This document shows positions 1 to 64,000 of a stretch of 64,000 nucleotides of DNA, piece after piece (position 1 is the first letter of the stretch; each line of letters starts with the position of its first letter). The stretch covers positions 3,844,001 to 3,908,000 of the forward strand of contig NZ_VFOZ01000001.1 in NCBI RefSeq assembly GCF_006716425.1. Direction: 5' to 3'. This DNA is from Actinoallomurus bryophytorum. GTDB taxonomy: Bacteria; Actinomycetota; Actinomycetes; Streptosporangiales; Streptosporangiaceae. Position numbers and translations under genes: made by a program. Below the pieces are notes generated by a model, which was not told the origin of the DNA, made no database searches, and saw nothing but the letters and a program-made list of their open reading frames with translations.

Positions 1-2496
<2,496 letters not shown>

Positions 2497-2516
2497 ACAC
2501 GGTACGAAACCCAAGT

Positions 2517-2555
2517 CCAGAGGCCGCTTCCGAGCAGTTCGGGAGCGGCCTCTGG
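2517..2555 (+). terminator. Rho-independent-type terminator after rpoC
   Basis: A perfect 12-bp stem (CCAGAGGCCGCT / AGCGGCCTCTGG) with a 15-nt loop starts 20 nt after the rpoC stop. There is no clear U-run, as is usual in high-GC actinobacteria. Confidence 0.8.
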
Positions 2556-2765
2556 CCTTGTCCGAAGAACCCCACATCAGCACGTGATTTGCAGTAAGGC
2601 CGGTCACCACGGCAGGCTGGGGCGAAGGGTATACCGGCGGAGATTACTGCCGGATGTGGTCGATGACAGACTCGGAGGTCCCCTTATGCGCCATGCGCCT
2701 TCGAGTGAAGTTATGCACTGCCGGCGGCTGGCCGCCGGCGGCATCGGCGCTGAAGGAGCCCGACG

Positions 2766-4994
2766 ATGACCGAGCAGAACGGCCCCCAGGGATCGCACTG
2801 GCCGTTGCCTGATGAGCAAGGTTCGTCCGAACCGTCCCCCACATCAGACGCCTCCGACAGCGACACGGGCGGGGCGCAGACCGGCCAGGGCGCGGCGCAG
2901 GAGCCGGAGACACCGTCCCCGGCCGCGGACGTTCCGCCGGAGGTCCTCGAGTCGGGCCGCACCGTGGTCTTCGGTGCGCACCGCCGGCCCGGCAAGCCCG
3001 CCGAGTCCGATGAGCTCGGCACCCCCGTCGCGAGTGGCGAGGAGACTCCCTCCGCGGAGCCGCCGGCGTACGGGCAGCCGGGCGGGTACCCCCCGCCGAG
3101 CGCACCGCCGCCGTACGGCGCGCCGGGTGCTCCCGGCGCCCCCGGTGAGCAGGCCCCTCCCGCGTACGGCCAGCCGCCCTACGGTGGCCAGCCCGGCGGC
3201 CCGCCGCCGTACTCCCAGCAGCCGTACGGACAGCAGCCCTATGGCCAGCAGCCCTATGGCCAGCAACCCTACGGACAGCAGCCCTACGACCAGCAGCAAC
3301 AGCCTTACGGTCAGCAGCCGAACGAGCAGCAGCAGCCTCCCTACGGCCAGCAGCAGCCGTACGGGCAGCCGTCCTACGGGCAGCCGGGCGAGCAGCCCTA
3401 CGACCAGCCTCCGCCGCCCTATGGTCAGCAGCAGCCGTACGGGCAGCCTCAGGAGCCGCCGGCCGGTTCTCCCGCCTACGGACAGGACGCCTACGGGCAG
3501 GGTCAGCAGGGAGGGCCCCCGCCCTACGGCCAGCAGCCCTACGGCGAGCAGCCGCCCTCGTACGGCCAGCAGCCCTATGGTCAGCAGCCCGGCTACCCCC
3601 AGCAGCCCTACGGCGACCAGGGGGGCTACGGCCAGCCCGGATACGCCCCTCCGCAGTACGGCGGGCAGCCGGGCTACGGACAGCCGGGAGCGCCCGCCTA
3701 CGGTGAGCCGCCCTCCGGCGAGGACGACGCGGCCGAGCGCACCTCGGTCGTGCCGCCGCCGGAGTCCGCACCGGGTGCGCCCTCGGGCGATCCCTCGCCG
3801 GCAGGCCACCCGGGCATGTCCGCGACCACGGCGTTCCCGGGCACGGGCTACGACACGGGTGAGCAGCAGCCGCCGTCCTCGTTCGGCTCCCGGCCGGGTG
3901 AGGGCGACGACTCGCACGCGACCATGCTCGACACCCCGATGCCGCCGGGACCGGCCACCGGTGACTACGCCGTGCCGTCCGGCGACGTTCCGGCGTACGG
4001 TGCCGCGCCCGTCGAGGACGTCGTGCCGGGCTTCGGCCCGCCGCAGGACGAGACCTCACAGGACGACCAGGGCGACCGGAGTGGCGCCGAGCGCACGTTG
4101 CTGGTGCCGCCCCCCGAGGGCGGATCGCCGTCGGAGAGCGCAGGACGGTTCGGCGAGGACGTGCCCGTGCACGGCGACGCGGACTCCGGCACCGCCCCGG
4201 GCGGTGAGGACAGGTCCGCCACCGCCTTCGGTTACACCTCGCCGGGCGAGCCGGCGTCGCCTCCCTCGCCGTACGAGCCTTCGTCACCGTACGAGCCGGC
4301 GGCCTCGTACGAGCCGGCCTCGCCCTATGACGCGTCGGCGCCGTACGCGGTGCCCCCGTCCGGTGGTGAGCCGTCGCCGTACGCCCCGCAGCCGGGGAGC
4401 GAGCCGGGTCAGCCGGGTCAGCCGTCCTGGGCGTCGCCGGGCGGTGAGCAGGGCTTCCCGCAGTACGGCCAGCCGGGTCAGCCAGGCCAGCCGGGTCAGG
4501 GACAGGACCCCGGGCAGCAGCAGCCCTACGGCGAGCAGCCGGGCCAGCAGGCCCAGCCGGGCCAGGCCCCGCAGGGTTACGGTCAGCCGGGTTACGGCCA
4601 GGGTTACGGTCAGCAGGGCTACGGGCAGCAGCAGGGCTACGGCCAGCAGTCGTACGGCCAGCAGCCCTACGGCGAGCAGCAGGGACAGCAGCCACAGCAG
4701 GGGCAGCCGCAAGAGGGCCAGCCCCAGGGCTACGGTCAGCAGCAGCCGGGTTACGGCCAGGGTTACGGTCAGCAGGGCTACGGACAGCAGCAGGGGTACG
4801 GCCAGCAGGCCGCGCCCTACGGTCAGCAGCAGCCCTACGGCCAGGAGCAAGCGGGCCAGGCCGGCTATCCCGGCTACGGGCAGTCGGCGGCCCCGGCCAC
4901 CGGCGGCGAGTCGAAGCAGAAGCTCTGGATCGCCCTCGGCGGCGGCGTGGTCGTCCTGATCATCCTGTTCATCATCCTGTTCGTGGCCCTCTGA
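2766..4994 (+). CDS. Tail-anchored low-complexity PYGQ-repeat protein, function unknown
   Basis: 742 aa. Residues about 100-315 and 560-710 are built almost only of Gly, Gln, Pro and Tyr in repeats such as [10 protein letters not shown] and YGQP. Residues 320-560 form an acidic Pro/Ser/Thr spacer with motifs [11 protein letters not shown] (T326) and [11 protein letters not shown] (T444); GRTVVF lies at T66. The only hydrophobic segment is the last 24 residues (WIALGGG...FVAL), preceded by KQK and followed directly by the stop. This predicts a C-tail anchor with the whole disordered chain in the cytoplasm. The start ATG 2766 follows GAAGGAG. The gene stands alone between rpoC and the str operon, with terminators on both sides. 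I do not recognise a named family. The composition resembles prion-like or condensate-forming domains (inference). Confidence 0.85.
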
Positions 4995-5032
4995 GAGGGC
5001 GGCGCGTCTCTGCTTCCAACCGGGAGCGAACT

Positions 5033-5074
5033 ACGACACAATGCCGACGGAACAAACCGTCGGCATTGTGTCGT
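5033..5074 (+). terminator. Terminator after the PYGQ-repeat gene
   Basis: A perfect 18-bp inverted repeat (5033-5050 with 5057-5074) around an AACAAA loop lies 38 nt after the stop codon. It isolates the gene from the str operon. Confidence 0.85.
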
Positions 5075-5121
5075 TGTAGAGGAAGACTCGCCACGCCACG
5101 CCGATGTGGTAGAGCCTTGTT

Positions 5122-5150
5122 TTGACCCATGCGCGGGTGTTGGGTAGTCT
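5122..5150 (+). promoter_or_regulatory. Promoter of the str operon
   Basis: TTGACC (5122-5127), a 17-nt spacer, and TAGTCT (5145-5150) match the housekeeping sigma consensus. It lies about 310 nt upstream of rpsL and downstream of a terminator. Confidence 0.75.
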
Positions 5151-5458
5151 CTCCCTTCGTGCCCGCGGTTCGCGGGTTCAACGTGCGTGCACACCGATCT
5201 CGGTGCCTTACCGTCGTGAAGTCGACGCGGTGACCGGCCTGAAGTCAGCGTGCGGCGCGGATTCGACTCCCTGAGTTCACCTGGCCTTTCTCGGCTGAGT
5301 GCAGGAGGGCGTGCGCGACACGCCCGACCACGGGGGTCGGAGACAGAAGCAAAACGGCAGGTCATGGCCGCAGGATGGTCGTGACCGGCTGGCCGCGCGA
5401 GAGCGCGGCAGACCCCAGCAATGACTCAACGGCTTGGTACGAGGAAGACGGAGACGCG
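5151..5458 (+). other. Long 5' leader of the str operon
   Basis: About 300 nt separate the predicted transcription start from rpsL. No good reading frame is seen. A short hairpin CCCGCGGTTCGCGGG lies near 5162-5176. An upstream in-frame GTG (5375) would add 28 residues unlike S12, so this is treated as untranslated leader, possibly carrying post-transcriptional control. Confidence 0.5.
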
Positions 5459-5833
5459 GTGCCCACGATCCAGCAGCTGGTCCGCAAGGGCCGCCAGGAC
5501 AAGGTGACCAAGAACAAGACGCCGGCGCTCAAGGGAAGCCCGCAGCGCCGCGGCGTCTGCACGCGCGTCTACACGACGACGCCTAAGAAGCCGAACTCCG
5601 CGCTGCGCAAGGTCGCCCGTGTCCGCCTGACGAGCGGGATAGAGGTCACGGCCTACATCCCGGGCGTTGGACACAACCTGCAGGAGCACTCGATCGTGCT
5701 CGTGCGTGGCGGCCGTGTGAAGGACCTTCCGGGTGTTCGGTACAAGATCATCCGGGGGTCACTGGACACCCAGGGTGTCCGGAACCGGAAGCAGGCCCGG
5801 AGCCGCTACGGCGCGAAGAAGGAGAAGAGCTGA
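5459..5833 (+). CDS. rpsL: 30S ribosomal protein S12
   Basis: 124 aa, the usual actinobacterial length. S12 lines the decoding centre of the 30S subunit. GTG 5459 is chosen because the protein then begins [12 protein letters not shown] as in the family, with GGAG 5 nt upstream. The loop [11 protein letters not shown] keeps the lysines that are changed in streptomycin-resistant mutants, so the wild-type form is expected. It is the first gene of the str operon and rpsG starts 1 nt after its stop. Confidence 0.98.
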
Positions 5834-5834
5834 G

Positions 5835-6305
5835 ATGCCTCGCAAGGGCCCCGCAGGTAAGCGCCAGCTGATCGCTGACCCGGTGTACAACTCGCCGTTG
5901 GTCACTTCGCTGGTCAACAAGGTCCTGCTCGACGGCAAGCGGTCGATCGCTCAGAGCATCGTGTACGACGCCCTCGAGGGGTGCCGTGACAAGAGTGGCA
6001 ACGACCCCGTCGTGACGCTCAAGCGCGCACTCGACAACGTCAAGCCGACCCTTGAGGTCCGCAGCCGGCGAGTCGGTGGCGCCACCTACCAGGTGCCCGT
6101 CGAGGTTCGCCCGGCGCGCAGCACCACCCTCGCGCTCCGCTGGCTCGTGCTCTACGCGCGGCAGCGGCGTGAGAAGACCATGACCGAGCGGCTGATGAAT
6201 GAGCTGCTCGACGCGAGCAACGGCCTCGGCGCGAGTGTGAAGAAGCGCGAGGACACGCACAAGATGGCGGAGTCCAACAAGGCCTTCGCTCATTACCGCT
6301 GGTAA
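5835..6305 (+). CDS. rpsG: 30S ribosomal protein S7
   Basis: 156 aa, standard length. S7 is a primary 16S rRNA-binding protein that nucleates the 30S head. It begins [12 protein letters not shown] and ends HYRW, both typical of the family. ATG 5835 is chosen because upstream in-frame codons only re-read the end of rpsL. One base lies between the rpsL stop and this start, so the two are translationally coupled. Confidence 0.98.
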
Positions 6306-6347
6306 CCCCAGCACCAAGACGTACGAGACTAGACGAGGGCGCGAGCA

Positions 6348-8459
6348 GTGGCTACTCAGACCGGCGTAGACCTGGCCAAGGTCCGGAATATCGGGATCAT
6401 GGCCCATATCGACGCGGGCAAGACCACCACAACCGAGCGGATCCTGTACTACACCGGTGTCAACTACAAGATCGGTGAAGTCCATGAGGGCGCAGCCACC
6501 ATGGACTGGATGGAACAGGAGCAGGAGCGCGGCATCACGATCACGTCTGCCGCGACGACCGTCCACTGGGCGGTCGACGACGTCGACCACACGATCAACA
6601 TCATCGACACGCCCGGGCACGTTGACTTCACCGTCGAGGTGGAGCGCAACCTGCGCGTGCTGGACGGTGCCGTGGCGGTCTTCGACGGCGTCGCCGGGGT
6701 CGAGCCGCAGTCCGAGACGGTGTGGCGTCAGGCCGACCGTTACAACGTGCCGCGGATGTGCTTCGTCAACAAGCTCGACCGCGTCGGCGCGGAGTTCCAC
6801 CGCTGCGTCGACATGATCGTCGATCGCCTGCACGCCACTCCGCTGGTGCTGCAGATCCCGATCGGTGCCGAGGCCGACTTCAAGGGCGTTATCGACCTGG
6901 TCCGCATGAAGGCCCTGGTGTGGAGCGCCGAGGCGGCCAAGGGCGAGATGTACGACGTTCTCGACATTCCTGACACGCACGCCGATGCCGCCCGCGAGTG
7001 GCACGACAAGCTGGTCGAGACGCTCGCCGAGGCCGACGACGAGATCATGGAGCTGTACCTCGAGGGCAACGAGCCCACGGTGGAGCAGCTGGTCCCGGCC
7101 ATTCGCCGGGCCACGATCGCCGGCAACCTCACCCCGGTCACCTGTGGCACCGCGTTCAAGAACAAGGGCGTGCAGCCGCTGCTCGACGCGATCGTCAACT
7201 ACCTCCCCTCGCCGCTCGACGTCGAGTCCATCAAGGGCCACGACTACCGCGACGAAGAGAAGGTCATCGAGCGCAGGCCGAGCGAGGAAGAGCCGTTCGC
7301 GGCTCTCGCTTTCAAGATCATGAGCGACCCGCACCTCGGCAAGCTCACCTTCATCCGCGTCTACTCGGGCTTGCTGGAGACCGGCACCACGGTCCTGAAC
7401 AGCGTGAAGGACCGCAGGGAGCGCATCGGCAAGATCTACCGGATGCACGCGAACAAGCGCGAGGAGATCGAGCGCGTGGGCGCGGGCGACATCGTCGCGG
7501 TGATGGGGCTCAAGCAGACCACCACCGGCGAGACGCTCTCCGACATGAAGAGCCCGGTGATCCTGGAGTCGATGAACTTCCCGGCTCCGGTCATCAACGT
7601 CGCCATCGAGCCCAAGACCAAGGTCGACCAGCAGAAGCTGGGCACCGCGATCCAGCGGCTCGCCGAGGAGGACCCGTCCTTCCAGGTGCGGACCGACGAG
7701 GAGACCGGCCAGACCATCATCTCCGGCATGGGCGAGCTGCACCTCGAGGTGCTGGTCGACCGCATGAAGCGGGAGTTCAAGGTCGAGGCCAACGTCGGCC
7801 GGCCGCAGGTCGCCTACCGCGAGACCATCCGCCGCAAGGTGGAGAAGGTCGAGTACACCCACAAGAAGCAGACGGGTGGCTCGGGCCAGTTCGGCCGCGT
7901 CATCATCGACCTGGAGCCGCTCGGCGGCGGCAGTGACGGCTACGAGTTCGAGAACAAGGTCACCGGTGGCCGCATCCCGCGGGAGTACATCCCGTCGGTC
8001 GACGCGGGTTGCCAGGAGGCGGCCGAGTTCGGCGTGCTCGCCGGATACCCGCTGGTCGGAGTCAAGGTCACTCTGCAGGACGGCGCCTACCATGACGTCG
8101 ACTCCTCGGAGCTGGCCTTCAAGATCGCCGGTTCCATGGCGTTCAAGGAGGCGGCTCGCAGAGCCGACCCCGCGCTGCTGGAGCCGATGATGGCCGTCGA
8201 GGTCACCACTCCTGAGGACTACATGGGTGACGTCATCGGCGACCTGAACGGCCGTCGTGGCCAGATTCAGGAAATGGGCGAGCGTCACGGAGTCAAGGTC
8301 ATCAAGTCCACCGTGCCACTGTCCGAGATGTTCGGATACGTCGGTGACCTGCGGAGCAAGACTCAGGGACGCGCCGTTTTCACGATGCAGTTCGACTCCT
8401 ACGCCGAGGTCCCAGGGAACGTCGCGCAGGAGATCATCGCCAAGGCGCGCGGCGAATAA
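6348..8459 (+). CDS. fusA: Elongation factor G
   Basis: 703 aa translocation GTPase. G1 is [13 protein letters not shown], followed by RGIT, DTPGHVD and NKLD in order, then domains [15 protein letters not shown] and GYPLVGVKV are recognisable. The GTG start at 6348 yields [22 protein letters not shown]. It lies 42 nt after rpsG in the str operon. Length and all motifs are intact, and this is the translational form rather than a tetracycline-resistance paralogue. Confidence 0.98.
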
Positions 8460-8541
8460 CGCCCGAGCCGAGTGACTCAACCAGCCACATTCACGAAATA
8501 CGTACGTCGCAGGGCGTCAAGAGAGATTCAAGGAGACACCA

Positions 8542-9735
<1,194 letters not shown>

Positions 9736-9745
9736 TACCCGCGGC

Positions 9746-9784
9746 GCGGCGGTCGGAGCTCCCGGAAACGGGCCCGGCCGCCGC
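9746..9784 (+). terminator. Terminator after tuf
   Basis: An 11-bp GC stem (9746-9756 with 9774-9784, one G-U pair) encloses an inner CCCGG/CCGGG hairpin. It starts 10 nt after the tuf stop and separates the str and S10 operons. Confidence 0.7.
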
Positions 9785-9887
9785 ACCACGACTCCCGACT
9801 TAACGGGATCTTCGCGGGAGACGCGAGAGCGGCTCACGCGGGGTGTAATCCAGCGGCACCTAGGAAGCAAAGGACACCGAGGCCACA

Positions 9888-10196
9888 ATGGCGGGACAGA
9901 AGATCCGCATTCGGCTCAAGGCCTACGACCACGAGGTCATCGACACTTCGGCGCGAAAGATCGTCGAGACGGTGACGCGCACTGGCGCCAAGGTCGCCGG
10001 CCCGGTGCCGCTGCCGACCGAGAAGAACGTGTACTGCGTCATCCGCTCGCCGCACAAGTACAAGGACAGCCGCGAGCACTTCGAGATGCGTACGCACAAG
10101 CGCCTGATCGACATCATCGATCCGACGCCCAAGACGGTCGACTCGCTCATGCGGCTCGATCTTCCGGCCGGTGTCGACATCGAGATCAAGCTCTAA
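9888..10196 (+). CDS. rpsJ: 30S ribosomal protein S10
   Basis: 102 aa, standard length. S10 binds in the 30S head; the same protein (NusE) takes part in antitermination. It begins [19 protein letters not shown] and holds the [20 protein letters not shown] block. It opens the S10 operon and rplC follows after 12 nt. Confidence 0.98.
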
Positions 10197-10208
10197 GGGC
10201 ATCCAGAG

Positions 10209-10856
10209 ATGAGCAAGCAGAGAAAGGGCGTTCTGGGCGAGAAGCTCGGTATGACCCAGGTCTTCGACGATGAGGGCCGGATCGTTCCGGTAACCGTCGT
10301 CCAAGCTGGGCCGTGCGTCGTCACCCGAGTGCGTACGCCGGACACCGACGGCTACTCCGCCGTCCAGCTCGGCTACGGCCAGATCGACCCCCGCAAGGTC
10401 AACAAGCCTCTTACCGGGCACTTCGACAAGGCCGGCGTCACGCCGCGCCGTCACGTCGTCGAGCTGCGCACCGAGGACGCCACCGAGTACGAGCTCGGCC
10501 AGGAGATCACTGTTGAGGTCTTCGAGGCCGGGCAGCGGATCGACGTCACCGGCCGCAGCAAGGGCAAGGGCACCGCGGGTGTCATGAAGCGCCACGGCTT
10601 CAAGGGCCTCAGCGCCTCTCACGGCACCCAGCGCAAGCACCGCTCACCCGGTTCGATCGGTGGCTGCGCGACGCCGGGTCGCGTGTTCAAGGGCCTGCGC
10701 ATGGCCGGCCGCTACGGCAACACGCGGACGACCGTGCAGAACCTCACCGTGCACGCCATCGACGCCGACAAGGGACTGCTCCTGATCAAGGGCGCGGTTC
10801 CCGGCCCGAACGGCGGCCTGATCCTGGTGCGCAGCGCCGCGAAGGGGGCGAAGTAA
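10209..10856 (+). CDS. rplC: 50S ribosomal protein L3
   Basis: 215 aa. L3 contacts the peptidyl-transferase region of 23S rRNA. It starts [21 protein letters not shown] and carries the [20 protein letters not shown] loop typical of L3. The TAA stop is followed immediately by the GTG of rplD. Confidence 0.98.
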
Positions 10857-11498
10857 GTGACCAGCAAGCTCGAGATCGAGCTCGCCCCGGAGATCTTCGA
10901 CGCCAAGGTCAACGTGCCGTTGATCCACCAGGTCGTCGTGGCGCAGCTCGCCGCGGCGCGGCAGGGCACGCACAAGACCAAGACCCGCGGCGAGGTCTCC
11001 GGCGGTGGCAAGAAGCCGTATCGGCAGAAGGGCACCGGCCGGGCCCGTCAGGGTTCGACGCGCGCCCCGCAGTTCGCCGGCGGTGGCATCGTCCACGGCC
11101 CGCAGCCGCGCTCGTACGTGCAGAAGACGCCCAAGAAGATGAAGGCCGCCGCGCTTCGCGGTGCCCTGTCGGACCGGGCTCGTCACGGCCGCGTGCACGT
11201 GATGTCGGCCCTGGTCGAGGGCGACACGCCCAAGACCAAGGACGCGGTCACCGCGCTGCGCTCGATCAGCGAGGCCGAGAAGATCCTGTTGGTCCTCGAC
11301 CGTGAGGACAGCGTGAGCTGGCTGAGCATCCGCAACGTCGCCGAGGTGCACGTGCTGATGGCCGACCAGCTCAACACGTACGACGTGCTCTGTAATGACG
11401 AGATCGTCTTCACCGAGCAGTCGTACCGGGCCTTTCTCGCCAAGGCGCTGGGTCAACACAGCGTCGACCACGTCGGTGGGAAGGAGAAGGCCAAGTGA
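10857..11498 (+). CDS. rplD: 50S ribosomal protein L4
   Basis: 213 aa. L4 lines the peptide exit tunnel. The basic loop [19 protein letters not shown] and the FAGGG block identify it. The GTG start abuts the rplC stop and has GAAGGGGGC upstream. Its end overlaps rplW by 4 nt (GTGA). In Escherichia coli L4 autoregulates this operon; nothing in the sequence shows that here. Confidence 0.98.
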
Positions 11499-11797
11499 GC
11501 AGGATCACCGACCCGCGCGACGTTCTCATCGCACCCGTCATCTCTGAGAAGAGCTACGGACTGCTGGACGAGAACAAATACACGTTCGAGGTTCGCCCGG
11601 ACGCCAACAAGACCCAGATCAGGCAGGCCGTTGAGTCCGTCTTCGGGGTCAAGGTGACCGGCGTGAACACGCTCAACCGGTCGGGTAAGCGCAAGCGCAC
11701 CCGGTTCGGTTATGGCAAGCGCAAGGACACCAAGCGGGCCATCGTGAGCCTGGCCGAGGGTGAGCGGATCGAGATCTTCGGAGGCGCGGTCTCATGA
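11495..11797 (+). CDS. rplW: 50S ribosomal protein L23
   Basis: 100 aa. L23 sits at the tunnel exit and docks the signal recognition particle and trigger factor. It begins with [18 protein letters not shown] and has the [19 protein letters not shown] loop. The GTG start overlaps rplD by 4 nt. Its stop overlaps a possible 40-codon frame, then rplB follows 128 nt later, an unusually wide gap for this operon. Confidence 0.98.
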
Positions 11798-11916
11798 CCC
11801 TCTCCTCCGTGGCGTACGGCTCCCGTGAGGGAGCGCAGGTGCGCGACCTCCGGACCCCGAGCATCGCGGAGGGCCGGTCCGGATCGGTAAACCGTCCGAA
11901 GACAGACAAGGGATGA
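11794..11916 (+). CDS. Possible 40-aa minicistron between rplW and rplB
   Basis: An ATG at 11794 overlaps the rplW stop as ATGA and opens 40 codons ending TGA 11914-11916, 9 nt before rplB. The product ([18 protein letters not shown]... ) is hydrophilic and matches nothing I know. Third-position GC is about 80%, compatible with coding but also with background. The precise coupling to rplW and the otherwise unexplained gap are the only support. It may simply be leader sequence. Confidence 0.25.
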
Positions 11917-11925
11917 ACGAAAAAG

Positions 11926-12759
11926 ATGGGCATCCGTAAGTACAAGCCGACGACTCCCGGTCGCCGCGGTTCGAGTGTGGCCGACTTTGTCGAGGTCACC
12001 CGGACCGAGCCGGAAAAGTCGCTGGTGCGTCCGCTTCCCAAGAAGGGCGGCCGTAACGTTCACGGCCGTATCACCACCCGGCATCAGGGCGGCGGTCACA
12101 AGCGGGCGTACCGGGTCATCGACTTTCGGCGCGCCGACAAAGACGGCGTGCCGGCCAAGGTCGCGCACATCGAGTACGACCCGAACCGCACCGCGCGGAT
12201 CGCACTGCTGCACTACGCCGACGGGGAGAAGCGCTACATCCTCTGCCCGACCGGTGTGAAGCAGGGCGACCGCGTCGAGAACGGTCCGACCGCCGACATC
12301 AAGCCGGGCAACTGCCTGCCGCTGCGCAACATACCGACCGGTACGGTCGTGCACGCGATCGAGCTTCGGCCCGGTGGCGGCGCCAAGCTGGCCCGTTCGG
12401 CCGGCTCCGGCGCTCAGCTGCTGGCCAAGGAGGGCAAGTACGCCACGCTGCGTATGCCCTCGGGCGAGATGCGGATGGTGGACCTGCGCTGCCGCGCCAC
12501 GGTAGGTGAGGTCGGCAACTCAGAGCAGTCCAACATCAACTGGGGCAAGGCCGGCCGCATGCGGTGGAAGGGCAAGCGCCCGACCGTCCGCGGCGTCGCG
12601 ATGAACCCGATCGACCACCCGCACGGCGGTGGTGAGGGCAAGACCTCAGGTGGCCGTCACCCGTCCAGCCCGTGGGGCCAGCCAGAGGGTCGCACCCGGA
12701 AGGCGAACAAGCCGTCCGACCGGCTCATCGTCCGACGTCGTAGCAAGAAGAAGCGGTAG
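11926..12759 (+). CDS. rplB: 50S ribosomal protein L2
   Basis: 277 aa, usual length. L2 is needed for subunit joining and peptidyl transfer. It starts [20 protein letters not shown] and has [19 protein letters not shown] with the conserved His of the peptidyl-transferase region. The upstream Shine-Dalgarno is weak (AAGGGA is about 12 nt away). rpsS starts 10 nt later. Confidence 0.98.
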
Positions 12760-12769
12760 GAGTTGTCCG

Positions 12770-13051
12770 ATGCCACGTAGCCTCAAGAAGGGCCCGTTCG
12801 TCGATGACCACCTGATCAAGAAGGTGGACACGCAGAACGAGAAGGGCACCAAGAACGTCATCAAGACGTGGTCGCGGCGCTCCATGATCGTGCCCGACAT
12901 GCTCGGTCACACGATCGCCGTGCACGACGGCCGCAAGCACGTCCCGGTGTTCATCACCGAGGCGATGATCGGCCACAAGCTTGGAGAGTTCGCCCCGACG
13001 CGGACGTTCAAGGGCCACATCAAGGACGACCGCCGCAGTCGGCGCGGCTGA
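12770..13051 (+). CDS. rpsS: 30S ribosomal protein S19
   Basis: 93 aa, standard. S19 binds the 30S head near S13. [19 protein letters not shown] and the [19 protein letters not shown] block identify it. ATG 12770 has TAGGAG 6 nt upstream; longer readings would start inside rplB. Confidence 0.98.
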
Positions 13052-13080
13052 CCGTAAGTATCGAGAGCGAGGAAACAGCG

Positions 13081-13485
13081 ATGGAAGCCAGGGCCCAGGC
13101 GCGGTACGCCCGCGTCACGCCCAGAAAGGCCCGCCGCGTGGTGGACCTCATCCGCGGTATGCAAGCCGCGGAGGCTCAGGCGGTGCTGCGGTTCGCCCCC
13201 CAGGCTGCGAGCGAGCCGGTGTACAAGGTGCTCTCGAGCGCCATCGCCAACGCCGAGCACAACGACAAGCTCGACGCCGACACGCTCTGGGTGAGCCGGG
13301 CGTGGGTCGATGAGGGCCCGACGCTCAAGCGCTACCGCCCGCGTTCGATGGGGCGTGCGTACCGCATCAACAAGCGCACCAGCCACATCACGGTCGTGGT
13401 CGAGTCACGGCCCGAGGGCAACAAGGCCGGCGCCGGCAAGAACGCCGGGAACACCGGCCGTAAGCAGACGAGGAGGACCCGCTAG
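13081..13485 (+). CDS. rplV: 50S ribosomal protein L22
   Basis: 134 aa. The extended hairpin of L22 reaches into the exit tunnel. It starts [20 protein letters not shown]; the hairpin region is [20 protein letters not shown]. The Lys/Gly-rich C-terminal tail is slightly longer than in E. coli, as usual in actinobacteria. Its TAG stop overlaps the rpsC GTG by 1 nt. Confidence 0.98.
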
Positions 13486-14363
13486 TGGGGCAGAAGGTAA
13501 ACCCGCACGGGTTCCGACTGGGCATCACCACCGACTTCAAGAGCCGGTGGTACGCCGACAAGCTGTACAAGGACTACGTCAAGGAAGACGTGTCGATTCG
13601 CCGGATGCTGACCCGCGGCATGGACCGCGCGGGCATTTCCAAGGTCGAGATCGAGCGCACCCGTGACCGCGTCCGCGTCGACATCCACACCGCGCGTCCC
13701 GGCATCGTGATCGGCCGCCGGGGTGCCGAGGCCGACCGCATCCGCGGCGACCTGGAGAAGCTGACCGGCAAGCAGGTCCAGCTGAACATCCTCGAGGTCA
13801 AGAACCCCGAGATCGACGCGCAGCTCGTCGCGCAGGGCGTTGCTGAGCAGCTGTCCAGCCGAGTCGCGTTCCGCCGTGCCATGCGTAAGGCGATCCAGAG
13901 CGCCATGAAGAGCGGCGCCAAGGGCATCAAGGTGCAATGCGGCGGCCGCCTCGGCGGCGCCGAGATGTCACGCTCGGAGTTCTACCGCGAGGGCCAGGTG
14001 CCCCTGCACACGCTCCGCGCCGACATCGACTACGGCTTCTACGAGGCGCGTACGACCTTCGGCCGGATCGGTGTGAAGGTCTGGATCTACAAGGGTGAGG
14101 CGCCGACGAGCCGCGCCGAGCGCGAGGCGCAGGCCGCCAAGGAGCGTGCCGCCGGTGGCGGCGGTCGCCGTGAGCGGCCGCAGCGCCGTGGCGGCGGCGG
14201 CGGTGGTGGCGGCGGCGAGCGTGGCGGCGGCCGTGGCGGCCGTGGTGGCGAGCGTGGCGGCGACCGCGGTGGCCGGCAGCAGCAGGCCCCCGCGAGCGCG
14301 CCCGCCGAACAGCAGCAGGCGACTGAGGCGGCTGCGCCGTCCAGCGCGGGTGAGGGGAGCTGA
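13485..14363 (+). CDS. rpsC: 30S ribosomal protein S3 with long RGG-rich tail
   Basis: 292 aa. S3 forms part of the mRNA entry site. The KH domain ([17 protein letters not shown]) and C-terminal domain (KVWIYKGE) fill residues 1-210. The last 80 residues are disordered: a charged linker, then Arg-Gly-Gly and poly-Gly repeats, then an Ala/Gln/Pro tail. S3 in many bacteria lacks this tail; related actinobacteria carry shorter versions. The GTG start overlaps rplV by 1 nt, and rplP follows after 7 nt. Confidence 0.97.
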
Positions 14364-14370
14364 ATTACCA

Positions 14371-14790
14371 ATGCTGATCCCTCGCAGGGTCAAGCACCGC
14401 AAGCAGCACCACCCGAAGCGGCGTGGCAAGGCCAAGGGCGGCACCAAGGTCGTCTTCGGTGAGTTCGGCATCCAGGCCGTCGAGGGTTCGTACGTGACCA
14501 ACCGGCAGATCGAGGCCGCACGTATCGCCATGACCCGGCACATCAAGCGTGGCGGAAAGGTGTGGATCAACATCTACCCCGACCGTCCGCTGACCAAGAA
14601 GCCCGCCGAGACCCGCATGGGTTCCGGTAAGGGCTCGCCGGAGTGGTGGGTCGCGAACGTCAAGCCCGGACGAGTGATGTTCGAGCTCGCCGGCGTCCCG
14701 GAGGAGCTCGCTCGCGAGGCGCTTCGCCGCGCGATGCACAAGCTCCCGATGAAGTGCAAATTCGTGAAGCGTGAAGTGGGTGAGGCGTGA
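14371..14790 (+). CDS. rplP: 50S ribosomal protein L16
   Basis: 139 aa. L16 organises the A-site tRNA-binding region of the 50[20 protein letters not shown] and the [20 protein letters not shown] block are diagnostic. ATG 14371 is the family start; upstream in-frame codons lie within the Gly-rich rpsC tail. The TGA overlaps the next start (TGATG). Confidence 0.98.
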
Positions 14791-15041
14791 TGGCCAGCAA
14801 CAGCCTTACCGCCGACGATCTGCGGTCTCAGCCCGAGGAGGAGCTGGTCACCAAGCTGAAGGAGGCCAAGGAGGAGCTGTTCAACCTCCGCTTCCAGGCG
14901 GCTACGGGCCAGCTTGAGACTCACGGACGGCTGCGCGAAGTGAAGCGGGAGATTGCCCGCATTTACACAGTGATGCGGGAGCGGGAGCTCGGCATCGTCG
15001 TGCTGACCGAGGAGCCCGCGGAGGAGTCCACCGATGAGTGA
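14790..15041 (+). CDS. rpmC: 50S ribosomal protein L29
   Basis: 83 aa. L29 lies at the exit tunnel next to L23. The [20 protein letters not shown] helix pair and [19 protein letters not shown] are typical. ATG 14790 overlaps the rplP stop by 1 nt; GTG 14787, just before it, is an alternative that adds one residue. The C-terminus overlaps rpsQ by 8 nt. Confidence 0.96.
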
Positions 15042-15306
15042 CCAGAACACCGAGACGCGGAGCTACCGCAAGATCCGTGAGGGTCTGGTGGTCAGCGACA
15101 AGATGGACAAGACCGTTGTGGTCGCCGTCGAGGACCGTGTCAAGCACGCGCTGTACGGCAAGATCATTCGCCGTACGACAAAGTACAAGGCGCACGATGA
15201 GTCCAACGCCTGTGGCATCGGCGACCGGGTCCGTTTGATGGAGACCCGTCCGCTGTCCGCCACCAAGCGCTGGCGCGTCGTGGAGATCCTTGAGAAGGCC
15301 AAATAG
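15034..15306 (+). CDS. rpsQ: 30S ribosomal protein S17
   Basis: 90 aa. S17 is an OB-fold primary binder of 16S r[23 protein letters not shown] and the [20 protein letters not shown] block identify it. The ATG lies inside the end of rpmC (8-nt overlap). It is the last gene of the S10 operon; a 78-nt gap to rplN follows. Confidence 0.98.
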
Positions 15307-15384
15307 TTGGCAGTCGCGCCGAGCGACTGAGGATCGAATCCGCCAGGCTCAACTGAGAACCGGCGAGAATAAACAGGAGTTGAC

Positions 15385-15753
15385 GTGATCCAGCAGGAGT
15401 CGCGACTCAAGGTCGCCGACAACACGGGTGCCAAGGAGATCCTTTGCATCCGGGTTCTCGGCGGCTCGGGTCGGCGCTATGCGGGCATCGGCGACATCAT
15501 CGTCGCGACCGTGAAGGACGCCCTTCCCGGAGCAGGCGTGAAGAAGGGTGATGTCGTTAAGGCCGTCGTCGTGCGCACCCGCAAGGAGCGCCGCCGTCCC
15601 GACGGCTCCTACATCCGCTTCGACGAGAACGCGGCTGTGCTCATCAGGGACGGCGGAGACCCGCGCGGTACGCGCATCTTCGGGCCGGTCGGCCGGGAGC
15701 TGCGCGACAAGAGGTTCATGCGCATCATCTCGCTCGCGCCGGAGGTGCTCTGA
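15385..15753 (+). CDS. rplN: 50S ribosomal protein L14
   Basis: 122 aa, standard. L14 takes part in intersubunit bridge B8. The GTG start gives [19 protein letters not shown], with AGGAG 6 nt upstream. It opens the spc operon and its stop overlaps rplX (TGATG). Confidence 0.98.
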
Positions 15754-16067
15754 TGAAGATCAAGAAGGGCGATGACGTCATCGTCATCGCAGGCAAGGAC
15801 AAGGGCGCGACCGGCAAGGTCATCGCCGCCGACCCCAAGCGTGAGCGCGTGGTCGTCGAAGGCGTGAACATGGTGAAGCGCCACACCAAGGAGACGAACC
15901 AGGGACCGCGCGGCGCCAAGGAGGGCGGGATCGTCACCAAGGAAGGTGCGATCCACGTCAGCAAGGTGGCGCTCGCCGAGGACGGCAAGCCCACCCGCGT
16001 CGGTTACCGCATCGACGACGACGGCGCGAAGGTTCGTATTTCGCGCCGTTCCGGTAAGGACATCTGA
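15753..16067 (+). CDS. rplX: 50S ribosomal protein L24
   Basis: 104 aa. L24 is an assembly initiator of the 50S. The KOW motif reads [20 protein letters not shown], and the [16 protein letters not shown] block follows. Both ends overlap their neighbours by 1 nt (TGATG). Confidence 0.98.
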
Positions 16068-16642
16068 TGACTGCGGACACGACCACACAGGCAACTCCGA
16101 AGCCTCGCCTCAAGCAGCGCTACCGCGACGAGATCGCCAAGGCGATGCGCGAGGAGTTCGGCTACGCCAACGTGATGCAGATTCCCGGGTTGACCAAGGT
16201 GAAGGTCAACATGGGTGTCGGTGACGCCGCCCGCGACTCGAAGCTCATCGAGGGCGCGGTACGCGACCTGACCACCATTACCGGGCAGAAGCCCGCCGTG
16301 GCCCACGCGAAGAAGTCGATCGCGCAGTTCAAGCTGCGCGAGGGCATGCCGATCGGTGCGCACGTGACCCTCCGCGGTGACCGCATGTGGGAGTTCCTCG
16401 ACCGGCTGCTCTCGCTGGCCCTGCCGCGTATCCGTGACTTCCGTGGCCTGTCGCCCAAGCACTTCGACGGCAACGGCAACTACACGTTCGGGCTCACCGA
16501 GCAGGTGATGTTCCACGAGATCGACCCGGACAAGGTCGACCGTCAGCGCGGTATGGACATCACGATCGTGACCACCGCGACGACCGACGACGAGGGCCGG
16601 GCGCTTCTGCGGCACCTGGGCTTTCCGTTCCGAGAGAACTAG
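16067..16642 (+). CDS. rplE: 50S ribosomal protein L5
   Basis: 191 aa. L5 binds 5S rRNA and contacts P-site t[42 protein letters not shown] and the [20 protein letters not shown] block are all present. The ATG overlaps the rplX stop by 1 nt; rpsN follows after 51 nt. Confidence 0.98.
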
Positions 16643-16693
16643 CCGGCGGCCGTCGCCGGGTTCGGCGGCGACCGTCAGTTATGAGGAGATTAG

Positions 16694-16879
16694 ATGGCGA
16701 AGAAGGCTCTGATCGCCAAGGCGAACCGGAAGCCCAAGCACAGCGTGCGCGCCTACACTCGGTGCTCGCGCTGTGGGCGTCCGCGCGCGGTCTACCGCAA
16801 GTTCGGCCTGTGCCGGATCTGCTTCCGGGAGATGGCGCATCGCGGCGAGCTGCCCGGCATCACCAAGTCCAGCTGGTAA
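16694..16879 (+). CDS. rpsN: 30S ribosomal protein S14, zinc-binding type Z
   Basis: 61 aa short form. Two CxxC pairs (CSRC and CRIC) form a structural zinc site, so this is the Zn-dependent S14 used in zinc-replete cells. It begins [26 protein letters not shown] lies upstream at about 8 nt. The zinc-free paralogue used under Zur control in many actinobacteria is not in this window. Confidence 0.98.
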
Positions 16880-17017
16880 GGCCGGCTGAGCACTGCGGCC
16901 GACCAGCATTTCAATAATGACCAACCGGGTGCCTGAGCAAGGCATCCACGACCACGTCGAAGGTCCGTCACGTGCCAATCACGTACGGAAACCGCGGCGA
17001 GGAGGGCCCAGTAGGCC

Positions 17018-17416
17018 ATGACGATGACCGACCCGATCGCAGACATGTTGACGCGTCTGCGGAACGCGAATTCGGCGTACCACGACACCGTGAACATGCC
17101 GTACTCGAAGATCAAGGCGCACATCGCCGAGATCCTCCAGCAGGAGGGTTACATCTCGGGATGGAGCGTCGAGGACGCCGAGGTCGGCAAGAAGCTTGTG
17201 GTCGACCTCAAGTTCGGCCCGAGCCGTGAGCGTTCGATCGCCGGACTCAAGCGGGTGTCCAAGCCGGGCCTGCGGGTCTACGCGAAGAAGGACAACCTGC
17301 CGAAGGTCCTCGGTGGTCTCGGCGTCGCGATCATCTCGACGTCTTCTGGCTTGATGACCGACCGGCAGGCCGGCCGTAATGGTGTGGGCGGGGAAGTCCT
17401 CGCCTACGTTTGGTAA
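17018..17416 (+). CDS. rpsH: 30S ribosomal protein S8
   Basis: 132 aa, standard. S8 is a primary 16S rRNA binder in the central domain. [20 protein letters not shown] is typical. The C-terminal block [20 protein letters not shown] is intact. ATG 17018 is used, although an ATG two codons later is equally spaced to GAGGAGG. The 138-nt gap after rpsN holds no gene. Confidence 0.98.
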
Positions 17417-17431
17417 GGGGAGGGAAACAGC

Positions 17432-17968
17432 ATGTCGCGCATCGGACGTCTGCCCATCCCCGTCCCCGGCGGCGTCGACATCAAGGTCGACGGCCAGGTG
17501 GTCACGGTCAAGGGGCCCAAGGGCGAACTTCAGCACACGGTGGCCCGGCCGATCGAGGTCGTCCAGGAGGACGGCAACGTGAAGGTCGGCCGCCCCAGCG
17601 ATGAGGGACCGGTCCGTGCACTGCACGGTCTGACCCGCACGCTGATCAACAACATGGTCGTCGGAGTGACGCAGGGATACAGCAAGACGCTGGAGATCGT
17701 CGGCGTCGGCTACCGCGTCCAGGCCAAGGGCAGCAACCTCGAGTTCTCCCTTGGCTTCAGCCACCCGATCACGGTGGAGCCGCCGGCGGGCATCACCTTC
17801 CGCGTCGAACGGCCGACCCAGTTCGTGGTCGAGGGCATCGACAAGCAGAAGGTCGGCGAGGTCGCCGCGAATATCCGCAAACTGCGCAAGCCCGACCCGT
17901 ACAAGGGCAAGGGCGTGCGTTACCAAGGCGAGCAGATCCGCCGCAAGGTCGGAAAGGCTGGGAAGTAG
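17432..17968 (+). CDS. rplF: 50S ribosomal protein L6
   Basis: 178 aa with the two tandem L6 folds. [20 protein letters not shown] opens the protein. [18 protein letters not shown] and [13 protein letters not shown] are diagnostic. AGGGGAGGG precedes the start. rplR follows after 2 nt. Confidence 0.98.
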
Positions 17969-17970
17969 TC

Positions 17971-18357
17971 GTGCCTGTGAGCAAGACTCAGGTCCGGAAG
18001 CGGACCTCGGCGCGCGCCGCGTCGCGGTCCCGCCGGCACCTGCGCGTCCGCAAGAAGATCCAGGGCAGCGCCGAGAGGCCGCGCCTGGTCGTAACGAAGT
18101 CGGCGCGGCACATGTCCGCGCAGATCATCGACGACATCGCCGGCCGTACGCTGGTGTCCGCGTCGACGCTCGACTCCACGCTCCGTACGGACGAGGGCGA
18201 CAAGACGGCCAAGGCACGCAAGGTCGGCGAGATTCTGGCCGAGCGCGCCAAGGAGGCCGGCATCGGCAGCGTGGTCTTCGACCGCGCCGGGCACCGATAC
18301 CACGGTCGCATCGCGGCTCTGGCCGACGGTGCGCGCGAGAGTGGGCTGGAGCTCTGA
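17971..18357 (+). CDS. rplR: 50S ribosomal protein L18
   Basis: 128 aa. L18 binds 5S rRNA with L5 and L25. [18 protein letters not shown] and the [21 protein letters not shown]-terminus identify it. The start is GTG 17971. Its TGA stop overlaps an ATG (TGATG, 18355-18359) that opens a 14-codon frame leading into rpsE. Confidence 0.98.
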
Positions 18358-18401
18358 TGGCCCGCTCGCAGCAACTGATGGACGAGAAGAGGAACCACTA
18401 A
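18357..18401 (+). CDS. Possible 14-aa bridging minicistron between rplR and rpsE
   Basis: ATG 18357 overlaps the rplR stop as TGATG. The frame ([14 protein letters not shown]) ends TAA 18399-18401, which overlaps the rpsE ATG as TAATG. The frame contains GAAGAGG, which can also serve as the rpsE ribosome-binding site. It may be a coupling device that carries ribosomes from L18 to S5, or only chance. Too short to assess by composition. Confidence 0.35.
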
Positions 18402-19009
18402 TGGCAGCACCACGTCGTGGCGGCGGCGAGCGGCGCGACCGGCGTGATGATCGCCGGGGTGGCGCCGACAAGGGCCAGTCGTACATCGAGCGTGTCGTAG
18501 CGATCAACCGTGTCGCGAAGGTCGTCAAGGGCGGCCGCCGCTTCAGCTTCACCGCGCTGGTCGTGGTGGGCGACGGCAACGGCACCGTGGGTGTCGGCTA
18601 TGGCAAGGCCAAGGAGGTGCCCGCGGCGATCGCCAAGGGTGTCGAAGAGGCCAAGAAGCACTTCTTCAAGGTGCCGCGTATCCAGGGCACCATCCCGCAC
18701 ACCAGCCAGGGTGAGGAGGCCGCGGGAGTCGTACTCCTGAAGCCGGCCAGCCCCGGTACCGGCGTCATCGCGGGTGGCCCCGTGCGCGCCGTGCTGGAGT
18801 GCGCGGGCATCCACGACGTCCTGTCCAAGTCGCTGGGCTCCTCCAACGCGATCAACATCGTCCACGCGACGGTGGCCGCGCTGAAGCAGCTCAACCGGCC
18901 TGAGGAGATCGCGGCCAAGCGCGGCCTGCCGATCGAGGACGTCGCCCCCGCCGCCATGCTCAAGGCTCGCGCGGCCGGGAGCGAGGCTCGCCAGGAGGTC
19001 GGCTCATGA
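18401..19009 (+). CDS. rpsE: 30S ribosomal protein S5
   Basis: 202 aa. S5 guards decoding accuracy and the mRNA entry site. A charged N-terminal extension ([17 protein letters not shown]) precedes the double-stranded RNA-binding domain, which contains [20 protein letters not shown]. The second domain follows ([15 protein letters not shown]). ATG 18401 is used because upstream in-frame codons overlap rplR. The end overlaps rpmD by 4 nt. Confidence 0.97.
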
Positions 19010-19188
19010 CCAACCTGAAGATCACTCAGGTGAAGTCGCAGATCGGTGGCAAGCAGTACCAGCGTGAGACGCTGCGCACCCTGGGGCTCAAGCGGATCGG
19101 CCAGAGCGTCGTCCGCGAGGACCGCCCCGAGGTGCTCGGGATGATCCAGACCGTACGCCACCTGGTCACGGTCGAGGAGGTTGACTGA
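19006..19188 (+). CDS. rpmD: 50S ribosomal protein L30
   Basis: 60 aa, standard. [20 protein letters not shown] and [20 protein letters not shown] are typical of bacterial L30. It overlaps rpsE by 4 nt (ATGA) and rplO by 1 nt (TGATG). Confidence 0.97.
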
Positions 19189-19640
19189 TGGGAGCGGAGA
19201 CTCCGCTGCGGCCGCACCACCTGCGGCCCGCACCGGGCGCTCACAAGTCCAAGACCCGTAAGGGCCGTGGCGAGGCGTCCAAGGGCAAGACCGCCGGACG
19301 CGGCACCAAGGGCACCAAGGCACGCGGTTCGGTGCCGGCCGGGTTCGAAGGCGGTCAGATGCCTCTGATCCGCCGGGTTCCGAAGCTCAAGGGCTTCAAG
19401 AACCCCTTCCGTGTCGAATACCAGGTCGTCAACCTGGGACGACTCGCCGAGCTCTACCCTGAGGGTGGCGAGGTTACGCCGGACGATCTGGCGGCGAAGG
19501 GCGCAGTGCGCTCGGGCCGTCCGGTCAAGATTCTCGGCACTGGTGACATCTCCGTAACGGTGCAGGTCAAGGCGCATGCCTTCTCCGGTTCCGCCAAGGA
19601 GAAGATCACGGGTGCCGGGGGCAGCATCGAAGAACTGTGA
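19188..19640 (+). CDS. rplO: 50S ribosomal protein L15
   Basis: 150 aa. L15 is a late-assembly 50S protein. Its long basic Gly-rich N-terminal arm ([20 protein letters not shown]) reaches into the rRNA core. [20 protein letters not shown] is diagnostic. It is the last ribosomal gene before secY, and a hairpin follows 20 nt after its stop. Confidence 0.98.
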
Positions 19641-19660
19641 GCACAAGCCCTTGTGGGAAT

Positions 19661-19687
19661 CGCCCCCGCCAGTACCCGGCGGGGGCG
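19661..19687 (+). terminator. Hairpin between rplO and secY
   Basis: A perfect 10-bp GC stem (CGCCCCCGCC / GGCGGGGGCG) with a 7-nt loop. It is a likely terminator or attenuator that lowers secY expression relative to ribosomal genes. Confidence 0.65.
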
Positions 19688-19794
19688 TCAGCCCATGCAA
19701 GGGCTGTTAGAGTTCGATCGGCGGCTATCGCCGTCGCCTACCATCGACCGGGGCCCGTCTGTGGCCATTGGCCGGAATTCGCGCAGGAGGAATG

Positions 19795-21095
<1,301 letters not shown>

Positions 21096-21096
<1 letters not shown>

Positions 21097-21749
21097 TGCG
21101 AATCGTGCTCGTGGGCCCCCCCGGAGCGGGCAAGGGGACACAGGCCCAATTCATCGCATCGCACCTGTCGATCCCGAAGATTTCGACAGGTGACATTTTC
21201 CGCGCGAACGTAAGCGGAAACACCCCTTTGGGGCAGAAGGCCAAGGAGTACATGGACCGTGGTGACCTCGTCCCGGATGAGGTCACCATCGCCATGGTGA
21301 GGGACCGCCTGGCCGAAGACGACGCGCAGGAGGGATTCCTGCTCGACGGCTTCCCGCGCAACGTCCCGCAGGCGGAGACGCTCAAGAAGATCCTGTCCGA
21401 GATGGACCGCAAGCTCGACCTCGTGCTCGAGCTGGTGGTCGACGACGACGAGGTCGTACGCCGGCTGTCGGGCCGCCGTACCTGCCGTAAGTGCGGCCGG
21501 ATCTGGCACGTGGCCTTCGACCCGCCGACCAAGGACGGCGTCTGCGACGTCTGCGGGGGAGAGCTGTTCCAGCGCGACGACGACCGCGAGGAGACCATCA
21601 GGCATCGTCTGGAGGTCTATCAGGAACAGACCGCACCTCTTGCGTCGTTCTACGCGGATGAGGGCATCTTGGTGGGCCTGGACGCCACTGGGCCCGTCGA
21701 AGAGGTCACGGAGCGGGCGCTCGCCGCGCTCCGCCGGTTCGCCGCCTGA
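21096..21749 (+). CDS. adk: Adenylate kinase
   Basis: 217 aa. It interconverts ATP + AMP and 2 ADP. The P-loop is [12 protein letters not shown]. The AMP-binding segment [10 protein letters not shown] and the DGFPRN motif follow. The LID has two CxxC pairs (CRKC and CDVC), so it is the long zinc-stabilised form. The GTG start overlaps the secY stop, as in many bacteria. Confidence 0.97.
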
Positions 21750-21821
21750 CGGACCGGCACGCACGGAGCGCCCACGCGGTCATCCTCGAACCAACCCCTG
21801 ACCCAGGTGCGGAGCGACAGA

Positions 21822-22658
21822 GTGTGGAAGAAGCGTAAGCCGGCCATCCAGATCAAGTCGCGGGACGAGCTCGCGGTCATGCGCGAGGCCGGTCTCGTCG
21901 TCGGCCGTACCCTCCAGCGGCTCACCGAGGCGGTCCGGCCGGGGATCACCACCGCCGACCTGGACGCGATCGCGGAGGAGTCCATCCGCTCCCAGGGCGC
22001 GACACCCTCGTTCAAGGGCTACCACGGCTTCCCGGCCAGCATCTGCACCTCGATCAACGAGGAGATCGTGCACGGCATCCCGAGCCCGGGCAAGGTCCTG
22101 CACGAGGGCGACATCATCTCCATCGACTGCGGTGCGATCTTCGACGGCTGGCACGGCGACTCGGCGGTGACCGTCCCGGTCGGCGAGATCACCCCCGAGC
22201 TCCGGCGGCTGATCGAGGTCTGCGAGGAGTCGATGTGGCGCGGCATCGGCGCGGGCGTGGCCGAGGGCCGGCTGAGCGATATCGGTAATGCGGTCGAGAC
22301 CTATGTGCGTGCCGAGGGCGACTATGGCATCGTCGAGGAGTACGTCGGCCACGGGATCGGTACCGAGATGCACATGGACCCGCCAGTGCCCAACTACGGC
22401 GAGGCCGGTTATGGGCCAAGCCTGGTCCCCGGCATGTGCTTCGCGGTCGAGCCGATGATCAATCTGGGTACGGCAGCGACCCTGCTTCTCGACGACGAGT
22501 GGACCGTCATCACCGATGACCGGCGCTCTTCGGCGCACTTCGAGCACACCTTCGCCGTCACCGAGGACGGCCCGTGGGTGCTCACCGCACTCGACGGCGG
22601 CGCGGCACATGGTTACCGGAGCCGCGACGAGAGGATCAAGGATGGCGCTCAATCCTGA
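21822..22658 (+). CDS. map: Methionine aminopeptidase, type I
   Basis: 278 aa. It removes the initiator methionine from new proteins. Metal ligands are visible in SIDCGAIFDGWHGDSAVTV (two Asp), GHGIGTEMHMDPPVP (His), FEHTFAV (Glu) and the AVEPMIN segment. GTG 21822 is chosen because GGAG lies 7 nt upstream; a GTG at 21807 would add five residues. It follows adk in the usual secY-adk-map order. Its end overlaps the next gene by 17 nt. Confidence 0.94.
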   Translation: MWKKRKPAIQIKSRDELAVMREAGLVVGRTLQRLTEAVRPGITTADLDAIAEESIRSQGATPSFKGYHGFPASICTSINEEIVHGIPSPGKVLHEGDIISIDCGAIFDGWHGDSAVTVPVGEITPELRRLIEVCEESMWRGIGAGVAEGRLSDIGNAVETYVRAEGDYGIVEEYVGHGIGTEMHMDPPVPNYGEAGYGPSLVPGMCFAVEPMINLGTAATLLLDDEWTVITDDRRSSAHFEHTFAVTEDGPWVLTALDGGAAHGYRSRDERIKDGAQS

Positions 22659-23082
22659 GATGCGGGCCTCCGACGCCGACCGCGACCGGGTCGCGGCGGC
22701 GCTGAGAGAGCACTGCGCTCAGGGGCGCATCGACGTCGACGAGCTGAACGGCCGTCTCGAAGGGGTCTACACCGCGCGGACCATCGGCGACCTGCAAAAG
22801 GTGACCGACGACCTGCCCGAAGAGGACATGTACGAGCTCCCGGTGCCGGCGTGGCGGCATTCGTCGCCGGCCCGCGGCATGGCCGGCGGCAGTCTCTACC
22901 ACTCGAGCATGCGTGCGGGCTGGGCGACGTACGCGACCGTCAACCTGGTTTGCATCGTGATCTGGCTGCTCACCGCCGTGCCGTCGGGAGCCTGGTACCC
23001 CTGGTGGATCTGGGTGGCCGGTCCGTGGGGTGCCTTGATGCTCGCCGGGCAGATCTTCGGTCCCCACGACGACCGGCGCTGA
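22642..23082 (+). CDS. DUF1707 domain membrane protein
   Basis: 146 aa. Residues 8-58 form a DUF1707 domain (MRASDADRDRVAAALREHCA... GRIDVDELNGRL), common in actinobacterial membrane or regulatory proteins. Two hydrophobic helices follow at about 90-110 and 115-135 (VNLVCIVIWLLTAV and WWIWVAGPWGALMLAGQI). It starts inside the end of map, so it is probably co-transcribed. No biochemical role is known. Confidence 0.85.
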   Translation: MALNPEMRASDADRDRVAAALREHCAQGRIDVDELNGRLEGVYTARTIGDLQKVTDDLPEEDMYELPVPAWRHSSPARGMAGGSLYHSSMRAGWATYATVNLVCIVIWLLTAVPSGAWYPWWIWVAGPWGALMLAGQIFGPHDDRR

Positions 23083-23083
23083 C

Positions 23084-23815
23084 TCACACCGCGGTGGCGC
23101 CGACGGTGCGAAAGTGCGTGACCGCGTTCAGGCCGTCGATGAGGTGCAGCGCGAAGCCGGCCTTCGCGGTGGAGAGGGCCTGACGGCCACCGGGGTCGAC
23201 GTGCACCTGCCGGTACGTACTCGGGCAGGTCGTGGCGACCGTACCCGCGAACCCGCTGACCGATCCCGCGTGCACGTGTCCCGCGATGACGCGTACGACC
23301 TGCGGGTGACGGGCGATCACGGTGGAGAGCCGGTCCGGGTCGGCGTGGCCCATCTCGTCGATCCAGCGGACGCCGATCGGGAAGGGCGGATGGTGCATCG
23401 CGACGACGGCGGGTGTGCCGGGCTCCTCCGCGAGGGTGGCCTCGAGCCACTCGGGATCGGACAACGTCCCGCCGGGCTGTCCCGGGATGGTCGAGTCGCA
23501 GCACACCAGCCGGACACCTCCCACGGTCACCGCGTAGTTCGCGGCCGGGACGGCGGGGAACGCCTCCAGCAGAGCATCGACGTCGTCGTGGTTTCCCGGA
23601 AGCGGATGTACGGGCATCGGCAGCCGTTCGAGCTCGGTGCGCAAGAGCGCGTACTCCCCGGGGCGCCCGTGGTCGGTGAGGTCACCGGTGAGCACGACGC
23701 CGTCGGGCGGCGTGGACAGGGCCAGCACGGTCGTCACGGCCTCCCGCAGGGCCCGGACCGGCGCCGGATCGTCGTCGGCGAGATGAAGGTCGCTGAGCTG
23801 AGCGATGATCGTCAT
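23084..23815 (-). CDS. Class III cyclic-nucleotide-phosphodiesterase-like metallophosphoesterase
   Basis: 243 aa calcineurin-like phosphoesterase. Metal-binding motifs appear in order: DLHL, GDLTD, GNHDD, MHHPP and GHVHAG. This set matches the CpdA/Icc-like family that hydrolyses cyclic nucleotides or related phosphodiesters; the real substrate is not shown. The ATG at 23815 places the first strand (MTIIAQLSDLHL) at the N-terminus. It is convergent with the DUF1707 gene with 1 nt between stops. Confidence 0.88.
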   Translation of the reverse strand: MTIIAQLSDLHLADDDPAPVRALREAVTTVLALSTPPDGVVLTGDLTDHGRPGEYALLRTELERLPMPVHPLPGNHDDVDALLEAFPAVPAANYAVTVGGVRLVCCDSTIPGQPGGTLSDPEWLEATLAEEPGTPAVVAMHHPPFPIGVRWIDEMGHADPDRLSTVIARHPQVVRVIAGHVHAGSVSGFAGTVATTCPSTYRQVHVDPGGRQALSTAKAGFALHLIDGLNAVTHFRTVGATAV

Positions 23816-23913
23816 GGCTCGACAGCCCACCACGGGTACACGGGAATGACCATGTCCACTGCTGTGTTGGGAAGTAACAGGAGTGGTCGGCTCGTCGGTG
23901 AATCCGCTGTGAT

Positions 23914-23943
23914 TTCACATTCTCGGGGCCGGTGACGTACACT
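23914..23943 (+). promoter_or_regulatory. Candidate promoter for infA
   Basis: TTCACA (23914-23919), an 18-nt spacer and TACACT (23938-23943) lie about 100 nt upstream of infA in a locally AT-richer stretch. The match is moderate. Confidence 0.4.
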
Positions 23944-24047
23944 TCTTTGTCGGTCCTGTGTCGGCTCATGTCTGCATGCATCTTGCATGCTCGGGGCGCC
24001 CGCGCGGACCGTTCTCCTGACGAACCGATCAGCGAAGCGCGGAGGAC

Positions 24048-24269
24048 ATGCCCAAAAAAGAAGGGGCCATCGAGATCGAAGGCACCGTCGTCGAATCTCT
24101 CCCGAACGCCATGTTCCGGGTCGAGTTGGACAACGGGCACAAGGTTCTCGCCCACATCAGCGGGAAGATGCGGATGCACTACATCCGGATCCTTCCCGAT
24201 GACCGAGTGGTCGTTGAGCTGAGTCCTTACGATCTCACCCGCGGCCGGATCGTCTACCGCTACAAGTAA
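24048..24269 (+). CDS. infA: Translation initiation factor IF-1
   Basis: 73 aa OB-fold factor that blocks the A site during initiation. [20 protein letters not shown] and the [16 protein letters not shown] block identify it. GGAGG is only 2-3 nt before the ATG, closer than usual. It heads the infA-rpmJ-rpsM-rpsK-rpsD-rpoA-rplQ cluster. Confidence 0.98.
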
Positions 24270-24294
24270 TCAGTTCACCCACTGGGGTTGCCTT

Positions 24295-24315
24295 CCCCGC
24301 GTCGGCAGCGCGGGG
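24295..24315 (+). terminator. Weak hairpin between infA and rpmJ
   Basis: A 7-bp GC stem (CCCCGCG / CGCGGGG) with a 7-nt loop lies in the 71-nt gap. It may be a partial terminator or processing site. Confidence 0.35.
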
Positions 24316-24340
24316 GTGACCCTGCTATCGAGGAGACCCA

Positions 24341-24454
24341 GTGAAGGTCAAGCCGAGCGTTAAGAAGATCTGCAGCAAGTGCCGCGTCATCCGCCGGCAT
24401 GGCCGGGTCATGGTCATCTGTGACGACCCGCGCCACAAGCAGCGCCAGGGCTAA
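24341..24454 (+). CDS. rpmJ: 50S ribosomal protein L36, zinc-binding form
   Basis: 37 aa encoded from GTG 24341 with GAGGAG 6 nt upstream. It reads [20 protein letters not shown] and then [17 protein letters not shown]. Cys11, Cys14, Cys27 and His32 form the zinc ribbon of the Zn-dependent (C+) L36. Position between infA and rpsM is the conserved one. Confidence 0.97.
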
Positions 24455-24678
24455 CCACCCGACCGGCCACGCCGAATGCCAGCTCGACGTGCGAAGCAGA
24501 GTGAGCGCCTGAGGGTGCTCGTGAGCTCGCGGCCTAGAGCAGGCGTGGCCGGACCAACAGCAACGTTCCGCGGCTCCTATGACAGGAGCGACCCTCGGTC
24601 GGAGGCCGGGGCCTCACCCGGGCAGGGGTGAGGAGGCGGAGCGCAAGACCTCCGTGAAACAGAAGGGAACTGCCCGAG

Positions 24679-25059
24679 ATGGCACGCCTTGTCGGCGTCG
24701 ACCTCCCGCGCGAAAAGCGCCTCGAGGTCGCTCTTACCTACATTTTCGGCATCGGCCGCACCCGCGCGCTCGAGACCCTCAAGGAAACCGGCATCAGCGG
24801 TGACCGCCGGGTCCACGAGCTCGGCGATGACGAGCTGGTGCAGCTCCGTGACTGGATCGACGCGAACTACAAGATCGAGGGTGATCTTCGTCGCGAGGTC
24901 CAGGCGGACATTCGTCGCAAGATCGAGATCGGCTGCTACCAGGGCATCCGGCATCGTCGTGGGCTGCCGGTTCACGGTCAGCGCACGCAGACCAACGCCC
25001 GTACGCGCAAGGGCAAGAAGAAGACCGTGGCCGGCAAGAAGAAGACCGGCAAGAAGTAG
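24679..25059 (+). CDS. rpsM: 30S ribosomal protein S13
   Basis: 126 aa. S13 contacts P-site tRNA and the 50[21 protein letters not shown], the [12 protein letters not shown] helix-hairpin-helix and [18 protein letters not shown] are typical. A Lys-rich C-terminal tail follows. A 224-nt leader separates it from rpmJ and contains long-range inverted repeats (24463-24473 with 24542-24552). Confidence 0.98.
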
Positions 25060-25147
25060 TCCGGAGCCCGTGCTGTAACGGCACGGAGGCCGCCGCGACC
25101 GGCGGTCGAGCCCACGGACCGATGACCTCCAGGAGACTTGAGAGCAG

Positions 25148-25549
25148 ATGCCGCCAAAGAGTCGTACCGGTGCCAAAAAGGTGCGCCGCAAGGAAAAGAA
25201 GAACGTCGCTCATGGGCACGCCCACATCAAGAGCACGTTCAACAACACGATCGTGACGATCACGGACCCGGTGGGCGCCGTGATCGCATGGGCCAGCGCC
25301 GGCCACGTGGGCTTCAAGGGCTCGCGTAAGTCGACGCCGTTCGCCGCTCAGATGGCGGCCGAGGCCGCCGCGCGTCGCGCCATGGAGCACGGCATGCGCA
25401 AGGTCGACGTCTTCGTGAAGGGCCCGGGCTCGGGCCGCGAGACCGCGATCCGGTCGCTGCAGGCGACCGGCCTCGAGGTCGGTTCCATCCAGGACGTCAC
25501 CCCAGTGCCGCACAACGGCTGCCGCCCGCCCAAGCGCCGGCGCGTCTGA
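25148..25549 (+). CDS. rpsK: 30S ribosomal protein S11
   Basis: 133 aa. S11 forms part of the platform near the E site. [39 protein letters not shown] and the C-terminal [18 protein letters not shown] are diagnostic. It lies 88 nt after rpsM and 16 nt before rpsD. Confidence 0.98.
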
Positions 25550-25565
25550 GTTAGGGAAGAGAGAG

Positions 25566-26195
<630 letters not shown>

Positions 26196-26204
26196 CCACT
26201 CCTG

Positions 26205-26233
26205 GGGGCGCGCGTCACCCTGACGCGCGCCCC
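26205..26233 (+). terminator. Strong hairpin between rpsD and rpoA
   Basis: A perfect 13-bp GC stem (GGGGCGCGCGTCA / TGACGCGCGCCCC) with a 3-nt loop begins 10 nt after the rpsD stop. It looks like a terminator inside what is usually one alpha operon, so rpoA-rplQ may have their own promoter or depend on readthrough. Confidence 0.75.
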
Positions 26234-26290
26234 GGCGAATGCAAGATCGCGGCAGTCAAATAGCGGGCGCCGCGGAAAGGGAGTACTGAA

Positions 26291-27304
26291 ATGCTCATCG
26301 CACAGCGACCGACCCTCACCGAGGAACAGGTCGACGAGTTCCGGTCCCGGTTCACCATCGAGCCGCTGGAGCCGGGCTTCGGCTACACCATCGGCAACTC
26401 ACTCCGCCGTACGCTCCTGTCCTCGATTCCCGGTGCCGCCGTCACCAGCATCCGTATCGAGGGTGTGCTGCACGAGTTCTCCACGATCCCGGGGGTCAAG
26501 GAGGATGTCACCGACATCATCCTGAACCTCAAGGAGCTCGTCGTCTCCTCCGAGCACGACGAGCCGGTCGTGATGTATCTGCGCAAGCAGGGGCCCGGCG
26601 AGGTCACCGCCGCCGACATCGCGCCGCCGGCCGGTGTCGAGGTGCACAACCCCGAGCTGCACATCGCCACGCTGAACAACAAGGCGAAGCTGGAGATGGA
26701 GCTCACCGTCGAGCGTGGCCGTGGCTACGTCTCCGCGGCGCAGAACAAGCAGCCGGGCCAGGAGATCGGCCGGGTGCCGATCGACTCGATCTACTCCCCG
26801 GTCCTGAAGGTCACCTACAAGGTCGAGGCGACCCGTGTCGAGCAGCGCACCGACTTCGACCGCCTGATCGTCGACGTCGAGACCAAGCCGGCGATGCTGC
26901 CGCGCGACGCGGTCGCGAGCGCCGGTAAGACGCTGGTCGAGCTGTTCGGCCTGGCACGCGAGCTCAACGTCGAGGCCGAGGGCATCGACATGGGCCCGTC
27001 GCCGACGGACGCCGCACTCGCGGCGGACCTGGCGCTGCCGATCGAGGAGCTGAACCTCACGGTCCGGTCCTACAACTGCCTCAAGCGCGAGGGCATCCAC
27101 ACCGTGGGTGAGCTCGTGGCGCGCAGCGAGCAGGACCTTCTCGATATAAGGAATTTCGGCGCAAAGAGCATCGAAGAGGTCAAGCAGAAGCTCAACGACA
27201 TGGGCCTCACGCTGAAGGACTCCCCGCCCGGGTTCGACCCGACGGCGGCGGCGGACAACTACGGCGACGAGGACCAGAGCTACGCCGAGACCGAGCAGTA
27301 CTGA
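26291..27304 (+). CDS. rpoA: RNA polymerase alpha subunit
   Basis: 337 aa. The N-terminal assembly domain has [20 protein letters not shown]. The C-terminal domain ([20 protein letters not shown], then [16 protein letters not shown]) contacts UP-element DNA and activators. An acidic tail ends [12 protein letters not shown]. The ATG has AAAGGGAG upstream. It is followed by a 12-bp hairpin and then rplQ. Confidence 0.98.
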
Positions 27305-27311
27305 TTTTCCG

Positions 27312-27340
27312 GTGGGCGGCCTCACTGCGAGGCCGCCCAC
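27312..27340 (+). terminator. Hairpin after rpoA
   Basis: A perfect 12-bp stem (GTGGGCGGCCTC / GAGGCCGCCCAC), 5-nt loop, starts 7 nt after the rpoA stop. rplQ lies 90 nt further, so this may attenuate. Confidence 0.7.
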
Positions 27341-27429
27341 GTTCTGTTGAGACTCGGCGAGGCGCCCGCCTCGCCGGACCGACGCCGGTACCTCACACGG
27401 CCGGCGCGGGTTGAAAAGGAGAAGTACTC

Positions 27430-27969
27430 ATGCCCCAGCCCAGCAAGGGCCCTCGCCTCGGCGGCAGCCCCTCGCACCAGCGTCTGATCCTGGCGAACCT
27501 CGCCACGGCGCTGTTCGAGCACGGCCGCATCACGACGACCGAGGCCAAGGCCCGCCGGTTGCGGCCGCTGGCGGAGAAGCTCATCACCAAGGCCAAGCGC
27601 GGTGACCTCGCCGCACGGCGCCAGGTGCTCACCGTCGTGCAGGACAAGGGCGTCGTCCACACGCTCTTCACCGAGATCGGCCCGCGCTTCGAGAGCCGTC
27701 CCGGCGGCTACACGCGGATCACCAAGCTCGGCCCGCGCAAGGGCGACAACGCCCCGATGGCCCTGATCGAGCTGGTCGAGGAGTCGGGACCGGTGGCGAC
27801 GACCACCCGCCCGGCGCCGAGGACCACGCCGGCGGAGGCTCCCAAGACCGAGGAGCCGGCCGAGGAGACCCCTGCCGAGGACGAGCCGCAGGACAGCACC
27901 CCGGCCGACGAGGCCCCCGCGGCCGAGTCGGACGAGTCCGAGGCAGACGAGGCCAAGGACAACAAGTAA
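27430..27969 (+). CDS. rplQ: 50S ribosomal protein L17 with acidic tail
   Basis: 179 aa. Residues 1-118 are the L17 fold ([40 protein letters not shown]). The last 60 residues are an acidic Ala/Pro/Glu disordered tail; such tails occur in other actinobacterial L17 proteins. AAAAGGAG precedes the ATG. A strong terminator follows. Confidence 0.97.
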
Positions 27970-27983
27970 CTCACGCTTTGTCT

Positions 27984-28017
27984 CGAGCCCGCCGTGCCCT
28001 ACGGGACGGCGGGCTCG
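27984..28017 (+). terminator. Terminator after rplQ
   Basis: A perfect 12-bp stem (CGAGCCCGCCGT / ACGGCGGGCTCG) followed by ATCTTT. It closes the alpha operon. Confidence 0.8.
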
Positions 28018-28209
28018 ATCTTTGGGAGACTTGTCCAATGGTCAGGACACAGACAGCATGGATACGGGGTCGTCGGCTACCAGGCGAGTCCGAAGGGCTG
28101 AGGACATGGACGGGTCCCTCGAAGATCGGACGTCCGAGCCTCCTGCTGGTCCCATGACCGAGCGACGCAAGCGGCGTTCTCTGGTCGCCTCCCCGACGAA
28201 GGAGGCCCC

Positions 28210-29061
28210 GTGACGGCTCTCGTACGACTCCGGCTCGACATCGGCTACGACGGTTCGGACTTCGCGGGCTGGGCCCGTCAGCCCAACCAGCGCACGGTCC
28301 AGGGAGTCATCGAAGAGGCCCTCGGGCGCGTACTCCGCCTGGACCCGCCGCCGGTGCTCACCGTGGCGGGCCGTACGGACGCGGGTGTGCACGCCCACGG
28401 CCAGGTGGCGCATGTCGTCGTCCCGGTCGCGGCCTACTACCCGGTCACCGGTACGCTGCCGCGCCGACTCGCCGGCGTGCTGCCGGCCGACATCCGGATC
28501 TGGCGCATCGGCCAGGCACCGGAGGGCTTCGACGCGCGGTTCTCGGCCCTGTCCAGGCGCTACGTCTACCGGGTGTGCGACAACCCGATCGGCGTCGACC
28601 CGATGCGCCGGCACGAGGTGCTGTGGCATCCGCGGCCGCTCGACCTGGACCGGATGAACGCCGCGGCGGCACTCCTGCTCGGCGAGAACGACTTCGCGGC
28701 GTACTGCCGCAGGCGCGAGGGTGCCACCACGATCCGGCGGCTGTTGCGCTGCGACTGGGCGCGTGACTCCACCCACGTGGCCATCGCGACCATCGAGGCC
28801 GACGCCTTCTGCCATTCGATGGTGCGGGCGCTCGTCGGCGCGCTGATCTCGGTCGGTGACAGCCGGCGTTCGATCGAGTGGCCGGCCGAGGTGCTCGCCG
28901 GCGGGACGCGCGACTCCGCGGTGCAGGTGCTCCCGCCGTACGGGCTCTCGCTGGAGGAGGTCACCTACCCGGAGGCCGCACACCTGGCCGACAGGGCCCA
29001 GGAGACGCGGCGCATCCGGGTGCTCGGCGGAGTCTCACCGGAAGAACGCCACGCTAGCTAG
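28210..29061 (+). CDS. truA: tRNA pseudouridine synthase A
   Basis: 283 aa. It makes pseudouridine at positions 38-40 of tRNA anticodon stems. GYDGSDFAGWARQPNQRTVQ and the catalytic-Asp motif AGRTDAGVHAHGQVAH are present, as is FCHSMVRALVGALI near the C-terminus. The GTG start has AAGGAGG 4 nt upstream. It follows rplQ as in most actinobacteria. Confidence 0.96.
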   Translation: MTALVRLRLDIGYDGSDFAGWARQPNQRTVQGVIEEALGRVLRLDPPPVLTVAGRTDAGVHAHGQVAHVVVPVAAYYPVTGTLPRRLAGVLPADIRIWRIGQAPEGFDARFSALSRRYVYRVCDNPIGVDPMRRHEVLWHPRPLDLDRMNAAAALLLGENDFAAYCRRREGATTIRRLLRCDWARDSTHVAIATIEADAFCHSMVRALVGALISVGDSRRSIEWPAEVLAGGTRDSAVQVLPPYGLSLEEVTYPEAAHLADRAQETRRIRVLGGVSPEERHAS

Positions 29062-29064
29062 CGC

Positions 29065-29604
29065 CTAGACACGCACGTACGTCACCGAGACGACCCCGGT
29101 GCCGAGGGTCCTGGAGTCCTGGAGCTTGAGCTCCATCCGGTCGGTCTCGCCGTCGAAGAGCCGCGCCCCGGTGCCGAGCACGATCGGGTGGATCATGAGC
29201 GAGAGTTCGTCCAGCAGCCCGTCGCACAGGAGCGAGCGCACCAGCCGGGGGCTGCCGGGAACCTGGATGTTCTTGCCGGGGCGCCGCTTCAGCTCGGTGA
29301 GCTCGGTGGCGAGGTCGCCGGTGAGCAGCGTGGAGCCGGCCCAGTCGACGGTACGCAGGGTGCTGGAGGCGACGTACTTGGGAGTGTCGTTCATGAAGCC
29401 GGCCATCGGGACGTCGCTGCCCAGGCGGGGCCACATCTCGGCGAACTCCAGATAGGTCCGGCGGCCGAGCAGGATGGCGTCCGCCTCGGCGACGCCCGCG
29501 TCGATGATCTCCCGCATCTCGTCGTTGAACATCATCCAGTTCCCCGATGGGGAGTCCACGACCCCGTCCAGCGTGATGGCCAGCCCGGCCACGATCTTGC
29601 GCAT
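29065..29604 (-). CDS. Dihydrofolate-reductase-fold (RibD C-terminal) protein
   Basis: 179 aa. It matches the DHFR/RibD-C family of small NADPH-binding reductases: MRKIVAGLAITLDGVVDSPS, ILLGRRTYLEFAEMWP, then LDELSLMIHPIVLGTGARLF. True DHFR active-site pairs are absent, so the substrate is unknown; such proteins are often annotated only as deaminase-reductases. The ATG has AGGAGG 6 nt upstream. It is convergent with truA, 3 nt apart. Confidence 0.88.
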   Translation of the reverse strand: MRKIVAGLAITLDGVVDSPSGNWMMFNDEMREIIDAGVAEADAILLGRRTYLEFAEMWPRLGSDVPMAGFMNDTPKYVASSTLRTVDWAGSTLLTGDLATELTELKRRPGKNIQVPGSPRLVRSLLCDGLLDELSLMIHPIVLGTGARLFDGETDRMELKLQDSRTLGTGVVSVTYVRV

Positions 29605-30393
29605 GGGTTACCTCCTGTTGGCGAGAGCCGGAGATCTGGGAGGGACTCTCCGCCGATCAGCGTAGGGAGTCCGCGCGCCGCCGGGTCGCGCCGCCCAGGA
29701 TTCCGCCACCTCCGGAGACCTGGTCACCTCGGAGGGGGACCGGCCCGTCACCGGCTGCGGTAGGCCCGGTGGCCGGCCCATCACCGCCCTCGGTAGACTG
29801 GTCGGCCCGCGTATCGGGGGCGGGCGATTACGGGCCTGTAGCGAAGTTCGTCGCCCGGGCACTCGCATCGGAGACCGTATGGTCCGGAGACTTCCGCCGC
29901 ACGCCGCCGCGGTCGGCCGCGGCGGCAATCTCGGTGGCGCCGTCCTCCGCGCCGCTCGCCGGGCGGCGAGCGGCGAGCGGCGGAGGGAACGCGATGGTGA
30001 CTGCCCACGCGAAAGGGCGGAGGGCATGTGGTGGGCTACCCTCCCGCCCGGACCGGCGGAGGGCGCGTGGTGGGCTACCGCTCCATCCGAAGGGGCGGAG
30101 GGCTACCGCCCACCCGGACGGGCGGAGCGCGCGTGGTGGGCTACCGCTCTACCCGAAGGGGCGGAGGGCTACCGCCCCACCCGGACGGGCGGAGCGCGCG
30201 TGGTGGGCTACCGCTCTACCCGAAGGGGCGGAGGGCGCGTGGTGGCCTGCCGCCCCACGCGAGCGGACGTGGGAACGGGTTCAAACGACGCCCAGGGGCC
30301 CCGGGCGAGGGATGCCCATCTGGTGAGGGATGCCTGGGCCGACCCTGGCGCGGTCCGTCGGCGGGCGAGCCGGGCGCGGGCTGAGGCGGGGCG
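29605..30393 (-). other. Long non-coding stretch with GC-rich tandem repeats
   Basis: 789 nt between the starts of the DHFR-like gene and the end of the 849-aa membrane protein gene. Several overlapping frames are open in it, but all have shifting Arg/Gly/Trp compositions typical of GC-rich shadows. It holds no convincing ribosome-binding site with a gene. Its main content is the minisatellite at 30019-30262; the part next to 29604 should contain the promoter of the DHFR-like gene. Confidence 0.6.
30019..30262. repeat. Minisatellite with nested 66/67-bp and shorter units
   Basis: Two near-identical units at 30097-30162 (66 bp) and 30163-30229 (67 bp, one extra C) each read GGAGGGCTACCGCCC... 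to ...CCGAAGGGGC. A smaller motif, GCGTGGTGGGCTACC, recurs at about 30026, 30065, 30130, 30197 and (degenerate) 30236. The near identity suggests recent slippage or unequal exchange. Confidence 0.85.
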
Positions 30394-32943
30394 TCAGTGC
30401 TTGGCGCGGCGGGCGACGGGGCGTGCGGCCGAGTCGCGGAACGCGACGCCCACGGCCTTCAGCGTCTTGTCGTCGCTCTTCGGCTTGTGGCCGTCGGCGT
30501 ACGTCGCGTACGCGTAGATGATGTAGCGGCCCCGCAGGGTGCTCGTGGCGTAGCCGCCCGCCTGGTCGATCTTGGGGGCGCCGGTGGCCTTCATGCCGCG
30601 GAACCACTCGTAGTGTGCCGGGTCCTGGACCTTCAGCGCCGCCCTCGCGGCGGCGTCGGTCGGCATCACCGCCACACCGGCCGTCACGGCGAGCTTCTTG
30701 TCATCGGAGACGAAGGTCGCGCGGACGACCCGGCGGCAGTGCTCACGGGTCAGCTCCGCGGCGAAGGGACCGTTGGCCGTCAGCGAGCACTGGTCGTTGA
30801 TGACCGTCTTGGCGCGGATGAACTTGTTCTTCGCCAGCGTCAGCGTCGAGTGCGGGAAGACCTCGACGACGGTCAGCGGCCTGGGGTCCTTCTTCTCGTC
30901 CCGGATGTCGACCGGTACGGCCTTGGGCTTGTGCTTCGCCTTGGTCTTCGACGGAGTCGGCGTCGGCGTCGGCAGGGCCTGGGTCGTCGCGGGCGGCGGT
31001 GGCGGGGGCTGGACGACCTTGTGATCGTTGCCCGAACCCCCGGAGAGCGTTGTGACGGCCAGAGCGCCGCCCCCACCTAGCACGAGGGCCGCTACGAGGC
31101 CTCCGCCCACCAGCAGGGCTCTGCGGGCTGCTGAGGAGCCTTCGTGGCCGCCTCCGGGCGGTGCCATGCCCGGACCGCCGGGGAACGACGCTCCGGAGCC
31201 GAGTCGCGGGATCGGGCCGGTGGCCGTCTCGCCGAGATCGTGGGGAGGCTCCGGAGGGGCCTCCGGCGGCGTGCCGGGCGGAAGGATCGCGTCCGGGGTC
31301 AGCTCCGGGCCGGGCGTCGCCGAGGACGCGCCGGGGCCGAGCTTGGCGAGGGCCAGTGTCAGCCGGCCGTCCGTGTCCTCGAAGGTCATGGACGGGGCGC
31401 CGGCCTCGCCCGCCGGGGCGCCGTGGCCCGAGGCGGGTTCGCCGCCATCTTCGGCGGGGTCGGAGGAGCCGTTCATCCGGCCGTCCGGGAACGGCGGGCT
31501 CCCGGCACCGGGCGGCGGCGTGCCCGTACCGCCGGGCGTTTCCCCGTACCTCCCGCCGGCGCCCGCCGAGCCGAGGCCGGACGCGTCGAAGGAGGGCATA
31601 CCGGTGCCGTGCGAGTCCCGGCCGCCGATCCCAGGAGAAGGCGCCTCGTGAGAGGCGCCGGTGCCGTTCACGCGGTCCGCGCCGGGGATGGGGGTGCCGG
31701 TGGGCGGCGTGCCGGCGCCTGCACCGGTGCGTCCCGCGTCGGGAACGTGGGAACCGGTCGCGGAGGAAGGTGTGCCGTAGGGGTTCGCTGCGCCGGCGGC
31801 GCTCGCACGGTCCGCGCGGGCGGCCGGGGCATCGCTCACGGGAGTGCCGTACGGCGGCGTGCCCGCCCCTCTGGGGGTACGTCCCGCGCCGTCGGCGCTC
31901 GCGGGGTCCGCGCCGGGAGCGGGAAAACCGGCACCGTACGGCGGCGTGCCCGCCCCTGCGGGGTCTGCGCCGGGGGCAGGGAATCCGGCGCTGTAGGGCG
32001 GAGTGCCCGCGCCTGCGGAGTCCGTGCTGGGGATGGGGAGACCGGTGCTGTAGGGCGGCGTGGCCGCTCCTGTGGGGGTACGTCCCGGGCCGTTCGCGGA
32101 ACCGGTGGTGCTCGCGGGGTCCGCGTCGGTGGCCGGGAAACCGGCGCCGTAGGGGGGCGTGCCCGCGCCTGTCGGGGAGTACCCCGCGCCGCCGGTGGCG
32201 CTCGCGGGGTCCGTGCCAGGGGTGGGGAGACCGGCGCTGTAGGGCGGTGTGCCCGCGCCGTTGGCGGCACCGGTGGCGCTGGTGGAGTCCGTGCCGGGGG
32301 TGGGGAAGCCGGTGCCGTAGGGCGGGGTGCCGCTGGGGCGGGAGGAGCCGGGATCGGCGTACGGCGGGACGCCGGGGCGCGCCTTGCCCGGATGGTCGGT
32401 GACCGTTCGCTCCGCCTCAGGGAGCGGGGCCCCGTACGGCGAGGCCCCGGGCGTACGGCCGTGGTCGCCCGTCGCCTCGGCGACCGTCCGCTCCGCCTCG
32501 GGCACCGGTGTGCCGTATGACGACTCTGGGGCGGGCTCACCGTAGGACGACGTGTCGGCGATCGTCTGCTCGGCCTGCGGATGGGGCTGGACGCGGGCGG
32601 CGTGGCGGCCCGGGGCGGCATGGGTTCCGTTGCTCGGGGCGGTGCCGTTCGGCGGCGGTGTACCGTCCGCGGCCTCATGCGGGTTCGCGGGCTGCTGTGC
32701 GTCCGGCGTGGCGGCGCCGGGACGCTTGCGGGGCGGGGGGGTCATGGTCTCCTCGGCGTCGGATGCCACCGACGACCCGGAGAAGACGCTGGTGCCCGGT
32801 TGTGTGTCGGCGGTCTGGAAAACGACTGAAGGCTTGCCCGCCACCGAGCTCTGTCCGAAGTTCGGCGGAGCGTGTGTCGGGTGCGGCGGAAGCTTCGCTT
32901 CCCCCTCGTCGGGAGGAACGAAAGTCTCGTCATGGCCAGACAT
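30394..32943 (-). CDS. Single-pass membrane protein with long repetitive Pro/Gly/Thr N-terminus and extracytoplasmic domain
   Basis: 849 aa, family not named. Residues 1-600 are low-complexity and disordered. They include kinase-type motifs AEQTI, AERTVAE and AERTVTD (T127, T153, T180) and about seven copies of GTPPYGAGFPAPGADPASA-like units at 205-365. A membrane helix follows ARR at 608-630, then a Pro/Thr linker. The C-terminal domain (685-840) starts DPRPLTVVEVF and has Cys719 and Cys736 and the VRATF motif. That domain is shared with the next gene upstream (32975-34111). Topology is predicted as N-inside with the C-domain outside. Both genes read leftwards, 31 nt apart. Confidence 0.8.
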   Translation of the reverse strand: MSGHDETFVPPDEGEAKLPPHPTHAPPNFGQSSVAGKPSVVFQTADTQPGTSVFSGSSVASDAEETMTPPPRKRPGAATPDAQQPANPHEAADGTPPPNGTAPSNGTHAAPGRHAARVQPHPQAEQTIADTSSYGEPAPESSYGTPVPEAERTVAEATGDHGRTPGASPYGAPLPEAERTVTDHPGKARPGVPPYADPGSSRPSGTPPYGTGFPTPGTDSTSATGAANGAGTPPYSAGLPTPGTDPASATGGAGYSPTGAGTPPYGAGFPATDADPASTTGSANGPGRTPTGAATPPYSTGLPIPSTDSAGAGTPPYSAGFPAPGADPAGAGTPPYGAGFPAPGADPASADGAGRTPRGAGTPPYGTPVSDAPAARADRASAAGAANPYGTPSSATGSHVPDAGRTGAGAGTPPTGTPIPGADRVNGTGASHEAPSPGIGGRDSHGTGMPSFDASGLGSAGAGGRYGETPGGTGTPPPGAGSPPFPDGRMNGSSDPAEDGGEPASGHGAPAGEAGAPSMTFEDTDGRLTLALAKLGPGASSATPGPELTPDAILPPGTPPEAPPEPPHDLGETATGPIPRLGSGASFPGGPGMAPPGGGHEGSSAARRALLVGGGLVAALVLGGGGALAVTTLSGGSGNDHKVVQPPPPPPATTQALPTPTPTPSKTKAKHKPKAVPVDIRDEKKDPRPLTVVEVFPHSTLTLAKNKFIRAKTVINDQCSLTANGPFAAELTREHCRRVVRATFVSDDKKLAVTAGVAVMPTDAAARAALKVQDPAHYEWFRGMKATGAPKIDQAGGYATSTLRGRYIIYAYATYADGHKPKSDDKTLKAVGVAFRDSAARPVARRAKH
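31849..32331 (-). repeat. Intragenic repeats coding GTPPYxxGxPxPGxDPASA units
   Basis: About seven imperfect in-frame units of roughly 57-99 bp encode residues 205-365 of the 849-aa membrane protein. They differ by point changes and by short inserts, so the tract is older than the 30-kb minisatellite or under amino-acid selection. Confidence 0.75.
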
Positions 32944-32974
32944 GGGTCACCAGAGTATTAGTAGACGACCATGT

Positions 32975-34111
32975 TCATGACGGTTTGCCCTCCATTGACC
33001 GATAGTTCAGGGCTGTGCGCAGATTGCTGCCATACGTCGTGCTGCGCACAAAAGCGGTCACCGCAGAGTAGTCGCGGGTGGCGATCTTCTTGCCGTTCGG
33101 GTACTGCACCCAGCTCATGATGAGGTAGTGGCCGTCCACCTCCGCGGTGGTCAGCGACAGGCCCTGGCCGATCTTCTTCGTGGTTCCGGAGCCGGGCAGC
33201 GCGAGGATGAACGCGTCCTTCTGACGCGAGGTGGCCTGCACAGAGGTGGCCCCGGTCTGCGTCCTGAGGTTGATCACACCGATCGTGCCGATCAGCTTCC
33301 CGTTGCTGAACGTGGCCCGCAGCACCTGCGTGCAGCCGCCCCTGGCGAGCGCCTTGCGGAAGTTCGTGCCGTGGGTCGGCGGAGAGCACTTGCGCTCGGC
33401 CCGGCGCGCCGTCATGACGTAGCGGCGGCCGCTCGCCTTGAACGACCGGGCCTTGAAGATCTCGTTGAGAGTGAGCGGCCTGGGGTCGGTCGCCCGGGTG
33501 CGCAGGCGTTCGCCGCGGCCCGTCTCGGTGGGCGACGGAGTCGGGGTGGGGGTCGGCTTGGTGGAGGAGGGGGTGCCCGTCGGGGCGGCCTCGGGTTTGG
33601 CCTTGTCACCGCCGCCGGAGGTGAGCGCGAAGGCCGCACCGCCGACCACCAGGACCCCGGCCGCGACGGCCGCGCCGATGATCACTCGCTTGCGGTTCGA
33701 GCCGGACCCGCCGCCGTCCTCGCCGGGGTCGTATCCTCCCGGGCCGCCGCCGTAAGAGTCCTGGCCGCCGCCGTACGGGTCCTGACCCCCGCCGTACGGG
33801 TCCTGACCGCCCCCGTACGGGTCCGGCGACTCGGCGCCGAAGGACGGCCCGCGGTCGAAGGGACCGCCGCCGTACGGGTCCGGCTGCTCCGATCCGAAGG
33901 AACCGCCCGGTCCGCCCGGCCCGCCCGGTCCGAACCCGGAGCCGGGCCCCGGGCCGAAGCCGGAGTCGCGTGGCGGCCCGCCGTACGGATCCTCGTACGG
34001 GCCACCTGCCGGTGGGCCGCCGGCCTGGTCCTCGACCGGGCCGTACGGCGACTGCGGCGGCCGGGGAGTCCCCCAGCCGCCGGGTTGCTGTGGATCACCC
34101 GGATAAGACAT
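32975..34111 (-). CDS. Single-pass membrane protein, paralogue of the 849-aa protein
   Basis: 378 aa. Residues 1-138 are Gly/Pro/Tyr-rich with QDPYGGG repeats at about 96-123. NRKR precedes a membrane helix at 143-164. A Thr/Pro linker (KPTPTPTPSPTET) leads to a C-terminal domain, residues 208-378. This begins DPRPLTLNEIF, has Cys242 and Cys260 and the VLRATFSNGKL motif, all matching the downstream paralogue. The domain should be extracytoplasmic, with the two Cys possibly disulfide-bonded. The function is unknown; the arrangement suggests duplication with divergent N-terminal tails. Confidence 0.82.
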   Translation of the reverse strand: MSYPGDPQQPGGWGTPRPPQSPYGPVEDQAGGPPAGGPYEDPYGGPPRDSGFGPGPGSGFGPGGPGGPGGSFGSEQPDPYGGGPFDRGPSFGAESPDPYGGGQDPYGGGQDPYGGGQDSYGGGPGGYDPGEDGGGSGSNRKRVIIGAAVAAGVLVVGGAAFALTSGGGDKAKPEAAPTGTPSSTKPTPTPTPSPTETGRGERLRTRATDPRPLTLNEIFKARSFKASGRRYVMTARRAERKCSPPTHGTNFRKALARGGCTQVLRATFSNGKLIGTIGVINLRTQTGATSVQATSRQKDAFILALPGSGTTKKIGQGLSLTTAEVDGHYLIMSWVQYPNGKKIATRDYSAVTAFVRSTTYGSNLRTALNYRSMEGKPS

Positions 34112-34150
34112 GAATGCGACCTTACCGGCTTGTATCAGGTGATCAGGCGT

Positions 34151-34903
34151 TTACTGAAAGCCGAAGTCCTGCGTCCACCACGGCCCTCCCGAGCCGTACT
34201 CGACGCCGATTCCGACCGCCTTGAGGCTGCAGTTCAAGATGTTCGCCCGGTGTCCCGGACTGTTCATCCAGCCGGTGACGACCGCCTGTGCCGTGGCGTA
34301 TCCCTCGGCGATGTTCTCGGCGCCCGCCTGGGTGTAGCCGGCCGCCTTGATCCGGTCCCACGGCGTCTTGCCGTCGGGGGAGTTGTGCTCGAAGTAGTTG
34401 CGGACGTGCATGTCCTTGGAGTGTGCGCGGGCGGCGGTGCGCAGGCGCGAGTCGACGCGCAGGGCCGAGCAGCCGTTCTTGGTGCGCTGGACGTTCGTCA
34501 GCTGTACGGCCTGGGCCTCGGCGGACAGGTTCTTGCCCGGGGTCGCGGCGGTGCCGCCCTTCGGCTTCGGCTTCGCGGTGCGGACGACCTCGGCCGCCGC
34601 CAGGGGGCGGTGGCTGGAGCGGTGCGCACGCGGCTTGCCGTGGGAGGGAGCCGAGGTCGGTGGCTTCACGGCCGAACCCTCCGGGCTCGGGACCACTGCG
34701 GAGTCCGTGACGGGCTGGTCGGCGGGTGAGGGATGCGACGCGGTCACGTAGCGGTTGGCGGCGAACCCGGCGGCGACGAAGAACGCGATCGCCAGGATCA
34801 CGAACGCCTGGACGCGGCGCCTGATGGGGATCGAACGCTTGGCGGACAGGGGGTCCTCCAGGGGGCTGCGGAGGAGCAGCACTATAGAGGTGCTAACCAC
34901 CAT
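34151..34903 (-). CDS. Membrane-anchored CAP/SCP-domain protein (YkwD-like)
   Basis: 250 aa from ATG 34903. A basic stretch and one membrane helix (about 33-50, FVILAIAFFVAAGFAA) are followed by a Pro/Ser linker and a CAP domain at 128-250. CAP hallmarks are His161 (HSKDM), GAENIAEGY, WMNSPGHRANIL and WWTQDFG. Bacterial CAP proteins are secreted; their activity is unclear. The start is uncertain: a CTG 54 nt downstream has a better Shine-Dalgarno (GGAGGACCC), and TATAGT overlaps the N-terminal codons. It is the first of three leftward genes with related architecture. Confidence 0.85.
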   Translation of the reverse strand: MVVSTSIVLLLRSPLEDPLSAKRSIPIRRRVQAFVILAIAFFVAAGFAANRYVTASHPSPADQPVTDSAVVPSPEGSAVKPPTSAPSHGKPRAHRSSHRPLAAAEVVRTAKPKPKGGTAATPGKNLSAEAQAVQLTNVQRTKNGCSALRVDSRLRTAARAHSKDMHVRNYFEHNSPDGKTPWDRIKAAGYTQAGAENIAEGYATAQAVVTGWMNSPGHRANILNCSLKAVGIGVEYGSGGPWWTQDFGFQ

Positions 34904-35157
34904 CGAGCGCGCCGTTCTGGAGTAATACCTGCTATATGCTGTAAAAAGGACGAACGCATGATCGTCCAAAGCGATGGCAGGGGACGGCTGACGCCGCCCG
35001 CTTTGACCCGCACGTAAGCGGGCCGGTATCCTGCCAGTTCGTTGTGTGCGTCAGCGTGCCCGTACTTCGGGTCGCTTGACCATCGGGCCTGCGACGGACG
35101 TCGCCCGTCCCGCAATCCTGTCTCTGTTGTCAGACCACGAAACGAAGGCTTACGACC

Positions 35158-35601
35158 GTGCGCACCTACACCCCTAAGCCCACTGACGTCGAACGTCAGT
35201 GGCACGTCATCGACGCGACCGATGTCGTGCTGGGTCGGCTCGCCAGCCAGGTCGCGACGTTGCTTCGGGGTAAGCACAAGCCCATCTATGCGCCACACCT
35301 CGACACGGGCGACTTCGTGATCATCGTCAACGCCGGCAAGGTGGCGGTGTCGGGCAAGAAGCTGGAGCAGAAGAAGGCCTACCGCCACTCGGGTTACCCC
35401 GGCGGCCTGCGCGCGATCGCCTACTCCGACCTCATGGAGAAGCACCCGGAGCGCGCCGTCGAGAAGGCGATCAAGGGCATGCTCCCCAAAAACACGCTGG
35501 GTCGGCAGATGTTCAGCAAGCTGAAGGTCTACGCCGGTCCCGAGCACCCGCACCAGGCCCAGCAGCCGGTGCCCTACGACATCAAGCAGATCGCGCAGTG
35601 A
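35158..35601 (+). CDS. rplM: 50S ribosomal protein L13
   Basis: 147 aa. L13 is an early 50S assembly protein. [39 protein letters not shown] and [20 protein letters not shown] are diagnostic. The start is GTG 35158. It pairs with rpsI 34 nt downstream. The 254-nt gap upstream has AT-rich -10-like sequence at about 34920-34945 but no gene. Confidence 0.98.
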
Positions 35602-35635
35602 CGCGCGGCGTCGAGAACAGATCCTGAGGAGTCCT

Positions 35636-36145
35636 GTGGCTGAGTCCACCGGTGTCGAGACGCCCATCGAGGGCGCCGCCGAGTTCGAAGAGTACGTGGG
35701 GGACTACACCTCCGAGTCCGCTGAGGTCGTCGCCGAGGAGACCCCCCAACCGGTGCTGACCGGTCCGGCCGCCGCCACCGGGCGCCGCAAGCAGGCCATC
35801 GCGCGCGTCCGCATCGTCCCGGGCACCGGGAAGTGGACGATCAACGGTCGTACTCTCGACGCGTACTTCCCCAACAAGGTCCACCAGCAGGTCGTGAACG
35901 AGCCGTTCGTGACGCTGAGCCTCGAGGACCAGTTCGACGTGATCGCGCTGGTCCACGGCGGTGGCGTCACCGGCCAGGCCGGCGCGCTGCGCCTGGGCAT
36001 CGCCCGTTCGCTGCAGCTCGTCGACGCCGACAACCGCCCGCCGCTCAAGAAGGCCGGCTTCCTCACCCGTGACCCGCGGGCGAAGGAGCGCAAGAAGTAC
36101 GGCCTGAAGAAGGCACGTAAGGCTCCGCAGTACAGCAAGCGTTGA
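35636..36145 (+). CDS. rpsI: 30S ribosomal protein S9 with acidic N-terminal extension
   Basis: 169 aa. The S9 core begins near residue 42 ([19 protein letters not shown]) and ends with the P-site tail KAPQYSKR. The first 40 residues are acidic and disordered, an extension seen in other actinobacteria. GTG 35636 has GAGGAG 5 nt upstream. It is the last gene of the rplM-rpsI operon. Confidence 0.98.
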
Positions 36146-36150
36146 TCGGC

Positions 36151-36202
36151 CCTGTGCGGCGATCCACCGGTCCGGCTCTGCCGGGCGGAATCGCCGCACA
36201 GG
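36151..36202 (+). terminator. Terminator after rpsI
   Basis: A perfect 13-bp outer stem (CCTGTGCGGCGAT / ATCGCCGCACAGG) encloses a 26-nt loop with an inner CCGG hairpin. It starts 5 nt after the rpsI stop. A second hairpin (CGGCGGTT ... CCGCCG) follows at about 36206-36236. Confidence 0.75.
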
Positions 36203-36296
36203 ACTTCGGCGGTTCCGTAAATCCACGGGACCGCCGATCGCTTTGTTCTAGGGCCGGCGGGCCGGCCGTTCCATGCGCGACCGTGGGGTGTTAACA

Positions 36297-37637
36297 GTGT
36301 CACGTCTGTTCGGAACCGACGGTATTCGTGGGGTCGCCAACCGTGACCTGACGGCCCGGCTCGCCCTCGACCTGTCGGTCGCGGCCGCACGCGTGCTCGG
36401 CGAGGTGGGCGCCTTCGAAGGACACCGCCCGGTCGCCGTCGTGGGCCGGGATCCGCGCGCCTCCGGTGAGTTCCTCGAGGCCGCCGTCGTGGCCGGGCTG
36501 GCCTCGGCCGGCGTCGACGTGCTCCGCCTCGGCGTACTCCCGACGCCCGCCGTCGCCTACCTCACGCAGTCACTCGGCGCCGACCTCGGCGTCATGCTGT
36601 CGGCCTCGCACAACCCCGCGCCCGACAACGGCATCAAGTTCTTCGGGCGCGGTGGGCACAAGCTCGCCGACCAGATCGAGGACCAGATCGAGGCCCATCT
36701 CGGTGAGGACTGGGCCGGCCCGACCGGCTCCCGAGTCGGCCGCGTACGCGAGGCCCAGGGCGAGGTCGAGAGCTACATCGCGCATCTGCTGTCCACGCTG
36801 CCGGGCTCGCTCGACGGCGTACGGGTCGTGGTGGACTGCGCGCACGGCGCCGCGTCCGGCGTCTCGCCCGAGGCGATGCGCCGCGCCGGTGCCAGCGTCG
36901 TCGCCATCGGCGCCTCCCCGGACGGCCTGAACATCAACGACGGCTGCGGCTCCACCCACCTGGAGTCCCTGCAGCGTGCCGTGATCGAGCACGGTGCCGA
37001 CGTCGGCATCGCCCACGACGGCGACGCCGACCGCTGCCTGGCCGTCACCGCCTCGGGCGAGGCGATCGACGGTGACCAGATCATGGCGATCCTGGCGGTC
37101 GAGCTCCGCGAGTCCGGCCGCCTTCCCCACGACACGGTCGTGGCGACGGTCATGTCCAACCTGGGTTTCAAGCTCGCCATGCGCGAGGAGGGCCTCAACG
37201 TCGTCGAGACGACCGTCGGCGACCGGTACGTCCTGGAGGCCATGAAAGCGGGCGGCTACTCCTTCGGCGGTGAGCAGTCCGGCCACGTGATCATGCTCGA
37301 CCACGCCACCACCGGGGACGGCGTCCTGACCGGCCTGCACCTGCTGGCCACGGTCGCCGGCCGCGGCCGGCCGCTGGACGAGCTGGCGAAGGTGATGACC
37401 CGCCTGCCGCAGGTCCTCATCAACGTCAAGAACGTCGACAAGTCCCGCGCGAAGACCTCACCGGAGCTCTCCGCGGCCGTCGAGGCCGTCGAGGCCGAGC
37501 TCGGCGAGTCCGGGCGGGTCCTGATCCGCCCCAGCGGCACCGAGCCGATGGTCCGCGTCATGGTCGAGGCCACCCACGAGGAGCAGGCCCGAGCCCTGGC
37601 CGAGCGCCTCGCCGAGGTCGTCCGCACCGCCCTGTGA
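36297..37637 (+). CDS. glmM: Phosphoglucosamine mutase
   Basis: 446 aa. It converts glucosamine-6-phosphate to glucosamine-1-phosphate for UDP-GlcNAc. [17 protein letters not shown] opens the protein. The phosphoserine loop is [16 protein letters not shown], the Mg loop DGDADRC, and the phosphate-binding loop [15 protein letters not shown] 36297 is chosen because the family starts right before [10 protein letters not shown]. It is functionally linked to glmS at 45.6-47.5 kb. Confidence 0.97.
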
Positions 37638-37641
37638 GACC

Positions 37642-37669
37642 CGGGTACGGACCGGGCGGTCCGTACCCG
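37642..37669. terminator. Bidirectional terminator between glmM and the reductase remnant
   Basis: A perfect 12-bp stem (CGGGTACGGACC / GGTCCGTACCCG) with GGGC loop, between two convergent reading frames. Confidence 0.8.
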
Positions 37670-37676
37670 ATCCACC

Positions 37677-38138
37677 TCAGTAACGAGCGTCGACGACCTG
37701 GCCGGCCAGCGCGTCGAGTGTGGTGAGGTCCTCGGCCGACAGACCGGCGTCGAGCGCGGCGGCGTTCTGCTCCAGCCGGTGTGCGTTCTTGGTGCCCGGG
37801 ATCGGCACGACCGGCACCCCGAGCCTCGGCGCCTGCGCGCTCACCCAGGCCAGCGCGACCTGCGCCGCCGTGACCTGCCTGGCCTCGGCGATGCTCGTGT
37901 TCGCCCGTGCCGCCTCGGCGGCGAAGCGAGGGAGACGGCGCCGGGCGTTCTCGGCGCCCAGAGAGTCCACATCGACGGTCCCGGCGAGGAAGCCTCGCCC
38001 GAGCGGCGAGTAGGCCACCAGGCCGACGCCCAGCTCGCGCAGCGCGCCGAGCACCGTGGTCTCGGGGTCGCGCGTCCACACCGAGTACTCCGACTGTACG
38101 GCCGCGATCGGGTGGATCGCGTGGGCGCGGCGCAGCTC
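37677..38138 (-). pseudogene. Aldo/keto reductase, C-terminal half only
   Basis: About 154 codons of an aldo/keto reductase C-terminal half remain: ELRRAHAIHPIAAVQSEYSV, VAYSPLGRGFLAG, VALAWVSAQ and VPIPGTKNAHRLEQN. The N-terminal half, which carries the Asp/Tyr/Lys/His catalytic residues in this family, is missing. Homology stops at about 38138, exactly where a rightward regulator remnant begins. An internal ATG (38081) could start a 134-aa piece, but it would be inactive. Confidence 0.85.
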
Positions 38139-38712
38139 GCGATGCTCGGGGCATCAGCACCGAGTACTACACGCGGCTGGAGCAGGGCCGTGACCATCAC
38201 CCGTCCGCACAGGTGCTGGACGCGGTCGCCGGCGCCCTGTGGCTGGACCACGACGCGACCGCCCACCTGCACGACCTCGCCAGGCCCGCGCCGAGGCGGC
38301 GACGGTGACAACGCCGCTCCGAGCACCTACGGCCCGGCATCGAGCGGCTGCTCGACTCCTGGCAGCGGACGCCCGCCTACGTCCAGGGCCGCTACATGGA
38401 CATCCTCGCCGCGAACCCACCGGCGATGACGCTGTCGCCGATGTTCTGCCCGGAGGCCGACATCGTGCGCACGGCCTTCCTCGACCCGACCGTGCGAGAT
38501 CTCTTCCCGGAATGGGAGACGAGAGCGGGGGACGCCGTGTCGGCCCTGCCGGCGCCTGGTCGGCCCGGACGTCGACGATCCCCGGCTGACGGAGCTCGTG
38601 GGAGAGCTTTCGGCCCGGAGCGAGGACTTCCGCCGTCTGTGGTCCCGTCACGACGTACGTCCCCAGATCGGCGGCGGCGTCCACAAGATGCGCCACCCCC
38701 AAGTGGGAGAGC
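38133..38712 (+). pseudogene. XRE/MmyB-family regulator remnant with nonsense and frameshift
   Basis: The sequence reads QLAML, then after a 1-nt shift GISTEYYTRLEQGR, HPSAQVLDAVAGALWLD, then an in-frame TGA at 38306. The same frame resumes with LRPGIERLLDSWQRTPAYVQ and FLDPTVRDLFPEWETRAGDA. A second frameshift near 38545 leads to DVDDPRLTELVGELSARSED and MRHPQVGE. This is the order of an XRE helix-turn-helix plus MmyB-like domain, as in the intact gene at 50.1 kb. It lacks the first helices and the extreme C-terminus. Confidence 0.85.
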
Positions 38713-38752
38713 ATTCATGGAGCAGCCCCGAACTCCAAAGGAGATCGACGCG

Positions 38753-39538
38753 ATGTCGGAAGTCACCGCTCGGCAGGTCGGCCGGTTCTACGACGAGGTA
38801 GCCGACACGACGGCGTTACTCCTGGGAGACGCCATCCACCTTGGCTACTGGCCGGACGGCGCCGAGCACCTCACCTTCGAGCAGGCCCAAGACGGACTCA
38901 CCCGCCTCATCGGCGCCGGACTGGACCTCGGCCCCGGCGACCGGCTCCTCGACGTCGGTTGCGGCACCGGCCAGCCTGCCGCGCTGCTGGCTCGCGAGAA
39001 CGGTTGCGGCGTCGTCGGGATCACTCTCAGCGAGAGGCAACGCGCGACCGCCTCCGCCAGGGCGGAACCCGGCCAGGAGTATCTTCTGGCCGACCTCATG
39101 GAGATGTCGTTTCCCGAGAGCTCCTTCGATGCCGCCTGCATGATCGAATCGCTGCTGCACATGCCGGACAAACTCGGGGCGCTGCGCGAGGTGGCGCGCC
39201 TGCTCCGGCCCGGTGGCCGGCTCGCCATCGCGGACCTGTTCGAGTACGAGGCAGGCTCGCGATCGCCCTTCGCCATGCTCCCCCCTGACGTCGGCGAGCT
39301 GGTCCGGCAGGCCGGGTTCGAGGGCGTGGAGGTCACCGACGTCACGGCGCGGACGGCACGATCCACGGAGATGTTCTTGCACAGACTGACGGAGCGGAGG
39401 TCGTCCGTCGCCGAGGTCTGCCCGCCCGGCCTCCTCGAAATGATCGAACTGGCCGCACGATGGCTGGCCGACGCCATGGGGACCCAGATCGGCTATCTCG
39501 TGCTCACCGCTCGCAGAGGCGACCCGTCGCTGGGGTGA
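38753..39538 (+). CDS. SAM-dependent methyltransferase (type 11)
   Basis: 261 aa. Motif I is LLDVGCGTGQPAALLA, followed by the acidic VVGITLSERQ and LREVARLLRPGGRLAIADLF. The N-terminal GRFYDEVADTTALLLGDAIH resembles small-molecule methyltransferases of secondary metabolism (the sterol- or rifamycin-methyltransferase group); the substrate is unknown. ATG 38753 is preferred for AAAGGAG 9 nt upstream; ATG 38717 would add 12 residues. It lies directly downstream of the broken regulator and ends at a bidirectional terminator. Confidence 0.85.
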   Translation: MSEVTARQVGRFYDEVADTTALLLGDAIHLGYWPDGAEHLTFEQAQDGLTRLIGAGLDLGPGDRLLDVGCGTGQPAALLARENGCGVVGITLSERQRATASARAEPGQEYLLADLMEMSFPESSFDAACMIESLLHMPDKLGALREVARLLRPGGRLAIADLFEYEAGSRSPFAMLPPDVGELVRQAGFEGVEVTDVTARTARSTEMFLHRLTERRSSVAEVCPPGLLEMIELAARWLADAMGTQIGYLVLTARRGDPSLG

Positions 39539-39544
39539 GAGTAC

Positions 39545-39600
39545 GAGGTCTCCGGTGTTCGGATTCGTCTGGTCGATGAACCCTGAACACCGGAGACCTC
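39545..39600. terminator. Bidirectional terminator
   Basis: A perfect 16-bp stem (GAGGTCTCCGGTGTTC / GAACACCGGAGACCTC) with a 24-nt loop sits between the methyltransferase and the convergent ABC operon. Confidence 0.85.
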
Positions 39601-39639
39601 ACCACGTACGGACCGCCGCACAGCGGACTTCGAGAGGCC

Positions 39640-40356
39640 CTAGTCGGTGCCGGTGATGGCCAGGGTGCGCAGTTTCCAGCCGGCGAACACGACGCCGAGG
39701 ATGGTCAGGACGATCAGCAGCGGGACCGCGGTGGAGCCGTGGATCTCGGAGGTGACCGCGGTCGCGTTGGTGCCCAGGTCGGTGACCGAGATGGCCCACT
39801 GCCGGATCGACAGCGTCCTGGCGCCCGGGGCGTACCTGGCGAGGAGGTTCTCCCACACCAGGATGTAGATCAGCCCGATCGTCACGGCGAACCGGCTGAG
39901 CACCGCGATGGCGATGAACAGCGCGCAGTACGCGATGCCGCCCACGAGGGCACCGAGGGCGAAGCCCGTCGCCAGGCCCGCCGTCAGGCCGTTCAGGATC
40001 ACGGCGGAGATGAAGATCGGCACCACACCGAAGCCGATCACCAGGGCGACCGCGACCAGGTACTTGGTGGTCGAGATGATCGGGCGCGCGATCGGCTTGG
40101 TCATGAGGTACATGATCTGGCCGTCGTCGATCTCCGGGGCGATCACTCCGGTGCCGGCGAGCAGGGCCAGCAGCGGCAGCAGCGCGTCCAGGCCGAACTT
40201 TGTCAGCAGCCCCGTCGCGGTGTCCAGGTCGTTGTAGCCGGTGAGCCGGATGATGATGCTGAGCAGCAGCAGGACGGCCGGCAGGAGGAAGAGCAGCAAC
40301 GCCCGCCGCCGTCCGAGCATGCCGCGGAACGTGATGTACGCGATGGTGGGGTTCAT
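39640..40356 (-). CDS. ABC-2 type transporter permease
   Basis: 238 aa with about six membrane helices. The first is LLLFLLPAVLLLLSIII; IAPEIDDGQIMYLMTKPIAR is the ABC-2 permease signature. It should pair with the ATPase at 41680-42591, but a tnpB element now separates them by 1.3 kb. The ATG has only a weak ribosome-binding site, so it was probably translated by coupling or readthrough. Expression may be lowered since the insertion. Confidence 0.88.
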   Translation of the reverse strand: MNPTIAYITFRGMLGRRRALLLFLLPAVLLLLSIIIRLTGYNDLDTATGLLTKFGLDALLPLLALLAGTGVIAPEIDDGQIMYLMTKPIARPIISTTKYLVAVALVIGFGVVPIFISAVILNGLTAGLATGFALGALVGGIAYCALFIAIAVLSRFAVTIGLIYILVWENLLARYAPGARTLSIRQWAISVTDLGTNATAVTSEIHGSTAVPLLIVLTILGVVFAGWKLRTLAITGTD

Positions 40357-40420
40357 CGGCTGGGCGGCGTGAGGACTCCGGCCGTCAGATCGGGGAGGAA
40401 ACGCCGCTCCCTCCTCTTAA

Positions 40421-41683
40421 TGTCGGTGGTGGTCAATAGCGTGTTCGCATGCGGTTCCGGCTCCAGCCCACGCACACCCAAGAGCAGGTGTTGCTGGAGC
40501 ATTGCGCACAGGCCCGTTTCATGTGGAATCTTGCGGTGGAACAGCATGCGTCCTGGCGTCCGGGACGGGCGGGTGCACCGGGCTATGGGGAGCATTCTCG
40601 CCAGCTGACCGAAGCCAGGAAGGCATTCGGGTGGCTGGCCGCGGGATCGCAGACGGTGCAACAGCAGGCGCTGCGGGACTTCGCCCAGGCCATGTTCCAT
40701 TTCTTCGCCGGGACGCACCGGCGGCCGACGTGGCGTAAGGCGGATCGGCATGAAGGGTTCCGCATCGTCGGGCGGCGTGGCCGCCATTGGGATGTGCGTC
40801 GTCTGTCGCGAAAGATGGGCGAGGTGCGGGTTCCCAAGGTGGGCTGGGTGCGGTTCCGCTGGTCCCGCATGGTTCCCGATGAGGTCAAGTCGCTCCGGGT
40901 GACCAGGGACCGGGCGGGGCGCCGGCATATCGCGTTCGCATTGATCCCACCATCGATGACCGGACCGGGCACCGGTGAGGTTGTGGGAGTGGACCGTGGT
41001 GTGACCGTTTCGGCTGCGCTGTCGACCGGCGAGCTGTTGTCGGTACCCGGTCTGCGCGACGGTGAGGCGAAGCGTCTGCTGCGGCTCCAGCGGAGGCTGG
41101 CTCGTGCGAAGCCGGGATCGAACCGCCGAGAGCGTGTCAAGACCGCGATCGGCCGGTTGAAGAGCCGTGAGACCGATCGGCGTACGGACTGGGCGGAGAA
41201 GACCTCCACTGATCTGGCCCGCCGCTTCGACACAGTCCGCGTCGAAGATCTGAAGATCAAGACCATGGTGCGTTCGGCCCGTGGCACCGTTGAGGTGCCG
41301 GGGAGGAACGTGCGGGCCAAGGCGGGACCGAACCGGTCCATCCACGCAGCCGGGTGGGGGCGGCTGGTGATGCGGCTGGAGGACAAGGCCCCGGGCCGGG
41401 CGGAGAGGATCGATCCCGCATACACGTCCCAGATCTGCAACGCCTGCGGGCACTGCGCAGCGGAAAGCCGTGAGAGCCAAGCGGTCTTTCGCTGTCGCGC
41501 CTGCGGGCATGCCGATCACGCGGATGTGAACGCGGCCAAGAACATCGCCGTCGGGCGGACGGTGACCGCGCGGGGAGGCCGGCCGTTGGGCGGGCCCGTG
41601 AACCGCGAACCTCAACTCGTTCCCTCCTCGGCGTAGGACATCGGGTTGGAATCCCCCGCTTTCAGGCGGTGGGAGGACGTCAA
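40421..41683 (+). mobile_element. tnpB-only IS200/IS605-type element
   Basis: Boundaries are inferred. The left end follows TTAA (40417-40420). The right end is the typical IS605-type hairpin (GGAATCCCCCGC, 6-nt loop, GCGGTGGGAGGACG) ending TCAA at 41680-41683. The element holds one gene, tnpB, and no Y1 transposase, so it would have to be moved in trans. It lies opposite to the interrupted ABC operon. Joining the flanks restores CCTCTTAAGAGG and a TAA stop for the ATPase. Confidence 0.75.
40449..41636 (+). CDS. tnpB: TnpB, RNA-guided RuvC-like nuclease of IS200/IS605 elements
   Basis: 395 aa. The N-terminal helix-turn-helix (QAREMWNLA-like: EHCAQARFMWNLAVEQ) and WED/REC region come first. 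RuvC-I is VGVDRGVTVSAAL, RuvC-II VRVEDLKIKTMV, and RuvC-III DHADVNAAKNIA. Two CxxC pairs (CNAC, CRAC) form the zinc finger. All three catalytic acids are present, so the nuclease may be active. TnpB cuts DNA using a guide RNA made from the element's right end. Full length with no frameshift. Confidence 0.92.
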   Translation: MRFRLQPTHTQEQVLLEHCAQARFMWNLAVEQHASWRPGRAGAPGYGEHSRQLTEARKAFGWLAAGSQTVQQQALRDFAQAMFHFFAGTHRRPTWRKADRHEGFRIVGRRGRHWDVRRLSRKMGEVRVPKVGWVRFRWSRMVPDEVKSLRVTRDRAGRRHIAFALIPPSMTGPGTGEVVGVDRGVTVSAALSTGELLSVPGLRDGEAKRLLRLQRRLARAKPGSNRRERVKTAIGRLKSRETDRRTDWAEKTSTDLARRFDTVRVEDLKIKTMVRSARGTVEVPGRNVRAKAGPNRSIHAAGWGRLVMRLEDKAPGRAERIDPAYTSQICNACGHCAAESRESQAVFRCRACGHADHADVNAAKNIAVGRTVTARGGRPLGGPVNREPQLVPSSA

Positions 41684-41703
41684 GAGGCCACCAAGTAGGA
41701 GAA
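41560..41703 (+). ncRNA. Predicted TnpB guide RNA (omega/reRNA)
   Basis: In known elements this RNA covers the 3' end of tnpB and the right-end hairpin, then runs 16-20 nt into flanking DNA as the guide. Here the hairpin is at 41649-41678, the end TCAA at 41683, and the guide would be about 41684-41703, inside the 3' end of the ATPase gene. The 5' limit is a guess. Confidence 0.4.
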
Positions 41704-42591
41704 GACGCTTTCGAGGGATTCGTCGGCCGGGGAGACCTCGAGCAGCCGGATGTCGGCCGTGCGGGCCGCCTGGGGGAGGAGCGAGGTGAAACGCAGGAAG
41801 TCGACCGCCTCGACCTGCAGACCGGTCGAGGTCAGCTCGACGCCTCGTGTCGAGTCGTCGGCGATCAGCACGGCCGCCAGGCGGCGGTCGTCGCTAGAGC
41901 GGATGGCGAACATGTGCGGCCGGTCGGTCATCAGCCGCCGGATGGCGCGGAAGTCGCCGGACGCGGCGTGGCGGCCGGCGATGATGACCTCGATGTGGTG
42001 CGCGAGCCGCTCGACCTCTTCGAGGATGTGCGAGCTGAACAGCACCGTACGGCCCTCGGCGGCCATCTTGCGGATCAGGTCCATCAGCTGGAGTCGCTGA
42101 CGGGGGTCCATTCCGTTGAACGGCTCGTCGAGCAGCAGCACCGGTGGATCGTGCACGAGTGCCGAGGCCATCTTGATGCGCTGCTTCATCCCCTTGGAGT
42201 ACGTGCCGATGGCGCGGTCCGCCGCGGCGGCCATCTCGACCATGCCGAGGGCGCGTTCGGCCGCCGCGTCGGGGTCGGACAGCTTGTGCAGTTTGGCCAT
42301 CGAGCGGACGAACTGCCGTCCGCTGAGGAAGTCGTACGCCGCCTCCCGCTCGGGCACCAGGCCGATGTGCCGGTACACCGAGGGGTTCTTCCAGATCCGC
42401 TGTCCGTCGATGCCGACCTGACCGTTGGAGGGGGCGAGGAAGCCGCCCATCATGTGGATGAGCGTGGACTTGCCGGCGCCGTTGGGGCCGAGCAGGCCGG
42501 TGACGCCCGGCCCGACGGTCATCGTCACGCCGTTGACGGCGACCACGTTGCCGTACCACCGGGAGACATCCCGGAGTTCGAGGACACTCAC
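41680..42591 (-). CDS. ABC transporter ATP-binding protein, second of operon
   Basis: 303 aa. Walker A is GPNGAGKS, the signature is YSKGMKQ, Walker B VLLLDEP, with SSHILEEV after. It pairs with permease 39640-40356. The last codons are GTG GCC TCT TGA; the TGA is provided by the right end of the tnpB element. The pre-insertion stop would have been TAA at the same codon, so the protein is unchanged. It starts 31 nt after the upstream permease. Confidence 0.93.
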   Translation of the reverse strand: MSVLELRDVSRWYGNVVAVNGVTMTVGPGVTGLLGPNGAGKSTLIHMMGGFLAPSNGQVGIDGQRIWKNPSVYRHIGLVPEREAAYDFLSGRQFVRSMAKLHKLSDPDAAAERALGMVEMAAAADRAIGTYSKGMKQRIKMASALVHDPPVLLLDEPFNGMDPRQRLQLMDLIRKMAAEGRTVLFSSHILEEVERLAHHIEVIIAGRHAASGDFRAIRRLMTDRPHMFAIRSSDDRRLAAVLIADDSTRGVELTSTGLQVEAVDFLRFTSLLPQAARTADIRLLEVSPADESLESVFSYLVAS

Positions 42592-42622
42592 GGTGACTCC
42601 AGATCGTCCGCGCGCTGACAGG

Positions 42623-43513
42623 TCATTTGGAGCCCGCCTTCCGGAACCGCAGGTAGAGGAGGGCCAGCGAGCCGGCCACGATGGCCACGCACGTGAGCGC
42701 GAACACCGCTCCGCCGAGACCGGCGGGCGGGGGCTCCGCGGAGGAGTGCTTGACGCGCAGCGCCCACACCTGCACCCCGTCCACCAGGTCGAAGGGGGTG
42801 AAGATGCCGGCCCACCGGGCGAGGGTGAACTTGGTCTGGTCCTCGGCGATGCCCTGCATGGCCCCCACCGCGGCGGTGCTGACCAGGTAGACCGCCATCA
42901 CGGCGGTCACGCCCAGGCCGCGGCGCGGGGTGAAGGCCGCCACGAGCAGGCCGATCGCGGCCAGCACCATCGCCAGGATCAGGCAGCCGCCGAGGGCGGC
43001 CGCGTAATGCAGCGCGTGGGTGCCCAGATGCTTCTGCTGGGTGGCGAGCGCGCCGATGAACAGGATCGTGACCGGGGCGGCCAGGAGGATCATCAGCGCC
43101 GTGGCGAGCGCGGCGAACTTGGCCAGCACGTAGTCCAGGCGGGACAGCTGGCGTGAGAAGTACAGCGGCAGGACGTGGAAGCGCAGGTCACGCGAGGCCA
43201 CCACGGGCGACTGCGAGGCCAGGAAGATCGCGATCAGCGGCTGGAGATAGATCGCGTACGACTCGTAGCGGATCAGGTTGATCGCCTGGCCGGCCCCGAT
43301 CGAGGAGGCCAGTGCCGTGACCGCGACGCTGATCGCCGCGGGGAGCAGCATAATCGCGAAGAGCAGGAACGGCATGATCTTGGATTTGAGGGGCCGTCCG
43401 AGCCCGTACACGGCACGCAGATTGTGCAGGTACAGGGAGCGGATGGCGTACGGGCGGCCGAGACGCGGGCCGTCGTAGTGCCGGTAGCCGATGTCGTGGA
43501 TGACGCTCGTCAT
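42623..43513 (-). CDS. ABC transporter permease
   Basis: 296 aa with about six membrane helices. It starts MTSVIHDIGYRHYDGPRLGR, a beginning common to ABC-2-like permeases of this type. QSPVVASRDLRFHVLPLYFS is a cytosolic loop. It overlaps the upstream ATPase gene by 4 nt (ATGA), so the two are a translationally coupled pair. Transport direction is probably export; the substrate is unknown. Confidence 0.88.
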   Translation of the reverse strand: MTSVIHDIGYRHYDGPRLGRPYAIRSLYLHNLRAVYGLGRPLKSKIMPFLLFAIMLLPAAISVAVTALASSIGAGQAINLIRYESYAIYLQPLIAIFLASQSPVVASRDLRFHVLPLYFSRQLSRLDYVLAKFAALATALMILLAAPVTILFIGALATQQKHLGTHALHYAAALGGCLILAMVLAAIGLLVAAFTPRRGLGVTAVMAVYLVSTAAVGAMQGIAEDQTKFTLARWAGIFTPFDLVDGVQVWALRVKHSSAEPPPAGLGGAVFALTCVAIVAGSLALLYLRFRKAGSK

Positions 43514-44412
43514 GAGGAGAAGACCTCTTCGATCCGGTGGCGGCGGTTCTCCATGCGGACCAGCGCCAGGCCGAGGTCGGCGACGCTGTCACGCACGACG
43601 TCGTACGTGGTCTCGCCGGCGATGTCGATGAGCAGTAGCCGCCCGTCGGGCTGGACGCGCAGCCCGGCCTGGGTGAGCCGTTCGCCGAGTGCGTCGCGGT
43701 TGGCCGGGTCGTCCTCGATCTCGACCGCGAGCACCCCGCTGGCCTGGGTGAAGTCGGTGACCGCCTGGGACCGCAGCAGCCGCCCCCCGTCGATGATCAC
43801 CAGGTGGTCCGCGACGCGTTCGAGCTCGCCGAGCAGGTGGGAGGTGACCAGCACACTGATGCCGAACTGGCCGCCGATGCGCTGGATGAGGGCGAGCATC
43901 TCGTCGCGGCCCGCGGGATCCAGGCCGTTGGTGGGTTCGTCGAGGAAGATGAGCTGGGGATCGTGGACGAGAGCCTGGGCGAGCTTGACCCGCTGGCGCA
44001 TGCCGGTGGAGTAGCCACCGATCGGCCGGTACCGCTCCTCGTACAGCCCGACGTGGCGCAGGGTGTCGGCGGCGCGCTCGCGCGCGGCGCTGGCCGGCAG
44101 GCCGGACACGCGCGCCACGTGCACGATGAACTCGGTGGCGGAGACGTCGGGGGGCAGGCAGTCGTTCTCGGGCATGTAGCCGACCCGCTCGCGGATCTTC
44201 ATCGAGTCACGGACCGCGTCCAGGCCGAGGACGCTGGCCTGTCCGCTCGTCGGTGCGAGGAGACCGAGCAGGATCTTGATGAGGGTCGACTTGCCCGCGC
44301 CGTTGGCCCCGACCAGCCCGATGACGCCGGGCTCGACGTCGATGGTCAGCTGGTCCAGCGCGAGCACGCCGGGGAACCGCATACCCAGCTCCCGCGTGGC
44401 GATGATGGACAT
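43510..44412 (-). CDS. ABC transporter ATP-binding protein, first of operon
   Basis: 300 aa. Walker A is GANGAGKSTLIK, the signature YSTGMRQRVKLA, Walker B LIFLDEPTNGLDP, and SHLLGE follows. A C-terminal domain follows the nucleotide-binding fold as in many drug or lipid exporters. It is the first gene of the leftward ATPase-permease-ATPase-permease operon. Confidence 0.93.
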   Translation of the reverse strand: MSIIATRELGMRFPGVLALDQLTIDVEPGVIGLVGANGAGKSTLIKILLGLLAPTSGQASVLGLDAVRDSMKIRERVGYMPENDCLPPDVSATEFIVHVARVSGLPASAARERAADTLRHVGLYEERYRPIGGYSTGMRQRVKLAQALVHDPQLIFLDEPTNGLDPAGRDEMLALIQRIGGQFGISVLVTSHLLGELERVADHLVIIDGGRLLRSQAVTDFTQASGVLAVEIEDDPANRDALGERLTQAGLRVQPDGRLLLIDIAGETTYDVVRDSVADLGLALVRMENRRHRIEEVFSS

Positions 44413-44558
44413 GCGCCGAACCTAGTGCACCGCTATCGGCCCGTCGTCACCCTTGGGCATTAGTGGCACCCCCCTCAGGGATGAGAACGGTATCGCCGCC
44501 GCTAGAACTTTCGACCAATCCGTACCCCTCACCCATCGGCGATGCTCGATTCACCGCG

Positions 44559-44580
44559 ATATACGCATAGATCCGTATAT
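44559..44580. promoter_or_regulatory. AT-rich inverted repeat upstream of the HNH gene
   Basis: ATATACG (44559-44565) and CGTATAT (44574-44580) form a perfect 7-bp inverted repeat with an 8-nt spacer, 42 nt before the nuclease start. It lies in an unusually AT-rich stretch between divergent genes, so it is a candidate operator or promoter element. Confidence 0.4.
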
Positions 44581-44622
44581 AGAGGGCATACCACCGCCAA
44601 AAAGATCTTGGACGGTGGAGAT

Positions 44623-45318
44623 ATGCCAGTGCCGCGGCGAGTTGGAGTCAAGGTCACCTCGGTGGTCGTCTCGGTCTTCGTGGCCGCCGGATGCGCCGGG
44701 AACGTGTCCCTGTCAGGTGATGGCCCCTCGGGCTCCCACTCGGGTAAGTCCTCGAGCAAGGACAAGGGCGGCAAGGGCAAGGAGGGCACCGCACGCAAAG
44801 AGCTGGCGAAACTCAAGGACGCCAAGCCGGACTCGATGAACGGTTACAGCAGGGATGAGTTCGGGCCGGCCTGGAAGGACGTCGACCACAATGGCTGCGA
44901 CACTCGCAACGACATCCTCTCCCGCGATCTGACCAAGGTGAAGAAACGCAACAAGTGCGTCGTGATCTCCGGCGACCTGGATGACCCGTACACCGGAAAA
45001 GACATCGTGTTCGCCAAGGCCCGTGCCACCGAGGTACAGATCGACCACGTCTTCCCGCTCGGCCTCGCCTGGCAGATGGGCGCCGACCACTGGACCGAGC
45101 TCAAGCGCACCGATCTGGCCAACGACCGCGACAACCTGCTCGCCGTCTCAGGCCGGCCGAACGAGCAGAAGAGCGACAAGGGCCCGTCGGAGTGGCAGCC
45201 GCCCAAGGCCTTCCAGTGCACGTACGCGGAGAAGTTCATCGCGGTGGCCGATGAGTACCACCTGTCCGTGACCCACGCGGACCACACCGAGCTCGGCGAC
45301 ATGCTGGACACCTGCTGA
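44623..45318 (+). CDS. Exported HNH (DUF1524-type) endonuclease
   Basis: 231 aa. An N-terminal signal (VKVTSVVVSVFVAAGC) ends at Cys24, possibly a lipobox. A Lys/Ser/Gly linker follows. The nuclease domain has QIDHVFPLGLAW (Asp141-His142), then FANDxxNL-like LANDRDNLLAVSG and NEQKSDKGPSEW. This is the layout of secreted DUF1524/HNH proteins. Four further Cys (92, 112, 199, 231) could form two disulfides. GGTGGAG lies 4 nt before the ATG; an upstream in-frame ATG (44542) would bury the signal. It is divergent from the ABC operon and ends at a terminator. Confidence 0.88.
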   Translation: MPVPRRVGVKVTSVVVSVFVAAGCAGNVSLSGDGPSGSHSGKSSSKDKGGKGKEGTARKELAKLKDAKPDSMNGYSRDEFGPAWKDVDHNGCDTRNDILSRDLTKVKKRNKCVVISGDLDDPYTGKDIVFAKARATEVQIDHVFPLGLAWQMGADHWTELKRTDLANDRDNLLAVSGRPNEQKSDKGPSEWQPPKAFQCTYAEKFIAVADEYHLSVTHADHTELGDMLDTC

Positions 45319-45330
45319 ACCCTGAAAAGA

Positions 45331-45363
45331 CGAAGCGCCCGGCCGAACCGGCCGGGCGCTTCG
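45331..45363. terminator. Bidirectional terminator
   Basis: A perfect 14-bp stem (CGAAGCGCCCGGCC / GGCCGGGCGCTTCG) with a 5-nt loop, between the HNH gene and the convergent small ORF. Confidence 0.85.
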
Positions 45364-45380
45364 CTGTCACCACTTCGTTC

Positions 45381-45536
45381 CTACGAGACCTGCTTGTGGT
45401 TGGACCTGCGCGTCACCTTCGGCTGTCCTTTGTGAGAAAGGCCCAGCAGACGGGCGAAGACCCGGAACGGCAGGACGAGGACGTTCACCGTCGTCGCGAC
45501 AATGGCCCGCAGTGCTGCGATGATGCGGCCTGCCAT
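45381..45536 (-). CDS. Small 51-aa amphipathic/hydrophobic protein
   Basis: The frame from ATG 45536 reads MAGRIIAALRAIVATTVNVL, VLPFRVFARLLGLS and a basic tail ending NHKQVS. AAGGGAG lies 6 nt upstream. One hydrophobic helix (4-24) is followed by a short LPFRVFARLLG segment and a positively charged end. This resembles small membrane-associated peptides of actinobacteria, though I cannot name a family. It is 84 nt downstream of glmS on the same strand and ends just before the terminator. Confidence 0.6.
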   Translation of the reverse strand: MAGRIIAALRAIVATTVNVLVLPFRVFARLLGLSHKGQPKVTRRSNHKQVS

Positions 45537-45620
45537 CAGAGACTCCCTTCACTGTCCGTGGCACTCTCTATACCCGGTCACCGAGATCTACACGGGGCGC
45601 GAAATCGGGTTCGCGGCTTT

Positions 45621-47495
<1,875 letters not shown>

Positions 47496-47671
47496 GCGGG
47501 CCACATTAATGGCTCCAGGTGAACGGGTAGACCACCGCCGCGCCAACTCCTCGGCTACCCCGTCCCATGGCTTGCGCGCCGCGGCGGCCGACCTCCGGCC
47601 ACTTCGCCGTCGGTGATCGACCATTGACACGATCCGCCGCGACACGACCCGTCCTATTAGGGTCACTGATC

Positions 47672-48610
47672 ATGACGAGCATCGGGGGCGGCGTCCCCAG
47701 CCCGTACGTCGAGTTCGACCGAGAGTCCTGGCGTGCGCTCCGAGCCGGTACGCCGCTCTCGCTCTCGCCCGGCGAACTGGAAGAGATACGCGGGCTGGCC
47801 GACCCCTTCGACATCGACGAGGTCGAGGACGTCCATCTGTCGCTGGCACGGCTGCTGCGGCTGTTCGTCGCGGGTGACGGACGGCTGCGCGACACGGTCA
47901 GCGCCTTTCTCGGCGAGGCGGTGGCGCCGACGCCGTTCATCATCGGGGTCGCGGGCAGCGTGGCCGTGGGCAAGTCCACGATCTCCCGGCTCCTGCGCCT
48001 CCTGCTCGCACGCGGAGAGGGCGAACCGGTGGTCGAGCTGGTCAGCACGGACGGCTTCCTTCATCCGAACGCGGTCCTCGCCGAACGTGGCCTGATGCAG
48101 CGCAAGGGCTTCCCGGAGTCCTACGACCGGCGGGCGCTGCTGAAGTTCGTCTCGGAGATCAAGGCGGGTGTGCCCGAGACGTCGGTACCCATGTACGAGC
48201 CGCTGCGGTACGACATCGTGTCGGGAGCCCGTCAGGTGATCCGGCGGCCCGACATCCTCATCGTCGAGGGGCTCAACGTCCTGCAGAGTGCCAAGCCCGG
48301 TGGCCTGGCGCTGTCGGACCTGTTCGACTTCTCGATCTACGTCGACGCGCGGGTGGACGACATCCGCCAGTGGTACATCGACCGCTTCTTCGCCCTGCGC
48401 CGCACGATCTTCACCGACGAGCGCTCCTACTTTCACCCGTACGCGCAGGTGGACGACGACGAGGCGGCGGCGCAGGCGGAGAGGTTCTGGCGTGACATCA
48501 ACGAGGTCAACCTCGTGGCCAACATCCTGCCCACCCGCGCCCGCGCCACTCTCGTACTGAAGAAGGACCGCGACCACCGCGTGCAGCGCGTACGGCTCCG
48601 GCGGATCTAG
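47672..48610 (+). CDS. coaA: Pantothenate kinase, type I
   Basis: 312 aa. It phosphorylates pantothenate, the first step of coenzyme A synthesis. The P-loop is [35 protein letters not shown] and the FDFSIYVDA segment are typical of CoaA. ATG 47672 is chosen to give the family N-terminus [17 protein letters not shown] lies only about 18 nt upstream, so transcription may begin very close to the ATG. Its stop shares CTAG with the convergent MFS gene. Confidence 0.96.
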
Positions 48611-49992
48611 ATCCTCTGGGGCCGGAGCAGCGGCACCGCGCAGCACGCGGCGAGTGCCGCCGCGCCGGCCAGCGCCATGGTCGTGACGGTCAGGGCGTGT
48701 CCCGTGGGCGGCGCCAGGCTGAGGAACAGCGTCCCGAACGTCGCGATCCCCACGACCTGGCCGAGCTGGTTCGTCATCACCAGCAGGCCGCTGGCGTCCG
48801 CGGCGTCCCGCACGGCCACGTGGCTGAGCGTGATCGCCAGCAGCGGGCTGAACGCCGCGCCGAGACCGAGGCCGGCCACGCCCATCGCGACCTCGAGCCC
48901 CACGCCTCCCGACTCGAAGACCGCCAGCCCCAGGTAGCCGAGCCCGGCCGCCAGCAGGGCAACGGGGATCATCGGGCGGTGCCACGCTGCCGGCACACGC
49001 CGCCAGTAGAGACTGGACAGCGCGAACCCGGCCGCCCCCGGGATGAAGAACAGACCGGCGCGCAGCGGGCTGTAGCCGAGGGCGCCCTGCAGGTGGAGGG
49101 CCAGGCTGAACAGGAACCCCCCGAAGGTGCACATGGTCAGGAAGATCGTCACGATCCCCGCGCGTACGCCGGGCGCGCCGGCCACCCGGCCGGGGATCAG
49201 CGGCGAGGCCGCGCGACGCTGCAGGAACACGAAGATCCCGAAGACGACGACGCTCCCCCCGAGCATCAGCCATCCCCAGAGCGGCCAGCTCTCCTCGTGC
49301 CCGAGCACGAGCGGCACGACGAACAGCAGCACCGCCGCGGAAAGGCTCACCAGGCCCGGCAGGTCCAGCCCGCTGCGACGCTCGCCGCGGTCGCCGGGCA
49401 GCGAGCGGGCGCCCGCGACCAGCAGCACCAGCCCGATCGGCACGTTCACCAGGAACACCGGCCGCCATCCGGTCCCGAAGAGATCGGCGCTGACCAGGGT
49501 TCCCCCGACGACCTGGCCGACGACCGCGCCGCCGGCCAGCACCGCGCCGTAGACGCTCAGCGCGCGCGCCCGTGCCGCACCGGCGAAGTTGCGCTGGATG
49601 AGGCTCATGACCTGCGGCACCATCAGTGCCGCGCCCACGCCCTGTACCAGCCTGAAGCCGATCAGCAGGCCGGTCGAGCCGGCCAGGCCGCACGCCAGCG
49701 AGGCCGCGGTGAACACCGTCAGGCCCGTCTGGAACATGGCCCGGTGTCCGAGCAGGTCACCGAGGCGCGCCCCGGTGATGAGCAGCATCGCGTAGGCGAT
49801 GGTGTAGCCGGCGATGACGAGCTGCAGGCCGGCGCCTGACGCGTGCAGGTCGGTACGGATGGTCGGGGCGGCGACGTTGACGACGGACACGTCGAGAACC
49901 GCCATGAACTGTCCGAGCATGATGATCGTCAGAAGCCGGCCGAGCCGGACCGGCGCGCGTGCGACTGGTGCTTCGATGGTGATCTGGGCCAT
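48607..49992 (-). CDS. MFS drug exporter, DHA2 (EmrB/QacA) family
   Basis: 461 aa with about 14 membrane helices. [20 protein letters not shown] is helix 1 with the D1 motif, and [11 protein letters not shown] is motif [21 protein letters not shown] is characteristic of the family. ATG 49992 is preferred to an upstream GTG frame start. It is divergent from an MmyB regulator 101 nt away, which probably controls it. Confidence 0.93.
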
Positions 49993-50093
49993 GACCCGAG
50001 CCTGTGGCCGCGCGGGTACGAGTGGTGAGAGCCCGTTGATACTGGTGTTGACAGCACCTGGCAAGCCCGCGCCGTTGCGGCGACCATGGACGG

Positions 50094-50957
50094 GTGACCA
50101 TGACCGCCGAGCACCGGCGCCCCGAGCTGGCCGCCTTCCTGCGCAGCCGCCGCGAGCGCATCACGCCCGCCGACGTCGGCATGCCCGGCGGGTTCCGGCG
50201 GCGTACGCCGGGGCTGCGCCGCGAGGAGGTCGCCCAGCTCGCCGGGGTCGGGATCACCTGGTACACCTGGCTCGAACAGGGCCGCCCCATCAACGTGAGC
50301 GTCCAGGTGCTCGACGCGATCGCGCGTACCCTCCGCCTCGACCAGGCCGAGTGCGAGCACCTCTTCCGGCTGGCGGGCGTTCCCTCCATCGCCGTGCCGG
50401 CCACCCACGACCGGCTCGAACCCCAGGTCCAGTCCGTTCTCGACAGCATGGCCGATCTGCCCGCCGCGGTGCTCAACAGCCGATACGACGTCCTCGCGTG
50501 GAACGCCGCGTACGCCGCGATGTGGCCGCGGATCAACCAGGACGGCCGCAACCTGTTGTGGGCCGCGTTCATCGTTCCGGACTGCTGCAGCACCTTCGTG
50601 AACCGCGACCGGGAGCTTCCGCAGATGGTCGCGATGTTCCGCGCGGCGTTCGGCCGTCACCTGGGCGAACCCGCCTGGACGGACCTCATCCAGCGCCTGT
50701 CCGCCGGCAGTGAGGAGTTCCGTGAGATGTGGGCCGCGCAAGACGTCGCGGTCCCGACGACACGGGTGAAGGTCTTCCGGCACGCCGCCGTCGGCGAGGT
50801 GCGGCTGTCGGTGGTCAGCTTCGCGGTCGTCGCCACGCCGGAGACGCGAATGGCCGTCTACACGACGGTGGACCAGGAGAGCCGCGAGCGCTTGGACTGG
50901 CTGATCGAACACCCGGAGGCGCCCGCCGTCGACCCGGCCCACCACCACACTCACTGA
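50094..50957 (+). CDS. XRE-family regulator with MmyB-like ligand domain
   Basis: 287 aa. The helix-turn-helix is LRREEVAQLAGVGITWYTWL (about 47-66). The MmyB-like domain follows (LNSRYDVLAWNAAYAAMWP, EEFREMWAAQDV, VGEVRLSVVSFAV). Such regulators often control a neighbouring exporter or reductase. The GTG at 50094 and the ATG at 50100 are both possible. It is an intact relative of the remnant at 38.1 kb. Confidence 0.92.
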   Translation: MTMTAEHRRPELAAFLRSRRERITPADVGMPGGFRRRTPGLRREEVAQLAGVGITWYTWLEQGRPINVSVQVLDAIARTLRLDQAECEHLFRLAGVPSIAVPATHDRLEPQVQSVLDSMADLPAAVLNSRYDVLAWNAAYAAMWPRINQDGRNLLWAAFIVPDCCSTFVNRDRELPQMVAMFRAAFGRHLGEPAWTDLIQRLSAGSEEFREMWAAQDVAVPTTRVKVFRHAAVGEVRLSVVSFAVVATPETRMAVYTTVDQESRERLDWLIEHPEAPAVDPAHHHTH

Positions 50958-51000
50958 CGGTCGCCCACTCCCCACAGGTCACGGACGTTAACCTGATCTC

Positions 51001-51357
51001 GTGATCGTCGGAGTGGGGATCGACGTCGTGGACCTCGAACGGTTCGCCCGGTCCCTCGAACGTACGCCCGCACTGGCCGTCCGGCTCTTCACCGAGGACG
51101 AACGCCGGCTCCCTCAGCGTTCCCTCGCCGCCCGGTTCGCGGCCAAGGAGGCGCTCGCCAAGGCGCTGGGCGCACCACGCGGGCTGAAGTGGACCGACGC
51201 CGAGGTGCGCAGGGCCCCCGACGGGCGGCCGGACCTGCACGTCGAGGGGACCGTGGCGGCGGCGGCGACGCGTCTCGGCGTCACCTCCTGGCACATCTCG
51301 CTCAGCCACGACGGTGGTGTCGCCGTCGCCGTGGTGATCGCCGAGAACACCGACTGA
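51001..51357 (+). CDS. acpS: Holo-[acyl-carrier-protein] synthase
   Basis: 118 aa. It transfers the phosphopantetheine arm from CoA to acyl carrier protein. [12 protein letters not shown] and [13 protein letters not shown] hold the Mg ligands (Asp8, Glu). The GTG start gives MIVGVGIDV. nnr starts 14 nt after its stop, the usual pair. Confidence 0.96.
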
Positions 51358-51371
51358 CGAGGGGATCGACC

Positions 51372-52901
51372 ATGCGGTACGCGCACGAGGTGGACAAGGT
51401 CCGCGCCGCGGAGCGGGCACTGATGGCGCGCTCGCCCGAGGGCGCGCTCATGCGACGTGCCGCGGCCGGTCTCGCGTCGGTCTGCGCCGGGCTGCTGCGG
51501 AGCGGCCGCGCCGGGGTCATCGGCCCAGGGGAGGGCGTGTACGGCTCGCGGGTCGTGCTGCTCGCCGGCAGCGGCGACAACGGCGGTGACGCCCTGTACG
51601 CCGGAGCCCTGCTCGCCCGGCGCGGAGCACACGTCACCGCGGTCCTGGCCGGTTCGAAGACCCACGAGGGCGGCCTCGCGGCGCTGCGCTCGGCCGGTGG
51701 CCGTTCCCTCGACGCGGACGACCCCGCCGGGTCCGTGGCCGCGATCGAGGCGGCGGATCTGATCATCGACGGGCTGCTCGGCATCGGCGGACGGGGCGGG
51801 CTCCGCGAACCCCACGCGACCCTGGCCGGCCACGCCTCGCGGAGCGTCGCCACCATCGTGGCCTGCGATCTGCCCAGCGGCGTCGACGCGGACACCGGTG
51901 TGGTGAGCGGAGCCGCCGTACGCGCCGACGTGACGGTCACGTTCGGGACCTACAAGCCGGGCCTGTTCGTCGATCCGGGCGCCGGGCACGCGGGCGTGGT
52001 CGAGCTCGTCGACATCGGGCTCGGCCCGTACCTCGGCGACCCGGACGTGGTCCTGCCGCAGGCGGCCGACGTGGACCTGTGGGCACCCGGCCCGTCGCGG
52101 GAGTCCAACAAGTACCGCCGTGGCGTGCCCGGTGTGGTGGCCGGCAGTAAGACCTTCACCGGGGCCGCGGTGATGTCGGTCGGCGGCGCGATACGCGGCG
52201 GCGCGGGCATGGTGCGCTTCGCCTCGGCCGAGCACTCCGTCGAGCTGGTCCGGCACCGCTGGCCCGAGGCCGTGACCTCGGTCGTCGACACCTCGCTGAG
52301 CGAGGTCGGGCGGGTGAACGCCTGGGTCGCCGGGCCCGGCCTCGGCACCGGCGAACACGCCGAGGCGCTGCTGGCCGAGGTGCTCGGCACGGACCTGCCG
52401 GTCCTGGTCGACGCCGACGGCCTCACCGTCGTGGCGCGCCGCCGCGACCTGCTCTGGCGCGACGCGCCGACCGTGCTCACTCCGCACGCCGGGGAGCTCG
52501 CCCGGCTGCTGGGAACCGAGGCGGACCAGGTCGAGGCACGGCGGCTGGAGCACGTACGCCGGGCCGCGGAGGAGCTCGGCGCGACCGTGCTCCTCAAGGG
52601 GTCGACCACGGTCATCGCGGAGGTCGGGCGGCCCGTGCGGGTCAACCCGACCGGCACGCCGCGGCTCGCCACCGCGGGCAGCGGCGACGTGCTGTCCGGC
52701 CTCATCGGGGCGTTCCTCTCGGGAGGGGCGAGCGCGATCGACGCCGCCGCCGCGGGCGCGTACCTGCACGGTCTCGCCGGCCGGCTCGCCGCCTCCGGCC
52801 CCGCCTCCGACGAGCGGCCCCCGGACGACCGCGAGGCGCCGATCAGCGCGTACGACGTCATCGAGGCGATCCCGGCGGCCTTCCGTACGCTCACCGGCTG
52901 A
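51372..52901 (+). CDS. nnr: Bifunctional NAD(P)H-hydrate epimerase / ADP-dependent dehydratase
   Basis: 509 aa. It repairs hydrated NAD(P)H. The N-terminal YjeF epimerase domain has GSGDNGGDALYAGALLA and CDLPSGVDADTG. The C-terminal ribokinase-like dehydratase domain has GPGLGTGEHAE, DADGLTV and the NPTGTPRLATAGSGDVLSGL motif. ATG 51372 has GAGGGG 8 nt upstream. It lies between acpS and alr, as in other actinobacteria. Confidence 0.96.
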   Translation: MRYAHEVDKVRAAERALMARSPEGALMRRAAAGLASVCAGLLRSGRAGVIGPGEGVYGSRVVLLAGSGDNGGDALYAGALLARRGAHVTAVLAGSKTHEGGLAALRSAGGRSLDADDPAGSVAAIEAADLIIDGLLGIGGRGGLREPHATLAGHASRSVATIVACDLPSGVDADTGVVSGAAVRADVTVTFGTYKPGLFVDPGAGHAGVVELVDIGLGPYLGDPDVVLPQAADVDLWAPGPSRESNKYRRGVPGVVAGSKTFTGAAVMSVGGAIRGGAGMVRFASAEHSVELVRHRWPEAVTSVVDTSLSEVGRVNAWVAGPGLGTGEHAEALLAEVLGTDLPVLVDADGLTVVARRRDLLWRDAPTVLTPHAGELARLLGTEADQVEARRLEHVRRAAEELGATVLLKGSTTVIAEVGRPVRVNPTGTPRLATAGSGDVLSGLIGAFLSGGASAIDAAAAGAYLHGLAGRLAASGPASDERPPDDREAPISAYDVIEAIPAAFRTLTG

Positions 52902-52969
52902 GCCCCGGACCTGCGACGGGCCGTAAGGCGATGGCCCCCGCAGGTCTGCTTCGCTGCCACAATTGGTTC

Positions 52970-54106
52970 ATGAGCGTTACCACGGCGGAGGCACGCGTCG
53001 ACCTCGGGGCGATCAGTAACAACGTGGACCTGCTGCGTGAGCAGGCCGGCGGTGCCGGTGTGATGGCAGTGGTCAAGGCGGACGGGTACGGCCACGGGAT
53101 CGTCCCCGCCGCACGGGCCGCGGTCGCCGGCGGTGCCTCCTGGCTGGGCGTCGCGACGCTGGACGAGGCGATGACCGTACGACGTGCGGGCCTGGACACA
53201 CCCGCGATGTGCTGGCTCTACACGCCCGGCGAGCGGTTCGACGACGCGATCGCCGCCGGCGTCGACCTGTCGGCCACCTCCGTGGGCCAGGTCGCCGAGA
53301 TCACCCAGGCCGCCGCGCGCGTCGGGCGGCAGGTCAGGCTGCACCTCAAGGTCGACACCGGCCTGTCCCGCAGCGGCGCGACCCCGGCCGACTGGCCCTC
53401 GGTGGTCGACGCCGCCCTGCGCGCACAGGCCGACGGCCTGGCCTCCGTGGTGGGGCTGTGGTCCCACTTCGCCTGCGCGGACGAGCCCGGCCACCCGTCC
53501 ATCGCCGCGCAGCTACGCGTCTTCGACGAGACCATCGAGGTCGCCGAGAAGGCCGGCGTACGCCCCGAGGTGTGCCACATCGCCAACTCCGCGGCCACAC
53601 TCACGCTCCCGGAGGCCCGCTACGACCTGGTCCGGCCCGGTATCGCGGTCTACGGCCTGGACCCGATCCCGTCGCTCGGGCTCACGCGCCGGCTCGGCCT
53701 GCGCCCCGCGATGACGCTCGCCGCGAGGGTGGCGGTGGCCAAACGGGTCGGTGCGGGCGAGGGCGTGTCCTACGGCCACCGCTACGTCACGTCGGCGGAG
53801 ACGACGCTCGGCCTCGTGCCGATCGGCTACGCCGACGGGGTTCCCCGGCACGGCACCAACCTGCTCCAGGTCTGGGCGGCGGGGAAGAGACGGCGCATCG
53901 CCGGCACCGTCTGCATGGACCAGTTCGTCATCGACGTCGGAGACGACGGGATCCAGGCGGGGGACGAGGTGGTCCTCTTCGGGCCGGGAGACGGGGGAGA
54001 GCCCACCGCCCAGGACTGGGCCGAGATGCTCGGCACGATCTCGTATGAGATCGTCACCAGAATCGGTGCCCGGATCCCGCGTACGTACGGTGGAGACACG
54101 CAATGA
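52970..54106 (+). CDS. alr: Alanine racemase
   Basis: 378 aa. It makes D-alanine for peptidoglycan. The PLP-lysine motif is AVVKADGYGHG. GEGVSYGHRY and the GTVCMDQFVIDV loop are typical of the second active-site side. No Shine-Dalgarno precedes ATG 52970, and CACAAT lies 8 nt upstream, so a leaderless transcript is possible. The end overlaps the next gene by 4 nt. Confidence 0.96.
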   Translation: MSVTTAEARVDLGAISNNVDLLREQAGGAGVMAVVKADGYGHGIVPAARAAVAGGASWLGVATLDEAMTVRRAGLDTPAMCWLYTPGERFDDAIAAGVDLSATSVGQVAEITQAAARVGRQVRLHLKVDTGLSRSGATPADWPSVVDAALRAQADGLASVVGLWSHFACADEPGHPSIAAQLRVFDETIEVAEKAGVRPEVCHIANSAATLTLPEARYDLVRPGIAVYGLDPIPSLGLTRRLGLRPAMTLAARVAVAKRVGAGEGVSYGHRYVTSAETTLGLVPIGYADGVPRHGTNLLQVWAAGKRRRIAGTVCMDQFVIDVGDDGIQAGDEVVLFGPGDGGEPTAQDWAEMLGTISYEIVTRIGARIPRTYGGDTQ

Positions 54107-55173
54107 ACAAGAAGCGAGTCGGCCTGGTCGGCGCCGCGATCGGCACCGCCGGTGCCGTCGGGGTCGGTGCCGCGGTGGCGGCGCGCAGGTACGCCGTCGG
54201 CCGCGAACGGCTACGACCCGACCCGGATCGGGACGAGCCCTTCGGCGAGCTCCGCGGCCGTCCGCAGACCGTCGTGGCCACCGACGGAGTGCCGCTGCAC
54301 GTCGAGGTCAACGGCCCGGACGACGCCTCCCTCACGGTCGTCTTCAGCCACGGCTACTGCATGACCCAGGACTCCTGGCACTACCAGCGCCGTGATCTCG
54401 CGGACGAGGCCGACGTGCGGATGGTCTTCTGGGACCAGCGCAGCCACGGGCGCTCGGGACGCAGCGACCTGGCCCACGCGACCATCGACCAGTGCGGCGA
54501 CGATCTCCTCGCGGTGATCGAGGCCACCACGGCGCCGGGCCGGCCGGTGGTGCTGGTCGGTCACTCGATGGGCGGGATGACGATCATGGCGCTGGCCGAT
54601 CGGCACCCGGAGCTGTTCGGTGACCGGGTCGCCGGCGTCGCCCTGGTCAATACCTCCTCCGGAGGACTGGCGGAGCTGACGCTCGGCCTGCCGGAGGTGT
54701 TCGGCAAGGTGTTCCGTGCCGCGGTGCCCGGCGTGGTCCGCGGCATCGGCAAGGGCGGCAAACTCGTCGACCGGGGGCGCCGGATCGGCACCGACGTCGC
54801 CTTCGTCATCACGCGGCGGATGGCGTTCGCCGACCGCGCGGTGAGCCCGTCGATCGTGGACTTCGTCGAACGGATGATCGGCTCCACCCCCATCGAGGTG
54901 ATCGCGGACTTCTACCCGACGCTCGCCGCGCACGACAAGCTGGCCGCCCTGGACGTTCTGCGGAAGGTCCCAGCGGTGGTCGTGGTCGGCGACCAGGACC
55001 GCCTCACGCCCCTCGCGCACGGACGGGCCATCGCGGCCGCGCTACCCGAGGCGGAGCTGGTCGAGCTCTCCGGTGGGCACGTCGTGATGCTCGAACGCCC
55101 CCAGGTCGTCACCGACGCCATCGCCGGACTGGTCGAGCGGGCCCGCCCGTTCGCCGAGGAGCGGTCCGCTTGA
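54103..55173 (+). CDS. Alpha/beta hydrolase
   Basis: 356 aa. An N-terminal helix (VGLVGAAIGTAGAVGVGAAV) may anchor it in the membrane. The nucleophile elbow is VGHSMGGMT, the acid GDQDRLTP and the base GGHVVMLE. FSHGYCMTQDSWHYQ is the oxyanion region. The substrate is unknown. Its position between alr and tsaE is conserved in several actinobacteria as far as I recall. It is coupled to alr (ATGA overlap). Confidence 0.93.
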   Translation: MNKKRVGLVGAAIGTAGAVGVGAAVAARRYAVGRERLRPDPDRDEPFGELRGRPQTVVATDGVPLHVEVNGPDDASLTVVFSHGYCMTQDSWHYQRRDLADEADVRMVFWDQRSHGRSGRSDLAHATIDQCGDDLLAVIEATTAPGRPVVLVGHSMGGMTIMALADRHPELFGDRVAGVALVNTSSGGLAELTLGLPEVFGKVFRAAVPGVVRGIGKGGKLVDRGRRIGTDVAFVITRRMAFADRAVSPSIVDFVERMIGSTPIEVIADFYPTLAAHDKLAALDVLRKVPAVVVVGDQDRLTPLAHGRAIAAALPEAELVELSGGHVVMLERPQVVTDAIAGLVERARPFAEERSA

Positions 55174-55229
55174 GCCGTGACGATCACCCCCGGCGGACTT
55201 CGGACGCCGATGACGTGGATGGAGGCTCC

Positions 55230-55691
55230 GTGATCCGGGTACCGACCGACGAGGCCATGCGCGACCTGGGCCGGCGGCTGGCCGGGCTGCTGCGCGCCGG
55301 GGATCTCGTCCTGCTGTCCGGGCCGCTCGGCGCGGGCAAGACCACGCTGACCCAGGGGCTGGGAGACGGTCTGAAGGTCCGCGGACCGATCACGTCGCCG
55401 ACCTTCGTCATCGCGCGCGTGCATCCGTCGCTCGCGGGCGGCCCGTCGCTGGTGCACGCCGACGCCTACCGCCTCGGCGGCCTCGACGAACTCGACGACC
55501 TCGATCTCGATCTCCAGGACGCCGTGACCGTGGTCGAGTGGGGCGGCGGTATCGCCGAGGGCCTGTCCGAGGACCGACTGGAGATCGTGATCGACCGGGA
55601 GGAGACCGACGAGCGCATCGTCGGACTGGCCGGTGTCGGGCCGCGGTGGGCCGCGCTCGGCGAGTGGTCGCCCGGCGACCCAGGGTCTTGA
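55230..55691 (+). CDS. tsaE: tRNA t6A synthesis ATPase TsaE
   Basis: 153 aa. TsaE works with TsaB and TsaD to make t6A at position 37 of ANN-decoding tRNAs. The P-loop is GPLGAGKTTLTQGL, with TSPTFVIARVHPS and HADAYRLGG after it. GTG 55230 is chosen because GGAGG lies 4 nt upstream. A TTG at 55170, which overlaps the hydrolase stop, would add 20 residues without clear homology. Confidence 0.93.
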   Translation: MIRVPTDEAMRDLGRRLAGLLRAGDLVLLSGPLGAGKTTLTQGLGDGLKVRGPITSPTFVIARVHPSLAGGPSLVHADAYRLGGLDELDDLDLDLQDAVTVVEWGGGIAEGLSEDRLEIVIDREETDERIVGLAGVGPRWAALGEWSPGDPGS

Positions 55692-55847
55692 TCGTCTCTG
55701 CGCGCCTGGCTGACCACGTGCGGTGATCTCATGATCCGATTTATTGTTCCTAGATCGATCCAGACCGTGATCTTGCCGTAGTGTCTACCCCCAAACCTCA
55801 TCTTCCTGGCATATAGCGCAAGTTTCCTTTGGGAAGGGAGAGCTCCG

Positions 55848-56567
55848 GTGAGCGGTCATCGTCATGCCGCACGGCCGGCCAGGCGCCATGGGAGCCTCGC
55901 CGCCGCCGGATCCGTCGCTGTCCTCGTGGCCGTGGTGATCGGCGGCGCGACCTGGGCCTCCGGGGTCGGCAGAGGCGGCCACCACACCCTCCACGCACGC
56001 GGTGCGGAGGCGGTCAGCTCCCCGATGAACTCCCTCCACGGTGCCGAACGCGACGCCGTGCCCGGCGCCTGTGACACGCTCAGCGCGAGCCTGGCCAAGC
56101 AGCTCGCCCCCGGCGCGGACCGCAGCGAGACGGTCGCCACGGAGTCCGACCAGCACAGCGAGTGCGCCTGGAGCCTCTTCGCCGCGGACCGCAGCCGTCA
56201 GCTCAACGTCGAGCTGCGCGCCATCGGCGCCGACGGCGGCACGTCGGCCACCGACACCGCGGTCCTCACCTTCAACGACGAATGGCACACCGACCGCGCG
56301 GGGAAGGACCTCGCGGACGGCGCCAAGGTGCATGACAGCCGCGGCGTGACCGGCGTCGGCGAGCAGGCCTACGTCGTCTACACGGTGGACGGTGCGATCG
56401 GCGCGGCCGTCGCCAACGCGCGACTCGCCAACGTCCTCGTCACCGTGCACTACTCCGGTGGCGACCACCTCGAGACCCACGGCAAGCCCATGTCGTCCGG
56501 CCCGGCAGGGGACGGCGCGCTGCAGGCCGCCCGCGACATCATCTCCAAGCTCGAGTCCCACTCGTAA
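55848..56567 (+). CDS. Exported or membrane-anchored protein, function unknown
   Basis: 239 aa from GTG 55848, with AGGGAG 7 nt upstream. A basic N-terminus and one hydrophobic segment (about 17-38, LAAAGSVAVLVAVVIGGATW) form an anchor or signal. The rest is extracytoplasmic, with Cys75 and Cys107 (ACDTL and ECAW) in a region loosely like DUF3558 lipoprotein domains. No cysteine lies at the cleavage site. It sits between tsaE and tsaB with its own 156-nt upstream gap, so it interrupts the t6A cluster. Confidence 0.7.
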   Translation: MSGHRHAARPARRHGSLAAAGSVAVLVAVVIGGATWASGVGRGGHHTLHARGAEAVSSPMNSLHGAERDAVPGACDTLSASLAKQLAPGADRSETVATESDQHSECAWSLFAADRSRQLNVELRAIGADGGTSATDTAVLTFNDEWHTDRAGKDLADGAKVHDSRGVTGVGEQAYVVYTVDGAIGAAVANARLANVLVTVHYSGGDHLETHGKPMSSGPAGDGALQAARDIISKLESHS

Positions 56568-56602
56568 CTCGCAGTGGTCGGAGCGCGCTACGCTCTGGGA
56601 TC

Positions 56603-57268
56603 GTGCTGGTCTTGGCTTTCGATACCGCGACCGCCGCGGTCACCGTCGCACTGAGCGAGTGGGCTCCGGGCCACCCGCCACGGCTCCGAGCCGAGTCCAA
56701 GGTCGTCGACCGCCGCAGGCATGCCGAAGTTCTGGCCCCGGCGATCAACACCGTACTCGGCGAGGCTCAGGTGAGCCGTTCGGAGCTGTCCGCGATCGCC
56801 GTCGGCGTCGGCCCCGGCCCCTACACGGGCCTGCGGGTCGGCCTGGTCACGGCGCGTGCGCTCGGCGCCGTGCTGAAGATCCCCGTACACGGCGTCTGCA
56901 CCCTCGACGCGCTCGCGTGGGAGTCCAAACGCACCGAGCCCTTCGTGGTGGCCACCGACGCGCGCCGCAAAGAGGTCTACTGGGCGCGGTACGACTCGGC
57001 CACCGTACGCATCACCGGCCCCTCGGTCGGCGGCCCCGCCGAGGCCGCCGTCCCCGGCCTGCCCGCACTCGGCGAGGGCGCGCTGCTCTACCCCGACGTG
57101 CTCAAGGGCGAGACGCCGGCACTGCCGTCGGCCGCCGCGATCGCCGAGCTCGTGGTCTCGCGGCTGTCCGGCGGCGCCGGACCGGAGCTGCTGCCGCCCG
57201 AGCCCCTCTACCTTCGCAAGCCCGACGCGCGTGAGCCCGGGCCGCGTAAGCGGGTGATCCCCCGATGA
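56603..57268 (+). CDS. tsaB: tRNA t6A synthesis protein TsaB
   Basis: 221 aa ASKHA-fold partner of TsaD. VLAFDTATAAVTVALSE opens it, and VGVGPGPYTGLRVGLVTARA is the hallmark motif. The GTG start is at 56603. It overlaps rimI by 4 nt (ATGA). TsaB itself is not the catalyst; it supports TsaD. Confidence 0.95.
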   Translation: MLVLAFDTATAAVTVALSEWAPGHPPRLRAESKVVDRRRHAEVLAPAINTVLGEAQVSRSELSAIAVGVGPGPYTGLRVGLVTARALGAVLKIPVHGVCTLDALAWESKRTEPFVVATDARRKEVYWARYDSATVRITGPSVGGPAEAAVPGLPALGEGALLYPDVLKGETPALPSAAAIAELVVSRLSGGAGPELLPPEPLYLRKPDAREPGPRKRVIPR

Positions 57269-57747
57269 AGGTCCGCGAGATGACCCTCGATGACCTGCCC
57301 GGCGTGCTCGAGCTCGAACACCTGCTGTTCACCGACGACGCCTGGTCCGAGGAGACCTACCGCGACGAGCTGGCCGACCCCGGCGGCACGAGGCACTACG
57401 TCCTCGCCGAGGAGGACGACCTGCTCGCGGGCTGGGCCGGGCTGGCCGCCGTCGGCGGGCAGGGCGACGTGCTGACCATCGGCGTACGCCCCGAGCTGCA
57501 GGGCCGGGGAGTCGGGTCGATGCTGCTGACCGCGCTGCTCGACGAGGCCGCCACCCGCCACTGCGGCGAGGTGTTCCTCGACGTACGCGCGGACAACGAC
57601 CGGGCGCGGCGGCTCTACGAGCGGTTCGGCTTCACGGCCGTCGGCGTGCGCAAGCGTTACTACCAGCCGTCCGGAGTGGACGCGATCGTGATGGTGCGGG
57701 AGTCGCGACCGGGCGACGTGCCCGTGCGGCGGGGGGTGGGCACGTGA
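57265..57747 (+). CDS. rimI: Ribosomal-protein-alanine N-acetyltransferase RimI
   Basis: 160 aa GNAT enzyme. It acetylates the N-terminal alanine of S18 in E. coli. The acetyl-CoA loop is [16 protein letters not shown], with [20 protein letters not shown] at the C-terminus. It overlaps both tsaB and tsaD by 4 nt. The tsaB-rimI-tsaD order is conserved. Confidence 0.94.
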
Positions 57748-58775
57748 AGGATCAGCCGCTGGTGCTCGGCATCGAGACGTCCTGCGACGAGACCGGCGTG
57801 GGCGTGGTCCGCGGTCATACCCTCCTCGCGGACGCGATCGCCTCCAGCGTCGACGAACACGCCAGGTTCGGCGGAGTGGTGCCGGAGGTCGCCTCCCGTG
57901 CCCATCTGGAGGCGATGACCCCGACGGTGGACCGTGCGCTGGCCGAGGCCGGAGTCCACCTCGAGGACGTCGACGCGATCGCGGTCACCGCGGGTCCCGG
58001 CCTGGCGGGCGCGCTGCTCGTCGGTGTGGCCGCCGCCAAGGCGTACGCCCTGGGCCTGGACAAGCCGCTGTACGGCGTCAACCACCTCGCCGCCCATGTG
58101 GCCGTCGACCAGCTCGAACACGGGCCGCTGCCCAGGCCGTGCGTGGCCCTGCTCGTCTCCGGCGGGCACTCCTCGCTGCTGCTCGTACCCGACGTCGCCA
58201 CCGACGTACGCCCCTTGGGCGCCACGGTCGACGACGCCGCCGGAGAGGCGTTCGACAAGGTGGCACGGGTGCTCGACCTGGGCTTCCCCGGCGGGCCCTA
58301 TATCGACCGCGCCGCACGCTCGGGCGACCCCGGGTCGATCTTCTTCCCGCGCGGCAAGTACGACGACGGCACCTACGACTTCTCCTTCTCGGGGCTGAAG
58401 ACCGCGGTGGCCCGGTGGGTCGAGTCGCGCGAGCGCGCCGGCGAGCCGGTGCCGGTCGCCGACGTCGCGGCGGCGTTCCAGGAGGCGGTCGTGGACGTGC
58501 TCACCAAGAAGGCCATCGCCGCCTGCAAGGACAACGACGTCTCCCACCTGCTCGTCGGCGGCGGCGTCGCGGCCAACTCCCGGCTGCGGGCGCTCGCCCT
58601 GGCACGCTGCGAGGCCGCCGGAATCCAGCTTCGCGTCCCCAGGCCGAAGCTCTGCACCGACAACGGCGCGATGGTGGCGGCTCTCGGCGCGGAGCTCGTC
58701 GGCGCGGGGCTGGAGCCGTCCGCCCTCGACCTGCCCGCCGACTCGTCCCTGCCGATCACCGAAGTCCTCGTCTGA
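57744..58775 (+). CDS. tsaD: tRNA N6-threonylcarbamoyltransferase TsaD
   Basis: 343 aa. It transfers threonylcarbamoyl to A37 of t[18 protein letters not shown] is the ASKHA phosphate-1 motif; the metal site is NHLAAHV (HxxxH). [12 protein letters not shown] and [13 protein letters not shown] are also typical. The GTG start overlaps rimI by 4 nt. A terminator follows. Confidence 0.97.
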
Positions 58776-58780
58776 TCGCG

Positions 58781-58806
58781 CGCCGGGAGTCTGCAGCCTC
58801 CCGGCG
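58781..58806. terminator. Bidirectional terminator after tsaD
   Basis: A perfect 9-bp stem (CGCCGGGAG / CTCCCGGCG) with an 8-nt loop lies between convergent tsaD and the MerR gene. Confidence 0.7.
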
Positions 58807-58817
58807 ACGCGGCCCGC

Positions 58818-59234
58818 TCAGCTCAGTCGCGTGTCGGCGTAGACGGCCATCGCGTCCCGCTGGTACTCCGCGAGACCTTCACTGATCTCCTCGAAGTTGG
58901 CCTTGAACCGCGGGTCGTCGACATAGGTCTGCCCGAGCCCCTTGTACGCGGCCGCGCACGGCTTCCAGAACCGGCAGACACTCTGGAAGTGCACCTCGAC
59001 CTCGGTCTGCACGACAGGATCGTCCACCGGTGCCCCGGCGACCATGAACTCCGCCATCCGGATCATCTGTGCGGTCGTCTCCCGCTGGAAGCGGGCCACG
59101 CCGTCCGTCGAGAGCCCTTTCACGGCCGCCCGCGACTGCTCCCACTGCTCCGGCCAGCGTTCGCGTGCCTCTTCGTCGTGCTCGGAGAAGTCGAAGCCCT
59201 CGAAGAGGTTCTCCGGCCTGTTGATCTTCGGCAT
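58818..59234 (-). CDS. Predicted in-frame short form (TipAS-like) of the MerR gene
   Basis: Internal ATG 59234 (Met116) is preceded by AAGGGAGGTGAGGGAG, a near-perfect Shine-Dalgarno with GGAGGTGA 5 nt away. It would give 138 residues of the TipAS domain only, MPKINRPENLFEG... Streptomyces lividans tipA likewise makes a 144-aa TipAS drug-sequestering protein from the same mRNA. This is inferred from sequence only. Confidence 0.7.
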   Translation of the reverse strand: MPKINRPENLFEGFDFSEHDEEARERWPEQWEQSRAAVKGLSTDGVARFQRETTAQMIRMAEFMVAGAPVDDPVVQTEVEVHFQSVCRFWKPCAAAYKGLGQTYVDDPRFKANFEEISEGLAEYQRDAMAVYADTRLS

Positions 59235-59579
59235 CTCCCTCACCTCCCTTCCGTCCTGAAGCTCGGCGATGGTGCGAGCGACGGTGTGCGCCAGCGTGGT
59301 GAGCCGGTCCCGCTCCGCCAGGAGCCGCCGGTGGTGCGTCCGTAGCGCCTCCACCCGGTCGGCCTGGTGGTCCAGGATCTCCGTGATCTCGGCGAGCCCC
59401 ACGCCCAGCTCCCGCAGCACGAGGATCTGCTGCAGGCGCAGCAGGTCGTCCTCCTCGTAGTGGCGGTGGCCGTTGCCCGCGACCCACGCGGGCGGCAGCA
59501 GCCCGATCTCGTCGTAGTGGCGCAGAGTCCGTGACGTCACCCCGGACATCCGGGCCACATCCGCGATCGACCAGGCCAT
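58818..59579 (-). CDS. MerR-family regulator with TipAS drug-binding domain (TipAL-like)
   Basis: 253 aa, the same length as TipAL of Streptomyces lividans as I recall it. The MerR helix-turn-helix is SIADVARMSGVTSRTLRHYD (residues 4-23), followed by a coiled-coil dimerisation helix. Residues 121-253 are a TipAS domain (ENLFEGFDFSEHDEEAR, FHFQSVCRFWKPC-type segment, YVDDPRFKANFEEISEGLAE). TipAS domains bind thiopeptide or other macrocyclic drugs; a Cys lies in the region where TipAL is modified (FWKPCAAAYKG). An internal ATG with an optimal ribosome-binding site occurs at 59234. It lies 82 nt downstream of an APH-fold gene on the same strand. Confidence 0.93.
   Translation of the reverse strand: MAWSIADVARMSGVTSRTLRHYDEIGLLPPAWVAGNGHRHYEEDDLLRLQQILVLRELGVGLAEITEILDHQADRVEALRTHHRRLLAERDRLTTLAHTVARTIAELQDGREVREMPKINRPENLFEGFDFSEHDEEARERWPEQWEQSRAAVKGLSTDGVARFQRETTAQMIRMAEFMVAGAPVDDPVVQTEVEVHFQSVCRFWKPCAAAYKGLGQTYVDDPRFKANFEEISEGLAEYQRDAMAVYADTRLS
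59241..59248 (-). promoter_or_regulatory. Internal ribosome-binding site for the TipAS-like short form
   Basis: The minus strand carries GGAGGTGA inside the coding region, 5 nt before in-frame ATG 59234. It is stronger than most start-site signals in this window. Confidence 0.65.
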
Positions 59580-59661
59580 GACCGTCTCCCATCGCCGGGC
59601 CGGTACGTCCGGCCCTGGGGTCGACGGTAGAAGTTGACGCGGCGGAAAGGTCAAGCGCCGC

Positions 59662-60594
59662 TCAGAAGCGGGCGGCCGGAGCCCCGAGCTCGATGAGCGC
59701 CTGCTCCAGGAAGTCCTCCAGGGCCGGCATCTCGCCCGGGGTGATCGGCCGGCCGGGGTGTTCGGGCAGGAGGTCGAGCACGGTGCGCAGATCCCAGTAG
59801 GGGTTGTGCCGGTAACCGCCGCAGACCTGGTCGAACGCGCGCAGGAACTGGTCGGCGACCGACACGTCGTAGCGCATGGCGAGGTTCCAGCGCATGTGGG
59901 CGACGTCGACCGCGACCGGGCCGTGTGAGGCGCCGGACCAGTCGACGATGCCGGTGAGCCGCCCGTACGCCCACAGCGTGTTGTCCGGGTGGTAGTCGCG
60001 ATGGATGAAGCGCGGCGTGGCACCGGGGGCCGGACCGGCCGCGACGTCGAACGCCCGCTCCCAGAGCGCCGGGTGCCGGGCGTTGAGCGGCGCGAGGCGT
60101 ACGTCGAGATGGTTGTACGGGCGGTAGGGCGGCATCGTGGACGCACCACCGACCGCGTGCACCGACAGGAGGCCGGCGGCGAGCTGGATGAGGTATTCGG
60201 GCAGCTCCTCGTTGGCCGGGCGCGGCGGATGGCCGAGCAGCCGCGTGATCAGCAGCGTCGGCATCTCGCAGTGGGCGCCCGACGGATCCGCGGCCACGAG
60301 CGACGGCGTGGGGATCTCACAGCCCGCGAGCAGGGTCAGCGCCGCGATCTCGCGCTCGGGCGAGAAGTCGATGTCGATGACCGGCCAGGTGGCCGACGCC
60401 CAGCGCCGCAGCACGAGCCGGTGCACGGTGCCGGAGCGGCTTTCGGCGAGCACCGCGTGGTTGACGTGGGACAGTCCCCCGACGAGCGGCCGGACCATCT
60501 TCACCTCACTGCCCGACCCCAGGCATTCTTCGACCCAGCGCAGCGTGGCCGCGCTCGGTGGCTCGGAGAATCTGGGGAAGGTCACGGCACCCAT
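59662..60594 (-). CDS. Aminoglycoside-phosphotransferase-fold protein (APH family)
   Basis: 310 aa. The kinase-like catalytic loop is FIHRDYHPDNTLW and the metal Asp is in GIVDWSGASHGP. LLITRLLGHPPRP is the hinge region. This is the broad APH/choline-kinase family; the substrate is not shown and resistance should not be assumed. It begins near ATG 60594 (GTG 60585 is also possible) in an AT-rich promoter region and precedes the TipAL-like gene. Confidence 0.88.
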   Translation of the reverse strand: MGAVTFPRFSEPPSAATLRWVEECLGSGSEVKMVRPLVGGLSHVNHAVLAESRSGTVHRLVLRRWASATWPVIDIDFSPEREIAALTLLAGCEIPTPSLVAADPSGAHCEMPTLLITRLLGHPPRPANEELPEYLIQLAAGLLSVHAVGGASTMPPYRPYNHLDVRLAPLNARHPALWERAFDVAAGPAPGATPRFIHRDYHPDNTLWAYGRLTGIVDWSGASHGPVAVDVAHMRWNLAMRYDVSVADQFLRAFDQVCGGYRHNPYWDLRTVLDLLPEHPGRPITPGEMPALEDFLEQALIELGAPAARF

Positions 60595-60750
60595 CCAAAC
60601 GGATTCCGAACCGTATCGGGAGTGATTTTATCAATACCGGACTGAGTAAACGGCATGTCATTGCAGCGTGACGATCCACTTTGGATCTTCATGGCAAACA
60701 AATCTCCGCAAATACCGATGGAGTCAACGTATTACTCAAAGTGCGCCGAA

Positions 60751-60782
60751 ATGGCCGCTCCGGTACATTACGGAGCGGCCAT
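60751..60782. terminator. Terminator after the coiled-coil gene
   Basis: A perfect 12-bp stem (ATGGCCGCTCCG / CGGAGCGGCCAT) with an 8-nt loop starts 6 nt downstream of the coiled-coil stop on the minus strand. The rest of the gap to the APH gene (60595-60750) is AT-rich and holds promoter-like sequence. Confidence 0.75.
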
Positions 60783-60787
60783 CCCGG

Positions 60788-62032
60788 TCACTCCTTGCTC
60801 TCCCTGCGCGGCCTGAACAGCGCCTCCGCCAGCGCGAGCATCGTCTCCTCGAGGGTGATGAGCCGTTTCATGAGGTCCTCGTGCACGGAGGTCATGCGGC
60901 CGCTCATGTCGTGCTGGACGCCGTCGACCCTCTTACTCACGTCCTCGTGCACACCACCCACCTGGCGCAGCAGGTCCTCGCGAAGAATCTCCATATGTTT
61001 CGTGATATCGGCGCGGGACGACTCAATGATCTTCGACAGGGTTTCCTCGGCCTCGTCGCGATCGGGCCGCGCCCGCAGCTCGTCGATGAGCGGGTCGATG
61101 GCCTCGGCGAGCCGTTTCTCCAAGGCGTCGAAACGGTCCGTGGGATCGATGAACGGCCGGTCGCCGATGGCGGCGAGCTTGCGGTGCAGCTCGCCGATCT
61201 CCAGCGTGACCGGCAGCTGGCCGATGCGCTGGTTGATGCCGTCGACCCGGTCGTCGACGCCTTCGATCTTGGCCTCGAGCCCCTGGAAGTGCCCTTCGAC
61301 GCCCTTGAGCTTGCCGGAGAGGCCCTCGACGCGGCCGTCGATGCCGTCGAGACGGCCGCCGACCCCCTCGACCCTGCCGTTGACCGCGTCCAGTCCCTTC
61401 TCGACGCGCTCGGCCATGTCGCTGAGCGACTGGTCGACCTTGCCGGCCACACCGTTGATCTGGTGCTCGAGCTTTTCGGACCGATGCCCCAGGTCGGCGA
61501 GCGTCTTGTCGAGGCGGTTGAACCGTACGGACGCGGCCTCCATCGTGCCGGCCAGCCGGTCCAGCCGCTTGGTCAGGTCGTCCATCTGCTGCGCGGCCCG
61601 CAGCGTCGCGTCGGTGATGCTCTTGCTCGAGTCGAGCACGGTCTGGATGCGGGAGAGGCCTTCGTCGACGTTCTCCGCGATCACCCCTACGTCGGCCCAC
61701 AACGAGGGCAGCTCGGCGACGGGCTTGACCTTCTCGCCGACCGACTCGATGTGCTCGGCCAGCCCCTCGGCCCATTCCGGCGGCTTGCCGTACAACTCGT
61801 CGACCTGGCCGCGGACCGTGTCGAGTTGGGTCGTCAGGCCGCTGAGCTCACGCTCACGCACCTCGCGGAGCAGCCACTCGATGCCTTCGAGTCGCTGATG
61901 GATCTCGTCGAGGACCTGACCTGTCGAGCGCTGCTCGTAAACATGATCTTGAGCAGCGCGGGCCAGCAATTCCCGCATTCGGTCCGAGACCGGTTGACCT
62001 CCTGTCTGCAGGAAGTTGTGATTGGTGTCCAC
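60788..62032 (-). CDS. Large coiled-coil protein with Gly-phased heptads
   Basis: 414 aa from GTG 62032, with AAGGAG 8 nt upstream. Almost the entire chain is predicted coiled coil without membrane segments or a signal peptide. Residues about 190-275 show a repeating pattern of I/V/L-x-G-x-x-x-R/K units (RVEGVGGRLDGIDGRVEGL and so on), and the C-terminal part repeats VHEDVSKRVDGVQHDM-like units. It could be a cytoplasmic scaffold, filament or chaperone-like protein. The family is not recognised. Confidence 0.75.
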   Translation of the reverse strand: MDTNHNFLQTGGQPVSDRMRELLARAAQDHVYEQRSTGQVLDEIHQRLEGIEWLLREVRERELSGLTTQLDTVRGQVDELYGKPPEWAEGLAEHIESVGEKVKPVAELPSLWADVGVIAENVDEGLSRIQTVLDSSKSITDATLRAAQQMDDLTKRLDRLAGTMEAASVRFNRLDKTLADLGHRSEKLEHQINGVAGKVDQSLSDMAERVEKGLDAVNGRVEGVGGRLDGIDGRVEGLSGKLKGVEGHFQGLEAKIEGVDDRVDGINQRIGQLPVTLEIGELHRKLAAIGDRPFIDPTDRFDALEKRLAEAIDPLIDELRARPDRDEAEETLSKIIESSRADITKHMEILREDLLRQVGGVHEDVSKRVDGVQHDMSGRMTSVHEDLMKRLITLEETMLALAEALFRPRRESKE

Positions 62033-62193
62033 CCGGGGAGCTCCTTCGTTTTGCCGGGTCGCCGGCCTGCGCGCGGAAATGGCAGTGGCGTGCGTCGCGA
62101 AGGGCCACTCTAATGACATGACCATGGTCATCGAGCGTAAGCAAAGAAATTCAGGGAAAAGAGATCCTTATCCCGGAGAAGCGGAATGCCGCT

Positions 62194-62409
62194 TTAGTCG
62201 CGGCGATGACGGCCTTCGTAAGGGGCCGGTATCGCATGCGAGTTCACCATGGCCGAGACCACCGGACCGCGTCCGAGCAGGCGGTCCAGCTCGCCACGGC
62301 CGAGGAAGACGCCACGGCAGGCCGCGCACTCCTCCACCGCGACGCCGCCACGTTGAAAGCTGACCATTCCGGCGCCGCACTTGGGACATTGCAGCACGGC
62401 GTCGGTCAT
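62194..62409 (-). CDS. Zinc-ribbon (zf-TFIIB-type) small protein
   Basis: 71 aa from ATG 62409; an ATG four codons upstream is possible. It has CPKCGAGM and EECAACRGVFLGRGELDRL, the pattern of the zf-TFIIB family. The role of these proteins is unknown. The C-terminus is Arg/His-rich. It is a separate leftward gene 161 nt before the coiled-coil start. Confidence 0.82.
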   Translation of the reverse strand: MTDAVLQCPKCGAGMVSFQRGGVAVEECAACRGVFLGRGELDRLLGRGPVVSAMVNSHAIPAPYEGRHRRD

Positions 62410-62531
62410 TGTGTTCCCCATTTCCCCCGAGCGCCCCGACTGGGCGCGCCTTCATGCCGCGCGCGCCGGCACGGATTTCGCGTGCCGCCAAGAGTAGTCA
62501 AGCCAATACGGCAATAGTCGCAGTGTTTACC

Positions 62532-63779
62532 TTAGGCTGGCGTGTCTTCTGCCTTGAGATGGTGTCGTAGAGCGGTACAGATGAGTGCGACCGGGGCATC
62601 GCCCACCCGGGTCAGAACAACGACGCATTCGCGTGAGCCGGACGTGCGTAGCTCACGCCTCAGCTGTTCGATGTCGGCGGCGAATCCCCGCTTCTTGATC
62701 GTCAAGGTGCCCGCGTCGTGTCTCCTTAGCGCGGCCCGCAGCCGTTTGACCGAGAAGGGCAGCACCTCGTGGATCTCGTAGCCGCGGGCGAAGGGCGTGG
62801 CCCGCGACGCGTCAGAGGTGATGTAGGCGATGCGCGGGTCGGCCAGGGCGCCGTCGAGCGTCACCGCGACCTCGGCGACCAGATGAGCGCGGACGACCGC
62901 CCCGTCCGGCTCGTACAGATAGCGCCGCCAGCCGGCCACCGGCGGTGGCCCGAGCCGCGGGTCCGCCACCATCGTGGCCGTCTCCGTGCCCTCGCGGAGT
63001 ACGGTCGCGCGCCGCAGCGTCGTCCCTGGTCGTGCGCCGGAAAGGCCGCCGAGCCAGAGCGCCGCCTCCTTGACGTCACCGCCGTCGGAGATCCACTCGG
63101 CCTCGGCGCCGGGCGGGACCACGTCGTGCGGGATGCCCGGCGCCACCTTCACACAGCCCGCCGGAGCCGCGCGGGCCAGACCGAGCACGGTCGTGAGCGA
63201 GGGTTCGTACGCCTCCGGGTTGAAGATCCTTCCACTGGCGCCGCGGCGCCCGGGGTCGGCGAAGACCGCGGCGTGGCCCGCCGGGTCCTGGACGGCGGCG
63301 TCGCCCGCGCGTACGGAGGCCGAGCCCTCCAGGCCGAACGCGCCCAGGTTCGCGCGAGCGACGGCGGCGGTCAGCGGGTCGAGGTCGACGCCGACCCCAC
63401 GGCAGCCGGCCAGGCCACGCGCGACCAGGTCAGCGCCGATGCCGCAGCCCAGGTCCAGGACGGAGCCCGCGGGGCTCCCGGTGTTCAGATGGGCGGCGAA
63501 ACGCCGCGCGCGATGCCGGGCGACGCTGGCCCGTGTGGCCTGTTCGAGGCCGGCCGGCGTGAAGTACATGCGGTCGGCCTCCGCGCCGAACTTGGCGCGC
63601 GCACGCAGCCGGAGGCGTATCTGCGTGAGAGCGGCGCCGACCAGCTCCGGCGAATGGCGTGCGCGCAACCGTGACGCCGTCGCGAGCAGCGCGTGCTCGC
63701 TGACGTCGGAGGCGCCCACCTCGCCGAGCAGGGCCCGGCCGCCGGGGGTGAGCAGCCCCTCGAAGGCGGCGATGTCCAC
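62532..63779 (-). CDS. SAM-dependent methyltransferase with THUMP-like C-terminus
   Basis: 415 aa. Motif I is VLDLGCGIGADLVARG; GVDLDPLTAAVARANL follows. The catalytic-loop region reads FADPGRRGASGRIFNPEAYE. The C-terminus (GYEIHEVLPFSVKRLRAAL, GTLTIKKRGFAADIEQL) fits the THUMP-like domain of bacterial class I methyltransferases, possibly acting on RNA. GTG 63779 gives the conserved start VDIAAFEGLLTPGG. It is divergent from the groES promoter. Confidence 0.9.
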   Translation of the reverse strand: MDIAAFEGLLTPGGRALLGEVGASDVSEHALLATASRLRARHSPELVGAALTQIRLRLRARAKFGAEADRMYFTPAGLEQATRASVARHRARRFAAHLNTGSPAGSVLDLGCGIGADLVARGLAGCRGVGVDLDPLTAAVARANLGAFGLEGSASVRAGDAAVQDPAGHAAVFADPGRRGASGRIFNPEAYEPSLTTVLGLARAAPAGCVKVAPGIPHDVVPPGAEAEWISDGGDVKEAALWLGGLSGARPGTTLRRATVLREGTETATMVADPRLGPPPVAGWRRYLYEPDGAVVRAHLVAEVAVTLDGALADPRIAYITSDASRATPFARGYEIHEVLPFSVKRLRAALRRHDAGTLTIKKRGFAADIEQLRRELRTSGSRECVVVLTRVGDAPVALICTALRHHLKAEDTPA

Positions 63780-63915
63780 CCGATGACGGTAGCGGCACGT
63801 CGCAGCGCCGGGAGACGAGCGAGAGCACGGTCTGTGGAGCGGTCCCACGGCGATCCTCAAGATCAGGTCGTCGGTGCAGGTCACAAGACTCAGGCCCGAT
63901 GCGGGCGGGCCCGTG

Positions 63916-63944
63916 TTGACGGGTTCCCGGCCACGGCATAATCT
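63916..63944 (+). promoter_or_regulatory. Promoter of groES (gene outside window)
   Basis: TTGACG (63916-63921), a 17-nt spacer and TAATCT (63939-63944) match the housekeeping consensus. The CIRCE operator directly follows. Confidence 0.7.
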
Positions 63945-63950
63945 CCATGA

Positions 63951-63977
63951 CTGGCACTCTCATCATCCGAGTGCCAA
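63951..63977 (+). promoter_or_regulatory. CIRCE operator (HrcA binding site)
   Basis: CTGGCACTC, 9 nt, GAGTGCCAA. This matches the CIRCE palindrome (TTAGCACTC-N9-GAGTGCTAA) with 8 of 9 half-site bases paired. It marks the groES/groEL transcript under HrcA heat-shock control. tsaD-groES linkage is conserved in actinobacteria. Confidence 0.92.
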
Positions 63978-64000
63978 TCAAGCGACAGGCTGGTCTGGCA

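Follow-up and report, generated by a model that had tools for sequence, protein, structure and literature searches.

About half of the examined tnpB transposon copies in two bacterial families sit at stop codons

Results

The window analysed here, 64,000 nucleotides of the Actinoallomurus bryophytorum genome (9.47 Mb; GC 0.70 in sampled stretches), contains an ABC operon on the minus strand that is interrupted by a transposon. The operon includes an ABC transporter ATPase gene, recognised by its open reading frame (ORF) and a profile match (41680..42591), and an ABC-2-like permease gene (39640..40356; both Pfam matches below the Pfam cut-off). Between them, on the plus strand, lies a 1327-bp element (40357..41683) with an intact tnpB ORF of 395 amino acids (40449..41636), identified by translation and profile matches. 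The original prediction had a tnpB element landing in the stop codon of the ATPase gene, and both the ORFs and an empty site in the closest congener (genome G006) bear this out. Elsewhere in the same operon and orientation, a second ATGA stop/start overlap (43510-43513) is free of any element. An inverted repeat with 16-nt arms, GAGGTCTCCGGTGTTC ... GAACACCGGAGACCTC, was seen by eye at 39545-39600, between the permease gene and a methyltransferase-like ORF that was also named by eye; it could be a terminator.

Alignments of the window with long copies, found both in its own genome and in congeners, run from 40353 to 41683 or 41684. Together with the G006 empty site, TTCAT|GAGG, they place a TCAT target at 40353..40356, retained beside the left end of the element, and a right end TCAA at 41680..41683. 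Comparing copies was a check proposed for the element ends; it upheld the right end and displaced the left. The string CCTCTTAA (40413..40420), supposed to be left flank, lies 56 bp inside the element, whose true left end is 60 bp further left. The right flank GAGGCC, beginning at 41684 after TCAA, and the present end of the ATPase gene, GCC TCT TGA, are as described.

Within the element, a putative left-end guide tetranucleotide (40372..40375) stands just 5' of a subterminal palindrome (40376..40397) that comparison of copies shows to be imperfect here; the last guide base is A, opposite the T of TCAT. The right end carries GAAT (41649..41652), letter for letter the right guide (GR) of IS608, and a predicted hairpin (41652..41674). 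The left-end hairpin is clear in many copies of the family; in the window copy neither end folds better than shuffled sequence. Beyond TCAA, positions 41684..41703 would form the guide region of a right-end RNA, as predicted from the ISDra2 reRNA anatomy in the available part of PMC8612924. It lies opposite the end of the ATPase gene, in antisense orientation to its 3' part. An Rfam search of 40300-41800 gave no match up to E 1.

The window protein matches the NCBIfam guided_TnpB profile with 219.8 bits (cut-off 100) and, in the PDB, TnpB 8bf8 (E 5e-24), which we take to be the ISDra2 protein. Residues D182, E266 and D359, presumably the RuvC catalytic residues, align with the conserved D, E and D of a designed nuclease (PDB 9yyg), and a zinc ribbon is present. 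The protein thus appears to be a guided TnpB with candidate RuvC residues in place. TldRs are nuclease-dead TnpB repressors that have lost the RuvC catalytic residues; a TldR identity was rejected here on the presence of all three candidates.

The element is filed as IS1341-type because neither it nor its own genome has a detectable Y1 transposase gene (tnpA), in a search whose control was positive in 5 of 14 known genomes. None was detected in the congener G002, and 19 of 80 relatives have one. At two loci in relatives (L143 in G012 and L138 in G025), and probably at a third (L141 in G036), a Y1 transposase accompanies a tnpB ORF that is divergent, next to a right end resembling that of this family; these are candidate helpers.

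By these features the element is an IS1341-type member of the known IS200/IS605 group, inserted antisense to the ABC operon. As in the IS1341 group, tnpB alone lies between the two ends; the right end combines TCAA, a GAAT guide and the predicted hairpin, and insertion took place 3' of a fixed short target with no target duplication at the empty sites of copies L001 and L039. IS608 of Helicobacter pylori, in the available part of PMC5934647, carries tnpA, targets TTAC with guide AAAG, and has the right cleavage site TCAA with guide GAAT. The present family resembles it in inserting 3' of a tetranucleotide kept in the left flank, in its TCAA and GAAT, and in a left guide 5' of a palindrome that reads the target. 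It differs in its targets (TCAT and TCAC), in guides such as GAGA or GATG, in having no tnpA, and in having about half of its copies at stops. In a survey of IS605, IS607 and IS1341 elements (PMC9956272), 16 of 39 likewise had TCAA as their motif for right cleavage; in the available text of that survey the term "stop codon" does not occur and no such link is drawn. ISDra2 of Deinococcus shares membership of the TnpB family, but its target or TAM is TTGAT (available part of PMC8612924), whereas here the predicted one is presumably TCAT.

Comparison with relatives that have an empty site, another check that had been proposed, confirmed insertion at the stop codon and contradicted the suggested target. 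The flanking operon was recovered in six congeners. In G006 the site reads ...GGATTCAT|GAGGACACC, which on the minus strand is ...GTG TCC TC ATGA ATCCC: here Ser-TCA and TGA close the ATPase gene, and the permease gene starts at the same ATGA. The window target, 40353-40356, is likewise ATGA on the minus strand, a TGA stop overlapping an ATG start once the site is emptied. Junctions in the other congeners read TCATGA (G003), a GTGA overlap (G001 and G005) or TGATG with a one-base overlap (G002 and G007). Joining the window flanks gives GCC TC ATGA AC, from which we infer an ancestral GCC TCA TGA whose ATGA was common to the permease start. Insertion would then have changed Ser-TCA-TGA to Ser-TCT-TGA, the new TGA coming from the right end, which reads TTGA on the minus strand, and would have left both the protein (Ala-Ser-stop) and the permease's ATGA as they were.

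The ideas that the element end supplies today's TGA and that the ATPase is unchanged therefore hold, the second by a different route from the one proposed. That route, insertion into a palindromic TTAA site carrying a TAA stop, has in its favour that its strings do occur in the window. Against it, the copies align further left, and the G006 site contains neither CCTCTTAA nor a palindrome and has a TCA TGA end with the same overlap rather than TAA. The G006 site rules this reading out, and we give it practically no credence.

Two further copies could be compared with congeners. For L039, a 340-bp remnant, TCAT stands exactly at the junction in six of six matching congeners (seven searched besides the own genome; a second G003 match, L372, left out). 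For L002, congeners support a start codon; the overlap call is less sure because their upstream gene seems to end earlier. A search for the empty site of L319, from a second bacterial family described below, gave partial matches only.

A simple rule can be read straight from these sequences. Since the letters TCA occur in the target as well as in the right end, landing antisense on a TGA restores TTGA in frame: a last codon NNA or NNG becomes NNT, the TGA is kept, and any ATG or GTG start within the target remains with the downstream gene. Synonymous outcomes at the last codon are no commoner than in the background (30 of 43 against 86 of 107), and the notion that stop copies preserve the last amino acid above chance found no support in these counts.

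Two left targets predominate among relatives: TCAT, whose reverse complement is ATGA, and TCAC (GTGA). TCAT directly precedes the element in the 27 left ends whose alignment reaches the first query base, partly by construction. Family-wide, TCAT was read in 19 and TCAC in 52 of 93 left ends, and no target was found in 22 by a script that required TCA followed by C or T. Two possible deviants, L242 in G366 (TTAC) and L042 in the own genome, G000 (TCAG), may represent other targets or mutated ones. Right ends are more uniform: among 124 copies, 117 have TCAA, six CCAA and one TCAG (in the first copy set, TCAG in L044 and CCAA in L057), and 105 have GAAT within their last 48 nt.

Across 98 left ends, the nucleotide immediately 5' of the left palindrome covaries with base four of the target, being G in 46 of 52 with TCAC and A in 33 of 46 with TCAT. 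Among left-end columns it has the highest mutual information with the target (0.417), with the next columns at 0.357 and 0.339. This pattern is what IS608 leads one to expect, and suggests that the left guide base reads the fourth target base. The covariation is in part confounded with lineage, and other left-end columns come close; A is nonetheless found in seven of eight TCAT left ends on a TCAC-type backbone (L180, L201, L203, L207, L208, L209 and L233; not L214). In the second family (n = 33) the pairs are TCAC-G 13, TCAT-A 12, TCAT-G 3 and TCAT-T 1, with four unread. Three copies, L040, L052 and L056 (G000, G003 and G004), have closely similar 25-nt left flanks, and their alignment stops short of the right end; they are perhaps one old inherited insertion, and L052 alone has a start codon called at the target.

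To place the copies relative to genes we used 131 copies with a right end from congeners and the same bacterial family, of which flank comparison left 124 independent (seven merged for shared flanks, some on partial similarity only). Seven left-end-only copies lie outside the 131; a start codon was called at four of them. The 80 family regions were hand-picked from listed matches reaching the right end, with at least G286:C17 left aside. A pattern search gave 34 matches, 30 of which were given loci; four of the 17 in G002 have no locus of their own, one of these (C351) being already counted as L077. Copies in G002 were found partly by this exact pattern and most others by alignment, and the like-for-like comparison is the one within the single pattern search. 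A genome scan among known genomes gave two loci only. Genes were called on reconstructed empty sites with a purpose-written, small codon-based gene finder in place of a standard annotator, and the TCA of the target was assumed where the left end was unseen. The background comprised 400 kb of the own genome plus the window minus the element. Its 2246 TCAT sites fall inside genes (1740), between genes (381), at starts (68), at stop/start overlaps (30) or at stops (27); for its 3934 TCAC sites the corresponding counts are 3183, 637, 47, 15 and 52.

Against this background the copies are concentrated at stops. Outside G002, the right end falls on the TGA of an antisense gene in 53 of 108 independent copies, compared with 124 of 6180 background TCAT and TCAC sites. 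Where the left target was also seen the proportion is 43 of 82. Split by target, the 36 two-ended TCAT copies comprise 20 at overlaps, two at stops, five at starts, seven intergenic and two inside genes; the 46 TCAC copies comprise six, 15, four, 13 and eight, respectively.

The pattern recurs in a second bacterial family, that of Frankia gtarii. Forty regions were picked from the matches, leaving aside for example G557:C1:1448454 and G519:C173; after exclusion of L334, which comes from a third bacterial family, 39 regions gave 37 independent copies. Twenty-one of the 37 are at stops, against 87 of 4237 sites in their own background with a retrained finder. The F. gtarii host belongs to a different family from the window host. 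Its copy (L079) encodes a TnpB 63% identical to that of the window and has TCAT on the left and TCAA on the right, and a stop was called at its right end. L079 and L329 (G511; same junction) are one copy, already within the 37. Across the two bacterial families, about half of the examined copies sit at stop codons.

Could the home-made gene finder or the choice of copies have produced this? Starts and stops were called by script, the overlap called at L002 looks like a start site in congeners, and the hand-picking of regions and the assumed TCA noted above could both bias the count. Yet the same finder yields the low background frequency, the enrichment persists among copies with an observed target, L001 and L039 are borne out by their empty sites, and the second family repeats it with a retrained model. 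Moving the junction out of frame, moreover, leaves 0 to 6 of 108 copies at stops (3 and 0 of 37 in the second family). We consider an artefact very unlikely. In-frame moves keep 50 to 53 of 108 because the test itself puts a stop there; the control thus speaks to frame, while the TCA in the target sets the place.

Sparing the upstream protein need not spare the operon. The insertion had been called benign. The evidence bears this out for the ATPase protein and not for the operon: 1.33 kb now separates the ATPase stop from the permease start, and most Shine-Dalgarno sequences disappear in such insertions. Among 36 copies at starts or overlaps, 14 had a Shine-Dalgarno score of at least 1 before insertion and three after, with 148 of 335 background gene starts reaching that score. 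The possibility that insertion donates a new Shine-Dalgarno to the downstream gene mostly fails on the same counts. Because the window permease has none before or after insertion, it probably relied on coupling that is now broken.

Why are so many copies at stops? The best explanation, and in our judgement probably the correct one, is survival of harmless insertions after largely gene-blind insertion. A Y1 transposase acting in trans would insert the element at TCAT and TCAC with little regard to genes, and selection would purge the majority, leaving mainly insertions at stop codons and stop/start overlaps, which would be tolerated because the upstream protein is spared. Copies at stops would then persist, since the gene now depends on their right end for its stop codon.

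The congener G002 is informative here. It has 17 pattern-matched right ends, and for ten the distance to the start of a contig is no more than 430 bp. None of its 16 independent copies is at a stop (Fisher p 6.7e-5 against the others), and in eight of 16 the right flank is inside a called gene; within the single pattern search, ten of 17 copies from other congeners are at stops against none of 13 from G002. This favours survival over directed insertion. That the G002 copies are recent is only partly borne out: eight of 16 have a nearest relative of at least 97% identity, over short alignments, and the median identity of the last 110 bp is 0.91. No contrast like that of G002 was seen elsewhere.

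Two further counts favour survival and a locking-in of the right end. Copies with a broken tnpB are at stops in 13 of 17 cases and intact ones in 30 of 65 (p 0.031). The CCAA right end, a mutation that would lose the stop, is found in none of 53 stop copies and in six of 71 others (p 0.037). Other results count against survival. The share at stops varies with nearest-neighbour identity at one-sided p 0.011, but at p 0.29 without G002, and in the second family it does not clearly rise with divergence (3/5, 4/8, 14/24). Four of eight copies outside G002 with a relative of at least 97% identity are already at stops, intergenic copies are scarcer than one would expect under simple neutrality, the base after the target differs from background (see below), and no Y1 transposase was detected in the own genome or in G002.

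Some of these observations would fit directed insertion, in which the transposition complex or a host factor prefers TCAT and TCAC at stops and stop/start overlaps, for instance if that strand is exposed as single-stranded DNA more often at such places or if an adjacent base has an influence. The excess of overlap over intergenic sites among two-ended TCAT copies (20 and 7 of 36, against 30 and 381 of 2246), the enrichment among intact-ORF copies and the recent-looking copies already at stops all speak for it. The base after the target also departs from background: G 0.41, C 0.27, T 0.19 and A 0.12 in the 124 copies, against G 0.33, C 0.54, T 0.07 and A 0.06. That departure, however, is also found in the 71 non-stop copies (G 0.41, C 0.38), no longer motif was seen by eye beyond the next base, and G002 has its copies away from stops, half with the right flank inside genes. 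We regard directed insertion as unlikely to be the main cause.

Homing offers another route. If TnpB cuts empty alleles, it would spread copies at sites with a target and flanks conserved from one strain to another, and operon stop/start junctions, being conserved and harmless, would accumulate elements much as homing introns do at conserved sites. The window TnpB keeps its candidate RuvC residues, and homing would explain why stops exceed intergenic sites; published work puts forward cleavage of donor joints by TnpB (PMC8612924) and reports that TnpB drives insertion sequences in plasmids (PMC11870625), as far as the available parts of those papers go. On the other side, copies with a broken tnpB are no rarer at stops than intact ones, only three copy pairs clearly share the same site from the first base on, and G006 already has a different sequence where the window copy has its guide region. 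As the principal explanation homing seems improbable to us. Survival of harmless insertions remains our preferred account, to which homing onto conserved junctions, or some targeting, may contribute.

Discussion

A concentration of IS200/IS605 or tnpB elements at stop codons or stop/start overlaps was not found among the titles and abstract openings listed for open-licence papers. It is conceivable, though we lean against it, that the shared TCA is an adaptation to harmlessness, in which targets settled on the reverse complements of stop/start junctions (ATGA and GTGA) and the right end on a sequence that rebuilds TGA, with operon junctions as a safe harbour.

The rule that emerges is a simple account of how a compact transposon can inhabit gene-dense genomes and still leave the gene at its insertion site unbroken. 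It explains where about half of the examined tnpB copies lie, and it ties cleavage sites read by guides, a detail of mechanism, to long-term survival. It also provides a countable test for other IS200/IS605 elements and for the annotation of gene starts beside them. By the same letters, any TTAN or TCAN target combined with a TCAA right end would rebuild a stop (TAA or TGA becoming TGA); if this is true, stop codons would be a general refuge of the IS200/IS605 superfamily.
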